Below are positions 1 to 64,000 of a stretch of DNA of 64,000 bases, in pieces. The notes below the pieces were generated by a model. It had not been told where the DNA came from. It searched no databases and saw nothing but the letters and a program-made list of their open reading frames with translations. The position numbers were made by a program, and so were the translations under genes. Source of the stretch: Cyclobacteriaceae bacterium (GTDB lineage: Bacteria; Bacteroidota; Bacteroidia; Cytophagales; Cyclobacteriaceae). The DNA is taken from the NCBI GenBank assembly GCA_027533395.1, contig JAPZUF010000012.1, positions 62,001 through 126,000 of the forward strand. The letters are read 5' to 3'. How positions within the stretch are numbered: position 1 is the stretch's first letter; every line of letters begins with the position of its first letter.

Positions 1-2787
1 AGTACGAATATCATTGAAGTCAATCTCTTGTGCATGCAAGGATCTGCCTGATGTTTGAATATGATACTTCAACATTTGCGAGCGGGCATTAGCGCCATAT
101 TTTTTCTTCAAGGCTTTTGCCCAGATGCGTCTGGCTACGCGACCAATCACAGCATATTCCGGATCGATACCATTACTGAAGAAGAACGAAAGGTTTGGCG
201 CAAACTCATTGATGTCCATCCCTCTACTTAGGTAGTACTCAACATATGTAAAACCATTCGCCAGCGTAAAAGCAAGTTGTGTAATTGGGTTGGCTCCAGC
301 TTCTGCAATGTGATACCCTGAGATAGATACAGAATAAAAATTTCTTACTTGGTTATCTATAAAGTATTGTTGTACATCGCCCATTAAGCGCAGCGCAAAC
401 TCAGTAGAAAATATACACGTATTTTGCGCCTGATCTTCTTTTAAAATATCTGCTTGTACTGTTCCCCTTACTTGAGATAAAGTATATGCTTTTATGTTAG
501 TATAGACATCCGTTGGTAATACCTGATCTCCTGTTACACCTAGTAACATCAACCCTAAACCATCGTTTCCTTTGGGTAAATTACCTTGGTATCGTGGTCT
601 TTCAATTCCTTTTTGTTGGTAAATGCTTTCAATCTTTTCATTGACTTCTGCTTCTAAACCATTTTGTTTGATATAAATTTCACATTGCTGATCGATGGCC
701 GCATTCATGAAATAACCCAACAACATCGGAGCAGGACCGTTAATCGTCATAGATACAGATGTTTTCGGATCGGCTAAATTAAATCCGCTGTATAATTTTT
801 TTGCATCGTCTAAGCAACAAATGCTTACGCCGGAGTTACCAATCTTACCATAAATATCCGGTCGATAATCAGGGTCGTTACCATATAACGTTACCGAATC
901 GAATGCGGTTGATAATCGTTTTGCCGGCATGGCCATGCTCACATAATGAAATCTTCTGTTCGTTCTTTCAGGTCCGCCTTCGCCAGCAAACATGCGTGTT
1001 GGGTCTTCACCTTCTCTTTTAAAAGGATAGATACCACTCGTATAAGGAAATTCACCGGGAACGTTTTCTTGCAACATCCATCTCAATAAATCACCCCAGT
1101 TCGTATAGCGGGGCGTTGCCACTTTCGGAATTTGCAGATGCGATAAGGATTCACTGTGTGTTTTAATCGATAATGTTTTATCACGCACTTGAAACTTAAA
1201 TTCAGGCTCATGGTATTTGTTAACTACTTGTGGCCATTCTTCAATCAGTTTCCAGTTTTTAGGGTCGAGGTTTAGTTTTAATTTATCAAACTCTGCTTGC
1301 AATACTTTAAGGATGCTGGCATCTTGTGCATGTAACGTTTCAATAGTTTTTTGAATGGCGTATAGTTTGTCTGCCGTTTTCGCCTGCTCTTCTACCCACG
1401 CATCATAGCCTCTGTTGTTTTCTGAAATTTCGCTTAAGTAGCGTGTGCGATGTGGCGGAATCACAAATATTTTTTCCGACATCTCTCTCGTAATTTCAAA
1501 AGTAGAACGCAACGCTGCTCCTGTCTTCTCTGAAATTTTTTCTATGATGTGTTTGTATAATTGATTGGTACCCGGATCATTAAATTGTGATGCAATCGTG
1601 CCAAACACTGGCATATCTTCAGGTTTCTTATCCCACAGTTGGTGATTGCGCTGGAATTGTTTTTTTACATCGCGCAGGGCATCTAATGCACCACGCTTAT
1701 CGAATTTATTAAGCGCGATTACATCAGCGAAGTCGAGCATGTCGATTTTTTCCAATTGTGTAGCTGCACCGTATTCGGGAGTCATTACATATAAAGCTAC
1801 ATCAGAATGATCTAAAATTTCAGTATCGCTTTGTCCGATACCTGAAGTTTCTAACACAATCAAGTCAAATCCTGCGGCTTTTAAAACTTGTATCGCTTGT
1901 TTTACATAAGCAGAAAGGGCGAGGTTACTTTGGCGAGTAGCCAGCGAACGCATGAACACTCTTTTGTTGTTGATGGCATTCATGCGGATGCGATCGCCTA
2001 ATAGCGCGCCACCTGTTTTTCTTTTAGAGGGATCAACAGAAACCAATCCAATCTTTTTGTCTTTAAAATCAACTAGAAATCTTCTTACTAATTCATCTAC
2101 CATCGATGATTTACCTGCGCCACCAGTTCCGGTGATACCTAACACCGGCACATGGTTTTTATCAGCTTGTTGTTGAATAAAATCAAAAGCAGATAGATGT
2201 TTATCAAAATAGTTTTCAGCGGCTGAAATATATTGTGCAATTGCGAGGTGATTATCCGGATGTAAATTTTCGTTCGGTATACTTTCTCCTGTTGGAAAAT
2301 CGCATTGTTTTACCAGGTCGTTAATCATGCCTTGTAAACCTAATGCACGGCCATCATCAGGAGAGTAAATTTTTGTGATGCCATAGGCCATCAATTCTTT
2401 TATTTCATCGGGCAAAATTACACCACCACCACCACCAAAAATTTTGATATGCCCAGCACCTTTTTCTTTCAGCAAATCAAACATGTATTTAAAATACTCC
2501 ATGTGTCCGCCTTGGTAGCTCGTCATGGCAATGCCTTGTGCATCTTCTTGTATGGCAGTGTTCACTACTTCTTCCACACTTCTATCGTGCCCGAGGTGAA
2601 TGACCTCTACGCCTGTAGATTGTATAATTCTTCGCATGATGTTGATGGCGGCATCGTGTCCATCGAAGAGACTAGCTGCTGTAACAATGCGAATTTTATG
2701 TTTGGGTTTGTAAGGTTCTGGGTTAGGATAAGCGGCTACGGCTTGCTTTTTGGCTTCTTTTTCTGTGGTTAATGTGGCGTTGCTCAT
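1..2787 (-). CDS. icmF: Fused B12-dependent acyl-CoA mutase IcmF, C-terminus beyond left edge
   Basis: This enzyme interconverts isobutyryl-CoA and n-butyryl-CoA (or a related branched acyl-CoA) by a coenzyme-B12 radical rearrangement and carries its own G-protein chaperone. The 929 visible codons read as a cobalamin-binding domain (about 25-160, with DGHD at 42-45 supplying the cobalt-ligating His44), a MeaB-like GTPase (Walker [13 protein letters not shown] near 214-226) and most of the mutase barrel (from about 555, with motif [17 protein letters not shown]). That domain order defines IcmF and separates it from ordinary MutA/MutB. IcmF is usually about 1,080-1,100 residues, so roughly the last 150 lie outside the window. 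The ATG at 2787 follows a -7 box at 2810-2817. The exact substrate cannot be read from the sequence. Methylmalonyl-CoA epimerase lies 37 kb away. Confidence 0.95.
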
Positions 2788-2809
2788 ACTCTACTTGTGA
2801 AATGAAGTG

Positions 2810-2817
2810 CAAAAATA
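2810..2817 (-). promoter_or_regulatory. -7 promoter box of icmF
   Basis: On the minus strand this reads TATTTTTG, an exact match to the Bacteroidota -7 consensus TAnnTTTG. It lies about 22 bases upstream of the icmF ATG, so the leader would be under 20 nt. No convincing -33 TTG is present at the expected distance. The short leader leaves no room for a B12 riboswitch. Confidence 0.5.
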
Positions 2818-2917
2818 ACACTATGCAAACGATTTACCGAACGAGAGTTAGGGTACAGAAGCGATTTCATTTAACCCTCGTTTAGTATTATCTTTAAAGC
2901 TTAGAAGTTACCTCCCT

Positions 2918-5371
2918 GTGCGCTTTATTTTGTTATTCTTTTGTTTAGTTCTTTCAGCAGCTGTTTATGCACAGGCAGTTGTTTCTTTAGACACACTTAA
3001 AACAAAAAGAATTAAGGAATTACTATATAATAGCGAATACAGCGAAGCCAACCGGCTTATTAAGGGTTTAGAAGAACAATTTCAACATGTGGAGCCAACC
3101 CAAGCATATGTTCGCTTTTTAATTGAGGTCGGAGGAATTTTTGCTGAGAAAGGAGATTATGAGTCAAGTCAACAATTTTTATTTGCAGCATTAAGCATTG
3201 CCAACCGTAAAAATTTTGATTTTGAAAAAAGCAAAGCTTTATTGGAAATTGGGTATGTCTATTATTTTTTAAATCAGTTAGATAAGGGCATCGAGTATGC
3301 GAAAAATGCTGTTGAAATAAGCAATAAAACAGAAAACCTGACAATAGTAGCAACTGCCTATAACTTATTGGGAATTTTATACCTGAAAAAAGAATTGCCA
3401 AAAGAATGTATCGATTATCTTGAGAAAAGCCTGGCTATCAGACAAACACAAAACAACCAAAGAGGAATTGCTGCTACGCTCTCCAACATTGCATTGTATC
3501 ACGAGTATAAAGGTGAATATGAAAAGGCATTGGGACTTCAACTAAAAAGTCTGGCAATTGACAAACAGTTACAAAATGAATATGGCATTGCGTGGTCGAA
3601 GCAAATGACAGGTAATTTGCTTACGCAGATGAATAAAACAGAAGATGCAGTTTCACTTCTAAAGGAAGCTGAAATAGAGTCGAAAAAATTAAAAGCAAAA
3701 GAAATTACACTGCAAGTTTATTTATCGTTTAGTAAATTATATGCTAATAAGAAAGAATTCGAAAAAGCATATACATATGCCGAGAAGTACAATTTACTTC
3801 GTGATTCAATTTACAATAGTGGTTTAGCCGGTAAGGTATTATTGTACCAACAATCTTACGAAATGCAAGACCGCGATAAACAAATTTTAATTCAGCAAAC
3901 AACTCTTAAAGAACAAAAGAAATTTTTCTGGTTGCTTGGCTTTACTTTGTTAATGATGATGGTTCTTTTCTTTTTCTATTACAGAGCTTATAGAAAAACA
4001 AAATCCTTGTATAAAGAATTAGCTGAACAAAACGAAGAAATACAAACGCAGGCAGAAGAATTAACAGAATCTAATAATGTTTTACATGAGTTAAATAGAA
4101 AAGTTGAAGAACAAAAAGAAGAATTACAAACACAAGCAGAAGAATTAACAGAAAGCAATAAGTTAATTAGTGCGCTTAATGAAAAGTTAAATACAGATTT
4201 AGCGATTAAGAATGATGAATTGAATGAGACCAATAAAGAACTCATTAAACACAATCATGAGTTATTGCAATTTTCTTTCACAGTTTCTCATAACCTACGA
4301 GGACCGGTGGCGCGTATGTTAGGTTTGATGCATTTAATCAATTTAACAACTGCGGAAGATGAAAAAATTAAAATGCTGAATCTTCTTAGACAATCAACTA
4401 CGGAATTGGATAGTATTCTGAAAGATTTAAATCTAATTATTGATTCGAGAAACGATTTAATGCGCGTAAAAGAAAAACTTTTCTGGCAAGAGAAATGGGA
4501 TAATTGTAAATTCTTGCTGCAGGAAAATTTAAAAGTTGTAAAAGATTTGCAAATAGATTTTTCCGAAGCACCTTTTTTATATTCGGTTAAACCTGTTATT
4601 CAGAATGTACTCTTTAATTTAGTGAGCAATGCCATTAAATATCGCTCGCCAGACAGGTCTCTTTTTATTAATGTTAAAACTAAGCGCATAAACAAAGCAA
4701 CAATTTTAAAAGTGCAAGACAATGGTTTGGGGATTGATTTGAATTTATTCGGAAAAGATTTATTCAAATTATACAAAAGATTTCATCCCCATATTCCTGG
4801 TAAAGGTTTAGGACTGTATCTGGTAAAAACTCAAATTGAGTCTGTAGGTGGAAGCATAAGCGTTGATAGTGTTTTAAATGAAGGAACAACATTTACCGTA
4901 ACTTTTCCTGAAGCTGATAACATTGCCTTACAAACATTTTTTGAAAATGACGCAGCACAACTTAGTTTCAATGCCAACATCAACTGCACTATTATTCAAT
5001 GGAAGAAAGCCATCAATGATGAGGAATACAAAGTTGTTTTTAATGAAGTTTTACGAACGCTTCAAATCTATAACACTCCTGGTTGGATTGCCAACTTAAC
5101 CAAACAAGGCACAATCAGTGAAGCCTCACAGCATTGGTTCTTAGAAAATGTTTTACCTCAAGCTGTAAGTGCAGGTTTATGCAGAATAGGTACAATTGGT
5201 TTTACAGAACCATCTCGAACAGATTACTTAATTAAGGTCAAACAACTTTGTTCAAAACTGGGGGTATCTCTCCGAAATTTTGATTCGATGGAAATAGCAA
5301 CACATTGGATGGAAGAACAAAGAATAGATAACAAAACAGAAATGATAAGTATAGATAAGACTGTGAACTAA
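2918..5371 (+). CDS. TPR sensor histidine kinase with C-terminal STAS/SpoIIAA-like domain
   Basis: An 817-residue membrane sensor kinase starting at GTG 2918. A signal peptide (1-18) precedes a TPR region (about 30-315) that would sit in the periplasm, followed by a membrane helix (about 336-358). A charged coiled coil then contains two near-identical copies of an EEIQTQAEELTESN-type segment, 28 residues (four heptads) apart. The HisKA-type box is FSFTVSHNLRGP, with phospho-acceptor His458. The HATPase_c boxes follow: NLVSNAIKY, DNGLGID and GKGLGLYLV. Residues from about 665 to 805 form an extra domain resembling the SpoIIAA/STAS-like proteins of Bacteroidota, an assignment made only from its general pattern. 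There is no receiver domain and no response regulator alongside. Signal and output are unknown. Confidence 0.85.
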   Translation: MRFILLFFCLVLSAAVYAQAVVSLDTLKTKRIKELLYNSEYSEANRLIKGLEEQFQHVEPTQAYVRFLIEVGGIFAEKGDYESSQQFLFAALSIANRKNFDFEKSKALLEIGYVYYFLNQLDKGIEYAKNAVEISNKTENLTIVATAYNLLGILYLKKELPKECIDYLEKSLAIRQTQNNQRGIAATLSNIALYHEYKGEYEKALGLQLKSLAIDKQLQNEYGIAWSKQMTGNLLTQMNKTEDAVSLLKEAEIESKKLKAKEITLQVYLSFSKLYANKKEFEKAYTYAEKYNLLRDSIYNSGLAGKVLLYQQSYEMQDRDKQILIQQTTLKEQKKFFWLLGFTLLMMMVLFFFYYRAYRKTKSLYKELAEQNEEIQTQAEELTESNNVLHELNRKVEEQKEELQTQAEELTESNKLISALNEKLNTDLAIKNDELNETNKELIKHNHELLQFSFTVSHNLRGPVARMLGLMHLINLTTAEDEKIKMLNLLRQSTTELDSILKDLNLIIDSRNDLMRVKEKLFWQEKWDNCKFLLQENLKVVKDLQIDFSEAPFLYSVKPVIQNVLFNLVSNAIKYRSPDRSLFINVKTKRINKATILKVQDNGLGIDLNLFGKDLFKLYKRFHPHIPGKGLGLYLVKTQIESVGGSISVDSVLNEGTTFTVTFPEADNIALQTFFENDAAQLSFNANINCTIIQWKKAINDEEYKVVFNEVLRTLQIYNTPGWIANLTKQGTISEASQHWFLENVLPQAVSAGLCRIGTIGFTEPSRTDYLIKVKQLCSKLGVSLRNFDSMEIATHWMEEQRIDNKTEMISIDKTVN

Positions 5372-5438
5372 GATTCAAAATAAATCTGTAATCAATAAAG
5401 CGATTTTAATTCTGAAAAATTAATTGAAGTTGATAACC

Positions 5439-6086
5439 TTATCTCTTCTTCTTATCACTATCCTTATTCTTCCTGATAGATTGTATAAACTTAGCCCAGT
5501 TAAAAGGATTGAGAAGCGGATTCACAACAGGAACATATTTAGATGTTTGTGTATTGTTAAGTTGATCCATCATGAATCGCTGATTAGAATAACCATCCAT
5601 GGGTGTCGTTCGTAAAATCAAAGCGAGTAACTCTGCATCTAAATTGTTTTTGTTGTAGGCGTTTTCCTCTATAGGCAAATTCAATGCGAGCACCGCTTCT
5701 TTAAACACTTCTTCCGTTGGAAAAGGTGTAACCATCAACTCTTTTAAATAAGTAACATCTTCACTCAACTCGAAAATGAGCGTTAAAAAACCAGAGGCTT
5801 GATTGGGAACTATATAATACTGACGTTGATAACCCACCGCACTGATGACTAAACTATCGCCCACTAAAACGGGCAAGGAGAAAAATCCATAGATATTGGT
5901 GGCTGTTCCTCTCCCGGCTTTCGGCACATAAATGTTAACACCTGGAATACCTCCGGCTGTGCTATCTTGCCCCAAAACAATACCCGAGAGCTGAATCACT
6001 CTTTTTTGAGCTTGCCCGTGCACATTTTCTGAAACGCCAGCCCAAAAAATCAGCAGTAAAAACAGAAATACCGAAATCTTCATCAT
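5439..6086 (-). CDS. Exported protein with carboxypeptidase-regulatory-like domain
   Basis: A protein of about 215 residues with a signal peptide (hydrophobic stretch then GQAQ near residue 25). A CarboxypepD_reg-like beta-sandwich (about 33-110) shows the usual signatures: SGIVLG, GVNIYVP, GTATNIYGFFSLPV and VISAVGYQ. In larger proteins this domain precedes a TonB receptor barrel, but here no plug or barrel follows. The C-terminal half (about 115-215) is unrecognised and ends in a lysine-rich tail. The longest frame opens at TTG 6095. The -7 box at 6101-6108 would put transcription start almost on that codon, so ATG 6086 (or the adjacent 6083) is preferred. Function beyond envelope location is unknown. 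Confidence 0.75.
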   Translation of the reverse strand: MMKISVFLFLLLIFWAGVSENVHGQAQKRVIQLSGIVLGQDSTAGGIPGVNIYVPKAGRGTATNIYGFFSLPVLVGDSLVISAVGYQRQYYIVPNQASGFLTLIFELSEDVTYLKELMVTPFPTEEVFKEAVLALNLPIEENAYNKNNLDAELLALILRTTPMDGYSNQRFMMDQLNNTQTSKYVPVVNPLLNPFNWAKFIQSIRKNKDSDKKKR

Positions 6087-6100
6087 CGTTTTCAATTCGC

Positions 6101-6108
6101 CAAATATA
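6101..6108 (-). promoter_or_regulatory. -7 box of the minus-strand exported protein
   Basis: The minus strand reads TATATTTG, an exact TAnnTTTG match 15 bases before ATG 6086. It lies back to back with the plus-strand -7 box at 6138-6145, so the two promoters overlap in their upstream parts. Confidence 0.55.
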
Positions 6109-6137
6109 AAGACACATCAGGTAAGTGCCTAATTTCA

Positions 6138-6145
6138 TACCTTTG
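6138..6145 (+). promoter_or_regulatory. -7 box of the ArsR-type regulator gene
   Basis: TACCTTTG matches TAnnTTTG exactly. Transcription would start around 6150, leaving a leader of about 10 nt before ATG 6161. That makes the in-frame GTG at 6125, upstream of the promoter box, an unlikely start. Confidence 0.55.
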
Positions 6146-6160
6146 TCAGCCACAAAAACC

Positions 6161-6559
6161 ATGCGATTAAAAAGTTTCAATTTAACCCTCGGATCACAGA
6201 TTTTTAAGGCTTGCGCTGACGAATCGAGGCTTCGCATACTTTATTTAATCTTCGAAAATGGCGAAATGTGCATTTCAGATATTGAAAAAATCCTCGATTT
6301 CAGTCAGGCTAAAACTTCAAGGCATCTTATTTACCTAAAAAATGCAGGTATTTTAACTCAACGCAGGTATAACCATTGGGTTTTTTATCAATTAAAAGAT
6401 GAAGTGGAGGATATCATCAATCAAGTATTTCAATTCTTAAAAAAAGACAATCAACTGCAAAAAGATTTGCAGGTATACCAAACCTTGTTTTCTAACCGCG
6501 AACTTGCCTTGAATAAAATTCAAGTGCAGCAATGGTTAAAGCAAAAAACTACGCAATAA
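6161..6559 (+). CDS. ArsR-family winged-helix transcriptional regulator
   Basis: A 132-residue DNA-binding protein of the ArsR/SmtB type. The order is an N-terminal helix (FKACADESRLRILYLI), a helix-turn-helix (CISDIEKILDFSQAKTSRHL) and a beta-wing (AGILTQRRYNHWVFYQL). The second helix contains only one Cys (in MCIS), so the classical CVC metal site is absent and the inducer is unknown. ATG 6161 is chosen over GTG 6125 because of the promoter position. The stop overlaps the next start as TAATG, so the regulator and the HAD phosphatase are translationally coupled. The divergent promoter next door suggests it may also control the neighbouring exported protein; that is inference. Confidence 0.85.
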   Translation: MRLKSFNLTLGSQIFKACADESRLRILYLIFENGEMCISDIEKILDFSQAKTSRHLIYLKNAGILTQRRYNHWVFYQLKDEVEDIINQVFQFLKKDNQLQKDLQVYQTLFSNRELALNKIQVQQWLKQKTTQ

Positions 6560-7248
6560 TGTTTAAAACAATTTTTTTTGATTTAGATCACACCCTATGG
6601 GATTTCGATAAAAACTCGAACGAAACCTTAGCAGAACTTTTTGAACACCATCATCTGCAAACAAAAGGTGTAACCAGTTTAGATGCCTTTACACAGGTTT
6701 TTAAAAAAGTAAATACACAATTGTGGGATTTGTATGATCGTGGATTAATTCAAAGTCAAACTATCCGCGAACAGCGATTTCTGCAAGTGTTAGCTCCTTT
6801 TGGTATTGATGATGCACAATTGATTGCGCAACTGTCGGAAGAATATTTGTATGCCTGCCCTCGAAAAGGTCATGTATTTCCTCATGCACATGAAGTACTC
6901 GATTACCTAAGCAACAAATACGAACTATCTTTGATTACCAATGGTTTTGATGAAATACAAGCCATGAAAATTGAATCAGGTAAATTGAATGGTTATTTTC
7001 AACACGTGGTAACTTCACAAAAAGCAGGACATAAAAAACCAGCAAAAGAAATTTTTAATTATGCTTTGCAATTGCATGGTCATGATGCTAAAGAAGCTGT
7101 GATGATTGGAGATAATTTACAAACAGATATTGCAGGTGCACGTAATGCTTCCATCAAACCTATCTTTTTTAATCCTGAAGCCATCGAACACAAAGAAGAA
7201 ATTTACAAAGAGATAAAAACACTGAAAGAATTAAACGATCTTTTATAA
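6559..7248 (+). CDS. HAD-family hydrolase, YjjG-like pyrimidine nucleotidase
   Basis: A 229-residue cytosolic HAD phosphatase. Motif I is FFDLDHTLWDF (the nucleophile and acid Asp are residues 9 and 11), motif II is LITNGFD, the motif III lysines lie in SQKAGHKKPAKEIF, and motif IV is MIGDNLQTDIAGARNA. A helical cap lies between motifs I and II. The DLDHTLWDF start and overall layout match the YjjG family, which dephosphorylates non-canonical pyrimidine nucleotides as house-cleaning. Substrate is known only by family. The start ATG 6559 overlaps the stop of the ArsR gene. Confidence 0.88.
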   Translation: MFKTIFFDLDHTLWDFDKNSNETLAELFEHHHLQTKGVTSLDAFTQVFKKVNTQLWDLYDRGLIQSQTIREQRFLQVLAPFGIDDAQLIAQLSEEYLYACPRKGHVFPHAHEVLDYLSNKYELSLITNGFDEIQAMKIESGKLNGYFQHVVTSQKAGHKKPAKEIFNYALQLHGHDAKEAVMIGDNLQTDIAGARNASIKPIFFNPEAIEHKEEIYKEIKTLKELNDLL

Positions 7249-7289
7249 TCTTTACTTATTAATTAAAACTGAATTAAATCAATCAATAT

Positions 7290-8921
7290 ATGGCAAACGG
7301 ATTTTTTAAAGTTCCCTATCCAAAAAACGAACCGGTGCTCAGCTATGCACCAGGAACAAAAGAAAGAGCGTCATTACAAAAAGCATTGGCAGAGGCCAGA
7401 AGTAAAGTTTTGGATATTCCAATGTATATTGGTGGAGAAGAAATCAGAACAGGGAATAAAAAGACTTTATCACCACCACACGATCATCAGCATGTTTTAG
7501 GTCATTTTCATCAGGGAGATAAAACGCATGTTGAGCAAGCCATCAATGCAGCCTTAGGTGCAAAAGATTTATGGGCAAGTATAGATTGGGAATACCGCGC
7601 CAGCATTTTTTTAAAAGCTGCTGATTTATTAGCCGGACCTTATCGCTACATCATGAATGCGGCAACGATGTTAGGTCAGTCGAAAAATGCATTTCAGGCT
7701 GAGATAGATTCTGCTTGCGAGTTAATCGATTTCTTGCGATTCAATGTGCATTTCATGAGTGAATTATACAACGAGCAACCGGAATCGATGCCTGGCATGT
7801 GGAACCGCATGGAGTATCGTCCACTCGAAGGATTTACTTTTGCAGTAACACCTTTCAACTTTACGGCTATCGCAGGCAATTTGCCAACCTCCATGGCCAT
7901 GATGGGCAACACTGTAGTTTGGAAACCTGCCAACTCTCAGATATACGCTGCTAATATCATTATGCAAATTTTAAAAGAAGCTGGTTTACCTGATGGCGTT
8001 ATCAATTTAGTTTATGTAAGTGGCCCTGATGCAGGTGACGTAGTTTTTAACCATACTGATTTCGCTGGATTACATTTTACAGGAAGTACAGGCGTGTTCC
8101 AGAACATGTGGAAAACGATAGGTAACAATATTCACCGCTACAAAAGTTATCCACGCATTGTAGGCGAAACAGGTGGAAAAGATTTTGTAGTAGCACACAA
8201 AAGTGCCAACCCTAAGCAAGTAGCTACAGCGTTATCAAGAGGTGCGTTCGAATACCAAGGACAAAAATGTTCGGCAGCATCGCGCGCTTATATTCCATCC
8301 AACATTTGGCCTGAAGTAAAACAACATCTTATGGATGATTTAAAATCGATGAAGATGGGCGGAACAGAAGACTTTGGTAATTTCATAAATGCCGTTATCG
8401 ATGAAAAAGCATTCCAATCTATCACAGCTTACATTGATAAAGCAAAAGAAAACCCGATGAACGAAATCATTGCCGGAGGTAAATACGATAAAAGCAAAGG
8501 ATACTTTGTAGAGCCAACAGTAATTGTTACCAAAGATCCGAGTTCGTTGACGATGTGTGAAGAGATATTCGGACCAGTGTTAACGATATACGAATACCAC
8601 GCAGAAAACTTTGAACAAACCTTAGAGTTAGTAGATAGCACTTCGCCCTATGCTCTAACAGGATCGATTATGGCACAAGATCGCTATGCTATTGAATTAG
8701 CGACAAAAAAATTAACACACGCAGCTGGTAATTTCTACATCAACGATAAACCAACCGGTGCAGTGGTAGGTCAACAACCCTTTGGCGGAGCGAGAGGATC
8801 GGGTACCAACGATAAAGCAGGCGCCAAAGCAAACCTAATGCGTTGGGTAAGTATGCGCACAATTAAAGAAACCTTTGTAACCCCAATAGACTACCGTTAT
8901 CCTTTTTTAGATAAAGAATAA
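7290..8921 (+). CDS. pruA: L-glutamate gamma-semialdehyde dehydrogenase (P5C dehydrogenase)
   Basis: This 543-residue NAD-dependent aldehyde dehydrogenase performs the second step of proline catabolism, oxidising glutamate semialdehyde to glutamate in the cytosol. Catalytic Cys327 lies in GQKCSAASRAY and the general base Glu293 in VGETGGKDFV. The cofactor-binding segment ITVTPFNF-like TPFNFTAIAGNLP, followed by VVWKPA, is present. The N-terminal stretch IPMYIGGEEIRTG and the length match stand-alone PruA proteins rather than PutA fusions. No proline dehydrogenase gene is adjacent. Gene end is followed 25 bases later by a strong terminator hairpin. Confidence 0.95.
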   Translation: MANGFFKVPYPKNEPVLSYAPGTKERASLQKALAEARSKVLDIPMYIGGEEIRTGNKKTLSPPHDHQHVLGHFHQGDKTHVEQAINAALGAKDLWASIDWEYRASIFLKAADLLAGPYRYIMNAATMLGQSKNAFQAEIDSACELIDFLRFNVHFMSELYNEQPESMPGMWNRMEYRPLEGFTFAVTPFNFTAIAGNLPTSMAMMGNTVVWKPANSQIYAANIIMQILKEAGLPDGVINLVYVSGPDAGDVVFNHTDFAGLHFTGSTGVFQNMWKTIGNNIHRYKSYPRIVGETGGKDFVVAHKSANPKQVATALSRGAFEYQGQKCSAASRAYIPSNIWPEVKQHLMDDLKSMKMGGTEDFGNFINAVIDEKAFQSITAYIDKAKENPMNEIIAGGKYDKSKGYFVEPTVIVTKDPSSLTMCEEIFGPVLTIYEYHAENFEQTLELVDSTSPYALTGSIMAQDRYAIELATKKLTHAAGNFYINDKPTGAVVGQQPFGGARGSGTNDKAGAKANLMRWVSMRTIKETFVTPIDYRYPFLDKE

Positions 8922-8946
8922 GAAGTAGTGAAATTTTTAGAAGATA

Positions 8947-8972
8947 AGCAGAGCGATGAGCTCTGCTTTTTT
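8947..8972 (+). terminator. Rho-independent-type terminator after pruA
   Basis: An 8-bp stem AGCAGAGC/GCTCTGCT with a five-base loop is followed by six T. It lies 25 bases past the pruA stop. Confidence 0.85.
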
Positions 8973-8987
8973 ATTTTAAGTTGAATT

Positions 8988-9022
8988 TAAATCAATCAGG
9001 TTTTTAGAACCTGACTGATTTA
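8988..9022. repeat. Intergenic palindrome, 15-bp arms
   Basis: TAAATCAATCAGGTT and its near-complement AACCTGACTGATTTA (one mismatch) flank a five-base loop. The arms lack a following T-run, so it is more likely a dispersed palindromic element than a terminator. Confidence 0.6.
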
Positions 9023-9048
9023 CTAAACGAATAACAACTTTAAAAAAC

Positions 9049-9160
9049 TTTGTTGGAGAAAACTCCAACAAAGGCTGAAAAGGAACAACCCAATTCCTGC
9101 CCCCTCTCCTTTGGAGAGGGTTGGGGAGAGGCCATATTGGAGAAAACTCCAACAAAGGCT
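9049..9160. repeat. Nested repeat cluster between pruA and creD
   Basis: A 10-4-10 palindrome at 9049-9072 (TTTGTTGGAG, AAAA, CTCCAACAAA) recurs in shortened form at 9137-9160. Both copies end with AACAAAGGCT. Between them lies a GC-rich palindrome, CCCTCTCC TTT GGAGAGGG (9102-9120), with a further GGGGAGAGG. The composition differs sharply from the surrounding AT-rich DNA. REP-like or recombination remnants are the likeliest explanation; no gene is visible here. Confidence 0.65.
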
Positions 9161-9194
9161 AAATTTTAAATTTTCATAATTTCTAATTTTCAAA

Positions 9195-10619
9195 TTAACT
9201 ATTATACCATTTTATTTTTCTTGAGAAATACATCACAGCTGCAATGATTAGGAACAGGCCAAAAGAACCTAATAATAAAGAAAGTTCTTGCTGAACGATG
9301 ATGATGAATATAAAACCATAAAATGAAACCAAAAGTATCGCGAATAATAGGGTTAAAGAAAGAGTTGATAAAAAAGTTCGCGAATAAAAAGAAACTAGGA
9401 TAATCGTTAAGGTTGATGCAATGACATAAGCTATATTAAATCCTGTTTGTTCAGATAAAGAAATCAACATAGTGTAATAGATAATTAGCGCGGCTGCGAT
9501 TAATAAATATTGGAAAGGATGGATGCGTATTTTCTTAATAACCTCAACTAAAAACAAAGCCAGAAAAGTGAGCATGATAATCAACTGACCATACTTAGCT
9601 GTACGAATACTTTTTTGATATTGATCAGCAGGAATTTTTAATTTCAAACCAAGCTCACCACCCTCTAATTTTTTTTCCGGTTGAGTCCAAAACTCATCGA
9701 AGGCACGATTGAAATGAAGAATTTTCCAATCAGCGGTAAAGGCTGAGTCAGTCACCTCTCTGTTAGTAGGTAGAAACTCACCATCAAAAGACGGATTTGC
9801 CCAATTACCTTTTGCTTGTACTCTTGTGTTTTTACCTAGTGGTAAAAAGAATAACTCCTCACTTCCTTTGATGTTTAACTGGATGCTGATATCGCCACTT
9901 ATATCCGAAGGTTGCTCCCAGTTTAATGGAATTTTAAAACCAGTGCTGTGTACTCTTTTATCAACTTGGAGATTGGAATCTTCCATACTGACATCGTAAT
10001 TATTGACTGCTAGTTTTCGCTCAACGAGAATTCCGATATTTTGGGACGGTTCTGCTTGTAAAGGTTTGTTATTATAAGTAATGGCTGGTAAATCACTAAT
10101 ACCCCTTTGGTCAGAAACAGAATAAATTAGATAAGCATCCTTCCAACGTATCTTTTCGACTTTGATACTGGATTTACTTTCTTCAGGCAATTGGAACTTG
10201 ACTTGATGTTGGATAACGCTTTGATATACGGCTGCATCAAAAATACCGCGATGTAAAATGGTAGGTTCAATATTCGCCTGTATGTTCAATTCTTCTGGTA
10301 AAACAAATAATTTTTCAATGTAGGTATTGGTTTGCATAACCAATTGCTTGTTGACTTCCATTGTCTCTTTTTTCTCTATTTCATAAGGAAGAACTAAAAT
10401 AGGTCCGCTTAATAATTGTCTGCCCGACCATTTCGAGAAAATTTCTTCCATGCTGCTTTCAGCACGCGATTCTCTTTCTTCCATCATAAAAATGACCCAT
10501 TGGGAAGGTATCAGCAGCAGTAGCATAAGAATACCTATTGAAGCGAGTTTAACGGTAATCGATTCAGAAATCCATTGATTGAATTTCTCTAACATTGAAG
10601 GTGTTTGTTCATTTGTCAT
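9195..10619 (-). CDS. creD: CreD-family inner membrane protein
   Basis: A 474-residue inner-membrane protein of the CreD (cell envelope integrity) family. One membrane helix (about 25-46) is followed by the family signature SGRQLLSGPILVLPYE and a large periplasmic domain (about 50-340) rich in beta-strands. A cluster of about five hydrophobic helices (about 345-470) closes the protein. Expression of CreD in other bacteria accompanies envelope stress, but its biochemical role is not settled. It ends an operon-like run with a winged-helix regulator and another membrane protein. A partial copy of the operon operator lies 19 bases upstream of its ATG, so it may also have its own controlled promoter. 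Confidence 0.9.
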   Translation of the reverse strand: MTNEQTPSMLEKFNQWISESITVKLASIGILMLLLLIPSQWVIFMMEERESRAESSMEEIFSKWSGRQLLSGPILVLPYEIEKKETMEVNKQLVMQTNTYIEKLFVLPEELNIQANIEPTILHRGIFDAAVYQSVIQHQVKFQLPEESKSSIKVEKIRWKDAYLIYSVSDQRGISDLPAITYNNKPLQAEPSQNIGILVERKLAVNNYDVSMEDSNLQVDKRVHSTGFKIPLNWEQPSDISGDISIQLNIKGSEELFFLPLGKNTRVQAKGNWANPSFDGEFLPTNREVTDSAFTADWKILHFNRAFDEFWTQPEKKLEGGELGLKLKIPADQYQKSIRTAKYGQLIIMLTFLALFLVEVIKKIRIHPFQYLLIAAALIIYYTMLISLSEQTGFNIAYVIASTLTIILVSFYSRTFLSTLSLTLLFAILLVSFYGFIFIIIVQQELSLLLGSFGLFLIIAAVMYFSRKIKWYNS

Positions 10620-10637
10620 ATTGAGTTTGATTAAAAG

Positions 10638-10656
10638 TACTTTGTAATTAAAAGTT
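10638..10656 (-). promoter_or_regulatory. Imperfect second copy of the CreD-operon operator
   Basis: TACTTTG, a five-base spacer, then AAAAGTT. The left arm and its upstream AAAAG flank are identical to the perfect palindrome at 11599-11617, and the right arm differs at two positions. It sits just upstream of creD. Confidence 0.5.
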
Positions 10657-10670
10657 AATAGATAAAAAAA

Positions 10671-10973
10671 TTATTTTCGTTGTTGTTTGATTAATTCATC
10701 GAGAGCATCAAAATGTTTTTTCAAAGAAGTTTTTCCTTTTTCTGTTGCCTTATAGCGTGTGTTAGGTTTACGATCGATAAAAGATTTATGAATGGCTATG
10801 TATTTTTCCTTTTCCAATGCTTTTAAATGTGTGGCGAGGTTGCCATCGGTAGTTTGTAGAATTTCTTTTAATGAATTAAAGTCATACGATTCCGTAGTTG
10901 CCAGCACCGACATGATTTGAAGGCGTGTTCTATGTTCTAAAATTTTATCCAGGTTTTCGAAAGGATTTTTCAT
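10671..10973 (-). CDS. Winged-helix transcriptional regulator (HTH_34 type)
   Basis: A 100-residue MarR/ArsR-like winged helix. Helices and recognition helix are visible in RTRLQIMSVLATTES, FNSLKEILQ and TDGNLATHLKALEKEKYI. The wing is FIDRKPNTRYKATEKGK, followed by a C-terminal dimerisation helix. This short architecture is the HTH_34 family, commonly next to membrane-protein genes in Bacteroidota. Its start overlaps the end of the upstream membrane gene (ATGA), indicating translational coupling. The palindrome at the head of the operon is the obvious candidate for its own binding site. The ligand or stress it senses is unknown. Confidence 0.88.
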   Translation of the reverse strand: MKNPFENLDKILEHRTRLQIMSVLATTESYDFNSLKEILQTTDGNLATHLKALEKEKYIAIHKSFIDRKPNTRYKATEKGKTSLKKHFDALDELIKQQRK

Positions 10974-11593
10974 GCATCATACTTTCTATGAACCAATACA
11001 CCATATAAAACATGTAACACACCAAAACCGAGTGTCCAAAAGATAAGTCCATAACCGGGCCATAAAGCACAAAGTAAACCCAGTGCAATCTGACAAAAAC
11101 CAAGCAATTGAATTTCTTTATAGAGATTAGAGCTTGCGTTGAGTAGAGCAAGACCATAGAAAAGTAGAAGGGCAGGAGCTGCAATTCCATAATAACCACG
11201 CAAAACAAGAATAAGTGTGAATAATCCGCCACTAACTAAAGGGATAGCCAACTTAAAGAGTAGTTGTTTGCTGGTTTCGTTCCAAAAAGTAAGACTTAAT
11301 CGTTGTGCTTTGCGGTAACTCAACCAAAAACCGGTTACTAGCGAAAGCGTTAGTACAGCAAACGCACAACCAATCAATTGTATCAATACATGCCTTTCAT
11401 TGATAAAATAAAAGCGAAAGCCAATCGGAGAGTTAGGAAAATAGAGCAGAAAATAAGCATAGGAAGCACCTAAAATAGCGTAAAAACCAGCCAAAACACC
11501 CGATAAACCATGCAAAGACAAAAATTTACCTGAACGATCGAGAGCTTGCCTCACCGCAGCTAAATCTTTTTCAACTTCTGATATTTCTTTCAT
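10970..11593 (-). CDS. Multi-spanning membrane protein of the CreD operon
   Basis: A 207-residue integral membrane protein with about six hydrophobic helices (roughly 25-50, 65-85, 100-120, 130-150, 160-175 and 180-200). The amphipathic N-terminus reads SEVEKDLAAVRQALDRSGKF. No catalytic motif is recognised. It is the first gene of a three-gene run with the HTH_34 regulator (4-base overlap) and creD. By analogy with similar operons it may be the sensed or controlled membrane partner, but that is inference. The operator palindrome begins only six bases before its ATG. Confidence 0.7.
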   Translation of the reverse strand: MKEISEVEKDLAAVRQALDRSGKFLSLHGLSGVLAGFYAILGASYAYFLLYFPNSPIGFRFYFINERHVLIQLIGCAFAVLTLSLVTGFWLSYRKAQRLSLTFWNETSKQLLFKLAIPLVSGGLFTLILVLRGYYGIAAPALLLFYGLALLNASSNLYKEIQLLGFCQIALGLLCALWPGYGLIFWTLGFGVLHVLYGVLVHRKYDA

Positions 11594-11598
11594 AAAAG

Positions 11599-11617
11599 TA
11601 CTTTGTATTTCAAAGTA
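11599..11617. promoter_or_regulatory. Palindromic operator of the regulator/CreD operon
   Basis: A perfect inverted repeat TACTTTG-TATTT-CAAAGTA, extended on the left by AAAAG. It ends 6 bases upstream of the first gene of the operon. A second, imperfect copy precedes creD. The position would let a bound winged-helix dimer block initiation. Confidence 0.65.
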
Positions 11618-11741
11618 AAGATACGGAAGAGATTCTAAATGGTTGAAAGGAAGCAGAAAAAAAATGCTTTTTATTTTCGGTCAATGTTGGAAAAATCGAA
11701 ATCAATCTTTTAATATTGCACTCCCAAATTTTAGGGAACAC

Positions 11742-11815
11742 TCCTCCTTAGCTCAGCTGGTTAGAGCACCTGACTGTTAATCAGGGGGTCCTTGGTTCAA
11801 GCCCAAGAGGAGGAG
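11742..11815 (+). tRNA. tRNA-Asn (GTT)
   Basis: A complete cloverleaf: acceptor TCCTCCT/AGGAGGA, D-arm beginning AGCTC, anticodon stem CCTGA/TCAGG with loop CTGTTAA (anticodon GTT), and T-arm with loop TTCAAGC. The discriminator base is G and no CCA is encoded. A terminator hairpin follows at once. Confidence 0.95.
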
Positions 11816-11821
11816 CGAAAA

Positions 11822-11849
11822 AAAAGCAGCTATTCAACAGCTGCTTTTT
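11822..11849 (+). terminator. Terminator after tRNA-Asn
   Basis: The stem AAAAGCAGCT/AGCTGCTTTT with a seven-base loop runs into a T-rich tract, seven bases beyond the tRNA. Confidence 0.85.
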
Positions 11850-12018
11850 GTTTTTGTAACCATACTACTTTGTACTTCCATATTTAAATTGATAAGCTGT
11901 TTGAAAAATAAGTATATCAAATTTCATATTTTAAAATCTTTATAAGTATAAATTGAAGCTATCCTGAGCCAATCTATCTTTCTAAATTGTTTCGAAGATT
12001 TTAAACAAACCTTACCAA

Positions 12019-14397
12019 TTGAAGTACGCCAAACAGTTTTATACACGACACAAAAAAAAGTTCATAGTGGCTTTGGTGTTGGCAGTTTGCTTTTTTGCTT
12101 GGTTTACTTTTTTTCTACCTGATCCGCTCTTTTCTGTTTCTTATTCGCGTGTGTTAAAATCCAGAGAAGGTAAACTTCTTGCAGCTGCCGTGAGCGAAGA
12201 CGCACAATGGCGTTTTCCGGCTGGGCACTATGTTTCTCCTAAGTTTGCTACCTGTTTAATTACTTTCGAAGACAAGCGATTTCTGCAGCATCCGGGTGTT
12301 GATCCCATCGCACTTTTTAGAGCTATATACAGCAACGTTAAAGAAGGAAAAATAATCAGCGGTGGCAGCACCATCACGATGCAAGTAGCGAGAATGGCTA
12401 GAGGAAAAAAATCCAGAAATGTGTGGCAGAAATTCATGGAGTGTTTGTGGGCTTTGCGTATAGAACTCCGTTATTCCAAAGATGAAATTTTAGCTTTGTA
12501 CGCAGCTCATGCACCATTTGGTGGAAATGTAGTAGGTGTAGAAGCAGCTTGTTGGCGATATTATGGTAGTACATCTGATGCCTTATCTTGGGCCGAAGCG
12601 GCTACATTAGCCGTATTACCTAATGCACCATCCTTAATGCACCCGGGCAAAAACACTGAAGCATTATTTCAAAAAAGAAATCAACTTTTACAGAAGTTGA
12701 AATATGAAAAAATAATTGATGAAGAAGAATATGCTTTATCGATACTTGAAAAAATCCCGGAAGTATTGCAGCGCTTGCCGCGACATGCGCGCCATCTTTT
12801 GCAAAACGATTTTGTTTTAACGACCGATTCATCAACCATTCGCTACGATTGGCAGCTTCGATTAGAAGAAAGGGTACAGCAACACCACGAGTACTTGCGC
12901 GCTAATGATATTCAAAATTTAGCTGCCATTATTCTCGATGTTAAAACTGGAGAAATAGTAGCTTATGCAGGGAACATTTTGCCTGATAACAGAGCGGTAG
13001 ATGCGGAAGTGGATGCTGCCCGTGCCAATCGAAGTACAGGAAGTATTTTAAAACCTTTCTTATATGCGATTGCTATAGACGAAGGTTTGATTTCACCCAC
13101 TTCGCTTTTAACGGATGTGCCAACTTATATCAATGGTTTTGCACCTCGTAATTTCAATCGCGAATTTGATGGCGCTGTTCCTGCGCACCAGGCTTTAATT
13201 CGTTCATTGAACGTTCCAGCAGTGTATCTTTTACAACAATACCGTTATGAAAAGTTTCACACATTATTAAAAAAATTGGGGATTCATTCTTTAACACAAT
13301 CTCCGGATCATTATGGTTTATCCATGATACTAGGTGGTGCAGAAGGTAACTTAATTGAAATCACCGGAGCCTATGCGGCTATGGCGCGTGTTTTAAATCA
13401 ATATTTTGAAAGGCCTGGTGAAAGAAAATATGCCCAATCGGATTGGAGAAATCCTTCTTATCAAAAAAATCTGCAGCAAGATAAAGATGAAATAAATTTA
13501 TCTTCTACATCACCACTTTCAGCATCTTCTATTTATCATACCCTCAATGAATTAACGGAGGTATATAGACCGGGAGAAGAAACAGGCTGGCGTAATTTTT
13601 ACCACACAAAAAAAATTGCTTGGAAAACTGGAACTAGCTTTGGATTTAGAGATGGATGGGCTGTAGGTGTTACACCACAGTATGCTGTTGGTGTTTGGGT
13701 GGGAAATGCAGATGGTGAAGGCCGACCGAATTTAACCGGTACTGAAAGTGCAGCACCTTTGTTGTTTAGTATTTTTGATTTTTTACCTACAGGCGACTGG
13801 TTTCAAGAACCAAAATTAGAACAAATAACGGTGCCTATATGTTCTGTTAGTGGTTATAAAGCATCTACGCATTGTCCTAAAACTGATACCATACTTTTAC
13901 CCCGCGCCAGCAAAAACCTCAAGCTTTGTAATTTTCATCAACATGTTAATTTGGATCGATCCCTTCAATTTACTGTCAATAGTTCTTGCTATAATATTTT
14001 TCAAATGGTTGATAGTGCTTGGTTCGTTTTACCACCAGTGCAAGCCTATTACTATCAAAGAAAACATAGTCATTATCATCCATTACCACCCATACATCCT
14101 AATTGTTTACAAAATGAGAACGTTTCAGTTATGGATTTGGTTTACCCCAAAAATGGATCTAAGATATTCATTCCCAGGGGATTAGATGGTAAATTTTCAG
14201 AATTAATCATCGAACTGGCCCATGTAAAGCCTGATGCTATTGTTTACTGGCATATGGATGGTACGTTTTTAGGAAAAACCCAAGGCAAGCATCAATTTGC
14301 TATTTTACCCGAAACTGGTAAGCATTTTCTTAGCTTGGTAGATGACAAAGGGAATGTTTCAGAGAGTCGATTTGAAGTTACCTTAAAAGATAAATAA
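12019..14397 (+). CDS. pbpC: Penicillin-binding protein 1C (bifunctional peptidoglycan synthase)
   Basis: A 792-residue bifunctional cell-wall enzyme. An N-terminal membrane anchor (about 14-33) is followed by a GT51 glycosyltransferase (EDKRFLQHPGVDP with catalytic Glu84, then GGSTITMQVARM). The transpeptidase carries active Ser342 in SILK, the SLN box and the KTG box at Lys536. The C-terminal 130 residues match the BiPBP_C domain, which identifies PBP1C rather than PBP1A. The start is TTG 12019; no ATG fits before the membrane helix. In many genomes pbpC is next to an alpha-2-macroglobulin gene, but none is seen here. Confidence 0.93.
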   Translation: MKYAKQFYTRHKKKFIVALVLAVCFFAWFTFFLPDPLFSVSYSRVLKSREGKLLAAAVSEDAQWRFPAGHYVSPKFATCLITFEDKRFLQHPGVDPIALFRAIYSNVKEGKIISGGSTITMQVARMARGKKSRNVWQKFMECLWALRIELRYSKDEILALYAAHAPFGGNVVGVEAACWRYYGSTSDALSWAEAATLAVLPNAPSLMHPGKNTEALFQKRNQLLQKLKYEKIIDEEEYALSILEKIPEVLQRLPRHARHLLQNDFVLTTDSSTIRYDWQLRLEERVQQHHEYLRANDIQNLAAIILDVKTGEIVAYAGNILPDNRAVDAEVDAARANRSTGSILKPFLYAIAIDEGLISPTSLLTDVPTYINGFAPRNFNREFDGAVPAHQALIRSLNVPAVYLLQQYRYEKFHTLLKKLGIHSLTQSPDHYGLSMILGGAEGNLIEITGAYAAMARVLNQYFERPGERKYAQSDWRNPSYQKNLQQDKDEINLSSTSPLSASSIYHTLNELTEVYRPGEETGWRNFYHTKKIAWKTGTSFGFRDGWAVGVTPQYAVGVWVGNADGEGRPNLTGTESAAPLLFSIFDFLPTGDWFQEPKLEQITVPICSVSGYKASTHCPKTDTILLPRASKNLKLCNFHQHVNLDRSLQFTVNSSCYNIFQMVDSAWFVLPPVQAYYYQRKHSHYHPLPPIHPNCLQNENVSVMDLVYPKNGSKIFIPRGLDGKFSELIIELAHVKPDAIVYWHMDGTFLGKTQGKHQFAILPETGKHFLSLVDDKGNVSESRFEVTLKDK

Positions 14398-14493
14398 CTG
14401 ATTGGTAAGTGATTAGTTGTTTTTGTTTAATTCTTTACTATATTAGCAGTCTGATTAACCTGTCGAATAGTAAATATTCAAACCTTTGAATTC

Positions 14494-15204
14494 ATGAACC
14501 TGTCTACCATTTTTTGCAGGATTTTAGTATTAACATTGGGGCTAGTCTGCGCTAACCATTCAGCTTATTGTTATGAGCAAATGGCAGTTGATACTTTTCC
14601 CAATTACGTAGTGATTGGTGCTTTTGCCAAGCAAAAGAATGCAGTTAAGTTTACCGAACACGCTCGTAAAGATTTATCTCTCAACGCAATTTTCGAGATC
14701 AATCCAAATAGAAATCTTTACTACGTGTATTGCCTAACGACCTCGGAAGTTGATCAGGCAATTTCAATGGCGAAACAATTGCGCGATAACCCTGAATTAA
14801 GCGATGCTTGGGTTTACCACGGTATATTGGGTAAGGGCAAAGCAAATTTGAAAAGCATTGATATCAACCCAAATACAAAACAACAAATTAGAATAGAAGC
14901 TAAAGAAGGAAATGATTTTGCTGGTGGAAATGGTAAACTTGAAAACACTGAAGCTAAAAGTTTAGTTGTTGAAGAAAAGGAACTTGCTAATAATAGTGAA
15001 ACAAAGGAAACTAAAATAGAAGACGCAACTGTCAAAACCGAACCAGAACCATCTACCAACAAAGAAGTTGAAACAAAAGCAAAGCCTGATGCGGATGAAG
15101 ATGTGAATGGTAAAGGATTTGTTTTTAAGCTAATTCGTTTTGTTGATCAAGTTGAAGTAAAAGGAGAAGTAGATGTAATTGATCCTGACAAAGCAAAAAA
15201 CTAG
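14494..15204 (+). CDS. Envelope protein, N-terminal SPOR-like part, ends at frameshift site
   Basis: The zero-frame product is 236 residues. It has a signal peptide (about 1-26), a SPOR-like fold (YVVIGAFAKQKNAVKF ... LYYVYCLTTSE ... AWVYHG, about 37-110) and a Glu/Lys/Thr-rich linker (about 125-205). The beginning of another beta-domain follows (FVFKLIRFVDQVEVKGEVDV). That domain is cut short by TAG directly after the heptamer A AAA AAC. The -1 frame continues the same domain without a gap (LASYEGNRSVKVSPLKNKSG) and runs into an OmpA-like C-terminus. The two parts are therefore read as one gene, 14494-15812, either through programmed -1 frameshifting, a real disruption, or a one-base error in the A-run. 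Confidence 0.8.
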   Translation: MNLSTIFCRILVLTLGLVCANHSAYCYEQMAVDTFPNYVVIGAFAKQKNAVKFTEHARKDLSLNAIFEINPNRNLYYVYCLTTSEVDQAISMAKQLRDNPELSDAWVYHGILGKGKANLKSIDINPNTKQQIRIEAKEGNDFAGGNGKLENTEAKSLVVEEKELANNSETKETKIEDATVKTEPEPSTNKEVETKAKPDADEDVNGKGFVFKLIRFVDQVEVKGEVDVIDPDKAKN

Positions 15205-15243
15205 CGAGTTACGAAGGCAACAGAAGCGTGAAGGTTTCGCCTT
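15195..15243 (+). other. Candidate -1 ribosomal frameshift signal
   Basis: In the zero frame the codons are GCA AAA AAC TAG, so A AAA AAC (15195-15201) fits the X XXY YYZ slippery rule exactly and is followed by a stop. Twelve bases downstream, AAGGC (15214-15218) pairs with GCCTT (15239-15243). GAAGC (15223-15227) pairs with GTTTC (15234-15238). The result is a ten-pair stem with a four-base bulge and a six-base loop. The -1 frame is open for 203 further codons that complete the protein. The spacer is longer than the usual 5-9 bases, which is a weakness. Confidence 0.5.
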
Positions 15244-15812
15244 TAAAAAATAAATCAGGGCAAGTAACTTTTGCTACTGAAGTGTTTGGCTATCGTAAAA
15301 TGCAACGTGACGTTGACTTCAACAATCCGACAGCCGAAGACATTCAAGTAGATGAAAATGGAAATACCATCATACCTTTCGAATTAGTACGCTTGCAAAA
15401 AGGTGATTTTGCGATTATGTACAATGTTTACTTTTTCAGAGATGCCGCCATCATGCGACCTGAGTCGCGATATGAGGTAAACAGTTTGGTAGAGATGTTG
15501 AAAGAAAATCCTAAATACATCATTAAAATTCATGGTCATACCAATGGTAACCATGCAGGCAACATATCTTATCGAGATAAAAATACAACTGACTTTTTTA
15601 CTATCAATGGTTCTAAAGATGGATATGGTTCTGCCAAGGAGTTATCGAGAGCACGTGCAGAAGAAATAAGAGATTATTTGATCAATCAGGGAATCGACCC
15701 GGCCAGAACATCCATTAAAGCTTGGGGAGGTAAAAAGGCCATACACGACAAACACAGTGCGCGTGCGCAAGAAAATGTGCGAGTAGAAATAGAAATATTA
15801 GAAGATAAATAA
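15201..15812 (+). CDS. OmpA-like C-terminal part of the same envelope gene (-1 frame)
   Basis: This frame supplies the rest of a beta-domain (VKVSPLKNKSGQVTF, EVFGYRKMQRDVDF) and an OmpA-type peptidoglycan-binding domain (about the last 125 residues). The OmpA signatures are IKIHGHTNGN, SRARAEEIRDYLINQGID and NVRVEIEI. It lacks any signal peptide of its own. A GTG at 15228 could start an isolated 194-residue product, but that would begin inside a domain and remain cytosolic. This makes expression as a fusion with the upstream part more sensible. The fused protein would anchor the outer membrane to peptidoglycan. Family assignment is firm for the OmpA domain and tentative for the rest. Confidence 0.8.
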   Translation, partial: LASYEGNRSVKVSPLKNKSGQVTFATEVFGYRKMQRDVDFNNPTAEDIQVDENGNTIIPFELVRLQKGDFAIMYNVYFFRDAAIMRPESRYEVNSLVEMLKENPKYIIKIHGHTNGNHAGNISYRDKNTTDFFTINGSKDGYGSAKELSRARAEEIRDYLINQGIDPARTSIKAWGGKKAIHDKHSARAQENVRVEIEILEDK

Positions 15813-15833
15813 GAGTAAATTAATATTATTAAT

Positions 15834-15864
15834 AAAAAAGCGACATCATGAGGTCGCTTTTTTA
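15834..15864 (+). terminator. Terminator after the OmpA-like gene
   Basis: AGCGAC/GTCGCT with an eight-base loop, flanked by A6 and T6 runs. Confidence 0.8.
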
Positions 15865-16003
15865 TTGCCTAATCAAATGTTCATTACATTTTGAGTGTTC
15901 AGATTCGGTCGTTGATTTCTGTTGTTACTTACATTTCATTTAACTTGTGTTACATAGAACTTTTTGAAGGTTCAGTTCATCTTCAGCTTTAAAACCAACC
16001 ATT

Positions 16004-18397
16004 ATGTTTAAAAATCTATTGTTAATTGCTTGGCGCTCTATTAAAAAAGAGAAAATTTATAGTGCCATCAACATCATTGGCTTGACAATAGGTTTAGCCT
16101 CTGCTACTTTTTTATACCTCTACATTGCAGATGAAATTAGTTATGATCGCTACCACAAGCAAGGCGATAACATCTATCGGATTATCAGTAATATCAAAGA
16201 ACCCGATAATGCTTTTACTTGGGCAGTGGTGCAAATACCAATGGCAGAAGAACTAAGAAATAACCATAGCGAAGTAAAAGATGCTGTTCGTTTTTTTGGG
16301 ACACCTCGCACACTTTATAAACAAAAAGAGAAGCAGTTTTATGAGGAAGATTTTTTTCTAGCTGACTCTACCGTTTTTGATGTCTTTACCTATGAGGTTA
16401 TTACAGGAGATTTATCAACAGCACTTGACAGGCCATTTACCATTGTATTAACAGAAACTATCGCGAAAAAATATTTTAATACAACAGATGTTGTAGGAGA
16501 AGCTATTATCAATCAGCAAGAAGAAACTTTTGAAGTAACAGCCGTTATTAAAGATGTTCCATTCAATTCTCATTTTCGTTTCGATGCCTTAATCAGCAGA
16601 AATACAAGACCGCAAAACCAAGGGGGTTGGGGTGGTTTTGGCGTATATACCTACGTTATTTTTGATAAAGGTTATGACATTGCCAATATGCAACCCATTT
16701 TTGAAAAGATAAGAAAAGAAAGGGTGAAACCCATCTTTGATCAGTATGGCATCGATATACAATATGAGTTGCAAAAGATAACAGACATTCATTTGTATTC
16801 TAAAATTCAAGATGAGGCAGAAGAAGGTGGAGACATAACTTATCTCTGGATTTTTGGTTCGATAGCAGTATTTATGTTGCTTATCGCTTCTATTAATTAT
16901 ATGAATTTAGCAACAGCAAGGTCTGCCAATAGAGCAAAAGAAGTGGGTATCCGAAAAGTGATGGGTTCCGGCCGAACACCATTGATGGCGCAATTTGCAG
17001 TAGAATCTTTAATCATGACTTTTGGTGCATTGCTTATCAGTTTGCTCCTAATTTTTATTTTGCTTCCTTCTTTCAATGATTTATCCAATAAACATCTTTC
17101 ATTCAATCAGATTTTTGAACCGACTATTTTTCTTGGATTAATTGCGATGTCACTTTTCGTAGGACTTATAGGAGGTAGTTATCCAGCATTCTATTTATCC
17201 AGTTTCAATCCTGTAGCAGTTCTAAAAGGAAAATTAGCCACTAGAGGAGGCAACGCTTTGTTTAGAAAGACTTTGGTCGTATTGCAATTCGGCATTTCTA
17301 TTTTTATGCTGGTTAGTACTTTTATTGTGTTCAGTCAGTTGCAATATATGCGCAAGAAAGATTTAGGTTTCGATAAAGAAAGAATTATTCGATTAGAATT
17401 ATCTAACAATATGCAGGCAAAAGCGGATGCGTTGCTAAGTAGTTTAAAGCAAAACACCAATATCGAAACAGTTGGATTAACAGATGCCACAACAGGTCAA
17501 GGTATTGGAAAAACTGTGATGCGTGTAGAAGATAAAGAAGGTAAAATGGTTGATCGAGGTGTTGATTTATTTGTAATCGATACACAGTTTATTGATGCCA
17601 TGGGGATGGATATAGTGGCGAGCAGAAATTTTTCGAAAGATAATCCTGCCGATACCTTGCACGCAGTGTTGGTGAATCAAGCAATGGTTAATCGGATGTC
17701 TTGGGATAATCCCATTGGCAAAAGATTTTCTTTTGCTGGCGATGGCAATGAACAGAGTCCGGAACGATTAGTGATTGGAGTTGTGAAGGATTATCATCAA
17801 AATTCATTATACGATGCCATTGAACCCTTGCTGATTGTTCTAGGTAATCGTTTGCCTTATGTGGTTATTAGAACCAAAGAGAATTTTGATGTTCGCCAAA
17901 CTTTAGCAAGCATTGAGCAAAATTGGAAATCAGTTTATCCTGACAATCCTTTTGAATATCAGTTTTTAGATCAGGATTTTAATTCTCAATACAAAGCTGA
18001 TGAAAAACGAAGTACAATCTTCACCTTGTTTTCTACCTTAACTATTTTAATAGCCTGTTTAGGTTTACTAGGATTAGCAGCTTACACAACCGAGCAACGC
18101 GCAAAAGAAATGGGAGTAAGAAAAGTAAATGGTGCAAGTGTTCAAAGTTTAGTTGTATTGGTTGCTAAAGAGTTTATTATTTTAGTTTCGATTGGGTTAT
18201 TGTTGGCTATTCCTTTTGCGTATTATTTTACTGATGCCTGGTTAGGTAACTTTGCTTATCGAATTGAGTTACTTTCTCAATGGCCACTACTTATTTTAGC
18301 AGCTGTTATGGCAATAGTAATAACTTTTGTAACTGTGGGCTACCATGTTATGAGAATGGCAATGGCCAATCCTGTTAAGACTTTAAAAGAAGAATAA
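16004..18397 (+). CDS. MacB/FtsX-type ABC transporter permease
   Basis: A 797-residue inner-membrane permease. It has two MacB_PCD periplasmic domains (about 45-250 and 460-650) and two FtsX-type membrane blocks (helices near 285-305, 335-355, 380-400 and 425-445, then 675-695, 730-750 and 770-790). A first helix lies at about 20-42. The start LLLIAWRSIKKEKIYSAINI and the repeated box AKEVGIRKVMG / AKEMGVRKVNG are typical of the duplicated permeases of Bacteroidota. No ATPase gene is adjacent, so the partner must be encoded elsewhere. Substrate is unknown; export of peptides, lipids or antimicrobials is the range seen for the superfamily. Confidence 0.88.
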   Translation: MFKNLLLIAWRSIKKEKIYSAINIIGLTIGLASATFLYLYIADEISYDRYHKQGDNIYRIISNIKEPDNAFTWAVVQIPMAEELRNNHSEVKDAVRFFGTPRTLYKQKEKQFYEEDFFLADSTVFDVFTYEVITGDLSTALDRPFTIVLTETIAKKYFNTTDVVGEAIINQQEETFEVTAVIKDVPFNSHFRFDALISRNTRPQNQGGWGGFGVYTYVIFDKGYDIANMQPIFEKIRKERVKPIFDQYGIDIQYELQKITDIHLYSKIQDEAEEGGDITYLWIFGSIAVFMLLIASINYMNLATARSANRAKEVGIRKVMGSGRTPLMAQFAVESLIMTFGALLISLLLIFILLPSFNDLSNKHLSFNQIFEPTIFLGLIAMSLFVGLIGGSYPAFYLSSFNPVAVLKGKLATRGGNALFRKTLVVLQFGISIFMLVSTFIVFSQLQYMRKKDLGFDKERIIRLELSNNMQAKADALLSSLKQNTNIETVGLTDATTGQGIGKTVMRVEDKEGKMVDRGVDLFVIDTQFIDAMGMDIVASRNFSKDNPADTLHAVLVNQAMVNRMSWDNPIGKRFSFAGDGNEQSPERLVIGVVKDYHQNSLYDAIEPLLIVLGNRLPYVVIRTKENFDVRQTLASIEQNWKSVYPDNPFEYQFLDQDFNSQYKADEKRSTIFTLFSTLTILIACLGLLGLAAYTTEQRAKEMGVRKVNGASVQSLVVLVAKEFIILVSIGLLLAIPFAYYFTDAWLGNFAYRIELLSQWPLLILAAVMAIVITFVTVGYHVMRMAMANPVKTLKEE

Positions 18398-18413
18398 GTA
18401 AATTATCTCTTGC

Positions 18414-18449
18414 AAAAAAAAGGAAGTCAGTTTAACGACTTCCTTTTTT
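18414..18449. terminator. Bidirectional terminator between convergent genes
   Basis: GGAAGTC/GACTTCC with an eight-base loop, bordered by A8 and T6, lies between the ABC permease and the yceI-type gene. It can serve both strands. Confidence 0.85.
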
Positions 18450-18480
18450 GGTTTAATGATTTTGAATTTACCTTTTTAAA

Positions 18481-19014
18481 TTATTTCAATTTATAGAGCA
18501 CATCCATACTCACTTCAACTTCTTCCGCAATTTTTTGCCACAATAACTTTGGAATTGAAACATTATACTCTTCCAACTTCACCATGAATTTCGTTTTCAA
18601 TTGTATCTTACCATTGATAACTTCCATTGTTCCTGGTATTTCAACAGGTTTTGTTTTACCATGAATGGTTATCTTCCCGGTTGCTACAACATTTTGTAAG
18701 CCAGCTTTATCTTTATCAAAGCCCGAAACTTTACCTTCAAATGTAGCTTTAGGATATTTATCAGATTCCACATACTTTTCATTGAAGTGTTCCTGCATTA
18801 AAGATTTATCGAACATAAATTCTTTCATCGGAATGGCAAAAGCAATGTCAGTTGTGCCGGCATCAAACAAGCTTACTGTTTTTTTGTTGGTAGCGGCTAT
18901 GTCTTCTAAAGAAGCATCAGAGAAAAACGAAACTGTACTGCTTTCAGATACAAATTTTTGTGCTGCAATAGGGCCACTGAGCAGTACACAGCAAAGCCAA
19001 ATAAAATTTTTCAT
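18481..19014 (-). CDS. YceI-family periplasmic protein
   Basis: A 177-residue exported lipocalin-like protein. A signal peptide (ending about GPIAAQ, residue 19) precedes a YceI beta-barrel with the family pattern STVSFFSDASLEDI, MKEFMFDKSLMQEHFNEKY and GKTKPVEIPG. YceI proteins bind isoprenoids or other amphiphiles. ATG 19014 is chosen over 19038 because the signal peptide starts there. It is the last gene of a four-gene minus-strand run with a DUF5777 barrel and two c-type haem lipoproteins, so a redox-linked periplasmic task is plausible. That link is inference from context. Confidence 0.88.
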   Translation of the reverse strand: MKNFIWLCCVLLSGPIAAQKFVSESSTVSFFSDASLEDIAATNKKTVSLFDAGTTDIAFAIPMKEFMFDKSLMQEHFNEKYVESDKYPKATFEGKVSGFDKDKAGLQNVVATGKITIHGKTKPVEIPGTMEVINGKIQLKTKFMVKLEEYNVSIPKLLWQKIAEEVEVSMDVLYKLK

Positions 19015-19031
19015 AACTATGTGTCTAAAAA

Positions 19032-19940
19032 CTACCATTTAGATTTCGATTGATCTCTTAACGCGAAAACACGAGAAATGTTAAATCCAAATCTTACACC
19101 TTTATCTTTCCAACTTGTGTTTGTATAAGGAATTAGCTGTACTTCGTTAATCGCAAATGCGTTGGTAAAAAACAATTGAAATACGTGACCACCTGTTTCA
19201 ATATCTAAGCCTATGCTTAACACATCGAAGTAATCATCTTGAATAGGTGTATATTTCAACGGTCTAGCTATATATTCTCCAGTTATTGCTAGGCTTCTAG
19301 TAATTTTATATCGACCAGAAGCAGCAATGGCGAAAATATCATTTTTATCATTGGCTCTATCAACTAAGTTATAGTGAATTAAAGTAGGCGCTAGTTGTAA
19401 GCTAAATTTTTCATTGAATTTTCTTGCGACCAAAATTTGAAACAGGTAAGCCATTCTGCTGGAAAAGTTTTCATAACGGTCTATACCTGTAATAGCTTTA
19501 TTTTGATCCTTTTCGCCTGTAACATTAACAGATGCAATTCCTACTAATGAAAATTTCTTTCCACCATTTTGTTGTTGCCATAGTTTATATTTAGCGAAGC
19601 CATCGAAGTATTGGCGATAAGAGGTTCTTCCGATACCAACAACAAAATTGTCAGTGATTGAGTAATCTAAACCAAGCCTAATCGTGGCAGGACCATCCAA
19701 GCCCCAAAGATTTTCACCACCTGTGTTGATTTCTCCAAAGCGGTGAGAGATGCGAAAATCGAGTGAACCTTTGGTTAGCGTTTCAATGGTGTGTAAATTA
19801 ATTAAGCGTGTTCCTTTAAAGGTAGCAATTACATTTTCTTTTTTGCCGGAGTCTAATGCGTTTAACTCGGATAAAAGATCTTGAGCTCGTAAAGAAAAAT
19901 TTAAGATAAAGGGCAGAAGGAATACTATATATTTTTTCAT
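19032..19940 (-). CDS. DUF5777-family outer-membrane beta-barrel protein
   Basis: A 302-residue exported protein with signal peptide (about 1-19) and many alternating amphipathic strands. The N-terminal signature FKGTRLINLHTIETLTKGSL followed by DFRISHRFGEIN is characteristic of the DUF5777 family. No enzymatic residues are evident. The barrel is flanked by a YceI gene 17 bases downstream and a cytochrome-c lipoprotein gene 15 bases upstream, so the genes are almost certainly co-transcribed. Function is unknown; an outer-membrane porin or sensor partner for the haem proteins would fit the context. Confidence 0.82.
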   Translation of the reverse strand: MKKYIVFLLPFILNFSLRAQDLLSELNALDSGKKENVIATFKGTRLINLHTIETLTKGSLDFRISHRFGEINTGGENLWGLDGPATIRLGLDYSITDNFVVGIGRTSYRQYFDGFAKYKLWQQQNGGKKFSLVGIASVNVTGEKDQNKAITGIDRYENFSSRMAYLFQILVARKFNEKFSLQLAPTLIHYNLVDRANDKNDIFAIAASGRYKITRSLAITGEYIARPLKYTPIQDDYFDVLSIGLDIETGGHVFQLFFTNAFAINEVQLIPYTNTSWKDKGVRFGFNISRVFALRDQSKSKW

Positions 19941-19955
19941 AATTCTAAGTTAACA

Positions 19956-20333
19956 TTATTCCGGCATGCCGGCATCAATCCAATCTTGAATTTGTTGTAT
20001 ATCACATTCTCTCAATTCTCCTTGTGGTGGCATTGCTTCGTATCCACTTATTTTACGAATTGACCCCATGAGTCGTCCTGAGTTTACATACTCTCGAACA
20101 TCTTGAATAGTAGCTAATGAGATATCACCTTTCTTAGATGACGCGTTATGGCAAGACAAACAATTATAGGTAAGAATAACTCTTACAGTCGCTGTATAAG
20201 TATCAGCTAATTCTGCATCACAGGTGTTAACATAACCATCAAAAGGATGTTGCTCATTAAAGCGATCGTAATAACAGCCTTCGGTGCTTAGCAAAACAAT
20301 TGCAAACAAAAAATACAAAGTTTTATGTTTCAT
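19956..20333 (-). CDS. Small c-type cytochrome lipoprotein (CXXCH)
   Basis: A 125-residue protein. A lipoprotein-type signal ends at Cys20. A single haem-binding motif CLSCH (Cys58, Cys61, His62) is followed by a likely distal Met in EAMPPQG. The C-terminal helix IQQIQDWIDAGMPE is typical of single-haem domains of the planctomycete-cytochrome type. The ATG at 20333 is chosen because the signal peptide starts there, and the longer frame from 20378 would overlap the previous gene. It probably transfers electrons in the periplasm together with the upstream CX4CH protein. Confidence 0.82.
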   Translation of the reverse strand: MKHKTLYFLFAIVLLSTEGCYYDRFNEQHPFDGYVNTCDAELADTYTATVRVILTYNCLSCHNASSKKGDISLATIQDVREYVNSGRLMGSIRKISGYEAMPPQGELRECDIQQIQDWIDAGMPE

Positions 20334-20343
20334 AACCGGGGGT

Positions 20344-20712
20344 TTAATTGTTTTTAGCGCCTTGCATAATCCAACCATAAATCAAATTGATTTGCTGATC
20401 GTTGAGCGGACCATCAGGAGGCATAGGTTCAAAATTTAATCGTGTGATGGCTTTGTAAAGTTTACTTTTGCGTGCATCACCCGGGTTTACATTACCGCGT
20501 ATTTCTTCGAAAGTTATAAGAGAAAATTCTTCCCCACCATCATGACAACCAGAATAACCACAGTTCGATGCGATAATAGGTTGAACTTGTTCCTTAAAAC
20601 TGATAGCAGGAGAATCGGGAATAGTTACCTCATGTGTGCAGGATTCACTAACAAACAGCAGCAAGAGCATACTTAATGCAAAAGCAACCAAAGTTAAAAT
20701 AGGTTTAGGCAT
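20344..20712 (-). CDS. c-type haem lipoprotein with unusual CX4CH motif
   Basis: A 122-residue protein. The signal sequence ends at a lipobox-like Cys25. The haem site reads NCGYSGCHDGG, that is Cys51-X4-Cys56-His57 instead of the normal CXXCH. Downstream MPPDGPLNDQQINLIYGWI resembles the distal-Met and C-terminal helix of the neighbouring CXXCH protein (both contain MPP followed by a helix with W-I). It opens the four-gene operon. Covalent haem attachment at CX4CH is inferred from this resemblance and is not certain. Confidence 0.78.
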   Translation of the reverse strand: MPKPILTLVAFALSMLLLLFVSESCTHEVTIPDSPAISFKEQVQPIIASNCGYSGCHDGGEEFSLITFEEIRGNVNPGDARKSKLYKAITRLNFEPMPPDGPLNDQQINLIYGWIMQGAKNN

Positions 20713-21021
20713 AATTGATTTTTATTACATACATAACTATAAATTTAAGGTAAAAGTGCGAACTGCAACGAAAATTATTCGAAGTTTTAATGTTGCTCGT
20801 TTACGTTTTGTGATGTATCGCTTTGATGTAAGAGTAATACTATTTAACAAGGTTGTATTCCGTACAAATATGAAAGAATTATTAAGTGACTATCATTGAA
20901 AATAGTCATTTGCTAACTATAAATTTTATGTTGTGAATCAATCACTATCTATATGCATATCTTATTGAAGCATCAGTTTTATGAATAATAATTCTGGATT
21001 ATTAAAGTTTATCTTTTTAAT
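20713..21021. other. Intergenic region, no gene seen
   Basis: AT-rich DNA between the haem operon and a hypothetical lipoprotein gene. An open frame crossing its left part (to about 20899) starts inside the haem gene on the other strand and resembles no protein. No hairpin or promoter for the haem operon could be identified with confidence. Confidence 0.5.
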
Positions 21022-21029
21022 TATTTTTG
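21022..21029 (+). promoter_or_regulatory. -7 box of the hypothetical lipoprotein gene
   Basis: TATTTTTG matches TAnnTTTG. It lies 47 bases before ATG 21077. No clear -33 TTG is present at the normal distance. Confidence 0.4.
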
Positions 21030-21076
21030 ATAATAGTTATTGCAGCAATTTCTAATGGTGAAAATTTTACTTTACA

Positions 21077-21706
21077 ATGGAGAACATATTTTATTCGAAT
21101 AACATTAAAAAAGTATTTTCAATTTTGATTTTGTTATCATTCTCATGCACAAAAGAAAAATTAAAAGATGATGTAGATGTTAAGCATCCTAAACAGATTA
21201 ACGATGAATCATTATCAGTAATAATTGAGAATGATAGTACTCAAATAATAAAAACCAAAACGCGTGATGAACTATATAAAAATCTATACGGCAGATTTTT
21301 CTGCGACCGGGCAGAGTTTTATGTAATTGAAGATCCTTCAATCATTCTTTATAAAACAAAACCGAAGTCGGTAACTCATTACTATTTGGATGGAGAGTTA
21401 AAGCAAACCAAGTATGAATTTTCTACCAACATCATCAAGCAACTTGTAAAAGATTTTGGAAGTTTTAAGATTGTAGGTTTTGATGAAAAAAATAAATCCA
21501 TTATCACAGGGCAACAAGTTTTAGTTAACAATGGAAATGTTCGCACACTTAACCCTTCTTTAGATAATTTTGAAGTGAGATGGATTGTAGGAGACCAAGA
21601 AATACGATATAGAGTAAACTCCAGCACACCATCAAAATATACTTATACTGAAAGAAATATAAACTACGAGAAGGAGTTTATCGCTATAGAGAAATTTTGT
21701 GTTTAA
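21077..21706 (+). CDS. Hypothetical lipoprotein
   Basis: A 209-residue protein with a hydrophobic N-terminus ending in LLSFSC (lipidation Cys about 24) and a charged mature part. The mature region contains few Cys and alternates short beta-like stretches (TQIIKTKTRDELYKNLYG, VIEDPSIILYKTKP). No family is recognised. It stands alone, oriented with the tgt gene 100 bases downstream but separated by the tgt promoter. An outer-membrane or periplasmic location is the only supported statement. Confidence 0.7.
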   Translation: MENIFYSNNIKKVFSILILLSFSCTKEKLKDDVDVKHPKQINDESLSVIIENDSTQIIKTKTRDELYKNLYGRFFCDRAEFYVIEDPSIILYKTKPKSVTHYYLDGELKQTKYEFSTNIIKQLVKDFGSFKIVGFDEKNKSIITGQQVLVNNGNVRTLNPSLDNFEVRWIVGDQEIRYRVNSSTPSKYTYTERNINYEKEFIAIEKFCV

Positions 21707-21794
21707 TCTAATTTGAATTGACCTAAGGGTTTTTACTTCCGAAAAAATGAAGAGGGAAGTCGTCATTTAAGAATGCCAATTGATTTTATTGCTG

Positions 21795-21802
21795 TAACTT
21801 TG
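21795..21802 (+). promoter_or_regulatory. -7 box of tgt, nearly leaderless
   Basis: TAACTTTG matches TAnnTTTG and ends seven bases before ATG 21810. Transcription starting 5-8 bases after the box would begin on or next to the start codon. A -33 TTG at canonical spacing is not seen. Confidence 0.5.
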
Positions 21803-21809
21803 TCCTCGT

Positions 21810-22940
21810 ATGACTTTTACTTTACAGCATCAGGATACACAATCAAATGCCCGCGCAGGAGAAATTCAAACCGACCACGGAGCCATCCAAACTCCAATTT
21901 TTATGCCTGTGGGCACGGCTGGCTCTGTAAAAGCTTTGCATCAGCGTGAGTTGGCAGATGATGTAAAAGCGCAAATCATCTTGGGCAATACCTATCATCT
22001 TTACTTAAGACCCGGCATCGACACACTACAGAAAGCCGGAGGTTTGCACCGATTTAATGGTTGGAACAAAGCCATTCTTACAGATAGCGGTGGCTACCAG
22101 GTTTATTCCTTAGGGCATAACAGAAAAATAACAGAAGAAGGTGTTGTGTTCAAATCCCATATCGATGGTTCGAAACATGTTTTCACGCCAGAATCGGTGA
22201 TGGATATTGAAAGAGCAATCGGTGCGGATATCATCATGGCATTCGATGAGTGTACACCTTACCCATGCGAGTATCAATACGCAAAAAAATCAATGCACAT
22301 GACGCATCGCTGGTTAGAAAGATGCGTAAAACGTGTAAATGAAACAGAACCTTATTATGGTTATCAGCAAGCCTTGTTCCCAATTGTGCAAGGCAGTGTT
22401 TATAAAGATTTAAGGGAAGAATCAGCACACTTTATTGCCAACCAACAGCAACCGGGCAATGCCATTGGCGGACTTTCAGTAGGCGAACCACACGAAGACA
22501 TGTATGCAATGACGAGTTTGGTTTGTTCTATCTTACCAAAAGATAAACCACGCTATTTGATGGGAGTGGGTACACCTGAAAATATTTTGGAATGCATTGC
22601 TTTAGGCATAGATATGTTCGACTGTGTAATGCCAACGCGTAACGCACGCAATGGTATGTTGTTTACTACGCAAGGCATCATCAACATTAGAAATGAAAAA
22701 TGGAAAGATGACCTTTCCCCAATCGATGAAGTATTAGGAGGTTATGCCAGCACTTTTTATTCTAAAGCTTATTTAAGACATTTAATCATCAGCAAAGAAA
22801 TTTTAGGCGCGCAAATTGCTTCTATCCATAACCTAACTTTTTACCTATGGTTAGTGAGGCAATCCCGCGAGCAAATTATAAACGGAACTTTTGCCTCATG
22901 GAAAAACGAAATGGTAAAAAAAGTTTCACAACGCTTATAA
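21810..22940 (+). CDS. tgt: tRNA-guanine transglycosylase (queuine/preQ1 insertion)
   Basis: This 376-residue enzyme exchanges G34 of GUN-anticodon tRNAs for preQ1 on the way to queuosine. Catalytic Asp92 lies in TDSGGYQVYS and the nucleophile Asp271 in DMFDCVMPTR. The substrate boxes AFDECTPYP and GGLSVGEP are intact. The usual zinc site CXCXXC near residue 310 is replaced by VLGGYAST, although the fourth ligand region (SIHNL) remains, so this protein probably lacks structural zinc. I recall the same loss in other Bacteroidota, so it is likely a lineage trait. The gene starts a run with lptF/G and an EamA transporter. Confidence 0.95.
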   Translation: MTFTLQHQDTQSNARAGEIQTDHGAIQTPIFMPVGTAGSVKALHQRELADDVKAQIILGNTYHLYLRPGIDTLQKAGGLHRFNGWNKAILTDSGGYQVYSLGHNRKITEEGVVFKSHIDGSKHVFTPESVMDIERAIGADIIMAFDECTPYPCEYQYAKKSMHMTHRWLERCVKRVNETEPYYGYQQALFPIVQGSVYKDLREESAHFIANQQQPGNAIGGLSVGEPHEDMYAMTSLVCSILPKDKPRYLMGVGTPENILECIALGIDMFDCVMPTRNARNGMLFTTQGIINIRNEKWKDDLSPIDEVLGGYASTFYSKAYLRHLIISKEILGAQIASIHNLTFYLWLVRQSREQIINGTFASWKNEMVKKVSQRL

Positions 22941-22952
22941 AAACAAAGAGAT

Positions 22953-24089
22953 TTGAAAATTCTTGATCGATATATTCTAAAGAAATTCCTCAGCACATTT
23001 TTCTTTGTGGTGTTGGTATTACTTGCCATTATTTGTGTCATTGACTTAACAGAGAAGATGGACAAATACACCAAGAATAATTTATCAGGTGCTGAAATAT
23101 TAAGTTACTACTTAGACTTTCTTCCGTGGATTGGCGGACTCGTTGCCCCGATAACTGTGTTTATCGCTACTGTATATGTTTGCGCTCGCATGGCAGGGCA
23201 TACAGAAGTTATTGCCATCCTTAGTAGCGGTGTGAGTTTTAAGAGAATGTTGTATCCTTATTTTTTAGGAGCCCTATTGATTGCAAGTATAAGTTTTTGG
23301 TTTAATGGATGGATTATTCCTAATTCTAACAAAGACAGGTTAGCCTTCGAAGTTCAGTATTTTAAAGGAAAATATTATTTCGATAAAAGAAATATCCATA
23401 TTCAGGTATCTTCAGACACGTACCTCTATATGCAGAATTATAATAATACTATTAATACCGGTTATTATTTTACCATCGAAAAATTTGATAGTTTACGGCT
23501 AGTAGAAAAACTTACTGCTTCCAGAATAGTATGGGATACTACCAAGCAAAAATGGACACTCCACGATTGGAAAATCAGAAAGATTGATGCCGTATTTGAA
23601 AGCAATGATAATCCGGAGCAAACCCAGTTTGTAAACCAAAGCAAACGTGTTTTTTCTCGCGATTCTTTGCGTAAAGGAGCTACTTTAGATACTGCACTTG
23701 TTATCAATCCTAAAGAATTTGAAAATGATTACAGAAAATTCGATGGCATGACCATCAGTGAGTTGCACATGTATATCGATAGATTGAGATCGAGAGGTTC
23801 TTCCGGTGTTGAGTTATATGAAGTGGAGTTATACACTCGTTATGCTTCACCTTTTACCATTTTTATTTTAACTTTTATGGGGGTAATTGTTTCTTCTCGT
23901 AAAAGCAGGGGAGGAACAGGTGTACAGATTGCCTTAGGTTTTGCTTTATCCTTTTTGTTTATATTGTTCTTCATTCTATTCAGAACCTTTGCAGAAGCGG
24001 GTTCTATGCCTCCGGCTTTTTCAGTTTGGATACCTAACTTAATCTTTGCCGGTATTTCCTTCCTCATGTATAAATATGTTCCTCGCTAG
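22953..24089 (+). CDS. LptF/LptG-family lipopolysaccharide export permease
   Basis: A 378-residue inner-membrane permease of the LptB2FG transporter that pulls LPS from the inner membrane. It has the family layout: three N-terminal helices (about 10-35, 55-80 and 98-120), a periplasmic beta-jellyroll (about 130-270) and three C-terminal helices (about 300-320, 330-350 and 355-375). The opening LDRYILKKFLSTFFFV is diagnostic. LptF and LptG cannot be told apart safely here. The start is TTG 22953, 12 bases after tgt. Its TAG stop shares one base with the GTG of the next gene. Confidence 0.9.
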   Translation: MKILDRYILKKFLSTFFFVVLVLLAIICVIDLTEKMDKYTKNNLSGAEILSYYLDFLPWIGGLVAPITVFIATVYVCARMAGHTEVIAILSSGVSFKRMLYPYFLGALLIASISFWFNGWIIPNSNKDRLAFEVQYFKGKYYFDKRNIHIQVSSDTYLYMQNYNNTINTGYYFTIEKFDSLRLVEKLTASRIVWDTTKQKWTLHDWKIRKIDAVFESNDNPEQTQFVNQSKRVFSRDSLRKGATLDTALVINPKEFENDYRKFDGMTISELHMYIDRLRSRGSSGVELYEVELYTRYASPFTIFILTFMGVIVSSRKSRGGTGVQIALGFALSFLFILFFILFRTFAEAGSMPPAFSVWIPNLIFAGISFLMYKYVPR

Positions 24090-24988
24090 TGGCAACAACG
24101 TTCGACTATATTAAGCTTCATTTTATCATTTTTTTGTGGGGCTTCACGGCTATACTGGGCTTGTTTGTACAAATACCAGCTATTGAAATGGTGGTGTACC
24201 GCACATTGGTTGCTTTCCTCGCGATGGGAATCATCATGGCTGTACAAAATCAATCTTTTCTTTTACCGGCAGGCTACCTGCAAAAGTTGATGCTGACAGG
24301 TTTCATTGTAGCAGCACATTGGATTACTTTTTTCTTATCTGCAAGAGTTGCCAATGCATCCGTTAGTTTGGTTGGCATAGCCACAGGTTCGTTATGGGCT
24401 TCTATTTTAGATCCTTTATTTTCAAAGAGAAAAATTCGTGGTTATGAAGTACTATTAGGGCTATTAGTTTTAGTTGGTTTATATGTTATTTTCTCTTTTG
24501 ATTTTAATTATCCTTTGGGGTTAGCTCTGGGTATTTTAAGTGGGTTTTTATCTGCTTTGTTTTTTGCACTCAACCAACAATTAGGGCAAAGAGTTACGCC
24601 TTTTCAGGTAACATTTTACGAGATGGGAGGCGCATGCATTGGTGCATTAATCTATTTGGGTTTACATGTTACCCTAGTTGATACACATTATCAGATTAAT
24701 TTTAACGCATCTTGGGTTGATTGGATTTGTATTTTAGCGTTATCGCTCGCTTGTACAGTGTATGCTTTTTCAGTTTCTGTAGATTTGATGAAAAGACTAT
24801 CTGTCTTTTTTATGCAACTGAGTTTAAACCTCGAACCTGTGTATGGTATTATCCTGGCTGTGTTAATTTTCGGAAAGACCGAAAAAATGAATCTTCAATT
24901 TTATATAGGTACGTTAGTTATTTTATTGGCTGTAGCAGGATATCCATTATTAAAAAGAAAATTCTCCAGCGATAGGTTAAGCAGTTAG
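24089..24988 (+). CDS. EamA/DMT-superfamily transporter
   Basis: A 299-residue inner-membrane carrier with ten predicted helices in two EamA repeats (about 5-140 and 150-290). Typical pieces are FIIFLWGFTAILG, AHWITFFLSARVANASVSLVG and LEPVYGIILAVLIFGKTE. Substrates of such transporters are usually amino acids or other metabolites and cannot be assigned here. The start GTG 24089 overlaps the preceding stop by one base, so translation is probably coupled to the LptF/G gene. Its 3' end overlaps the convergent ispE by 12 bases. Confidence 0.88.
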   Translation: MATTFDYIKLHFIIFLWGFTAILGLFVQIPAIEMVVYRTLVAFLAMGIIMAVQNQSFLLPAGYLQKLMLTGFIVAAHWITFFLSARVANASVSLVGIATGSLWASILDPLFSKRKIRGYEVLLGLLVLVGLYVIFSFDFNYPLGLALGILSGFLSALFFALNQQLGQRVTPFQVTFYEMGGACIGALIYLGLHVTLVDTHYQINFNASWVDWICILALSLACTVYAFSVSVDLMKRLSVFFMQLSLNLEPVYGIILAVLIFGKTEKMNLQFYIGTLVILLAVAGYPLLKRKFSSDRLSS

Positions 24989-25789
24989 CCAACCATGCCA
25001 AATGATATCAGGGTGGGAAATACTTTTACCTTTTTGTTCATCTGCAAAAATTCCGAACACACTAGAACCTGAACCACTCATAGCTGCATAAATAGCACCT
25101 ACATCATATAAAAATTCTTTGATCTTTTGAATAGCAGGGAATTGTGCGAAGACTCCTTTCTCAAAATCATTTTCTACAACATTCTTCCATTCTTCAATGG
25201 GCAGAGCCAGTAAAGATTCAATTGAAGGTCTGTTATTTTTTGGTTGGATGCCCTGGTAAGCCAGAGCCGTAGATACATGAATAGCAGGCTTCATTAAAAC
25301 TAAATAATAATTTTTTAACCAACTTTTGCTTGGTTCTAATATTTCGCCTCGGCCTTTTCCAATCATCGGTTGCTGGTAACAAAAGAAAGCACAATCGCTA
25401 CCCAACTGTGCTGCATATTGTGCGAGTTCTTCAGTCTTTAACTTCAAATCGAAAAGTTGATTGAGCGTAAGCAAAGTGTAAGCAGCATCTGCTGAGCCAC
25501 CACCTAAACCGGCTCCTGTTGGTAAAATTTTATGCAGGTGAATGGCAACATTCGGAATGTGATGATTGGTTTGAATCAATCGAAATGCTTTCGTACATAA
25601 ATTCTCTTCTATCTTGCCTTCAATGGTTGAACCACTAATAGTTAAAGAAAATTGATCAGCTGGTAAAATTTCCAAAATATCAGTAAAGGGAATAGGATAG
25701 AAGCAAGTATCCAATTCGTGGTAGCCATCCTTTCTTCTATACAAAACATGAAGGCCTACATTAATCTTACAAGGAGGAAATACAACCAT
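24977..25789 (-). CDS. ispE: 4-diphosphocytidyl-2-C-methyl-D-erythritol kinase
   Basis: A 270-residue GHMP kinase of the MEP isoprenoid pathway. It phosphorylates CDP-methylerythritol at the 2-hydroxyl. The ATP-binding glycine loop PTGAGLGGGSADAA is at about 91-104. The N-terminal substrate motif PPCKINVGLHVLYRRKDGYH and the third GHMP motif MSGSGSSVFGIF are both present. The length is slightly short, as is common in Bacteroidota. It stands alone between convergent eamA and a terminator that closes fabI upstream. Confidence 0.93.
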   Translation of the reverse strand: MVVFPPCKINVGLHVLYRRKDGYHELDTCFYPIPFTDILEILPADQFSLTISGSTIEGKIEENLCTKAFRLIQTNHHIPNVAIHLHKILPTGAGLGGGSADAAYTLLTLNQLFDLKLKTEELAQYAAQLGSDCAFFCYQQPMIGKGRGEILEPSKSWLKNYYLVLMKPAIHVSTALAYQGIQPKNNRPSIESLLALPIEEWKNVVENDFEKGVFAQFPAIQKIKEFLYDVGAIYAAMSGSGSSVFGIFADEQKGKSISHPDIIWHGWLTA

Positions 25790-25791
25790 AT

Positions 25792-25822
25792 AAAAAAAGC
25801 TAACAGATTTAATCTGTTAGCT
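25792..25822 (-). terminator. Terminator after fabI
   Basis: On the minus strand a long inverted repeat, AGCTAACAGAT with its complement ATCTGTTAGCT, is followed by a T7 run. It lies 21 bases past the fabI stop. Confidence 0.85.
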
Positions 25823-25842
25823 ATTCAATTGATGAATGATAA

Positions 25843-26655
25843 TTATTTCGTTAATCTCTCGATTAAATCTTCTGTTATACCGGTTGATGAAAAACCGCCA
25901 TCGTGCATCAAATTCTGCATGGTTACCATTTTAGTAAAATCACTAAACATAACGGTGATGTAATTGGCACAATCTTCTGCTGTGGCATTGCCAAGTGGCG
26001 ACATCAATTGGGCGTAATCGAAAAATACATCAAAGCCACTGATGCCTGCACCAGCTGTTGTTTTGGTAGGAGATTGAGAAATGGTGTTAACACGAACTTT
26101 CTTCAACCTTCCATAACGCGCACCATAACTTCTGGCTATTGATTCTAACATAGCTTTTGCTTGTGCCATATCCGTGTAATCAGGATAAGAACGTTGCGCA
26201 GCAATATAGCTCAACGCAACAAATGAACCGTATTCATTCATCGCATCTAATTTTTCTGCTGTTTGTAAAACTTTATGAAAAGATAAGGCAGAGATATCGA
26301 TGGTTTTTAAATACCAATCGTAATTCATGTCGCCATAGGGTTTTTCTTTTCTGATGTTAGGGCTCATACCGATGGAGTGTAAAACAAAATCAAGTTTACC
26401 TCCTAAAATTTCCATGGCTTTGGTAAAAAGGTTTTGCAAATCTTGCTCTGAGGTAGCATCCGCAGGAACTATTTCTGCATCGCATGCTTTAGCCAACTCG
26501 TTTATCTTACCCATGCGCATAGCGATGGGAGCGTTGGTTAAAACAAATGAACCGCCCTCTTCTTTAATTTTTAAAGCTGTTTTCCAGGCGATTGAATTTT
26601 CGTCTAACGCACCGAAAATGATGCCTTTCTTACCTTTTAATAGTTGATGTGCCAT
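25843..26655 (-). CDS. fabI: Enoyl-[ACP] reductase, NADH-dependent
   Basis: A 270-residue SDR enzyme that performs the last reduction of each fatty-acid elongation round. The N-terminal cofactor segment is GKKGIIFGALDENSIAW, typical of FabI. The catalytic Tyr-X6-Lys is visible as YTDMAQAK, and HSIGMSP follows the usual substrate-side strand. The start is ATG 26655 (MAHQLLKGK); the longer frame from 26676 would add seven non-conserved residues. It is the probable target of triclosan-type inhibitors in this organism. It is transcribed alone and ends in a strong terminator. Confidence 0.95.
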   Translation of the reverse strand: MAHQLLKGKKGIIFGALDENSIAWKTALKIKEEGGSFVLTNAPIAMRMGKINELAKACDAEIVPADATSEQDLQNLFTKAMEILGGKLDFVLHSIGMSPNIRKEKPYGDMNYDWYLKTIDISALSFHKVLQTAEKLDAMNEYGSFVALSYIAAQRSYPDYTDMAQAKAMLESIARSYGARYGRLKKVRVNTISQSPTKTTAGAGISGFDVFFDYAQLMSPLGNATAEDCANYITVMFSDFTKMVTMQNLMHDGGFSSTGITEDLIERLTK

Positions 26656-26791
26656 TGTTTTATGATTAAAAAACAATATTACTTATTCTTTCCTGCAATT
26701 GAAAATGGCTTCCATTTCTCCTCCATGATTTGATAATGCCCGGCTTTAGATTATTCAATAAAAAAGTTCATTTTTGTTGTTGCTATAAATC

Positions 26792-27610
26792 ATGGATCAG
26801 GTATTACAAAATAAACCCATCGGCATTTTTGATAGTGGTATTGGAGGTTTAACAGTGGCTCATGCCATTCAGCAAAAACTACCAGCTGAACAATTGATTT
26901 ATTTTGGTGATACAGCCCATTTGCCCTATGGCGATAAATCCGAAGCAGCAATACAAGCTTACTCCATCAAAATTGCAGATGTATTGTTAGCGCACCAATG
27001 CAAAGTTATTGTGATAGCCTGTAATTCGGCAAGTTCAGCAGCTTACGAATTATTGAAAGCCTATGTGGGTAGCAAAGCATACGTTATCGATGTAATCAAT
27101 CCGATGGTGCAATTGGTTGGCCAATCATTTTCAAATAAAAAAGTAGGATTAATTGGAACGAAACGAACTGTGCAATCAGGTGTTTATGCGAGTAAATTAG
27201 CAGCCTTGCCTCAACCTATTGTTGTAAGTCAGTTAGCTACTCCTTTATTGGTTCATATGATAGAAGAAGGATTTTTCAATAACCGTATCAGTCATGATAT
27301 CATCGCACAATATTTAAATGATGAAAGTTTACAAAACATCGAAGCCTTGATTTTAGCTTGTACACATTTTCCATTAATCAAAGAAGAAATCAAAGCATTT
27401 TATCATAATCGTGTAGCTGTACTAGACTCGGCTGAGGAAGTAGCAATCTCACTTGAGATGTATTTGAAACAAAATAATTTATTAAGTGAAAGGAACAGTA
27501 AACCACAGCATACTTTTTTGGTTTCAGATTTTACAGCATCTTTTGAAGCAAGCACAAAACTATTTTTTGGAGAAATAGTTAAATTGAATAAACATCCTCT
27601 TTGGGAATAA
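26792..27610 (+). CDS. murI: Glutamate racemase
   Basis: A 272-residue cytosolic enzyme that makes D-glutamate for peptidoglycan. Both catalytic cysteines are present, Cys77 in ACNSASS and Cys190 in LACTHFPL. The N-terminal IGIFDSGIGGLTV (with Asp14 and Ser15) and YFGDTAHLPYG are intact. It heads a plus-strand run with nuoH 25 bases downstream and a sensor kinase overlapping nuoH. Confidence 0.95.
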   Translation: MDQVLQNKPIGIFDSGIGGLTVAHAIQQKLPAEQLIYFGDTAHLPYGDKSEAAIQAYSIKIADVLLAHQCKVIVIACNSASSAAYELLKAYVGSKAYVIDVINPMVQLVGQSFSNKKVGLIGTKRTVQSGVYASKLAALPQPIVVSQLATPLLVHMIEEGFFNNRISHDIIAQYLNDESLQNIEALILACTHFPLIKEEIKAFYHNRVAVLDSAEEVAISLEMYLKQNNLLSERNSKPQHTFLVSDFTASFEASTKLFFGEIVKLNKHPLWE

Positions 27611-27634
27611 TGAATCAACCATAATCAAAAGCAA

Positions 27635-28714
27635 TTGACATTCTTCTTTTATCTTCCGCTTTTATTGGTTTATGCTTTGTTCGCCATTTATGCCGAACGA
27701 AAGATTTCTGCTTTCATCCAAAACCGATTAGGTCCAATGGAAACCGGACCTTATGGTTTGCTGCAAACTGTTGCCGACTTCATTAAACTGATTCAGAAAG
27801 AAGACATTGTTCCATCGGCTTCCCTTCCTTATCTTTTTCGGTTGGCACCCATTTTTGTTTTTGCAGTTGTGTTTGCCGGCTTTAGTGTTTTGCCAGCCAA
27901 TGCCAATTTAGCTGGCGCTGGTGTAAATACTGGCGTATATCTTTTGTTGGCTTTGGTTTCTTTGGATGTTATCGGATTAATGTTAGCGGGCTGGAGTTCT
28001 AACAATAAGTATAGCACACTGGGCACCTTTCGGGCAGCTGCACAATTGCTTTCTTATGAAATTGCATTGGGTATCTCAGTTTTGATTGTTTGTGTTTGGG
28101 CAGGAACATTGAACTTACAGGAGATTTCTTTACTGCAAGGCATTTTTTCAAACAAAACAACTTATGCTTTTGGTATTGCTAATGGTTGGGATGTTCAACA
28201 CATTGGCGGATTTTTAAGTTGGAATGTTTTCACCTTACCCATTTTGTTTTTTGTGTGGATTATCTTTTTTATTGCTTCACTGGCAGAATCTAATCGTGCC
28301 CCGTTTGATTTACTGGAAGCTGAAGCAGAATTAGTAGGAGGCATTCAAACAGAGTATTCAGGCTTTCGTTGGGCTGTAATTATGTTTGCTGAATATGGCA
28401 TCATGTTATTGGTTAGTTTATTAGGAGCTATTTTATTTTTTGGCAGTTGGTATTCGCCTTTACCTAACATAGGCGAACTAAAATTAGCCAACTGGACCAA
28501 CGGTACTCCAGGAAATATCAGTGCTTTCTTGTGGGGAAGTTTCTGGTTGATAAGCAAAGCCATTGTATTGGTAAGCCTTCAAATTTGGGTGCGATGGACC
28601 TTTCCTAGGTTAAGAATTAATCAATTAATGAGCCTTTGTTGGAAATATTTAGTACCTTTTGCCTTGTTCTTATTGTTGTTAACAGCTTTATGGAAAATAT
28701 GGGTTACCGTATGA
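27635..28714 (+). CDS. nuoH: NADH-quinone oxidoreductase subunit H
   Basis: A 359-residue membrane subunit of respiratory complex I that lines the quinone chamber. The family's quinone-side motif NRAPFDLLEAEAELVGG with following YSGFRWA is complete. The N-terminal AERKISAFIQNRLGP and about eight helices also match. The start appears to be TTG 27635. It is isolated from the rest of the nuo genes; none lies within the window. Its TGA overlaps the ATG of a TPR histidine kinase. Confidence 0.93.
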   Translation: MTFFFYLPLLLVYALFAIYAERKISAFIQNRLGPMETGPYGLLQTVADFIKLIQKEDIVPSASLPYLFRLAPIFVFAVVFAGFSVLPANANLAGAGVNTGVYLLLALVSLDVIGLMLAGWSSNNKYSTLGTFRAAAQLLSYEIALGISVLIVCVWAGTLNLQEISLLQGIFSNKTTYAFGIANGWDVQHIGGFLSWNVFTLPILFFVWIIFFIASLAESNRAPFDLLEAEAELVGGIQTEYSGFRWAVIMFAEYGIMLLVSLLGAILFFGSWYSPLPNIGELKLANWTNGTPGNISAFLWGSFWLISKAIVLVSLQIWVRWTFPRLRINQLMSLCWKYLVPFALFLLLLTALWKIWVTV

Positions 28715-30723
28715 AGTTTAAGTATCTATTACTCTTTTTAACATTATTTATCGGTGCTACTTCTTGGGCGCAATCATTAGCAGAACTTGAGAGTAAATTA
28801 GCTAGCACAAAAGATGATTCTTTGAAAATTATAATCCTCGATAAATTAGTAGAAGGTTACGAAGGAGCAGATTATGATAAAAGTAAAACCTTTGCTAACC
28901 AAATGCTAACACTTGCCGAGGCCGGAAAACAAACCTGGGCTTTAGCAAAAACATACCGAAGATTAAATCTATCATACGTATTGGAAGGAGATTTTTCAAC
29001 TGCACTCAAATACGGTAATTTATATTATCAAAAAGCAATAGAACTGAGAGATACTTCTTCAATCTCACAGGCTATAAACATGGTGGGCGACAACTACTAC
29101 GACTTAGGGGAATTTGATGAGGCTTACGATTATTTTACTGAAGCCTTTAGGCTAGCCAGACGAATCAATGATTCTTTACCCATGACAATAGCTTTACACA
29201 ATGTAGGTCGAGTGTTTAAAGTCTTAGGTCAACACCAAACTGCCATGGAACATCTCAAGTTATCACAGAAGATAAGCGATGAAATTGGAGATGAGCTAGG
29301 CATGCCATATAATTTGGATGAAATGGGAGATATTTATCTGCGCATGGGTAAAACTGATTCAGCTTTGGTTTACCTCAAACGCTCTCTTTCCTATTCCAGA
29401 AAGTTAAGTGATGAAATATTAGAGCCAAGAACCATAGATAAAATAGCAACTGCTTATGTGCTAAAAGGCGATTTTGAAACCGCATTATCTTATTACGACA
29501 CAGCATTTATGCGGAATCAAGTCACCAAGAATGAATTAGGAATTGCTTACGTACAACTCGGAAAAGGACAAATTTATTTGAAGCAGAAAAAATTTAGTGA
29601 AGCAGAAAAGTTTATTGAGGAAGCTTTAACCATTGCAAATCAATTAAACGCTAAAACCTTGGCTTTGCGTTGCTACTTTCAATTAGCTGAACTATCAGAG
29701 AAAAAAGGAGATTACCAAAAAGCTTTACTTTACTTTAAAACTTATAAAGCAAGAGAAGATTCCTTGTTCGGTCAAGGAATGAAGGATAAACTTTTCCGTG
29801 ATCAATTGCAAAACCAGAACGAAGTAAGGGACAGCAAAATAGCATCCATGATTCGTGAGCAGGAAAGGCAAAAGAACGAAATCAAAAAGCAGGAATTCAT
29901 CCGCAATATTTTTGTGGTGTTAGTAGCACTTGCTGGTATTCTTCTAGTTACTGTTTACCGCAGCGGACAAAGAAGAAGACGCATCAATGATTTGTTAATT
30001 GAACATCAAGAAGAAATGCGTAAGCGAAGTGTTGAGTTAGAAAAACTGAATCAGGTAAAAGATAAATTCTTCTCTATCATTTCTCATGATTTACGATCTC
30101 CTATCAATGCACTGGCAGGATTATTAGACATTATGGCGCGTGGAGGTTTGTCTGAAGAAGATATGAAAGCCAATGTTAACGAGTTAAAAGCTCGTTTCAA
30201 TCATACCAGAACACTGCTTAATAATTTATTAGATTGGACGCTTTTGCAAATGGATAAACTGAGTTTGCAACCAGCCAAAATATCATTGCAAAAAATTGTA
30301 AGTGAAAACTTACAACTTTTAAGTTCTGCGCAAAACAAGAATATCAATTTCGAAAATTTAATTCCTGAAAATGCTTTAGCATTCGCAGATTCAAATACTA
30401 TCAACTTGGTGATTAGAAATTTGATAACGAATGCCATCAAATTCACAAATGAAAACGGGCAAATTCAACTTAGTGCCAGCGATGAAGGAAATTTCTGGAA
30501 AGTGGCAGTAAAAGACAATGGTGTAGGCATTCGTAAAGATGTATTGAACATGCTATTTGACAAAACATCGCCTTACAGCACAAGAGGTACAGCCAATGAA
30601 AAAGGCACAGGTCTAGGTCTAATTTTATGCAAAGAATTTGTTGAAAAAAATGGAGGAACAATATCTGTAACGAGTGAAGAAGGAAAAGGAAGCACCTTTT
30701 ATTTTACTGTGCCGAAAGTATAG
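28711..30723 (+). CDS. TPR sensor histidine kinase
   Basis: A 670-residue kinase. It has a signal peptide (about 1-20), six or seven TPR repeats (about 30-370) in the periplasm, a membrane helix (about 399-420) and a short coiled coil. The HisKA domain carries SIISHDLRSP (His459). HATPase_c has NLITNAIKFT, DNGVGI and GTGLGLILCKEF. There is no receiver domain and no response-regulator gene nearby. The start ATG 28711 overlaps the nuoH stop (ATGA) and begins a proper signal peptide; the longer frame from 28636 lies within nuoH. Translational coupling to a complex I subunit is unusual. Signal unknown. Confidence 0.88.
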   Translation: MKFKYLLLFLTLFIGATSWAQSLAELESKLASTKDDSLKIIILDKLVEGYEGADYDKSKTFANQMLTLAEAGKQTWALAKTYRRLNLSYVLEGDFSTALKYGNLYYQKAIELRDTSSISQAINMVGDNYYDLGEFDEAYDYFTEAFRLARRINDSLPMTIALHNVGRVFKVLGQHQTAMEHLKLSQKISDEIGDELGMPYNLDEMGDIYLRMGKTDSALVYLKRSLSYSRKLSDEILEPRTIDKIATAYVLKGDFETALSYYDTAFMRNQVTKNELGIAYVQLGKGQIYLKQKKFSEAEKFIEEALTIANQLNAKTLALRCYFQLAELSEKKGDYQKALLYFKTYKAREDSLFGQGMKDKLFRDQLQNQNEVRDSKIASMIREQERQKNEIKKQEFIRNIFVVLVALAGILLVTVYRSGQRRRRINDLLIEHQEEMRKRSVELEKLNQVKDKFFSIISHDLRSPINALAGLLDIMARGGLSEEDMKANVNELKARFNHTRTLLNNLLDWTLLQMDKLSLQPAKISLQKIVSENLQLLSSAQNKNINFENLIPENALAFADSNTINLVIRNLITNAIKFTNENGQIQLSASDEGNFWKVAVKDNGVGIRKDVLNMLFDKTSPYSTRGTANEKGTGLGLILCKEFVEKNGGTISVTSEEGKGSTFYFTVPKV

Positions 30724-30727
30724 AAGA

Positions 30728-31126
30728 TTATTTTTTTAAATGCTTTTCAGTTAATTCTTTCAAATCATTTAATTCGTTAGTTCCCATAGTTGATGTGCGC
30801 ACGTGTAACATCAAATCAAACAATACTTCTTCACTGTAGCCGAGCCTGGAAGCAATTTTTGAGCAAAAAAGTATCTCTTCTTTGTACATACGTTCATCTA
30901 TTTTCATTAATTGTACCATACTGAAGATGTAATCAAACTTTTGATCCTTATTAAGGTTATCTGGCACAATTAATTCATGTCTTTGTTCAAAAAGCAAATC
31001 AATCTGGTCCGAAGGAAGCTGATTGGCTAAACCAATATTTTTAATGTATTGTTTTTCCCTGGGACCTACTTCACCATCAATTCTTGCTAAATTGATGAGG
31101 AGTTTCATTTGTTGCAACAAAGCCAT
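30728..31126 (-). CDS. TerB-like small protein
   Basis: A 132-residue helical protein resembling TerB-family domains. The pair LINLARIDGEVGPREKQYI and MVQLMKIDERMYKEEILF contains the typical acidic positions (IDGE, IDER) of the two metal-binding helices. There is no signal peptide. TerB-like domains occur in tellurite resistance, phage defence and unrelated settings; here none of the partner ter genes is present, so no role is claimed. It converges with the kinase gene, four bases apart. Confidence 0.65.
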   Translation of the reverse strand: MALLQQMKLLINLARIDGEVGPREKQYIKNIGLANQLPSDQIDLLFEQRHELIVPDNLNKDQKFDYIFSMVQLMKIDERMYKEEILFCSKIASRLGYSEEVLFDLMLHVRTSTMGTNELNDLKELTEKHLKK

Positions 31127-31191
31127 ATGAATAAGTTTGAAATAGAACTCAACCTAGTAAGGTTTTAACAAATAACCAATACCATTATACC

Positions 31192-31803
31192 ATGAATTTT
31201 CTAGCTCATTTATATTTATCGGGTTCTGATGAGGATATCATGGTAGGTAACTTTGCCGGAGATTTCATCAAAGGTCGGCAGGCATTACTTCATCTTCCGC
31301 CTAAAATCAAGTTAGGTGTAGAATTGCATCGACATATTGATGAATTTACAGATAAGCATGCTATTGTAGATGAAAGCAAAAGAAGACTTAGACCAAAGTA
31401 CAGACATTACGCAGGAATCATCGTAGATATTTTTTATGATCATTACCTGGCTAAAAATTGGCATACATATGCCAATAAGTTGTTGCCAGATTTCGCAGAC
31501 CATTGTTATCAAATTTTAGAAAGCAGAAAGGATTTACCAAAGGAGATGTCTTTCATGTTACCCTACATGATTAAAGGTAACTGGTTGGTGAATTATACTT
31601 TTTTGCAAGGTATTGAAAGAGCATTAAAAGGAATGTCGAACAGGACAAAGTATGATTCTAAAATGAATGAAAGCATCATCGATTTACAGGACCATTACAA
31701 TGCATTCAAAAAAGAATTTGAAACATTCTTTCCTGAGTTGATTGGTACATGCAATCAATTTTTAAATGAACACCAATTACCACAAATAAAAACACCCAGC
31801 TAA
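31192..31803 (+). CDS. acpH: Acyl carrier protein phosphodiesterase
   Basis: A 203-residue enzyme that removes the 4'-phosphopantetheine arm from holo-ACP. The N-terminal MNFLAHLYLSG and GNFAGDFIKGR, the metal-ligand segment GVELHRHIDEFTDKH and the later VDIFYDHYLAKNW identify the DUF479/AcpH family (HD-like fold). The cytosolic location is inferred from the absence of a signal. The stop codon lies within the loop of the terminator hairpin that follows. Confidence 0.9.
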   Translation: MNFLAHLYLSGSDEDIMVGNFAGDFIKGRQALLHLPPKIKLGVELHRHIDEFTDKHAIVDESKRRLRPKYRHYAGIIVDIFYDHYLAKNWHTYANKLLPDFADHCYQILESRKDLPKEMSFMLPYMIKGNWLVNYTFLQGIERALKGMSNRTKYDSKMNESIIDLQDHYNAFKKEFETFFPELIGTCNQFLNEHQLPQIKTPS

Positions 31804-31817
31804 GCCGGGTGTTTTTC
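31786..31817. terminator. Bidirectional terminator at the acpH 3' end
   Basis: AACACCC/GGGTGTT with flanking A and T runs. Its loop contains the acpH stop, and it also closes the convergent BNR-repeat gene. Confidence 0.85.
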
Positions 31818-31843
31818 TACTTTATTTTAAAAGAATCTCACCG

Positions 31844-34666
31844 TTATTTTACTTCAATACTTGTTTCAGTTGTTGATGTTCCGGCAGTAAACTTTATTTT
31901 GTATTTTCCTTTTGTAACAAAAGAAGGAGGTGCAACCGATGTTTTACCTTTCGCTTTTGGATCAGCAGGTTTGCTTCCTTTTAAATGCCAGCTAAAATAT
32001 TGAAAGCCACTTTCAGCGTTTAAGGTTTCCTGATGGATAACATTATTTTTATCATCCATGATTTCAACCTTAACAGCGGATTTTGTCGAAGCATAATAAA
32101 AAACTTTTACTTGTGGTACATTGGCTTTCGTCCACTCATATTGTTTTTCTCCCCAGCGCTCGCTGAATCGAATGGCATCAGGCTGAAATGCAACCAAAGC
32201 TTTTTTCTCGCCACCCTCTTTTAATTGTTGTAAGGGTTTTACATCTGTCACAAAGATACTTCGTCCATGCGTTCCTACAATTAATTCGTTTTCACGCGGA
32301 TGCACCACCATATCATAAGAAGCAACATTGAGCATTGCATTAAAGAAATGCCATTGCTTGCCTCTGTCTAAACTAACATATGTTCCATTATCTAGTCCGC
32401 AATACAATAGCTGAGCGTTAACTGGGTCTTGTATGATCACATTAGCAACTGAAGTGGGCAAATTACCTCTCACACTATTCCAGGTTGTACCATAATCTTT
32501 ACTTTCATAAACAAACGTTTCGAAGTTATCCTTGCGGTAGGCATTTAATGCAATAAAAACGGTTCCTTCATCATGCGATGATGCATGCAAAGAAGCAACC
32601 CATAAATTAACGGGTAAACCACTCGAAATTTCTTCCCAACTTCCACCAGCATTTTTACTTACCCACACACGGCCATCATCAGATCCTGCGTAGAGTAAAC
32701 CAAATTTAAGAGGCGATTCCGCTAATGCTGAAATAGTGGAGTAAGGTACGTTACCTTGTTTGGTATTTTTTGTTAAGTCTGGACTGATAGTTTCGAAACT
32801 TTCTCCTTTATTTAAACTGCGGTGAACAAACTGCGATGCCATGTAAACTATATCCGGGTTGTGTTTACTTAATAATAAAGGCGTGCGCCAGTTCCATCTG
32901 AAAGCCGCTTCTCCGATATTATGTGCGGGTGTTACACGAGTTGTTTTTCCATTATCTAGTTTAAAATAATTACCAAACTGAAATCCTGTATAAACCAATT
33001 TACTATTGCGAGGATCAGGTGCTACATACATACCATCTCCGCCAAAAATAGGTTCCCAATGGGGCGTTTCGTTAGGTATTGATTTACTCGAACCCTTTAG
33101 TACACCGTTATCTTGTAATCCTCCGTAAACATTGTATGGAGTTTCCATATCGTAATTAACGGTATAAAACTGCCCAACTGCCATGTTGTTGATGTGTTTC
33201 CAATTCGCACCTTCATCATAACTTTGATACAGACCGCCATCGTTACCCAATAAAATGTGTTGAGCATCCTTCGGGTTTATCCAAACGGAATGGTGATCAA
33301 CATGAATATCTTGTTCACCTCTTAAAGTATCGAGGCGATGCCACGTGGCGCCTCCATCAATTGATTTTAACATCGGCACACCATAGATATAAACAATATC
33401 AGGATTGCTAGGCGTTACGCGCATTTCAGCAAAGTAATAACCATAGGTAAAAAATACACCATCTAATTCGTAAGTATTGGCTTTCTTCCAGTTTTTACCA
33501 CCATCAGTTGATTTATAAACTTCGGCACCAATCACTTTTGTACTAAATAAATTAGCGTTAGCATCTGATCCAAAATATTCTGCTATGGCTTTAGGTTGAT
33601 ATTTCCCAGCAGCCATTTCTTTTTTAACCAACGCTGCTGTATATTTTTTAGGGTAGCCATTGTCTTGTAGAAATTCATCCAACTTTTTATTATCAAGGGC
33701 AGCAAAATTTTCAGCAGTCATATTTTTAAAATCTTCAGGTTTTAATTTACCTGCATTCTTTTTGGCTGCTTCGTTGGCTTTTTTATCTTCTACCTCTGCT
33801 TGATTATCTAAAATGGCATATACAATGTTGGGCGCTGTTTGACAAATGTCTAAGCCAATACGACCAACTGTTTTTCCTTGTGGAAATCCTTGAACAGATT
33901 TCGACCAGGTTTCACCTCCATCTTCTGAGCGATAAATAGCAGAACCTTCTCCATTGCCTTTGAAGTTGTTGGCTTCTCTGCTTCTTTCCCAAGTCGCTGC
34001 TAATAATTCTTTAGGATTTTTAGGATTGATAACCAAATCAATTACACCTACGCTGTCAGCAACAAATAAAGTTTTCTTCCAGGTTTTTCCACCATCCATT
34101 GATTTATAAACACCGCGGTCTGTATTTTTAGAATATAAGGAACCTAGTGCGGCTACATAGACGACCTCATCATTTTCAGGATGTAAAACAATTCGTGAAA
34201 TGTGTTGCGTGCCTTCTAAACCCAAATGTTGCCAGTTTTTTCCACCATTAGTTGTTTTATAAATACCAGAGCCTGCGTAGCTTGATCGGCTGGAGTTTTT
34301 CTCGCCAGTTCCTACATATAACTTATTTGTGTTTTGCTGCGACAGAACAAAATCACCAATTCCCAAGGCATCTATGCCATCGAAAATGGGAAAAAAAGTA
34401 ATACCGTTATTAACTGTTTTAAAAATGCCACCTGAAGCATAGCCCAGATAAAACTCTTTGGTATTGGATAAATTAACATCCATATCAATTATTCGTCCTC
34501 CTTGAATGGTAGGACCAATATTGCGGGCAGGATAATTTTTTAAGATAGAGGATTGTTCTGCTTTTTTTCTTGCATCAAAAGATTGCAACCAATCGCTCGG
34601 CTTAGTTGGTTGGGCTTGTATAAAGCCAGCCACACTTAGCATGATTAGTAAAAGTTTAATTTTCAT
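31844..34666 (-). CDS. Exported BNR/sortilin-type beta-propeller protein
   Basis: A 940-residue secreted protein with signal peptide (about 1-18). It carries many BNR/Asp-box repeats of the form S-x-D-G-G-x-T-W (examples YKTTNGGKNWQ, YKSMDGGKTWKK, YRSEDGGETWSK and WVSKNAGGSWEE), which build large beta-propellers like the Vps10/sortilin ectodomain. About residues 290-380 form a lysine-rich helical insertion inside the propeller region. A beta-sandwich follows near the C-terminus. There is no recognisable type IX sorting tail. Homologues in Bacteroidota are often annotated as glycosyl hydrolases, but no catalytic residues are seen, so binding or structural function is as likely. Confidence 0.85.
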   Translation of the reverse strand: MKIKLLLIMLSVAGFIQAQPTKPSDWLQSFDARKKAEQSSILKNYPARNIGPTIQGGRIIDMDVNLSNTKEFYLGYASGGIFKTVNNGITFFPIFDGIDALGIGDFVLSQQNTNKLYVGTGEKNSSRSSYAGSGIYKTTNGGKNWQHLGLEGTQHISRIVLHPENDEVVYVAALGSLYSKNTDRGVYKSMDGGKTWKKTLFVADSVGVIDLVINPKNPKELLAATWERSREANNFKGNGEGSAIYRSEDGGETWSKSVQGFPQGKTVGRIGLDICQTAPNIVYAILDNQAEVEDKKANEAAKKNAGKLKPEDFKNMTAENFAALDNKKLDEFLQDNGYPKKYTAALVKKEMAAGKYQPKAIAEYFGSDANANLFSTKVIGAEVYKSTDGGKNWKKANTYELDGVFFTYGYYFAEMRVTPSNPDIVYIYGVPMLKSIDGGATWHRLDTLRGEQDIHVDHHSVWINPKDAQHILLGNDGGLYQSYDEGANWKHINNMAVGQFYTVNYDMETPYNVYGGLQDNGVLKGSSKSIPNETPHWEPIFGGDGMYVAPDPRNSKLVYTGFQFGNYFKLDNGKTTRVTPAHNIGEAAFRWNWRTPLLLSKHNPDIVYMASQFVHRSLNKGESFETISPDLTKNTKQGNVPYSTISALAESPLKFGLLYAGSDDGRVWVSKNAGGSWEEISSGLPVNLWVASLHASSHDEGTVFIALNAYRKDNFETFVYESKDYGTTWNSVRGNLPTSVANVIIQDPVNAQLLYCGLDNGTYVSLDRGKQWHFFNAMLNVASYDMVVHPRENELIVGTHGRSIFVTDVKPLQQLKEGGEKKALVAFQPDAIRFSERWGEKQYEWTKANVPQVKVFYYASTKSAVKVEIMDDKNNVIHQETLNAESGFQYFSWHLKGSKPADPKAKGKTSVAPPSFVTKGKYKIKFTAGTSTTETSIEVK

Positions 34667-34755
34667 AAAGGATATTTTATCGAAAATAGGGAATTATTAG
34701 CTTGCATTCGAATTTAAATAGTCAATCTTTACGCAAGCGGTAAACTGTTTTCATT

Positions 34756-35121
34756 ATGCATAACGATCCGGAGTTGAATGGAAAATACTTGGGAACTATT
34801 TCTCAAGATTTTATATTATTGGCTGATAATTTAAAAGAAGCATCCTATCAATTAAGAAAGCAAAATTTTGAGTTCCCTATTTTTCCGATATGCAAAGAAG
34901 AACAACCCATTGGTCAACTTTTTGTTGAGAAAGACAGAGCCGGAAATCAGTGGCATTATTATATTTCTTTCTTGGATGAATTTGTTCAGCGTGGCTTGGT
35001 AGAAGAAGATAAAAAAGAACAATTCATGCAAGCTTATAAAGACCCGGATGAATTTTGTTGTTTGTTTGTGGTTGACCAATCCTTTACCAATTTTGTATTT
35101 ATTCCTTATCCCGAGGATTAA
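34756..35121 (+). CDS. Conserved hypothetical protein coupled to a sensor kinase
   Basis: A 121-residue acidic cytosolic protein without signal or membrane segment. Motifs such as FEFPIFPICKEEQPIG, QWHYYISFLDEFVQRGLV and FCCLFVVDQSFTNFVFIPYP suggest a compact alpha/beta fold. I do not recognise the family. Its TAA overlaps the ATG of the propeller kinase (TAATG), so the two proteins are translationally coupled; whether it belongs to that kinase's signalling chain is untested. Confidence 0.7.
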   Translation: MHNDPELNGKYLGTISQDFILLADNLKEASYQLRKQNFEFPIFPICKEEQPIGQLFVEKDRAGNQWHYYISFLDEFVQRGLVEEDKKEQFMQAYKDPDEFCCLFVVDQSFTNFVFIPYPED

Positions 35122-38100
35122 TGAATAGAAACTCTTTTATACTTCTTGTTTTTTTTATTCTTCAATATTTTAAGGTTACTGCACAACCAGACGAAATATT
35201 GATTGATCATCTTTCTGTTCCGGGTTTTATCAATTCAAGTTTTGTTACATCTATAGAACAAGATGAATTTGGTATGCTTTGGTTTGGTACCAGCAGTGGT
35301 TTGTATCGGTATAATGGTAAAATATTTGAACAATATTCTTACACCTCAGCAGAAGGTATTCGATTAAACGCACGACAAATCAATACAATTAAATGGGATA
35401 AGTTTTCGCATCGTTTATTAATCGCCACTCGGAATTGCGGATTGCTTCAATTTGACTATGGAAGTAATGTAGTTAAACCTATTACAAGTCACTTCGAACC
35501 TTTAAATGCGCTGGATTTAACTGAAGATGGTAGAGTTTGGATTTTAGCTTCTGATGGATTTTATGAATTAGTTGGCAACAGTTTACTTAAAATCAGCAAT
35601 GGTTTTGGTTTGGGAAATCCTTCAGCTTTGTTACCATTACCTGAAAATGAATTATTGGTTGCGGGCGTAAAAATTGTTTCCAAATGGAGAAATGGTATGT
35701 TGATGGATACTATTTCTATTGATAGACCAGATAAAGTATTTAACACTAATACAAGAATATCAGCCATTTTAGTTGATAAACAAAATCAATTATGGCTCGG
35801 TACAGAAAAAGATGGAATTGTAATTCTTGATTTTAACACTTATAAATTTGTTAAAGAAATATTGCCCACGCAAAGACCTTTCTTCAGTAAGATTAATAAG
35901 TTATTGGAGGATGCTGCAGGTAATATTTGGATCATGACACAAGCCGAAGGCATTGCAATTTACCAACCCAACACAGATAAACTTCAAGTATTAAGAAAAG
36001 ATATTTACTCACAATCTGCCATTAGCGGAAACAATACGTACACTGCGTTTGAAGACAAACAAAATATAATCTGGCTAGGCACAACAGGTGCAATTGATTT
36101 CTACGATCCTGGCAAAGTGCGATTTGAACATTATACCTATAACCCTTACAGTAATAATTCATTAAGTGATAACATGGTTCGAGGCGTATATGCCTTTAAC
36201 GATAACGAAATCTGGGTAGGAACGGATGCAGGTTTTTTAAACATCATCAATAGAAATGAGAAAAAGATTGAAAGAATAAAAATTAGTATCGATGGATATA
36301 CAGCTGAAAATCCTATTGTAGCCTTTTGCTTTCAACCTTTTTCGGGTCAACAAATATTTGTGGGCACATCAGAGGGTTTATTACTTTTTGATATGGAGAG
36401 AAAAAAGTTTTCTTTTTATAATCCCTTAGCTGCCTACACCAAGGGCAAGAGATTGCGTTTACTTTTAAGAAACGATAAACTCTTATATGGAGTTTCATTT
36501 GGCGAGTTGTTTGTTTATAATATTGAATCCGATAAATTAAATAGAATAGCATTTCCTAACTCACCTAACGTTACTGCTATACAATTAGATCAAGATAATA
36601 ATCTTTGGTTTTCAATTTTAGGTAAAGTATTAAAATTAGAAGATGTAGAAAGAAACAGTATAAGTGACTTTAACATCAAGGATACTACCTCGATTATGGT
36701 TTTAGATTTACAGCCAATTGATTCAGGTTTTTTGGTTTCTACCATGAATCATGGTGTGTTTGAATTTAATTTTCAATCAAAGAAAGCTAAAGAATACCTA
36801 AGCATTCAAAACGGTTTGTCAGATAATACTGTTTACACCACACTTAGCGATAAAGCCGGAAACATCTGGTTAGCTACTAATCGAGGTCTATCAAAACTGG
36901 ATGCCAGAGGAAATTATATTCAGTTCGATGTAACAGAAGGTGTACAATCTGATGAGTTTAATCGTGCTGCTTATGATGTTTCGCCTAACGGCTTATTTGT
37001 GTTAGGAGGCATCAACGGTGTAAACATCTTCTCTCCACAACAAATTAAAGTTGAGGAAGAAGGAGTTTTTCCTTTTATTGAGTCCATTGAATACACAGAT
37101 GGAAAAGCCGATAATCCCATCCAAACCTTTATGCTTTTAGGAAATAGTCTGTTCAAGCTACCCTCAGGATATAATTCATTCGCAATACATTATGGTGGAA
37201 CAGGTTTTAGATTGCCCATTCGTTATCAATTACAATATCAGTTAGAAGGATACGACAACACATGGCGAAGCAATAATCTCAATCAAGCAGTTTATAATAA
37301 TTTAAGCCCGGGCGAATACACATTTAAAGTAAAATTGATTAACTCAGTAGGTAACGAGAGTTTTGCAGCGATTCAAGTTTTTGTGACACCTCCATTTTAT
37401 ATTACTTGGTGGTTCCGATTGATACTTTCTTTTTTTGTGATTGGATTAGCAGTAATCACTTATCGATTTCGGATGCAGACAGAAAGAAGAGATAGAGTTA
37501 AATTAGAAAAATTATTAGAAGAGCGAACAGCCCAAATAGAACAGTCTAGGCAAGAGTTAGAAAAGTTAAATCAAAAAAAGGATTTAATCTTCTCGATTTT
37601 ATCACATGACTTGCGATCTCCATTAACTACGCTTAAAGGATTTTTAGGTTTGCTCATTGATAATGTTTCCATATTCTCGCAGGATGAAATTAAGAAACAT
37701 GCAGAACAAATGCGTGGAGCCGTTTCGAACTCCTTAGATTTAATTGATAATACATTGTTTTGGTCGCTGTCCCAAATGGGAAGTATTCAGATTAAACTGG
37801 AAAAGATCAATGCCTCTTTATTGATTGAAAAAGTGAGAAATCTTTATCAATTAACTTCTGATAAGAAAAAGATAAAAGTTGAAACTATTCTTGATGTGAA
37901 AGCTTCATTCGTAGCGGATGAAAATATGATGTTTATTGTTTTGAGGAATCTTTTTTCGAATGCACTAAAGTTTACATCAGAGGGTGGCACCATACAGGTA
38001 CGTTGTTGGAAGGAAAAGCAAAAGGTTCATATAGAAATTACAGATACAGGAATTGGCATGTCAGCCGAATACATACGAAAAGTTAAGAACAAACAACAAC

Positions 38101-38255
38101 CAGAATTAAAGAAAGGTACATCAAACGAAAAAGGAACTGGATTAGGGTTGTTATTGTGTCAACAATTTTTATCTGCTAATCATGGGGAATTACAGATTAC
38201 ATCGGTAGAAGGAAAAGGTTCAACTTTTACTGTTGTTTTACCCGCAGCCGATTAA
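35121..38255 (+). CDS. Two-component propeller sensor histidine kinase
   Basis: A 1044-residue membrane kinase. A signal peptide (about 1-21) is followed by two seven-bladed propellers of Reg_prop repeats (about 35-650; examples GMLWFGTSSGLYRY, NIWLATNRGLSKLD). A Y_Y_Y-type beta-sandwich (about 680-755) precedes a membrane helix (about 761-783). The HisKA domain carries SILSHDLRSP (His829). HATPase_c has NLFSNALKFT, DTGIGM and GTGLGLLLCQQF. Most propeller kinases sensing polysaccharide fragments are hybrids with receiver and AraC domains; this one ends after the kinase. No susC/susD pair or glycosidase gene is near, so the ligand is unknown. Confidence 0.92.
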   Translation: MNRNSFILLVFFILQYFKVTAQPDEILIDHLSVPGFINSSFVTSIEQDEFGMLWFGTSSGLYRYNGKIFEQYSYTSAEGIRLNARQINTIKWDKFSHRLLIATRNCGLLQFDYGSNVVKPITSHFEPLNALDLTEDGRVWILASDGFYELVGNSLLKISNGFGLGNPSALLPLPENELLVAGVKIVSKWRNGMLMDTISIDRPDKVFNTNTRISAILVDKQNQLWLGTEKDGIVILDFNTYKFVKEILPTQRPFFSKINKLLEDAAGNIWIMTQAEGIAIYQPNTDKLQVLRKDIYSQSAISGNNTYTAFEDKQNIIWLGTTGAIDFYDPGKVRFEHYTYNPYSNNSLSDNMVRGVYAFNDNEIWVGTDAGFLNIINRNEKKIERIKISIDGYTAENPIVAFCFQPFSGQQIFVGTSEGLLLFDMERKKFSFYNPLAAYTKGKRLRLLLRNDKLLYGVSFGELFVYNIESDKLNRIAFPNSPNVTAIQLDQDNNLWFSILGKVLKLEDVERNSISDFNIKDTTSIMVLDLQPIDSGFLVSTMNHGVFEFNFQSKKAKEYLSIQNGLSDNTVYTTLSDKAGNIWLATNRGLSKLDARGNYIQFDVTEGVQSDEFNRAAYDVSPNGLFVLGGINGVNIFSPQQIKVEEEGVFPFIESIEYTDGKADNPIQTFMLLGNSLFKLPSGYNSFAIHYGGTGFRLPIRYQLQYQLEGYDNTWRSNNLNQAVYNNLSPGEYTFKVKLINSVGNESFAAIQVFVTPPFYITWWFRLILSFFVIGLAVITYRFRMQTERRDRVKLEKLLEERTAQIEQSRQELEKLNQKKDLIFSILSHDLRSPLTTLKGFLGLLIDNVSIFSQDEIKKHAEQMRGAVSNSLDLIDNTLFWSLSQMGSIQIKLEKINASLLIEKVRNLYQLTSDKKKIKVETILDVKASFVADENMMFIVLRNLFSNALKFTSEGGTIQVRCWKEKQKVHIEITDTGIGMSAEYIRKVKNKQQPELKKGTSNEKGTGLGLLLCQQFLSANHGELQITSVEGKGSTFTVVLPAAD

Positions 38256-39280
38256 AAATGTGTCCAGCCTTGTGCTTGTATAGGTGTTATATTGCCTTGT
38301 TTTGTTACCATGATACGTTCCTTTACATCGGCATGGAAATAGCCAATCATATGAATGTCTGCATGCATCTTTACTTTTTCAAATTCGCTTTGTGGAATAG
38401 AGAAAAGCAATTCATAGTCTTCTCCACCATTTAAAGCACAAGTAATAGGATCTAATATAAATTCGATGGCAGTTTCATAAGTCTGATTATCCAACGGAAT
38501 TTTATCTTCATAAATTCTGAAACCCAGATTATTTTGTTTGCATAAGTGAAATAATTCAGAAGCTAAACCATCCGATATATCCATCATCGCAGTTGGCAAT
38601 AATTCTTTTTCCGCTAAATCAAAAACAATATCTGTGCGAGCTTCCGGCTTCAAAATTCTTCCAACCAAATAATCATATACCTCAAGGTTAGGTTGCATTT
38701 CCGGGTTAGATAGAAAAACTGCTTTTTCTCTTTCTAAAATTTGTAAACCCATGTAAGCGGCACCTAAATCTCCTGAAACGCAAATGATGTCGTTGGCTTG
38801 TGCACCTTTTCTTTTCACTAATTTATTTTTAGCTACACGACCGACTACACTTATAGAAATAATTAATCCACTTGTACTGCTTGTAGTATCACCTCCGACT
38901 AAATCGATATTATAATTATCGCATGCTGCTTTCATACCTTGATACAATTGTTCCAAGGCTTCTACAGAAAAGCGATTGCTAATGGCAATGCTTACCGTTA
39001 TTTGTTGTGGTGTTCCATTCATGGCAGCTATATCTGAAACGTTAACTGCCACTGATTTATAACCCAAATGATGTAGTGGTGTATAACCCAAATCAAAATG
39101 GATGCCTTCTACTAACATATCAGTTGAAAGAAGTAAGTACTCTTCGCCAATATCAATAACGGCAGCATCGTCACCTACACCCAATACGCTGCTTGTTTGG
39201 TTCAATGAAAAACTTTGGGTGAGATGGTCAATCAGACCAAATTCTCCTAGATCTTTAATTTCTTTTCTGTTGGCACTCAT
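38252..39280 (-). CDS. thiL: Thiamine-monophosphate kinase
   Basis: A 342-residue enzyme that phosphorylates thiamine monophosphate to the active diphosphate. The N-terminal GEFGLIDHLTQ, the Mg/ATP segment VGDDAAVIDIG, LLLSTDMLVEGIHFD and GGDTTSS are all characteristic of ThiL. AMMDISDGLASEL and GGEDYELLFS complete the family signatures. It ends four bases inside the convergent kinase gene. No other thiamine gene and no TPP riboswitch is visible next to it. Confidence 0.95.
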   Translation of the reverse strand: MSANRKEIKDLGEFGLIDHLTQSFSLNQTSSVLGVGDDAAVIDIGEEYLLLSTDMLVEGIHFDLGYTPLHHLGYKSVAVNVSDIAAMNGTPQQITVSIAISNRFSVEALEQLYQGMKAACDNYNIDLVGGDTTSSTSGLIISISVVGRVAKNKLVKRKGAQANDIICVSGDLGAAYMGLQILEREKAVFLSNPEMQPNLEVYDYLVGRILKPEARTDIVFDLAEKELLPTAMMDISDGLASELFHLCKQNNLGFRIYEDKIPLDNQTYETAIEFILDPITCALNGGEDYELLFSIPQSEFEKVKMHADIHMIGYFHADVKERIMVTKQGNITPIQAQGWTHF

Positions 39281-39400
39281 GGTAACTACCGTTTAACGCT
39301 CAATTTGGCATTTCGCCCTGCGAATGTAAGCAATAAGAGCTTTTACAAGAATTTTATCTTAAACCTTCAAGTATATATGCGTGAATAAATAACAAGCAAT

Positions 39401-39562
39401 ATGAAAAAGTTATGGATGGCAGCGTTGGGTGTAAGTGTTTTACTTTCTGCATGTGCTACACCCAAACCTTATTACGAAACTAAGAAGGGTCGTAAAAAGC
39501 AGGAATATTACAACGATTTATATTATGGTAAACAAAAGCCATTCTTTAAAGACAAGAATTAA
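39401..39562 (+). CDS. Small lipoprotein, 53 residues
   Basis: A short frame with a clear lipoprotein signal: MKKLWMAALG start, then VLLSACA with the lipidation Cys at 17. The mature part is Tyr/Lys-rich (PYYETKKGRKKQEYY, DLYYGKQKPF). No family is recognised. It stands by itself between divergent thiL and convergent mce, which suggests its own promoter. It may simply be a small outer-membrane lipoprotein of the lineage. Confidence 0.7.
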   Translation: MKKLWMAALGVSVLLSACATPKPYYETKKGRKKQEYYNDLYYGKQKPFFKDKN

Positions 39563-39569
39563 CCATTGG

Positions 39570-39971
39570 CTAACCACGTTCCTGGCATAATTCTACCAAA
39601 ACCTGATTGGTTGTTTTCGGATGTAAGAAAGTAATGATCTTATTGTCGGCTCCATTTTTAGGAACCTCACTTAAAGGATTGAAACCATTTTCTTTAGCTT
39701 TTTGCACTTCCTTTTCTATGTTTGAAACGCCAAACGCCAGATGATGCACACCTTCACCCTTTTTTTTAATAAATTTTGCAATTGGTGAGTCTGGTTTTGT
39801 GGCTTCCAATAATTCTATTTTTACACCGCCAACATCAAAAAAAGAGGTTCTAACTCCCTCAGATTCAACTATTTCAATTTTATAATGCGGTTTTCCGAGT
39901 AACTTGGCAAAAAGAGCATTAGCTTCATCTAAATTTTTAACTGCAATGCCAATGTGTTCCAGTTTTTCCAT
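39570..39971 (-). CDS. mce: Methylmalonyl-CoA epimerase
   Basis: A 133-residue metalloenzyme of the glyoxalase (VOC) fold that interconverts the (R) and (S) forms of methylmalonyl-CoA. It reads as two beta-alpha-beta-beta-beta modules. Ligand positions lie in LEHIGIAVKNLDEA, VKIELLEAT and VHHLAFGV. The length fits the family. It connects to B12-dependent mutases such as the IcmF at the left edge, but the true methylmalonyl-CoA mutase is not in the window. Confidence 0.92.
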   Translation of the reverse strand: MEKLEHIGIAVKNLDEANALFAKLLGKPHYKIEIVESEGVRTSFFDVGGVKIELLEATKPDSPIAKFIKKKGEGVHHLAFGVSNIEKEVQKAKENGFNPLSEVPKNGADNKIITFLHPKTTNQVLVELCQERG

Positions 39972-39977
39972 AAATGT

Positions 39978-39985
39978 TAATTTTG
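39978..39985 (+). promoter_or_regulatory. -7 box for the 40043 gene
   Basis: TAATTTTG matches TAnnTTTG. It lies 58 bases before ATG 40043, immediately upstream of the divergent mce start. No -33 element was confirmed. Confidence 0.4.
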
Positions 39986-40042
39986 CACTAAGAACCGAAA
40001 CTTTTTAGGTAAAGGGCAAGTTTTGATATAAATAACATCACC

Positions 40043-40453
40043 ATGTTAGAAACCGCAAGCGAAATCCATGTAGAAGCAGCCAGAATTCAGCAGGAGATTA
40101 AAAACTACCTGGGAGTAAAAACTTCTGACTTAGTGTTTGAATTTTCGAATCAAGAGGGTAAAACCAAATTGGATTTGATCACCATCAATCCTCGTCATAA
40201 CCAAGCTTTCTTATTTCATAGTGCTACGGGTACTGATAAATTAGATGCGTTGCGTAAAATCTGGGATTATGTTAAAAATTATAAGGAGAAAGAATTATCC
40301 TACACGATACAATGGGTAGTGAAAGGTGATAAAGAACTACATACTTCTTATTTTCGTGCAGGTAACGTGATGGACGCTTTACAAAAATTATATTATGGTA
40401 GAGATATGAATACCATTACCGTTTTTAGTGTTGTATTAAACCCTGTATCTTAA
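40043..40453 (+). CDS. Conserved hypothetical protein
   Basis: A 136-residue cytosolic protein with no signal or membrane segment. An N-terminal helix (ETASEIHVEAARIQQEI) is followed by mixed strands (SDLVFEFSNQEGKTKLDLI, YTIQWVVKGD) and a C-terminal strand TITVFSVVLNP. I do not recognise a named domain. It is 12 bases upstream of an IscA-type carrier and reads in the same direction, so they are likely one transcript. A role in iron-sulphur handling is possible by context only. Confidence 0.7.
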   Translation: MLETASEIHVEAARIQQEIKNYLGVKTSDLVFEFSNQEGKTKLDLITINPRHNQAFLFHSATGTDKLDALRKIWDYVKNYKEKELSYTIQWVVKGDKELHTSYFRAGNVMDALQKLYYGRDMNTITVFSVVLNPVS

Positions 40454-40465
40454 AAATAGATCATT

Positions 40466-40792
40466 ATGATTAGTGTAACAGAAAAAGCAAAAGAAAGAAT
40501 ACAGTTGTTGAAACAAGAAGAAGGCAGAACACCTAACCATAACATTCGTGTTTCAGTTAAAGGGGGAGGTTGTTCAGGTTTAATGTATGATTTAGATTTT
40601 GATGAAAACATACAACCTTCGGATCAGGTATTTGAAGATAAAGGCGTTAAGATTTTAGTTGATAAAAAAAGCTTACTTTATCTACTCGGAACAACTCTAG
40701 ATTTTTCTGATGGATTGAATGGAAAGGGATTTCAATTTATCAATCCCAATGCATCGCGTACTTGCGGATGTGGAGAAAGTTTCGCTGTGTAA
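40466..40792 (+). CDS. Iron-sulphur cluster assembly carrier, IscA/ErpA type
   Basis: A 108-residue A-type carrier protein that holds or transfers Fe-S clusters. The three conserved cysteines are present: one in KGGGCSGLMYDLDFD, then the CGC pair in SRTCGCGESFAV. The length and the ending are standard for the family. Bacterial A-type carriers cannot be subdivided into IscA, SufA or ErpA without phylogeny. No suf or isc genes are adjacent. Confidence 0.93.
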   Translation: MISVTEKAKERIQLLKQEEGRTPNHNIRVSVKGGGCSGLMYDLDFDENIQPSDQVFEDKGVKILVDKKSLLYLLGTTLDFSDGLNGKGFQFINPNASRTCGCGESFAV

Positions 40793-40813
40793 AATTTAGA
40801 TTTATCTGAAAAC

Positions 40814-40845
40814 AAAAAAGCCACAACTACTTGTTGTGGCTTTTT
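40814..40845. terminator. Bidirectional terminator between convergent genes
   Basis: GCCACAAC/GTTGTGGC with a five-base loop, flanked by A6 and T5. It serves the IscA-type gene and the convergent subtilase gene. Confidence 0.88.
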
Positions 40846-40864
40846 GATTTCTAGGGTGTATTAT

Positions 40865-42487
40865 TTATTTCTTTTTCACAACTGGTTTCATGGTCATAGC
40901 AAGTTTAACGGCTTCGTAAGCATTCACCAAACCTCCTGACGCACTTAATTCAGTAAAGTCTATCAATTCTTTTGAACCTGGTTTATTCACCTTTAGCCCA
41001 TCAAATCTTCTCACACTTTTTACTAAAACTTCGCGTACTTGGTTGGCACTTAAATCAGGAAAGTATGCCATGATGATAGCTGCCACACCTGCTGTTGCCG
41101 GACTAGCCATGCTGGTTCCTTGTGCATTGCCATAACCATTGTCGGGCACGGTTGAGTATATGCGAACTCCTGGAGCAAAAAGATTAACAGATTTTTTTCC
41201 ATAGTTAGAAAAGTTACCAACTAATTTATCGCCACTTCCGGCAGCGGAAGCACCAATTTCTAACCAGTTGGTTGCTTCTTTTCCATTAGCATAATAACGA
41301 TTAGGGAAGGAGGGTTCGGTGTCATTATTCTTGCTGTCGTTCCCGGCAGCATGAATTAATAAAACACCTTTAGATTCTGCATAACGTACTGCTTTATCAA
41401 CCGCTGCCTTATCTGGAGAAAAAGGTTTACCAAAACTCATGTTAATAATGTTTGCACCATTATCAACTGCATATATGATAGCGTTAGCTACGTCTTTGTC
41501 TCTTTCATCTCCATTGGGCACTGCGCGAACCGACATGATCCTTACATTATCTGCGATGCCTTTAATCCCAACATCATTTTTACGATTAGCCGCGATGATG
41601 CCGGCTACGTGTGTTCCATGAAAAGGGTCCGGACCTTCAACATTGTTACTGCCATAATACTTTTCGTTTACATTACTTACATTATCGCCAACAACTTTGC
41701 GTGCGTCACAATCTGGGTTATAGCCACAGTTAGCTTGTGGTTCGAAATATTCTACTCCGCCTTTAATTTCCTCTAATACGCCATCAATGTCAGCATCCTT
41801 TCCTGCATTGTTGAAAATAAAATCTAAAGTTTCTTTAGCTTTCTTTAGTTTTTCGTTCTGCAAATCTGCTTTATCAAGTAAATCAAAAGTAAGTTTATCT
41901 GCTTTTAGAACTACTTTTAAAGTATCATTCGCATTTTTAAGATTTTCATATAACTGTTTGTAGAAAGCATATTGCCTCTTTGTTCTTTCGCTATCTTCTT
42001 CAAATTTTTTCTTTACTTTCTCCCAATATTCAAATTCAACTTTATCTTTTTTACCTACTTTATCGGCAGTTATATTTTCATACTTTGTTTTTAGGCGAGC
42101 ATATTCTCTGGTTACTTCCAATGTCTCGGCATTTACATCACCGTTTTTTCCTCCGATAAAACTCCAACCATGTATATCATCGATGTACCCATTTTTATCA
42201 TCATCAACCCCATTACCTGGAATTTCATCTTCATTGATCCACATCACATCTTTTAAATCTTCGTGTTCAATGTCAATACCTGAGTCGATTACAGCTACAA
42301 CCACTTTTCTGGCAGGTTTATCTTTCAATAGGGTTGCATATACCTTTTCGGCACTTACGCCTTGTACACTATCTTGTTCAGGATCTAATAAATACCAATT
42401 ATCTGGTGCTTGTTTTTTCTCTTGTGCAAAGGTTATCCCGATAACCAGCATAATAAGAGAAAGGAGAAGAGTTAATTTCTTTTTCAT
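40865..42487 (-). CDS. Secreted S8 (subtilisin-like) serine peptidase with long helical insert
   Basis: A 540-residue exported protease. A signal peptide (about 1-21) precedes the catalytic Asp68 in VVVAVIDSGIDIEHEDL. The His lies in FHGTHVAGIIAA (about 289) and the Ser in GTSMASPATAGV (about 460). Some 220 residues separate Asp and His, whereas most subtilases have far fewer; the insert contains a highly charged helical segment (about 120-235) and a small Cys pair (CGYNPDC). No type IX sorting domain is visible at the C-terminus, which ends in basic residues. ATG 42487 (MKKKL) is chosen because it starts the signal peptide. Confidence 0.9.
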   Translation of the reverse strand: MKKKLTLLLSLIMLVIGITFAQEKKQAPDNWYLLDPEQDSVQGVSAEKVYATLLKDKPARKVVVAVIDSGIDIEHEDLKDVMWINEDEIPGNGVDDDKNGYIDDIHGWSFIGGKNGDVNAETLEVTREYARLKTKYENITADKVGKKDKVEFEYWEKVKKKFEEDSERTKRQYAFYKQLYENLKNANDTLKVVLKADKLTFDLLDKADLQNEKLKKAKETLDFIFNNAGKDADIDGVLEEIKGGVEYFEPQANCGYNPDCDARKVVGDNVSNVNEKYYGSNNVEGPDPFHGTHVAGIIAANRKNDVGIKGIADNVRIMSVRAVPNGDERDKDVANAIIYAVDNGANIINMSFGKPFSPDKAAVDKAVRYAESKGVLLIHAAGNDSKNNDTEPSFPNRYYANGKEATNWLEIGASAAGSGDKLVGNFSNYGKKSVNLFAPGVRIYSTVPDNGYGNAQGTSMASPATAGVAAIIMAYFPDLSANQVREVLVKSVRRFDGLKVNKPGSKELIDFTELSASGGLVNAYEAVKLAMTMKPVVKKK

Positions 42488-42544
42488 GTTAAACAATTAA
42501 GAAGTAAAAATAATGATTTTTGATTCTTAGCCATATAAAATGAT

Positions 42545-42571
42545 AAAAGGGAGATAAAAAATCTCCCTTTT
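42545..42571 (-). terminator. Terminator after clpB
   Basis: AAAAGGGAGAT/ATCTCCCTTTT around a five-base loop. It lies between clpB and the next minus-strand gene. Confidence 0.8.
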
Positions 42572-42640
42572 ATTCAATGTGGTATGTATGAATGCTCTTT
42601 TTTTAATAGATCATTTCGAACAAGTATTAAAAATAATATT

Positions 42641-45238
42641 TTAAACTTCTATGTTTTCAAAAACAAACTCAGTATCATCTTTTAAGTTTACATAAATGAT
42701 GCTATCGCGTTGAACTTTCCCGGATAACAATTGTTTGCTTAACTCATTTAATATCTCACGTTGGAATACACGCTTCAACGGTCTGGCTCCATATTGCGGA
42801 TCAAATCCTTGTCTCGCCAATCGCTCGCGTGCTTCGTCTGAGATTTCTAACTTTACTCCGTTTTCTTCTAATCGTTTAATTACCAGGTTGGCTTGTATAT
42901 CTACAATTTTTCTGATATCCGTTTTATTTAAAGGTTGGAACATGATGATTTCATCGATGCGGTTCACAAACTCCGGCCTTACTGATTTTTTCAACAAACT
43001 CACTACTTCTTCTTTGGTTTGTTCTAACACATCGAAATAGTTTGTATCGTTTATCTTCTCAAAATTTTCTTGTATCACTTGGCTGCCGATGTTGGTCGTC
43101 ATGATGATGATGGTATTTTTAAAATTAGCAACACGACCTTTGTTGTCTGTTAATCTTCCATCGTCTAACACTTGTAACAAAATATTAAAAACATCAGCAT
43201 GTGCTTTTTCAATTTCATCGAGTAACACTACGCTATATGGTCTTCTTCTAACTGCTTCGGTTAATTGTCCGCCTTCATCGTATCCAACGTAGCCCGGAGG
43301 TGCGCCAATCAGTCTGCTTACACTGTGTCGCTCTTGGTATTCGCTCATATCGATGCGCACCATGGCGTTTTCATCGTTGAATAAATATTCTGCTAATGCT
43401 TTCGACAATTCTGTTTTGCCTACTCCGGTTGTTCCCATAAAGATGAACGAACCGATTGGTCTTTTCGGATCTTGTAATCCGGCTCTGCTTCTTCGCACGG
43501 CATCCGACAGCGCTTGGATGGCTTCTCTTTGTCCGGCAACTCGTTTGCTTAACTCTTCTTCTAAGTGCAAAAGTTTTTCTCTTTCACTTTGCAACATTTT
43601 AGAAACTGGTATGCCCGTCCACTTGGCCACTACCTCTGCGATATCTTCTGATTCAACTTCTTCTTTCAATAAAGCTTGTTCCTGATTTTGCTTAACAGAT
43701 GCCTGCAAGGTTTGTAAATGCTTTTCAGCTTCTGTTAACTTTCCGTACCTGATTTCTGCTACTTTACCATAGTCACCAGCTTTCTCTGCTTGTTCTGCTT
43801 CAAACTTTAAACGATCGATGTTTTCTTTTTCTTTCTGTATCTGCTGAACAACATTTTTCTCACTTTCCCATTTTGCTTTTAATGAATTTCTCTTATCACT
43901 TAACTCAGCAATTTCTTTAGAGAGGATAGCTTCTTTCTCTTTGTCTTTTTCTCTTTTAATGGCTTCTCTCTCTATTTCTAATTGCATGATTTTGCGATTG
44001 AGTTCGTCTAACTCTTCTGGCATAGAATCCATCTCAATGCGCAATTTCGCTGCAGCTTCATCCATTAAATCGATGGCTTTGTCCGGCAAAAATCTTTCTG
44101 TGATGTATCTGTTCGACAATTCAACTGCTGCAATAACGGCTTCATCTTTGATGCGAACACCGTGATGCAATTCATATTTATCTTTAATACCACGAAGAAT
44201 AGAAATAGAATCTTCCACACCGGGCTCATCTACCGTTACTGCCTGAAATCTTCTTTCTAATGCTTTATCTTTCTCAATGTATTTTTGATATTCTTTTAAA
44301 GTAGTTGCACCGATGGTATGTAACTCACCACGAGCTAAAGCTGGTTTCAATAAGTTAGCAGCATCCATGGCGCCTTCTCCACCACCTGCGCCAATCAAAG
44401 TATGGATCTCATCAATGAACAAAATAATTTGTCCGTTTGAATCGCTTACTTCTTTAATAACCGCCTTCAATCTTTCTTCAAACTCGCCTTTGTATTTCGC
44501 GCCTGCAACCAATAAACCCATGTCTAGCGAAACGAGCGTTTTGTCTTTTAAATTTTCGGGCACATCTCCATTTACTATGCGTTGAGCCATGCCTTCCACA
44601 ATCGCAGTTTTACCCACGCCTGGTTCACCAACCAACATCGGATTGTTTTTCGTTCTGCGCGAAAGGATTTGTAATACTCTTCTTATTTCTTCATCGCGAC
44701 CTATTACTGGATCTATCTTTCCTTGTTTGGCTAATTCATTTAAGTTTTTGCTGTAACGCTCCAGCGATTTATATTTTCCTTCTGCATTGGCATCTGTAAC
44801 TTTTTGACCGCCACGCAATTCCTGAATTGCTTTTAACAGACTTTTGTATTCGTAGCCGGCATCTTTTAAAAGTTGTGCTGCTTTGTCTTTGCTTTGCAGC
44901 AAGGCAAGCATAAGATGCTCTACTGTAATGTATTCGTCTTTAAGTTGTCTTGCTTCTTTCTCTGCTTGTATCAAAACAGTATTAGCCGCTTGCGATAAAT
45001 AAGGTTGAGCGCCAGAAACTTTTGGAAAAGATTGAAGCAACTCATTGATTTTATTTTCTACTATGGATTGATTAACACCCAACTTCTTGGCAAGAAATTG
45101 ACTTGTATTTTCGTCTTGCTCAAAAATGGCTTTCACAATATGAGCAGGTTCGATGGCTTGTTGCTCCGCATGTTGCGTAAGTGCTGCAGCCTGCTGTAAC
45201 ACCTCTTGCGCTTTGATCGTAAATTTCTCGAAGTTCAT
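42641..45238 (-). CDS. clpB: ATP-dependent disaggregase ClpB
   Basis: An 865-residue Hsp100 chaperone that pulls proteins out of aggregates together with DnaK. The N-terminal Clp repeat domain (about 1-145) precedes AAA module 1 (Walker [14 protein letters not shown], near 205; Walker [14 protein letters not shown]). A coiled-coil M-domain (about 400-525) separates ClpB from ClpA and ClpC. AAA module 2 has Walker [15 protein letters not shown] and Walker [12 protein letters not shown]. The pore loop [10 protein letters not shown] is intact. Full family length and no frame problems. No HrcA/CIRCE palindrome was found upstream. Confidence 0.97.
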
Positions 45239-45379
45239 AATTGTATTGCTTGCATCGCTCGCTCAAACCACGAACCAATGCATTAAAATACCTGATTGTG
45301 GAAATTATGGCAGTTTATAAATAGAGATTTAAATCGATTGTTGCCTAATTGTCAATATGAATGAAAAATAGTCAGCTAA

Positions 45380-45387
45380 TAATTTTG
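45380..45387 (+). promoter_or_regulatory. -7 box of the helicase gene
   Basis: TAATTTTG matches TAnnTTTG and lies 17 bases before GTG 45405, which supports that unusual start codon. A -33 TTG at proper spacing is absent. Confidence 0.5.
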
Positions 45388-45404
45388 TAAATCGCAAAGG
45401 ATTT

Positions 45405-48400
45405 GTGCTAGCCGACAGAACGATATTTCATCATTATTTACATAGACTCACCCTTGCGCAAGGTGGTGGCCGACAATTGTTTTTACCTAAAATTTACACT
45501 GAACAAATGCTTGATGTGCAAGCGGCCAGTTTCGTGTTAGGAAAGCCAGGCTTTAACAGTTTAGCAGAATTAATCGAGAAAAAAGAAAGTTTTATTTGCG
45601 CAGAACATGATAGTCGTCTTGCTGCTAATAATGAAGTGAGCGAGCGATTAAAGAAAATAAAACGGGCCAATCAATTTATACTAGAAGAAAAAGGAACACA
45701 CGATTTATATGTTGGATGGCCTTTTGTTACCGGTTTGCTGAACGACCAAACTCCCATTCGTTGTCCGTTGTTGCTTTGGCCAGTTTCACTAGAAGTAAAG
45801 CAAAAAAAATGGCAAATCGCTTTGCGCGATGAAGAAGAAATCACTTTGAATCCAGCTTTTTTGCTGAGTTACTTTTCTAGCTTAAATAAAAACATTGATA
45901 ATACTTTATTAGATGTTGAATTTGATTTGTGGGAGAAAGACAGCACTGTGTTTCGCACCAAATTGTATCAATTGCTGCGCGATACAATGGATATTCATTT
46001 TAATCCTGAATTGTTTAGCGATCAACTTAAAAATTTTGAAACAACTACACGACAAGAATTTTTACAACAACACGAAACAGGAAAATTGAAACTACAGCCT
46101 CAAGCTGTGTTAGGAATTTTCCCACAAGCTGCTTCCCAATTAGTGGCCGATTATAAACACATCATCGAAAACACAGATTACGAAAATCTACACCAATTTT
46201 TTACTGCACTCCACCACGATAATCCTTCCTCAACAACAGAAGAAAATCAATATACACTTTTACAAAGCGATAGTTGGCAAGATGAAGTGCTGACTACTTT
46301 AAAGAATGGAAAATCTTTAGTTGTACAAGGACCACCCGGCTCAGGCAAATCGCAAATGATAAGCAATGTGATTGCAGATGCTTTGGCGAATGGCAAACGT
46401 GTGTTGATGGTTTGTCAGAAAAGAGTAGCGTTAGAAGTGGTTTACCAACGTTTGGCAGCGTTTGGTTTATCCAATTTTATTTCGCTTGTGCACGATTTCA
46501 GAGCTGGAAGAAATGCTGTAACCGAAAAAATAAAAAATCAGATTGAAGATGTTGAGCAATATCGTGTAGAAGACAGGCAAACAAGTATCATCAAAAGCGA
46601 AAGACAATTCATCAGCCTCAGCAGAAGAATACAAGAATTGGTAGATTTTTTTGAAGAACATAAAATAGCATTACTGGATGAAAGTAGTTATGGTATTTCT
46701 GCAAAAGAGCTATACCTAACAATTGATACAACGGTACCTCGTGTTTCGTTAAGACAAGAATATTCTTTTTTCGATGTAGCGAAATTACAAGCCTTAAAAA
46801 GGAAAGCCATTCGCTACATCAAGTTTGCCGAAAAATTTGAATATACCAATTACGCCTGGAAACACCGCGTTCCTTTTGTGAGTGGCACTTTGTATGAGAA
46901 AGATGACCGAGCGGATGCTATTCAAGAAGTGATGATTAAAAAAATTGCATGGCAAGAAACACTCGAACCGTATCAATTTTCAGCAACCTTGTTAGAATTA
47001 TTACAACAAACAACCGAAGAAAAAGAAAAACTAAAACAGTTTCAACAGTTATTAAACGATGAAACTACCCTTCGGTACTTCAATCATCTTTTAACACAAG
47101 ATGCAGAAACAATTAGTTCACTTTGGTTGGATAACAAAAAATTAAATTGCTTAAACTGTTTTGAAGGAGAAAGTCTGGAGGCCAATCTGGCTGTGCAAGA
47201 CTTGGGAAATGTTCAACAGATTTTGCAGAACAGAATGGAAGCAGAACGAAAGAGTTTGATACATCTTTGGTTTTGGCAATGGTTTTCGAAAGATAAGATC
47301 ACACTTCAAAGATTATTGGTACAACACCAATTGAAACATACAACAGAAGATTTACTTAGATTAGAAAAGAAAATAGATAATCGTTTAAACTTCGAACACC
47401 ACGCCACAGCCTTGAAACAAACAGCTTGGTTAATCGACTTCCCTTCAGTTATTGAGCAGAAGAAAATAGAGCATTGGTTCCACCAACAGAAGAATGCCAT
47501 TCGTGCTTTAGAGTTGTTTCATAAACTTCCAGTACTTCGTCAGTTTAACTATCAAACTGTATCTGCAATACAAAAAGATTTAGCAGTAATACTACACATC
47601 AGTGATGAATACGAAAGTAACTTATCAAATTGGCAGCAGCACGTCAGTAATATTCAGATTAGTAGATTGTTTCATCAACAAAAGGAAGGAAGCATTTTGT
47701 TAGAAACACTCGAAAGAGATTTTAACGACTTAGTGGCCTTTGATCAACTGAAGCAAGATCTATCCTTTGCAGAAAAATCGGTGATGGATAAAGTCATAGA
47801 AAGTTTACCTCAGCTTAATGAAGCAAGTGCAATTCAATCGATAGAAAATTCTATTCAAGCTGAATGGTTGGAACACATCGAAAGAAAATATCCCATTTTA
47901 ACACATACAACCTCAGATAATTTTGAGTTGCTTCAGCAAGAACTGCAGCAAGCCATTCAAGAAAAATTACAGCTCTCCTCCATATTGGTTAAGACCAAGT
48001 TAAGAGAAAGAGTTTATCAACCGATTCAGTTTAATCGATTGAACAACGCTATTACCTATCGAGATTTACATCATCAAGTTTCGAAGAAAAGAATGCGTTG
48101 GCCGTTGCGTAAAATTGTGCAACAATACAAAGATGAAGTTTTTGAACTCATTCCTTGTTGGCTTACTACACCGGAAGCAGCCTCCGCTATTTTTGCTCAA
48201 GAAAAGCAATTCGACTTAGTCATATTTGATGAAGCTTCTCAATGTTTTGCAGAGCAAGCTTTTCCTGCAATGTATCGCGGTAAACAAATTTTAGTAACGG
48301 GTGATCAGAAGCAATTGCAACCCAATGATTTATACAGCATCAAAGAACAACATGAAATAGATCATCCGGATGCGGAAATAGAATCTTTACTACAAATAGC

Positions 48401-49343
48401 TGAGCGTTATTTGCCTTCCATCATGCTGAAAGGACATTACCGCAGCAAGCACGAAGCTTTGTTAACTTTTTCTAACCAGCATTTTTATAAAAACCAATTG
48501 AACATGCTGGCTGATTATACTGCACAAAAAAGAGAAAATCCTTTGCATTGGATAAAAGTAAATGGAACTTGGGAAAAACAAAGTAACCTAATCGAAGCAG
48601 AGAAAATTGCTGAATTGTTATTCGAACTTCATCAGCAACATCCTCAAAAAAGTATAGGCGTTATCACGTTTAATATTTGGCAACAAGAATTGGTCTGGCA
48701 AAAAGCTGAGGATTATTTCTTATCTCGAGGTGCTAATTTACCTGCACATCTTTTTGTTAAAAACATTGAAAACGTACAAGGAGATGAGCGCGACATCATT
48801 CTCTTTTCAGTTGGCTATGCGCCAGATAAAAATGGAAAAATGAATCATCATTTTGGTTCGTTGAGTATAGATGGTGGAGAAAACAGATTAAATGTAGCCA
48901 TTACACGTGCACGTGAAAAAATTTATGTTGTAAGCAGTATAGAACCAGAAGAACTTAAAGTTGACCAAACATTACACATCGGACCTAAGTTATTGCGGGC
49001 TTATCTTCAGTTTGTAAAAAATCAAATGATAAATTCATTTACTTCTCAAACAGAAAATCTTAAAAATGGAAATAGTTATCTCTCTTCTAAAATAGAAAAT
49101 GAAAAATTAGTAGGCAGTCCGTGGCCACTGGTTAATTTACTTGTGCGTGATAATCAAACTTATAAAGGAGCGTTGCTTACCGATGATGATAACTTGGCTT
49201 TGCATCTGTCTGTGAGAGCTTTTTACGCCTACCTCCCAACTTTATTGCAACATAAAAACTGGAAGTATCAATACATCAACAGCAGGCAGTATTTTATGCA
49301 ACCCAAAGAGATAGAAACTAAAATCAATCGCTTGCTTAATTAA
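45405..49343 (+). CDS. Large SF1 (UPF1-like) helicase/ATPase
   Basis: A 1312-residue cytosolic protein starting at GTG 45405. The N-terminal part (about 1-290) contains a segment CPLLLWPVSLEVKQKKW like that preceding the motor in DUF4011-type helicases. Walker A is GPPGSGKS (about 309-316). A long helical insertion (about 380-900) follows, then Walker B FDEASQCF (about 941), motif III LVTGDQKQLQP, and the late SF1 motifs VQGDERDIILFSVGY and NRLNVAITRAREKIYVV. No nuclease domain is recognised at the C-terminus. RNA or DNA substrate is unknown. Some related large SF1 ATPases act in phage defence, but no defence partner genes are present. Confidence 0.85.
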   Translation: MLADRTIFHHYLHRLTLAQGGGRQLFLPKIYTEQMLDVQAASFVLGKPGFNSLAELIEKKESFICAEHDSRLAANNEVSERLKKIKRANQFILEEKGTHDLYVGWPFVTGLLNDQTPIRCPLLLWPVSLEVKQKKWQIALRDEEEITLNPAFLLSYFSSLNKNIDNTLLDVEFDLWEKDSTVFRTKLYQLLRDTMDIHFNPELFSDQLKNFETTTRQEFLQQHETGKLKLQPQAVLGIFPQAASQLVADYKHIIENTDYENLHQFFTALHHDNPSSTTEENQYTLLQSDSWQDEVLTTLKNGKSLVVQGPPGSGKSQMISNVIADALANGKRVLMVCQKRVALEVVYQRLAAFGLSNFISLVHDFRAGRNAVTEKIKNQIEDVEQYRVEDRQTSIIKSERQFISLSRRIQELVDFFEEHKIALLDESSYGISAKELYLTIDTTVPRVSLRQEYSFFDVAKLQALKRKAIRYIKFAEKFEYTNYAWKHRVPFVSGTLYEKDDRADAIQEVMIKKIAWQETLEPYQFSATLLELLQQTTEEKEKLKQFQQLLNDETTLRYFNHLLTQDAETISSLWLDNKKLNCLNCFEGESLEANLAVQDLGNVQQILQNRMEAERKSLIHLWFWQWFSKDKITLQRLLVQHQLKHTTEDLLRLEKKIDNRLNFEHHATALKQTAWLIDFPSVIEQKKIEHWFHQQKNAIRALELFHKLPVLRQFNYQTVSAIQKDLAVILHISDEYESNLSNWQQHVSNIQISRLFHQQKEGSILLETLERDFNDLVAFDQLKQDLSFAEKSVMDKVIESLPQLNEASAIQSIENSIQAEWLEHIERKYPILTHTTSDNFELLQQELQQAIQEKLQLSSILVKTKLRERVYQPIQFNRLNNAITYRDLHHQVSKKRMRWPLRKIVQQYKDEVFELIPCWLTTPEAASAIFAQEKQFDLVIFDEASQCFAEQAFPAMYRGKQILVTGDQKQLQPNDLYSIKEQHEIDHPDAEIESLLQIAERYLPSIMLKGHYRSKHEALLTFSNQHFYKNQLNMLADYTAQKRENPLHWIKVNGTWEKQSNLIEAEKIAELLFELHQQHPQKSIGVITFNIWQQELVWQKAEDYFLSRGANLPAHLFVKNIENVQGDERDIILFSVGYAPDKNGKMNHHFGSLSIDGGENRLNVAITRAREKIYVVSSIEPEELKVDQTLHIGPKLLRAYLQFVKNQMINSFTSQTENLKNGNSYLSSKIENEKLVGSPWPLVNLLVRDNQTYKGALLTDDDNLALHLSVRAFYAYLPTLLQHKNWKYQYINSRQYFMQPKEIETKINRLLN

Positions 49344-50652
49344 AAGAAGCTTTTGTTTCCATGGTTTCAGCGTGTTGACTGATATCCAAGCCTAATTTTT
49401 CTTCTTCTTTGCTTACTCTCAATCGCGTTATGCTTCCAACGATTTTAAAAATCAGGTAAGCACCACCAAAGGTAAAGATGCCTACAATTACCAATGCTAA
49501 TAAATGATATTGTAAAGTACTATAGTTACCAAACACTGCACCTACATCTTTCGCAAATACTGCCGTTAAAATCATACCTACAATTCCGCCCACACCATGG
49601 CAGGGAAATACATCCAGTGTATCATCCAAACTGGTTTTATTCTTATAATATACGGCAACGTTACTTACCAAAGCAGCTACAAAGCCGATAAAAACACTTT
49701 GTCCTAAGCTAACAAATCCTGCCGCAGGTGTAATGGCAACCAAACCGACCACTGCGCCAATGCACGCACCCACCGCAGAAATTTTTCTTCCTACTAATGC
49801 ATCGAATAAAACCCAGGTAAGCATAGCCGAAGCAGATGCCATGTTGGTTGTAGCAAAAGCTTGTACAGCTAAACCATTTGCTGCCAAAGCTGAGCCGGCA
49901 TTAAAACCAAACCAACCGAACCACAACATACCAGTGCCCAACATGATAAAAGGAATGTTAGCAGGCTGATGCATTTTTACTTCGCGCTTACCCAACACAA
50001 AAGCTCCGGCCAGTGCAGCAAAGCCGGCCGACATGTGTACTACTGTTCCACCAGCAAAATCCAAAACTCCCCATTGGCGCAAGAAACCTTGCTGGTGCCA
50101 GGTCCAGTGTGCCAACGGTGCATATATAAGTAAAGCAAATAAAACCATGAACAATAAGTAACTTGTGAACTTTACCCTTTCTGCAAAACTTCCTGTGATT
50201 AATGCCGGTGTGATAATGGCAAACTTGAGTTGAAACAAGGCGAAAATTAGAAAAGGAATAGTAGGAGAAAAATCAGGATGAGGTGCAAGACCTACATTTT
50301 GAAAACAGAAATAGGTAAAAGGATTACCAATCAATCCGTAAAAACTTTCGCCAAAGGCCAGGCTAAAACCAACTAAATACCACAACAAACTGATCACACC
50401 TAAAGCAATAAAACTTTGGAGCATGGTAGAAACCACATTTTTCCAACTCACCATACCACCATAAAAAAAAGAAAGACCGGGTGTCATAAATAATACGAAA
50501 GCAGTGGCAACAATCATCCATGCCGTGTCTGCCTTATCGATTCCGACTGCAGTTTCTGTAGAAAATTCAACCGGTGCACCCCACATTGAAATAACTTGTA
50601 AAACAACCAAAATGGCGAAAATCAAAATCCAGCGTTTCTTAGGCTTGCTCAT
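49336..50652 (-). CDS. amtB: Ammonium transporter
   Basis: A 438-residue inner-membrane channel of the Amt/MEP/Rh family, with eleven expected helices. Family motifs include FYGGMVSWKNVVSTMLQ, DFAGGTVVHMSAGFAAL with the first pore His, GTGMLWFGWFGFNAGSA and FPCHGVGGIVGMI with the second pore His. The first segment (about 8-25) and the PVEFSTETAVGIDKADTAW loop look like a cleavable signal. ATG 50652 (MSKPKKRW) is preferred to 50757, whose extra residues are not protein-like. No glnK/PII gene accompanies it, unlike many amtB loci. The 3' end overlaps the helicase gene by eight bases. Confidence 0.94.
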   Translation of the reverse strand: MSKPKKRWILIFAILVVLQVISMWGAPVEFSTETAVGIDKADTAWMIVATAFVLFMTPGLSFFYGGMVSWKNVVSTMLQSFIALGVISLLWYLVGFSLAFGESFYGLIGNPFTYFCFQNVGLAPHPDFSPTIPFLIFALFQLKFAIITPALITGSFAERVKFTSYLLFMVLFALLIYAPLAHWTWHQQGFLRQWGVLDFAGGTVVHMSAGFAALAGAFVLGKREVKMHQPANIPFIMLGTGMLWFGWFGFNAGSALAANGLAVQAFATTNMASASAMLTWVLFDALVGRKISAVGACIGAVVGLVAITPAAGFVSLGQSVFIGFVAALVSNVAVYYKNKTSLDDTLDVFPCHGVGGIVGMILTAVFAKDVGAVFGNYSTLQYHLLALVIVGIFTFGGAYLIFKIVGSITRLRVSKEEEKLGLDISQHAETMETKASFN

Positions 50653-50855
50653 GTTTTTAGGGTTATTTTTAATCCTATTTATCTTAAAATTATAATTATT
50701 TATACAGATTAGGGTAAAAAAAGAATCATTTTTATCCGTAAACGATATTTTTATCAATTTTAAAGGTTCTTATGAAATCTATTTTATAAACCGTCCAGCA
50801 AAAAATTACAGACTGACGTTCACAATTGCTTACATTAGGTTTCTATTTCCCAACC

Positions 50856-52439
50856 ATGAAAAAATCGATTTTATTCTTAGCTAGTTTAACCTTTTCAATG
50901 GCCTTGCTCGCGCAAGACCGCGTAGCAAAAGCACCTGAATTAAAAGAAGGAGATGGCCCATATGCCCAATTAATCATTCGAGGTGTAACCGTTATCGATG
51001 GCACAGGTGCGCCACCTTTTGGCCCTGTTGATATTGAGATAAAAGGCAACCGCATTACAAAAGTGCAAGTGGTGGGCTATCCTGATGTTGCCATTAACGA
51101 AGAAGGAAGACCCAAACTGGAAGCCAATGGCAAAGAAATCAATGCAAACGGTATGTATGTATTGCCGGGCTTTATTGATTTGCACGGACACATAGGCGGC
51201 AGCCAAGCACCTATTGCAGAGTATGTTTTCAAACTTTGGATGGCACACGGCATTACGACCATTCGCGATCCTTCGGCAGGCAATGGTTTAGATTGGGTAT
51301 TGGATCAGAAAAAGAAGAGTGCAGCCAACCAAATTACAGCGCCTCGCATCCATGCCTACACCGTGTTTGGTCAGGGTGCAAAAGAAAAAATTACAACACC
51401 CGAACAAGCCAGGTTGTGGGTAAATGAAAACAAAGCCAAAGGTGCCGATGGTATTAAATTTTTTGGCGCACCTCCTGCTATTATGGATGCGGCATTGCGC
51501 GAAAACAAAAAAATTGGATTACGTTCTGCCTGCCATCACGCTCAGCTAGATGTTGCCAGGTGGAATGTTGTAAAATCAGCCGAAGCCGGATTAACCAGCA
51601 TGGAGCATTGGTATGGCTTACCCGAAGCTTTGTTTGTAAACCAAACCATTCAGGATTATCCAACAGATTATAATTATCAAAATGAACAACATCGCTTTGA
51701 GAATGCGGGCAAATTATGGAAACAAGCCGCAACGCCTTACTCTGAAAAATGGAATGAAGTGATGAATAGATTACTCGCTTTGGATTTCACCTTAGATCCA
51801 ACGTTTAATATATACGAAGCCAGCCGCGATTTACACAAAGCGCGCAGAGCGGAGTGGCACGAAGAATATACGCTACCACAACTATGGACTTTCTTTCAAC
51901 CGAATAGAAGAGCACACGGAAGTTATTGGTTTAACTGGGGCACCGAACAAGAAGTAGAATGGAAAAAGAATTATCAGCTGTGGATGACCTTCGTTAATGA
52001 ATATAAAAACAGAGGCGGAAGAGTAACCACAGGTTCTGACAGTGGATTTATCTTTCAAACTTATGGCTTTGCGTATATCCGAGAGTTAGAATTATTACGC
52101 GAATGTGGTTTTCATCCGTTGGAAGTAATTCGTTCAGCCACTTTGTATGGAGCACAAGCTTTGGGCGTAGAAAAAGATTTAGGTTCGATAGAAGTAGGTA
52201 AGTTGGCCGATTTAGTTATTGTAAGCGAAAATCCGTTAGCGAACCTTCAGGTATTGTATGGAACCGGAGCAGTAAAATTAAATGCTGATAATAAAGTAGT
52301 GCGTGCAGGTGGCGTAACCTACACGGTGAAAGATGGTATTGTATATGATGCAAAAAAATTACTGGCTGATGTTAAAAAAATAGTAGCCGATGAAAAAACC
52401 AGATTGAATTTTACCATCAAACAGCCGGGCGTTAATTAG
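50856..52439 (+). CDS. Exported amidohydrolase-family enzyme
   Basis: A 527-residue protein with a signal peptide (about 1-18) and an amidohydrolase (metal-dependent hydrolase) barrel. The N-terminal beta-sandwich begins LIIRGVTVIDGTGAPP. The first metal site is FIDLHGHIGG. Later candidate ligands are SACHHAQLD, SMEHWYGL and TGSDSGF, the last containing the catalytic Asp. The C-terminal LGSIEVGKLADLVIVSENPL closes the sandwich. Homologues are annotated as imidazolonepropionase-like or prolidase-like amidohydrolases; the substrate cannot be set. ATG 50856 is chosen for the signal peptide. Confidence 0.88.
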   Translation: MKKSILFLASLTFSMALLAQDRVAKAPELKEGDGPYAQLIIRGVTVIDGTGAPPFGPVDIEIKGNRITKVQVVGYPDVAINEEGRPKLEANGKEINANGMYVLPGFIDLHGHIGGSQAPIAEYVFKLWMAHGITTIRDPSAGNGLDWVLDQKKKSAANQITAPRIHAYTVFGQGAKEKITTPEQARLWVNENKAKGADGIKFFGAPPAIMDAALRENKKIGLRSACHHAQLDVARWNVVKSAEAGLTSMEHWYGLPEALFVNQTIQDYPTDYNYQNEQHRFENAGKLWKQAATPYSEKWNEVMNRLLALDFTLDPTFNIYEASRDLHKARRAEWHEEYTLPQLWTFFQPNRRAHGSYWFNWGTEQEVEWKKNYQLWMTFVNEYKNRGGRVTTGSDSGFIFQTYGFAYIRELELLRECGFHPLEVIRSATLYGAQALGVEKDLGSIEVGKLADLVIVSENPLANLQVLYGTGAVKLNADNKVVRAGGVTYTVKDGIVYDAKKLLADVKKIVADEKTRLNFTIKQPGVN

Positions 52440-52508
52440 TGATTGGTTGTTCGTTAATGGTTATTCGATGAATAGATAACAGATAGATTTTTTTTTATTG
52501 AATGAAAT

Positions 52509-52541
52509 ACAGCCTGCGATGTTTATCGTGGGCTGTTTTTT
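52509..52541 (+). terminator. Terminator after the amidohydrolase gene
   Basis: ACAGCCTGCGAT with a nearly perfect complement and a four-base loop, followed by T6. Located 70 bases past the stop. Confidence 0.8.
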
Positions 52542-52757
52542 AACAATAATTTAAATAATGGGTTATGTGAATTTATGTTTGATGTAAAAAAAACACCTCA
52601 ACCAAACTCTGACTAAACAGAATACAATTCTCAAGCTTTGTTCAGTTTGGAACAATTGAGAAGGAAAGCCTGAAATACTGGTAAGCAAAAGTAAGTTTAG
52701 ACTTTAGAGATCTATGATACTAAAAGATTAAATTTGGTTATTTAGTAAGTAATTTAC
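52542..52757. other. Intergenic region, no gene seen
   Basis: AT-rich DNA leading into an accessory pocket. No frame, hairpin or repeat of note was found. Confidence 0.5.
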
Positions 52758-53138
52758 TTAAGAAAAATCCATCTTCTTTCTCGTTTTTTTTATTATCATT
52801 CTTTTCTTGTATGTAAACAATCTAAACTTTTTTCCACTATAAGTTTTTATCTTAATTCTGTTAGGAATTAAAAATCCATAATATGGTTTAATCGATTCAA
52901 TGTCATAATAAGGAATAGAAAAGTTGAATTTTGATTTGGTATTATCTTTACAAATAAATCGCAGCGAGTCTGAGGTGAGAATTAATTCACCACGTTTCGA
53001 TTTAAACATATTTTCAAACATTCTATCGTCTCTTAAAACTTTTTGGCGGTAAATTATATTTTCGTTTTGAATTTGGCCAAAAACGTATAGGTGAATTAAG
53101 AGAATTACCGTTGATGCTAAAATTAATTTAATAGTCAT
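52758..53138 (-). CDS. Hypothetical exported protein
   Basis: A 126-residue protein. A hydrophobic N-terminus (LILASTVILLIHLYVFG) acts as signal or anchor. The rest is strongly basic, with a PH/GRAM-like ring of strands (RGELILTSDSLRFICKD, FSIPYYDIESIKPYYGF, NRIKIKTYSGKKFRLFTY) that resembles a GRAM or bacterial PH domain by pattern only. It is followed, in the same direction, by no partner. The neighbourhood is AT-rich and looks accessory. Function unknown. Confidence 0.65.
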   Translation of the reverse strand: MTIKLILASTVILLIHLYVFGQIQNENIIYRQKVLRDDRMFENMFKSKRGELILTSDSLRFICKDNTKSKFNFSIPYYDIESIKPYYGFLIPNRIKIKTYSGKKFRLFTYKKRMIIKKTRKKMDFS

Positions 53139-53160
53139 TTCTTTTTCTGTAAATATTAAG

Positions 53161-53196
53161 AAAACAGGGAATTTAATGAAATGTAAAATCCCTGTT
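53161..53196 (-). terminator. Probable terminator of the 53208 gene
   Basis: On the minus strand AACAGGGA and TCCCTGTT form a perfect 8-bp stem with an 18-base loop, followed by TTTTCTT. The large loop weakens the call. Confidence 0.6.
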
Positions 53197-53207
53197 CAAT
53201 AAAATTA

Positions 53208-54044
53208 TTACTGTAAATATGGGGTACATTCTCCTGTTGTACAGCTTTGTCTCCATCCACCGTCACATTGCATAGCATAATGACAATAATCATTTGCTGC
53301 TGCATCTGTTATTGCAACTGCGCCCATTACAATCCCACCCACAATTGCGCCTACTGCACCTGCTGAAGCACCAATTAAAACTCCAACACCTGCTGTAACG
53401 ACAACAGATCGAACTATTCTCCAAACCTTCTTGAACCAGCCTTTAGTTCTTACACCTTGTGAACCACCTTCTAGCGAATAAAGATTATCTAAAATTTCTT
53501 GAAAATTGTTAGCAAGCAATGTAGAAGTTAAAATTAGCCTTTCCTTTTCCTCAGCAGGAATCGTAAAATCATTTTCAATATTAATTTTTAAATTATTTAA
53601 ACTATTCTGAAGTTCTCCTTCTTCTATTTCATCATTTTCAAAAAGATTAGACAATTGGACTAGGTAGTTATATGAATAAGATTCTTTATAAATCCCAGCA
53701 TTTTCTAAAATTATACTTATATCATTTATATTTATTTCTTTAATCCTTACTTTTATGTCTTCAGAATTAGCTGAAAAGAAATATTGGGAAATCTTTTTAT
53801 ATTCTTCCTCTAAGTTTATATCATATTTTAACTTAATATAATAGCTGATTTCATCCATTGAGCCTGAACTGATATTAAACTTAGCAAGTGACTCACCTAA
53901 AATTTTTGATTGTAAGATTGAATTAGGATAATTATCTGTGTTTGACAATTGATCCTCATGACATGATAACAAAAGGAAAAAAGTGAAAAGTAGAAATTTT
54001 ATTCTAATTGCTTTTGGTAGAAGAAGATTTAAATAGAGTTTCAT
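53208..54044 (-). CDS. Hypothetical lipoprotein with glycine-zipper segment and Cys-rich tail
   Basis: A 278-residue protein. The signal ends in LLLSCHED (lipidation Cys about 27). The middle (about 30-195) is helical and acidic. Residues about 208-250 change abruptly: a basic KGWFKKVWRIVRS is followed by a glycine/alanine-rich hydrophobic run (GVGVLIGASAGAVG, AIVGGIVMGAVA). The final 30 residues carry four Cys (YCHYAMQC, SCTTGEC). That ending resembles glycine-zipper bacteriocin or pore segments, but no immunity, export or modification gene is adjacent. ATG 54044 is chosen for the signal peptide over 54191. Family not recognised. Confidence 0.65.
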   Translation of the reverse strand: MKLYLNLLLPKAIRIKFLLFTFFLLLSCHEDQLSNTDNYPNSILQSKILGESLAKFNISSGSMDEISYYIKLKYDINLEEEYKKISQYFFSANSEDIKVRIKEININDISIILENAGIYKESYSYNYLVQLSNLFENDEIEEGELQNSLNNLKINIENDFTIPAEEKERLILTSTLLANNFQEILDNLYSLEGGSQGVRTKGWFKKVWRIVRSVVVTAGVGVLIGASAGAVGAIVGGIVMGAVAITDAAANDYCHYAMQCDGGWRQSCTTGECTPYLQ

Positions 54045-54591
54045 ATCCTTAAAGTTTAAATTAATAACCAATGAAAGTTTGACAAGCAAAATAGAATTTA
54101 TAAAGGCGAAATTTCTAAATCTTTGGCGGGCTTTTATTATACAAATCCATATTACAAAGTTTATCTGATTTGAGAATTCAATCTGATTCAAGTTTTAATT
54201 AATATTAAAATGTATGTAGGATGCATAATAGATTGTATTCCAATTCTTTATAAGCTATTTATTGTATTAGCATATTAAACGAGAATATTTTTTTTACATC
54301 AATAAATTTAATTGAAATAGAAATGATTATGTATTTATTAAAATTCATTTTATATCTATTAAGTTTTTTTCTAGTTTTTAAGAAATTAAGAAACAAGGTG
54401 CAAGATTAGCAACAGAAATGTTCGTAGAGGCTTAATCACAATTCTAGTTGATGTCCAGCAGTAAAAACTAGTTTATCTATTAAAATTAAAGGATAAAACT
54501 TTTGGATTGTCTGTCATTATAACTACGAAAAATAGAAGTTCTAATCTGATATTATTGTACTAGAGAGTTTTGCAATTAAGTGAGCGCCTTT
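54045..54591. other. AT-rich intergenic region
   Basis: No long frame is seen. One 28-codon plus-strand frame at 54323-54409 encodes a hydrophobic helix with a basic tail and is treated under findings. No repeats or terminators are evident. Confidence 0.45.
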
Positions 54592-54923
54592 TTAAACCTG
54601 CAAAAACCGATTTTCTAATTTCACTTGAAAACTGAATTCGACTTTTACGCACCAAACACTTTAAGAATTTTATCAATCGTAGCACTGTTCGCACTACTTT
54701 CTAGTTTTGATATTTGCGCTTTTTGTACACCAATCAAATTACCTAATTCTTCTTGAGAAAGTTTTCGCTCTTTTCTCGCTGCCCGAATCATTTTACCGAG
54801 TATTTCCATGTGCAACGCGTATTCATATTGCTCTCTGTTTGCACTTCCTCTTTTTCCGATGTACTTATCTTTAATTTGAGAAAGCGTTTTGGTTTTCACT
54901 TTGTCAATTTTATTTGTATTCAT
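54592..54923 (-). pseudogene. XRE/HigA-type antitoxin, frameshifted near its C-terminus, no toxin partner
   Basis: The intact frame gives 92 residues: an N-terminal arm (YIGKRGSANREQYEY) and an HTH_3 domain (IRAARKERKLSQEELG, LIGVQKAQISKLESS, SATIDKILKVF). It stops at 54645. The continuation typical of this family is found in another frame on the same strand (KVEFSFQVKLENRF, ending at 54592), so two bases were gained or one lost near 54645-54648. Relatives are usually preceded by a RelE/ParE-type toxin gene; the 225 bases upstream hold no such frame. DNA binding may survive. Read as a decayed toxin-antitoxin locus. Confidence 0.7.
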
Positions 54924-55148
54924 AAAATATATTAAGGAGAATGAAGAATTACTTTTTCGAATTATTAATTCCTAAAATAAAATTTCAACACACACTCATC
55001 AAAATTCCGATAAGAGTGTTCTAAAGTGTTTTACTTTTATAGAATCATTATAATTTATACTGAATCCATACTACCAGATTTATTTAGCTGTAAGCCAAAT
55101 TGAAAACGAGTTAACTCGGATTTGAAATAAAAATTTTCTCCCAAATAC

Positions 55149-55177
55149 TTGTTTATTCTTAAAATCTCCTATATTTG
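55149..55177 (+). promoter_or_regulatory. Promoter of the zinc-type operon
   Basis: TTG (55149-55151), an 18-base spacer and TATATTTG (55170-55177) match the full Bacteroidota promoter TTG-N17-20-TAnnTTTG, the best match in the window. Transcription would start about 55182-55184, in the middle of the palindrome below. Confidence 0.75.
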
Positions 55178-55190
55178 CAACATTGTTGCA
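55176..55190. promoter_or_regulatory. 7-1-7 palindrome on the zinc-type operon promoter (Zur/Fur-like operator)
   Basis: TGCAACA-T-TGTTGCA is a perfect inverted repeat with a single central base, the geometry of Fur-family (Fur, Zur) boxes. It overlaps the last two bases of the -7 box and the expected transcription start, where a bound repressor would block initiation. The genes behind it look zinc-related, so Zur is the natural candidate; no regulator gene is present here. Confidence 0.6.
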
Positions 55191-55228
55191 TTTACAATAT
55201 AAAGGGACTGAGTCGAAAAAGTAATTTC

Positions 55229-55693
55229 ATGAGGTTTGGGAAAATTCATTTTTTACTTTCTGCGCATTTGATTGTGGCTCAGTTCCTTTTTTTTTCTGCT
55301 GTTGCTAATCCTCCCGTAAGTGGCTGGAATCTATTCTCCTCCGTAAAATTTGTTCCCAAGTTTGTAAAAGAATATAACGAGAATTTTCTTTTTCCTCAGT
55401 TCAACGTTGGTATAAAGGCTCAAGCTGGAAAAGAAATTACTTTACAAGGTCATTATCTGCCGGTGGAGTTAGAGGATAAAAACTCAATCATCTTATCGAA
55501 GTTTCCTTTTTCTGCCTGTTTTTTCTGCGGTCTTGCTGGACCTGAATCTGTGGCTGAAATAATTTTTGACGCTAAGGCACCGAAACTAAAATCTGATCAA
55601 GTTATCATCATCAAAGGAATTTTGGAATTGAACGACACCGATATCAATCACATGAACTTTATCATCAAGCATGCAACCATCATCCCTAAATAA
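55229..55693 (+). CDS. Exported protein with CFFCG motif, first gene of zinc-type operon
   Basis: A 154-residue protein with a signal peptide (about 1-26, ending SAVANPP). The mature part looks like an OB-fold (ITLQGHYLPVELEDKNSIIL, then QVIIIKGILELNDTD). Between these lies FSACFFCGLAGPESVAEIIF, whose Cys-X2-Cys pair could bind metal. I recall similar CFFCG proteins in Bacteroidota but no function. ATG 55229 is chosen because the signal peptide starts there; a TTG frame from 55175 would begin upstream of transcription. The His-rich lipoprotein gene follows after six bases. Confidence 0.75.
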   Translation: MRFGKIHFLLSAHLIVAQFLFFSAVANPPVSGWNLFSSVKFVPKFVKEYNENFLFPQFNVGIKAQAGKEITLQGHYLPVELEDKNSIILSKFPFSACFFCGLAGPESVAEIIFDAKAPKLKSDQVIIIKGILELNDTDINHMNFIIKHATIIPK

Positions 55694-55699
55694 TTCGTT

Positions 55700-56104
55700 A
55701 TGAAAAGATTTTTGCTGTTCTCTATTATCTCACTTTTTATCTTCAATTGCACCAATACCAAAGACAAAGAAACGCTTGCTAAAGCATCTGCCATTCACAA
55801 CGAAGCATTTGCCTTATTAGAAAAATTAGAAGATGATTTAAAAACATTAAAGGCAGACACTACTATTCATCAGGATTCTCTTGCTGCATTAACGCAAGCC
55901 TTAGCTACCTGGGAAGAAAATCTAGTAGAAGTACCCGGCAATGAACACGAACACCACCATCATGAAGGCGAAGAAGGACACAACCACGATCATAACCACG
56001 CAAAAGCACCCGATGTTACACCCAATGAAATGTTGGAGATCCAATCAACATTAAAAAAAGAGATCGATGCTATTGCTAAACGTTTTGAAGCCTTGAAAAA
56101 ATAA
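55700..56104 (+). CDS. His-rich lipoprotein, likely zinc-binding
   Basis: A 134-residue protein with lipoprotein signal (LFIFNC, lipidation Cys17). Two helical segments (about 25-75 and 108-134) flank a histidine/acidic cluster [18 protein letters not shown] at about 84-101. Such clusters bind zinc or nickel. It would face the periplasm and might collect or buffer zinc. It lies two bases before the COG0523 GTPase gene and six bases after the CFFCG gene, so the three are one transcript. The family is otherwise unrecognised. Confidence 0.8.
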
Positions 56105-56106
56105 TC

Positions 56107-57324
56107 ATGTTTGACTTATCTACTTTCTCCAAGAAAAAGAAACTTCCTGTAACTGTTCTAAGTGGTTTCTTAGGTGCCGGAAAAACTACTTTACTCAATC
56201 ATCTACTCAACAACCGCGACGGTTTAAAAGTTGCTGTTATCGTGAACGACATGAGTGAAGTAAACATTGATGCACAATTAATTGAACATGGCGTAAAACT
56301 TTCGCGAACCGAAGAGAAATTAGTTGAACTTAGCAACGGTTGTATTTGCTGCACGTTGCGAGAAGATTTAATTGAAGAAGTTAAGAAACTGAGCAAACAA
56401 AAGAAGTTCGATTATTTGTTAATTGAAAGCACAGGAATTTCTGAACCCATTCCTGTTGCGCAAACTTTTACGTTTGATACAGGCGAAGCCTTACTTAACT
56501 TAAGCGATATCACACAGTTGGATACGATGGTAACAGTGGTTGATGCCTATAATTTTTTTAAAGACTTTGGTTCTGCTGATACCTTATTAAAAAGAAAATT
56601 AACCGATGATATCGAAGACCAACGCGCCATTGTGAATTTATTAACTGATCAAGTTGAATTTGCCAACGTAATCATCGTTAACAAAACTGATTTGGTGAAG
56701 GAAAATGATTTGCGTTTGCTATTGGGAACTTTGAAAAAATTAAATCCGGATGCAAAAATCATTGAAACTTCTCGCGGTAAAATAAAAGCAAAAGAAATTT
56801 TACATACGGGCTTATTCAATTATGAGAAAGCCTCGCAGTCTGCCGGTTGGATTAAAGAATTGAATAACATCCACACTCCGGAAACAGAAGAATATGGCAT
56901 CAGCAGTTTTGTGTTTAGAAGCCATGTGCCTTTTCATCCGGAACGCTTTTGGCATTTAATTCAAAATCATTGGCCTGAAAATGTAATCCGTAGCAAAGGT
57001 ATTTTTTGGATGGCCTCTCGCCCTGATTTTGCATTAATGTGGAGCCAGGCCGGTGGATCTTCACAGGCAGAAATATATGGTAAATGGTGGAGCAGCGTAG
57101 CAGAAAAGGATCGAATGAAAAATCCCGCTTATCTCCAAGACAAAAAACACATTGAGAAAAAATGGCATCCGCAATTTGGCGATAGATTAAACGAATTAGT
57201 TATCATCGGCACAAGTCTCGACAAAGAACTCATTACCAACAAATTAAAATCTTGTCAGCTTACAGAAGATGAATTAATCGTATTTCATAGCGGACAAGTG
57301 TTCAACGATCCCTGGCCGATATAA
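56107..57324 (+). CDS. COG0523-family GTPase (CobW/ZNG1-type metallochaperone)
   Basis: A 405-residue cytosolic GTPase of the G3E class that delivers metal, usually zinc, to client enzymes under scarcity. Walker A is GFLGAGKTT (about 20-28). The metal motif is CICC (79-82). Walker B/switch residues lie in [11 protein letters not shown], and the guanine-specificity motif is NKTD. The C-terminal CobW_C domain ends [13 protein letters not shown]. There is no His-rich loop in the protein itself; the preceding lipoprotein has one. Position behind a Zur-like operator supports zinc, but cobalt or nickel cannot be excluded from sequence alone. Confidence 0.92.
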
Positions 57325-57367
57325 ATCCATCTTTCGGAAATTTCGATTTTAATGCTTACCTTAAGGA

Positions 57368-57913
57368 ATGCTTCGAACAACATCATTCCATACAATATCT
57401 TTTTCTTTTTTATTGCTCTTCCTTTTTTGCTTCTCATTCTCTACCATTCAAGCACAATTTATTGCAGAGTTAACGGAGAAACCCATTAACATTACCAACT
57501 ATTTGGTGAATATTGATAATAGCAATATCAGCAGTAAAAAAGAAACGTATTCTATCACCATAACCGTTACTAACATTCGCAGCAGAAAGGGTTCGATTCG
57601 TTTTAAATTTTATGATGATGCTACCCCTTTCCCTCACGACACCGGCATTTTGCGCATGGTTGTTCCGAAAACAGAATTTGAAGGCAATACATTTACTGTA
57701 ACTGTTGAAGGATTACCCTCTCGTAATATGGGTATCGCTTTATTAGATGACGAAAACGATGATAATGAATTAGATATGGGATGGTTCTTTCCTAAAGAAG
57801 GTCATGCTTTCAGCGATTATTTTCACACTGCATTTCGCAAACCAACCTACGATGATTTCGATTTTGTTTTAAATGCAGACAGAAAAGTAGTAATGAAAGT
57901 GCGCTACTACTGA
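57368..57913 (+). CDS. DUF2141 exported protein
   Basis: A 181-residue protein with signal peptide (about 1-29). The DUF2141 beta-sandwich runs from about 45 to 181, with the signatures VTNIRSRKGSIRFKFYDD, VTVEGLPSRNMGIALLDDEN and DNELDMGWFFPKEGHAFSD. The acidic DDENDDNELD loop could bind calcium. The gap to the GTPase gene is 43 bases with no terminator, so it may be the fourth gene of the zinc operon or have its own weak promoter. Function unknown. Confidence 0.82.
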   Translation: MLRTTSFHTISFSFLLLFLFCFSFSTIQAQFIAELTEKPINITNYLVNIDNSNISSKKETYSITITVTNIRSRKGSIRFKFYDDATPFPHDTGILRMVVPKTEFEGNTFTVTVEGLPSRNMGIALLDDENDDNELDMGWFFPKEGHAFSDYFHTAFRKPTYDDFDFVLNADRKVVMKVRYY

Positions 57914-57916
57914 TTC

Positions 57917-59818
57917 CTAATTTCCATATTTCTTCCACCAATACTGAAAAACCAATAAACCCCAAATGCGCGCGTGCGCATCGGCAGGGTTATTCGAGTA
58001 AAGTTGTTTTTTTAATTGCTCTATAGCCTCAACATTAAATATTCCTTGCTTTTCTATTGTGGCTTTGCTGAGTAAATCGTTATCTATTATATGTTTTAAA
58101 TCTTTTCTTAACCATTTTAGTAAGGGAACTTCAAATCCTTTTTTGGGTCTGTTGTATAATGTATCTGGTAATAATTCTCGAAAGGCATCTTGCAATACTC
58201 GCTTGCGTAGGTTTTTAGTTATCTTAAAAGACGAAGGGAGAGAAAAAACATAATCAACAAAACGATAATCCAAAAAGGGGACACGCACTTCAAGCGCGTT
58301 AGCCATACTCATGAAATCAACTTTCGTGAGCATATCGTTGGGCAAAACAAATTTTGTGTCGGTTAACAAAACTTCGTTGATACTGTCTTTTCCTTGCAAA
58401 GCATTCGTCCATTGTGAAATAGATTGTTCCATACTTGCCCTATTGATTTTTTCTTTTGATGGACTACTTAGCAAAGCATCAATCTCATTTGCTTTTGTAA
58501 AACCGGCAAAACGCCAATAACGCTCAGGTAAAGGAAGCTTTTTACCTTCGGCAAATTTTTCGAGTTGACGAATGATGTTGCTTATTTTTCCATTTCTGGA
58601 TTTAGGCAAGGCTTTCCAAATTGGATGTAAAGAACTGATGATGGATGGAAGCATGCCTCCTTTTTCCATAGCCAGAAAAGCTGCATGCTTATTATATCCT
58701 CCCAGTAGTTCATCGGCACCATCGCCACTCAAAGCCACAGTGGCATGCTTTCTGGTTTCTTTGCTGAGAATAAACACATTCAAGGCTGAGCTATCTGCAA
58801 ATGGTTCATCCAAATAATCTAACGCATCGAATATATGTTCAAACAGATCTTGGTTGGTTAAAGAAAAGACTGTGTGTTCCGTACCAAAATGTTTGGCAAC
58901 TAATTTGGCGTAATGCGTTTCATCAAAAAATGATTCATCTGCAAAGCCAATCGAAAAAGTGTGAAGATTACTTTTATGTCTTGCTGCTAAACCTGTGATG
59001 ATAGATGAATCAATCCCTCCACTTAAAAAACAACCGATTGGCACATCGGCAATTAATCTTTTTTGAACAGAGTCTTCTAATAATTCTTTAATTTTTTCCT
59101 TAGCGGCCTCATAAGAAAAAATATATTTTTCATCTCTGCGTGTGTACGGGATGTCGTAATATTTTTCCGTTCGTATTTTTCCAGCCTTTATTTCTATATA
59201 ATGACCGGGCAATAATTTTTTGACTGATTTAAAAATGCTCAGCGGAGCAGGAATGTAATTAAGATGTAGATAATAATATAAGGCTTCGTAATCTAAAGAC
59301 TTGTCGATGCCATAAGCCAATATAGACTTCATTTCCGAAGCGAAAATAAATTTATCGTCATCGAAAACATACAATAAAGGTTTGATACCAAAACGATCTC
59401 TGGCTACTAAAAACTTTTGTTCAACCTTGTCATAGAAACAAAAAGCAAAAAAACCATTGAGTTTATTTAAAGCGGCTCTGCCTTCAGTAATTAACAATTG
59501 CAATAAAACTTCTGTATCAGAATGAGTTGAGAATGAAATTCCTTTTTTCTCTAAATCTTGTTTTAATTCTAAGAAGTTAAAAATTTCACCATTGAAAATA
59601 ATAGCAAAGCGACCGCTAGCATCCCACATGGGTTGGTTAGCTGCTTCAGAAGTATCGATGATGGATAATCTTCTATGACCTAATCCCACCCAATCATCTG
59701 TGTAAATACCCTGGTGGTCGGGGCCCCGTTTTGCCAATTGCATGGTAGCCTGCGTAACATGAATGCGGTGAATTTTACCAATTAAATTAAAAGCAAAAAT
59801 ACCGGTGATACCACACAT
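57917..59818 (-). CDS. asnB: Asparagine synthase, glutamine-hydrolysing
   Basis: A 633-residue two-domain amidotransferase. The glutaminase domain starts with the catalytic Cys2 in MCGITGIFAF, followed by RRLSIIDTS and FNGEIFNF. The synthase domain has the ATP pyrophosphatase loop FLSGGIDSS (about 263-271) and GDGADELLGGY. The length matches the AsnB/WbpS-like group used both for asparagine and in envelope polysaccharide clusters. Because the downstream and upstream genes are not polysaccharide genes, asparagine synthesis is the simpler reading. It follows a membrane-protein gene by five bases. Confidence 0.9.
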   Translation of the reverse strand: MCGITGIFAFNLIGKIHRIHVTQATMQLAKRGPDHQGIYTDDWVGLGHRRLSIIDTSEAANQPMWDASGRFAIIFNGEIFNFLELKQDLEKKGISFSTHSDTEVLLQLLITEGRAALNKLNGFFAFCFYDKVEQKFLVARDRFGIKPLLYVFDDDKFIFASEMKSILAYGIDKSLDYEALYYYLHLNYIPAPLSIFKSVKKLLPGHYIEIKAGKIRTEKYYDIPYTRRDEKYIFSYEAAKEKIKELLEDSVQKRLIADVPIGCFLSGGIDSSIITGLAARHKSNLHTFSIGFADESFFDETHYAKLVAKHFGTEHTVFSLTNQDLFEHIFDALDYLDEPFADSSALNVFILSKETRKHATVALSGDGADELLGGYNKHAAFLAMEKGGMLPSIISSLHPIWKALPKSRNGKISNIIRQLEKFAEGKKLPLPERYWRFAGFTKANEIDALLSSPSKEKINRASMEQSISQWTNALQGKDSINEVLLTDTKFVLPNDMLTKVDFMSMANALEVRVPFLDYRFVDYVFSLPSSFKITKNLRKRVLQDAFRELLPDTLYNRPKKGFEVPLLKWLRKDLKHIIDNDLLSKATIEKQGIFNVEAIEQLKKQLYSNNPADAHARIWGLLVFQYWWKKYGN

Positions 59819-59823
59819 ACAAT

Positions 59824-60405
59824 TTACGATTGAGTTGAAAATGGTTTACTGAAATAGGTTGTTACTTTCATACCTAAGATCATGCAAACCCATGATAATA
59901 AAATTACGAATTCTTGATAACTACCGCCAACCTTAGGCAATTTACCTTGCACACGCGGTAAGTAAGTCATGAAAAAGATGAACCACACATAGTAGAGAAA
60001 AATGTTTTTAAAGATAGTGAAAGTCTTTTCTTTAATCTTTCCACGATGATAAGCTGTATAAAGAAAGGGAAGAATAAAAATGATGACGTAAGCCATAAAG
60101 CCACCTAAAGCTCTGATTGGGACAAAACCTTTTCCGAACGTATATTGATACGTTAGTAGTTCAATTAAATGAATACCATGCACCAATGCGAAACCTGCGA
60201 AAGGATTAGGAGAAAGAACGGCTTGTAACCAATTGCTTTTTAAGGAAAGCAGAAAAAGCAAACTGAAATATAGAAGGGATAATCTTCCTGAAAAACGAAC
60301 AGTTGCTTGAAAAGCTTCTTTCTCAAAACCATAAAAGTAAAGTGCTAAAAAAAGGCAAGCCAATTCTGCAGCTAGAATACCGATAAAGGCTTTGAAGCGA
60401 TTCAT
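59824..60405 (-). CDS. Six-helix membrane protein
   Basis: A 193-residue integral membrane protein with about six helices (roughly 5-27, 38-55, 70-90, 100-120, 132-150 and 163-182). Histidines in GFALVHGIHLIELL and YTAYHRGK are placed as in haem-b membrane proteins such as ferric-reductase-like or MsrQ-type domains, but I cannot confirm the family. It shares one base with the preceding GlcD-like oxidase gene (TAATG) and precedes asnB by five bases, so all three are likely one transcript. Confidence 0.65.
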   Translation of the reverse strand: MNRFKAFIGILAAELACLFLALYFYGFEKEAFQATVRFSGRLSLLYFSLLFLLSLKSNWLQAVLSPNPFAGFALVHGIHLIELLTYQYTFGKGFVPIRALGGFMAYVIIFILPFLYTAYHRGKIKEKTFTIFKNIFLYYVWFIFFMTYLPRVQGKLPKVGGSYQEFVILLSWVCMILGMKVTTYFSKPFSTQS

Positions 60406-61820
60406 TAAAATATTTTACCCGGATTTAAAATGCCGTTAGGATCGAAAGCTTTCTTAATGCCACGCATCACATGCAAATTAGCTTCTCGCATGGCAATTGG
60501 CATGAAAGGTTTTTTAGCTATACCGATACCATGTTCTCCGGAAAGTGTTCCGCCTAAATCCACTGTTAATTGAAAAATTGCTGCAATGCCTTTGGGTACT
60601 TCAGTATGCCAGTGTTCATCAACTATATTTTCTTTCATGATGTTCACGTGCAAGTTACCATCTCCTAGGTGGCCGTAACAAACAGAATTAAAACCAAAAG
60701 ATTTTCCTATCTCTTTTATACCTGTAATCAATTTTGGTAAGTTAGCTCTCGGCACGACTACGTCTTCCGATTTACAGAGTGAATAAGCATTTACAGCCGG
60801 TGAAATATTTTTTCTGATTTTCCACAACTCTTCTTTCTGTGCAGCCGTTTCGGCAAATAAAATTTCTCCACATTGAAATTGCTCTACAACTTGCATCACG
60901 CGTTCTGCATCGCGCATCAATACTTCTTCATCGTTACCATCGAGTTCACAAAGTAAGTAAGCATCCATGTTTTCAGGAAAAGGTGTGGTTACACGCGCAG
61001 CATAAATCTTTTCACAATAATCAATTGTTTTCATAGCAGCTTCGCGCTCAAAAAATTCCATACCGGAAGGTGTAATGCCTGCACGGAAAATTTCTGCAAT
61101 CGCTTTGCACGCTTCTTCGTTCGTAACGAAAGGCATCAATAACAAAACTGATTTCTGCGGAAAGCCACGAAGTTTAAAAACGATTTTGGTGATGATGCCC
61201 AACGTTCCTTCGCTGCCACACATCAATTGAGTTAAATTATATCCGGTCGAGTTTTTCAATACGTTGGCACCCGTCCAAATAATTTCTCCGGTTGGCAGCA
61301 CAACTTCCATGTTCAGCACATAGTCACGCGTTACTCCATATTTTACTGCTTTCGGACCTCCGCTGTTTTCTGCAATGTTTCCTCCAATAAAACAACTACC
61401 TCTGCTTGCTGGGTCAGGTGGATAAAACAAACCTTTCTCTTTTACAGCGTTTTGAAAAACTTCTGTGATAACGCCAGGCTCAACGGTGGCTTGTAAATTC
61501 AATTCATCAATCTGAATAATTTTATTGAATCGCTCCATCGAAAGCACCACACCTTTATGAATTGGCAAAGCGCCACCACTTAAACCTGTGCCACCACCGC
61601 GTGGCGTAACAGGAATAAGATGTTGATTACAAATTTTTAAAATGGCGCTGATTTGCTCAGGCGTTTCCGGTTTCAGCACAACATCCGGAAGAAAAGAATA
61701 GTCTTCTGTTTCATCGTGCGAGTAAACATAGCGTTGGGATTCATCCATCAGCATATTGGTTGCTCCAACAATTTTTTCAAACTGCGCTAATACATCGGGA
61801 ATCACTTCTGCAAATGCCAT
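60405..61820 (-). CDS. FAD-linked oxidase, GlcD / D-lactate dehydrogenase type
   Basis: A 471-residue flavoprotein. The FAD-binding PCMH domain (about 40-220) has the box VTPRGGGTGLSGGALP and later DPASRGSCFIGGNIAENSGG. The FAD-oxidase C domain (about 225-470) carries SVCYGHLGDGNLHVNI and GGTLSGEHGIGIAKK. Substrates in this family are D-lactate, glycolate or other D-2-hydroxyacids. No glcE/glcF partners are present. It is the first gene of the run with a membrane protein (1-base overlap) and asnB. Confidence 0.9.
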   Translation of the reverse strand: MAFAEVIPDVLAQFEKIVGATNMLMDESQRYVYSHDETEDYSFLPDVVLKPETPEQISAILKICNQHLIPVTPRGGGTGLSGGALPIHKGVVLSMERFNKIIQIDELNLQATVEPGVITEVFQNAVKEKGLFYPPDPASRGSCFIGGNIAENSGGPKAVKYGVTRDYVLNMEVVLPTGEIIWTGANVLKNSTGYNLTQLMCGSEGTLGIITKIVFKLRGFPQKSVLLLMPFVTNEEACKAIAEIFRAGITPSGMEFFEREAAMKTIDYCEKIYAARVTTPFPENMDAYLLCELDGNDEEVLMRDAERVMQVVEQFQCGEILFAETAAQKEELWKIRKNISPAVNAYSLCKSEDVVVPRANLPKLITGIKEIGKSFGFNSVCYGHLGDGNLHVNIMKENIVDEHWHTEVPKGIAAIFQLTVDLGGTLSGEHGIGIAKKPFMPIAMREANLHVMRGIKKAFDPNGILNPGKIF

Positions 61821-61855
61821 AGAAATAATATCTTTACTTAAACTTTAAACCGAAT

Positions 61856-62362
61856 ATGTCGGTATTTTTTAAACTCAAAAGTAGTCAAAACAGCTTGCTT
61901 CCACTTCTATGTTTGGCTATGATTTTTCTGGCATCGTGTGCATCGCATAGAAAAGCCAAAGTGCAGGAAGCAAAGATTGATAAGGTTATTGCAACGGCCC
62001 GCAGTTATACAGGTACGCCTTATAAGTATGGTGGAACAACAAGGGCAGGCATGGATTGTTCCGGCTTGTTGTTAAATGCCTTTCGCTCCATCGATTTTAC
62101 TTTGCCCCGAACCAGTGAGGCGCAGAGTAAATTAGGTAAAGAAGTAAAACTGCAAGAAGTAAAACCAGGAGATTTGGTTTTTTTTGCTACCGGTAAAAAG
62201 AAAAGAAAGATTACCCACGTTGGATTGGTAACGGAGAAAAAAGCCAAAGACAACATTAAGTTCATCCATGCTTCATCCAGTTTAGGCGTTATTGAAGCCA
62301 ATTTGTTGGCAGATTATTATAAAAAATCCTTCCGTCAGGCCAGAAGAATTATTGAGCCATAG
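61856..62362 (+). CDS. NlpC/P60 cell-wall hydrolase lipoprotein
   Basis: A 168-residue outer-membrane or periplasmic lipoprotein (lipobox FLASC, Cys28). It carries a C40 peptidase domain that cleaves peptidoglycan stem peptides. Catalytic Cys68 lies in GMDCSGLLLNAF and the catalytic His in KITHVGLVTE. The third polar residue is probably in IKFIHASSS. PGDLVFFATG is the usual family motif. The short length and lipidation resemble Spr/MepS-type endopeptidases. It precedes the tRNA locus and is not co-directional with glcD. Confidence 0.92.
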   Translation: MSVFFKLKSSQNSLLPLLCLAMIFLASCASHRKAKVQEAKIDKVIATARSYTGTPYKYGGTTRAGMDCSGLLLNAFRSIDFTLPRTSEAQSKLGKEVKLQEVKPGDLVFFATGKKKRKITHVGLVTEKKAKDNIKFIHASSSLGVIEANLLADYYKKSFRQARRIIEP

Positions 62363-62386
62363 TTATCAATTTCCAAAAGACATTCT

Positions 62387-62417
62387 TTGGGTATTCCGTG
62401 TAAGCTTTGTATACTTG
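62387..62417 (+). promoter_or_regulatory. Probable promoter of the tRNA-Ala/tRNA-Pro transcript
   Basis: TTG (62387-62389), 20 bases, then TATACTTG (one mismatch to TAnnTTTG) ending at 62417. The tRNA-Ala begins 39 bases beyond. Confidence 0.45.
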
Positions 62418-62453
62418 CAACCCGTTTTTAAACGGAAAATGGGGTTAAAAATA

Positions 62454-62529
<76 letters not shown>

Positions 62530-62541
62530 CATTAAAAGATT

Positions 62542-62616
62542 CGAGGTGTAGCGCAGCCCGGTTAGCGCACCACGTTAGGGACGTGGGGGTCGGATGTTCG
62601 AATCATCTCACCTCGA
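62542..62616 (+). tRNA. tRNA-Pro with AGG anticodon
   Basis: A complete cloverleaf: acceptor CGAGGTG/CACCTCG, D-stem GCGC/GCGC, anticodon stem CCACG/CGTGG with loop TTAGGGA, variable loop GGGTC, and T-stem GGATG/CATCT with one G-U pair around loop TTCGAAT. The discriminator is A. The loop places A at position 34, giving AGG where bacteria normally use GGG, TGG or CGG. Twelve bases after tRNA-Ala, so both are on one transcript. Confidence 0.9.
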
Positions 62617-62627
62617 CAATAAGAATT

Positions 62628-62807
62628 GGGGGTACGTCACGCTAGAAGCGTGATCACCTTGACAAAAAAATTGGGGGTACGTCACGCTAGAAGCGCGATC
62701 ACCTCGACAAAAAGAATTGGGGGTACGTCACGTTAGAAGCGTGATCACCTCGACAAAAAGAATTGGGGGTACGTCACGCTAGAAGCGCGATCACCTTGAC
62801 AAAAAGA
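62628..62807 (+). repeat. Four tandem hairpin repeats resembling the 3' half of tRNA-Pro
   Basis: Units begin with GGGGGT at 62628, 62673, 62719 and 62765 (periods 45, 46 and 46). Each contains a stem TCACGC/GCGTGA around loop TAGAA, followed by ATCACCTCGAC (or CACCTTGAC) and an A-rich AAGAATT joint. The 3' half of the preceding tRNA-Pro has the same order: GGGGGT at 62585, a T-arm hairpin, CACCTCGAC, then AAGAATT, 43 bases before the first unit. Units 2 and 4 have one mismatch in the stem and unit 3 has a G-U pair. The array ends directly in a terminator. Confidence 0.8.
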
Positions 62808-62833
62808 GGTTGCTATGAGCAACCTCTTTTTTT
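62801..62833 (+). terminator. Terminator of the tRNA/repeat transcript
   Basis: AGAGGTTGCT/AGCAACCTCT with a three-base loop, preceded by A5 and followed by T7: the strongest hairpin in the locus. It overlaps the end of the fourth repeat. Confidence 0.88.
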
Positions 62834-62842
62834 ATAACGGTC

Positions 62843-63097
62843 TTCTACGTTTATATTCTTGAGTTAGAGTCCAGCGGAAAGTGGTACTATGGCTTTACTG
62901 AAGACATCGTTCAACTTATTAATGACGATCAGACTAACCGCTCTACATACAATAGGTTCAAAGAACCATGGAAATGAAATTCTAAACGTGAGTTTCTTGA
63001 TAAGAGAGAAGCACTGCATTTAGAAAAACAACTCAAAAACTCACACAACAAGGAATTTATAAAGGGAAAATTTGAAGATTACTTTATTTTTCACTGA
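62843..63097 (+). pseudogene. Decayed GIY-YIG endonuclease-like gene
   Basis: One frame reads like a small GIY-YIG protein: YVYILELESSGKWYYGF (GIY and YIG boxes as YVY and YYG), STYNRFKEPWK, then after an in-frame TGA at 62975-62977 FLDKREALHLEKQL and EFIKGKFEDYF, ending at TGA 63095-63097. There is no start codon at the proper place. The Arg expected after the YIG box is lost (DIVQLI in place of a DLxRRL-type segment), and a few residues are missing at the stop. It is clearly non-functional. Intact relatives are common in Bacteroidota. Confidence 0.75.
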
Positions 63098-63323
63098 CCA
63101 CTTAAAACTCATTTTAAAAAAATTCTTTAGCGCATCCCGACAGAGTCGTGAGGGTCATCCCGACTTTTCCGAGGTCACCTCTACATTTTTTTATTTTGAT
63201 AATTTATCTCAAAGCTGAAGCAAGGTTTTTTTATTTAAAATTATTTCTAGTTAGAGATCATAGTAGAATCAGTTATAAAAACTGAATGTTTATCCTTAAC
63301 ATATCTTCAAGAAATTCTAAAGT

Positions 63324-64000
63324 TTAAAACAAACTAATCTGCTGCTCAGTCAATTCTGTATATCTAAATGGTTCCAAGACTGCGGGCACGTTACCTAATG
63401 AGTTTTTGCCAATTAATCTACGAACTGTATAGGTTGTTAGAATATCATCTGCACAAGGTTGTGCAATTTCTAAAAGATTTTTTTCATGATTGTCGTTGAG
63501 CCAAATATGTTCTGAATTTTTATTTAAAATTACAGGCATGCGTGGGCCACTTTCTGCATTGGGATTATTATGAATTTTCGATAAAGTTTGATTGGCTTTT
63601 GTTGTAACAACAGAATAAGTTTTTCTTATCATACCTGAAACGTTATCACGCCATTCGTCCCAAATACCTGCAAGGGTTATTGGTTCATCATTTTTTAGTT
63701 TAATTAGGAAAGGAAAAGTTTGTTTGTTAAAATGATAATGTTCAAAGAAACCATCAACAATAATAAGACAACGTCTTTCTCGTGCAGATTCAGCAAATGC
63801 TTTTTTCTCAAATAAAGTTTCAATTCTAGCGTTTATCGTTTGATTGCTAATTTTAACCGCATCTACAGGTTTTTTTATCCAGTGTGGAATCAAGCCCCAG
63901 TTTAAATATTCAATTCTTTTAGTTGTATTTAAAATAACAGGTACTGCCGGATGGCTAAAGCCAGAAGCGTGATACGTTGGTCCAACTTTGATAGCCTCAA
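63324..64000 (-). CDS. SRAP-domain protein (YedK/HMCES type), N-terminus beyond right edge
   Basis: About 225 C-terminal residues of an SRAP (SOS response-associated peptidase) protein, which crosslinks to abasic sites in single-stranded DNA through its N-terminal Cys2. The start with that Cys lies outside the window. Visible family features are HPAVPVILNTTKRIEY, NWGLIPHWIKKP, the IDARIETLFEK-like NARIETLFEKKAF, RCLIIVDGFFEHYHF with the catalytic-site Glu, and RMPVILNKNSEHIWL. The frame is open to the window edge, so an internal TTG at 63893 is not the start. Confidence 0.9.
   Translation of the reverse strand, partial: EAIKVGPTYHASGFSHPAVPVILNTTKRIEYLNWGLIPHWIKKPVDAVKISNQTINARIETLFEKKAFAESARERRCLIIVDGFFEHYHFNKQTFPFLIKLKNDEPITLAGIWDEWRDNVSGMIRKTYSVVTTKANQTLSKIHNNPNAESGPRMPVILNKNSEHIWLNDNHEKNLLEIAQPCADDILTTYTVRRLIGKNSLGNVPAVLEPFRYTELTEQQISLF

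Follow-up and report, generated by a model that had tools for sequence, protein, structure and literature searches.

Near one end of the stretch of DNA that we analysed (the window, 64 kb in length), an array of four short repeats lies behind a tRNA-Pro gene and ahead of a broken nuclease gene. The features of this locus, all on the plus strand, are as follows.

62456-62530, plus strand: tRNA-Ala (GGC), the upstream neighbour (ARAGORN; Rfam tRNA, 60 bits)
62542-62617, plus strand: tRNA-Pro (AGG), intact (ARAGORN; Rfam tRNA, 58.9 bits in a local run)
62628-62672, plus strand: array unit 1, GGGGGT followed by a hairpin, CACCTTGACA and a spacer (repeat searches; alone folds at -14.8 kcal/mol)
62673-62718, plus strand: array unit 2, with an A.C mismatch in the stem
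62719-62764, plus strand: array unit 3, with a G.T pair in the stem
62765-62803, plus strand: array unit 4, with an A.C mismatch in the stem, merging into the terminator
62801-62831, plus strand: terminator-like inverted repeat, a perfect 14 bp with a T run at its end (repeat search)
62843-63094, plus strand: GIY-YIG nuclease pseudogene of about 85 aa, with one in-frame stop and lacking the start codon of its relatives
63129-63189, plus strand: decayed right-hand pseudo-tRNA-Pro, consisting of the end of the D-arm, a palindrome that replaces the anticodon arm, and a degenerate 3' half

According to Tandem Repeats Finder the array spans 62608-62807 with a period of 46, 4.4 copies and 92% matches, and a repeat search of the window resolved it into four copies spaced 45, 46 and 46 nt apart. 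Each unit is 45-46 nt long and has the layout GGGGGT, hairpin, CACCTYGACA; any two units are identical at 34-36 positions over their first 37 nt. The start of the unit resembles the variable loop of the tRNA (TGGGGGT) and its end resembles the 3' acceptor strand (TCACCTCGACAA), so that the position of the T-arm is occupied by a different hairpin. Folding gives for each unit a hairpin closed by GGGGU/ACCUY. A preliminary description of this DNA had proposed that a 3' fragment of tRNA-Pro, with its T-arm exchanged for another hairpin, was amplified into four units between the tRNA and the terminator, and the analysis bears out that layout. (Note that the tRNA-Pro gene was absent from a whole-window Rfam run at gathering thresholds, yet was recovered in the local run, and that the inverted repeat is absent from the list of a simple terminator scan. 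A stretch 87% similar to this inverted repeat lies behind tRNA-Pro in G004, at G004:C3:642788-642831.)

When the hairpin of the unit (TCACG-CTAGAAG-CGTGA) was compared with the arms of tRNA-Pro, 11 of 17 positions matched the anticodon arm (chance 0.0055 with random hairpins) and 8 of 17 matched the T arm (chance 0.073). The first of these values is suggestive of derivation from the anticodon arm. The origin of the hairpin is nevertheless ambiguous on these comparisons: the T-arm may have been exchanged for another hairpin, or a copy of the anticodon arm may have taken its place.

The array was matched once in the 3.6-Mb genome, so that the unit is not a common dispersed repeat, a possibility that the preliminary description had raised against its own reading. 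We also rejected an origin of the hairpin from REP sequences, since TCACGC...GCGTGA has a single exact match in the window, in unit 1, and the genome holds one array. Among relatives, a tRNA-Pro query matched in 39 of 59 genomes. A search for pairs of tRNA-Pro 3' ends separated by 24-54 nt found none in four other genomes of the same genus (note that in the sister genome, G001, the locus is cut by contig ends, which may hide an array). Of 156 family genomes three matched the same pattern, namely that of the window, with four matches, and G029 and G091, with one match each that by eye is not tRNA-like.

These results bear on the earlier suggestion that the units form a functional RNA, made from the tRNA-Pro transcript and serving as a sponge, a decoy or a regulatory trailer. 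A 299-nt stretch that includes the tRNA and the terminator folds better than its shuffled versions (z -6.0), as do single units, with z between -2.64 and -3.80 for three of the four and -1.62 for the fourth. However, where the units differ within the stem, pairing is lost or weakened (A.C in units 2 and 4, G.T in unit 3) with no compensating change, and the similarity of the units is explained by recent duplication. Moreover, the lack of a match in the four same-genus genomes argues against a conserved RNA, and no Rfam family other than tRNA was found in the window. Given the uncompensated stem changes and an array present in no relative searched, we dropped the sponge or decoy as the leading reading and consider a functional RNA of any of these kinds improbable.

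Two features beyond those in the preliminary description, the GIY-YIG pseudogene and the pseudo-tRNA relic that adjoin the array, changed how we read it. The pseudogene (G000:C16:124843-125094) was recognized at E 4.2e-34 with one TGA, was also aligned to G001, and shares 70% identity with the intact copy in G004 (Chryseotalea sanaruensis); with this in-frame stop, the window locus is without an intact nuclease gene. The relic, whose outer limits at about 63129-63189 were set by eye, contains a match to the palindrome pattern with 1 mismatch (G000:C16:125131-125156) and aligns to the right pseudo-tRNA of G001. With up to 3 mismatches allowed, 10 of 295 family genomes contain the palindrome pattern CGCATCCCGACAGAGTCGGGAGGGTC, and none contains the reversed control. 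In G001 palindrome-bearing pseudo-tRNAs are present on both sides, split over two contigs. The left pseudo-tRNA-Pro of G001 shares its place and leader with the intact tRNA-Pro of the window and is followed, at the contig end, by the start of an intact-looking tRNA-Pro; the second contig begins inside the GIY gene and continues with the right pseudo-tRNA and a terminator. At the window locus the left pseudo-tRNA was not found and only the right relic is present. Thus, the broken nuclease gene, the decayed right pseudo-tRNA and the missing left one together argue that the window locus is a relic. The genome of the window contains two homologues of the query protein P0001, one behind tRNA-Pro(AGG) and the other behind tRNA-Pro(TGG), the latter preceded by a pseudo-tRNA with the anticodon arm TGGCGCCTGGGCGCCA; a third GIY-YIG match in this genome is weak and has a stop.

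A complete, two-ended form of such a locus is found in relatives. At a tRNA-Met locus in the same genus (L106), the left part consists of the 5' part of the tRNA joined to TCCGCCAATTGGCGGA, a short spacer, an intact tRNA-Met and a terminator, and the right part consists of a GIY-YIG gene, a tRNA part followed by the same palindrome and the 3' half, and a second terminator. A similar two-ended order is seen at L041 (Pro-AGG), L052 (Pro-TGG), L098 (Asp) and L156 (Arg). At L042, L043 and L007 the GIY gene comes before the intact tRNA and is itself preceded only by a 5' half with a palindrome. The nuclease gene can also be repeated in tandem, with four copies spaced 322 bp apart at L059 and eight spaced 359-368 bp apart in G440. 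(At the latter locus, L163 on G440:C34, the eight tandem repeats carry GIY-YIG genes and pseudo-tRNA 3' ends, and ARAGORN found no tRNA in 4.5 kb.) Among 31 hairpins chosen by eye for a check of pairing, 27 do not belong to the window array, and in 23 of these all six outer pairs are standard; the remainder come from L041 (one of its hairpins), L018, L064 and the window relic.

In one genome, G175 (L041), the sequence of the outer halves differs from that of the tRNA between them. The outer halves have 5' CGGGGTG and 3' CACCCCG, which pair with each other, and the inner, intact tRNA has CGAGGTG and CACCTCG. The outer halves thus appear to come from one older gene and the inner tRNA to be a newcomer, a picture expected if a native gene had been split when a spare copy arrived; this evidence comes from G175, and none of the remaining loci read is informative on this point. 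The terminator that follows the last pseudo-tRNA differs from that of the intact tRNA at L041, L047 (a contig that apparently continues L005), L052, L059 and L106. At L098, and at L156 as far as the contig reaches, the last pseudo-tRNA and the intact tRNA share the same terminator, and for these two loci tandem duplication therefore fits as well as insertion.

GIY-YIG genes of this kind are usually found close to tRNA genes. When flanks of up to 1.5 kb were fetched, a tRNA or tmRNA gene was present at 26 of 30 order-level loci, at 25 of 29 loci among relatives (one of them a tmRNA) and at 25 of 27 new phylum-level loci, and one lay within 3 kb at all nine loci of a fourth set, which includes loci from Omnitrophica and Abawacabacteria MAGs; these sets overlap, are mostly from Bacteroidota and contain best-scoring loci only, and the profiles were built from tRNA-linked copies, so that the counts are biased toward tRNA association. 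(Among relatives 30 loci were fetched and 29 tested for tRNA, L068 being counted in the order-level set.) With a 10% chance per locus, a generous estimate based on the presence of two tRNA sites within the 64 kb of the window, the binomial probabilities of 26/30 and 25/29 are near 1e-22 and 1e-21. When the order-level, relatives' and phylum-level sets are pooled, 10 of 86 loci have no tRNA; at L070 and L072 the tRNA is on the strand opposite to the GIY gene. Overall, 68 of 118 phylum genomes have a GIY-YIG match at E <= 1e-10. At L114 a tmRNA gene is closely followed by a GIY-YIG gene with a stop, and tmRNA may be a target of the element too. In Omnitrophica, an unclassified bacterium and Abawacabacteria, GIY-YIG relatives adjoin tRNA-Ser, tRNA-Leu and tRNA-Met, respectively (L084, L085 and L086), and at L086 a palindrome pseudo-tRNA lies behind the gene.

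Partial extra copies of a tRNA accompany these genes as well. With a required overlap of 9 nt they were present at 26 of 38 GIY loci and at 5 of 23 tRNA-Pro loci without a GIY match (Fisher 0.0004), and with 15 nt at 24 of 38 and 4 of 23, a contrast that is slightly biased by a minimum repeat length of 15 in the search of the GIY loci and 18 in that of the controls. The 38 loci are drawn from 51 tRNA-bearing loci of the order-level and relatives' sets, from which we left out seven already inspected by eye or otherwise known (L048, L050, L055, L057, L059, L064 and L068) and six that repeat earlier places (L089-L092, L095 and L117); for several loci, only repeat families able to overlap the tRNA entered the count. 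The controls are the 23 of 29 tRNA-Pro loci that have no GIY match at E <= 1e-8 nearby (L005, L006, L007, L010, L023 and L030 were left out), a threshold at which weaker GIY relatives would escape detection. (Note that 16 of the 25 tRNA-bearing phylum loci were examined for repeats and stand outside this count.)

Arm-swapped units that lack an ORF, like those of the window, also adjoin intact tRNAs at several of the GIY loci. There are two units of 82 nt at L052, three of 93 nt at L098, two of 85 nt at L156 and three pseudo-Asp units at L055, and L057 has at least two full ORF-less copies in which the D-arm is swapped. In G001 two tandem tRNA-Ala 5' units with the hairpin TCGAGAC...GTCTCGA lie ahead of an intact tRNA-Ala beside tRNA-Pro (L045). 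In the window array this pattern appears on the 3' side of the tRNA and with the T-arm position swapped. None of the other loci read has an array identical to it in length and place on the 3' side. The nearest parallel is L018 in G017, where two ORF-less units of 114 nt are altered in the T-arm region with no GIY match nearby, and L081 apparently has a single T-arm-swapped Pro 3' end.

An alternative account of the array would be a plain tandem duplication of the tRNA 3' end through slippage or unequal exchange, unrelated to any nuclease and comparable to the tyrT repeats of E. coli. The array has no ORF and occurs in no other genome searched, and 5 of the 23 control loci carry partial tRNA copies where no GIY match is near, all of which speaks for such a duplication. 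It does not account, however, for the exchanged arm, for the adjoining GIY pseudogene and palindrome pseudo-tRNA, or for the similar arm-swapped arrays beside GIY genes, and we regard it as rather unlikely, although it is the strongest of the alternatives. The preliminary description had also considered scars of repeated integration at the tRNA. As a general idea this is close to what the relatives show; a narrower version of it is that of scars left by elements with a tyrosine integrase. The 3' ends of tRNA genes are usual targets of integrases, and the array units do repeat the tRNA 3' end, but successive copies are spaced by 46 nt and have an arm exchanged, the recurrent neighbour is a GIY-YIG gene, and reading by eye of the translated ORFs (80 aa or longer) between 56 and 64 kb revealed no recognizable integrase. 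We consider integrase scars very improbable.

The proteins encoded in relatives, and that of the second copy in the genome of the window, are recognizable members of the GIY-YIG family. Four of them match PF01541 (E 5.8e-14 to 2.3e-16) and have the catalytic Tyr, Arg, His and Glu of the domain, and in nine aligned proteins Y5, Y16, G18, R26, H30 and E62 are invariant. The best PDB relatives are UPF0213 and SLX1, so that these proteins may also act on palindromes in a structure-specific way. When five proteins were compared with PHROGs, two matched (best hits a homing endonuclease at 2.1e-4 and an endonuclease family at 8.3e-5) and three did not. With P0002 alone as query, three phage records and one plasmid record were found to carry relatives, all with 31-34% identity.

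A link between the GIY-YIG fold and tRNA genes is already known in phages. The closest relative among published systems is SegB, a free-standing GIY-YIG homing endonuclease of T-even phages whose gene lies beside tRNA genes; it is reported to cut within tRNA genes and to promote, through recombination, tandem amplification of a segment with tRNA and nuclease genes, and in T6 amplification of the tRNA-segB segment requires the nuclease residues of SegB (PMC13096335). The elements described here resemble SegB in having a GIY-YIG gene beside tRNA genes. They differ in being chromosomal rather than phage-borne and in that their proteins match phage homing-endonuclease families weakly or not at all, and neither arm-swapped palindromic pseudo-tRNAs nor a split native tRNA appears in the portion of the SegB description compared. 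In the intact tRNA-Pro the SegB motif RAWTSGAAC falls within the T-loop (62596-62604, minus strand), and no occurrence is listed in the array units; its frequency in the window is at chance (7 against 6.24 expected), and we take it as only a lead. None of the open-access matches listed describes, in the portions of text available, chromosomal tRNA and GIY-YIG elements with arm-swapped pseudo-tRNAs.

Homing group I introns sit in the anticodon loops of tRNA genes, and like them the elements, as read here, would be nuclease-bearing insertions that split a tRNA gene near the anticodon; unlike them, they would need no splicing, since they bring a whole spare tRNA. The tyrT (RtT) repeats of E. coli are tandem repeats with a tRNA 3' end directly downstream of a tRNA, as in the window, but to our knowledge those repeats have neither an arm exchange nor a nuclease gene; the window array has an exchanged arm and a nuclease pseudogene beside it, and its Rfam match is to tRNA only. 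Palindromes of the REP type go with RAYT transposases, and in several relatives TCCCGA...TCGGGA palindromes are dispersed in a similar way (236 against 1 control in G038 and 61 against 2 in G214). No such excess is seen in the genome of the window (1 against 1), G001 (3 against 2), G003 (4 against 4) or G021 (2 against 4), a longer pattern found none in the genome of the window, and unlike REP sequences the palindromes of interest are located inside tRNA arms. (Of 14 genomes searched for the REP-like palindrome family of G038, some are enriched and others are not.)

Taken together, we favour the reading that the window array is a by-product, now decaying, of a small element of the homing type with tRNA genes as its targets, and give it a probability of roughly 0.55. 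In such an element the mini GIY-YIG nuclease would lead to a break in a tRNA gene, in most cases at the anticodon arm. Repair that draws on a copy with the element would then insert a palindrome, a spacer, a complete spare tRNA, a terminator, the nuclease gene and a second palindrome between the native halves, so that the palindrome ends up in both outer halves where the arm had been. Repeated breakage, and repair between short repeats, would multiply the pieces into tandem nuclease units or, where no ORF is included, into tandem arm-swapped pseudo-tRNA units such as the four in the window. The anatomy of these loci, their linkage to tRNA genes, the agreement of the outer halves in G175 and the broken state of the nuclease gene are seen directly in the sequences; cleavage, the site of the cut and homing are what we infer, and the T-arm type of array may have arisen by the same route; the observations that bear on homing are the outer halves in G175 and the presence or absence of GIY genes between species. 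As the nuclease gene is a pseudogene and the left pseudo-tRNA is absent, the array itself is probably a fossil that lacks a function of its own.

Some observations count against this reading. The window array has the T-arm position swapped, whereas the adjacent relic and the Pro-AGG elements have the anticodon arm swapped, and the partial tRNA copies at the 5 control loci are present with no GIY match nearby. The pooled loci that have no tRNA, the opposite-strand tRNAs of L070 and L072, the shared terminators of L098 and L156 and the lack of a 3'-side array of equal length at the other loci read also weigh against it. In addition, because the anticodon arm of the spare tRNA is the same as that of the presumed target, how the element would be protected from its own nuclease is unexplained. 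No clean empty site was found in the genus of G146.

In a broader form, which we hold tentatively and at a little under even odds, the elements would be widespread selfish elements of about 320-450 bp that break tRNA genes, survive by bringing a complete spare tRNA and leave a palindrome at each junction, with the window array as the wreck of one of them. Since the element carries a complete spare copy, its loss would cost the cell a tRNA. Engineered cleave-and-rescue drives disrupt an essential gene while supplying a functional copy of it, and the element would share this logic as a natural counterpart; unlike in those drives, the spare copy here apparently has the same sequence as the target arm. 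If this is correct, a common minimal mobile element resides at tRNA genes of many Bacteroidota and of a few MAGs from other phyla, and annotation would show it only as a small GIY-YIG nuclease and odd tRNA pseudogenes. Such an element would account for tandem tRNA pseudogenes at GIY loci and would provide a simple system in which a nuclease coexists with its own target.

Two further observations concern the tRNAs themselves. The tRNA-Pro that matches the gene of the window has the anticodon AGG in many relatives, with CGG, GGG and TGG versions also found; an A34 tRNA-Pro anticodon is unusual among bacteria. At L055 (2463-2739) tandem tRNA-Asp copies are spaced 101 nt apart, and three of them have a Gly (GCC) anticodon on an Asp-like body, possibly as missense tRNAs or as dead copies.
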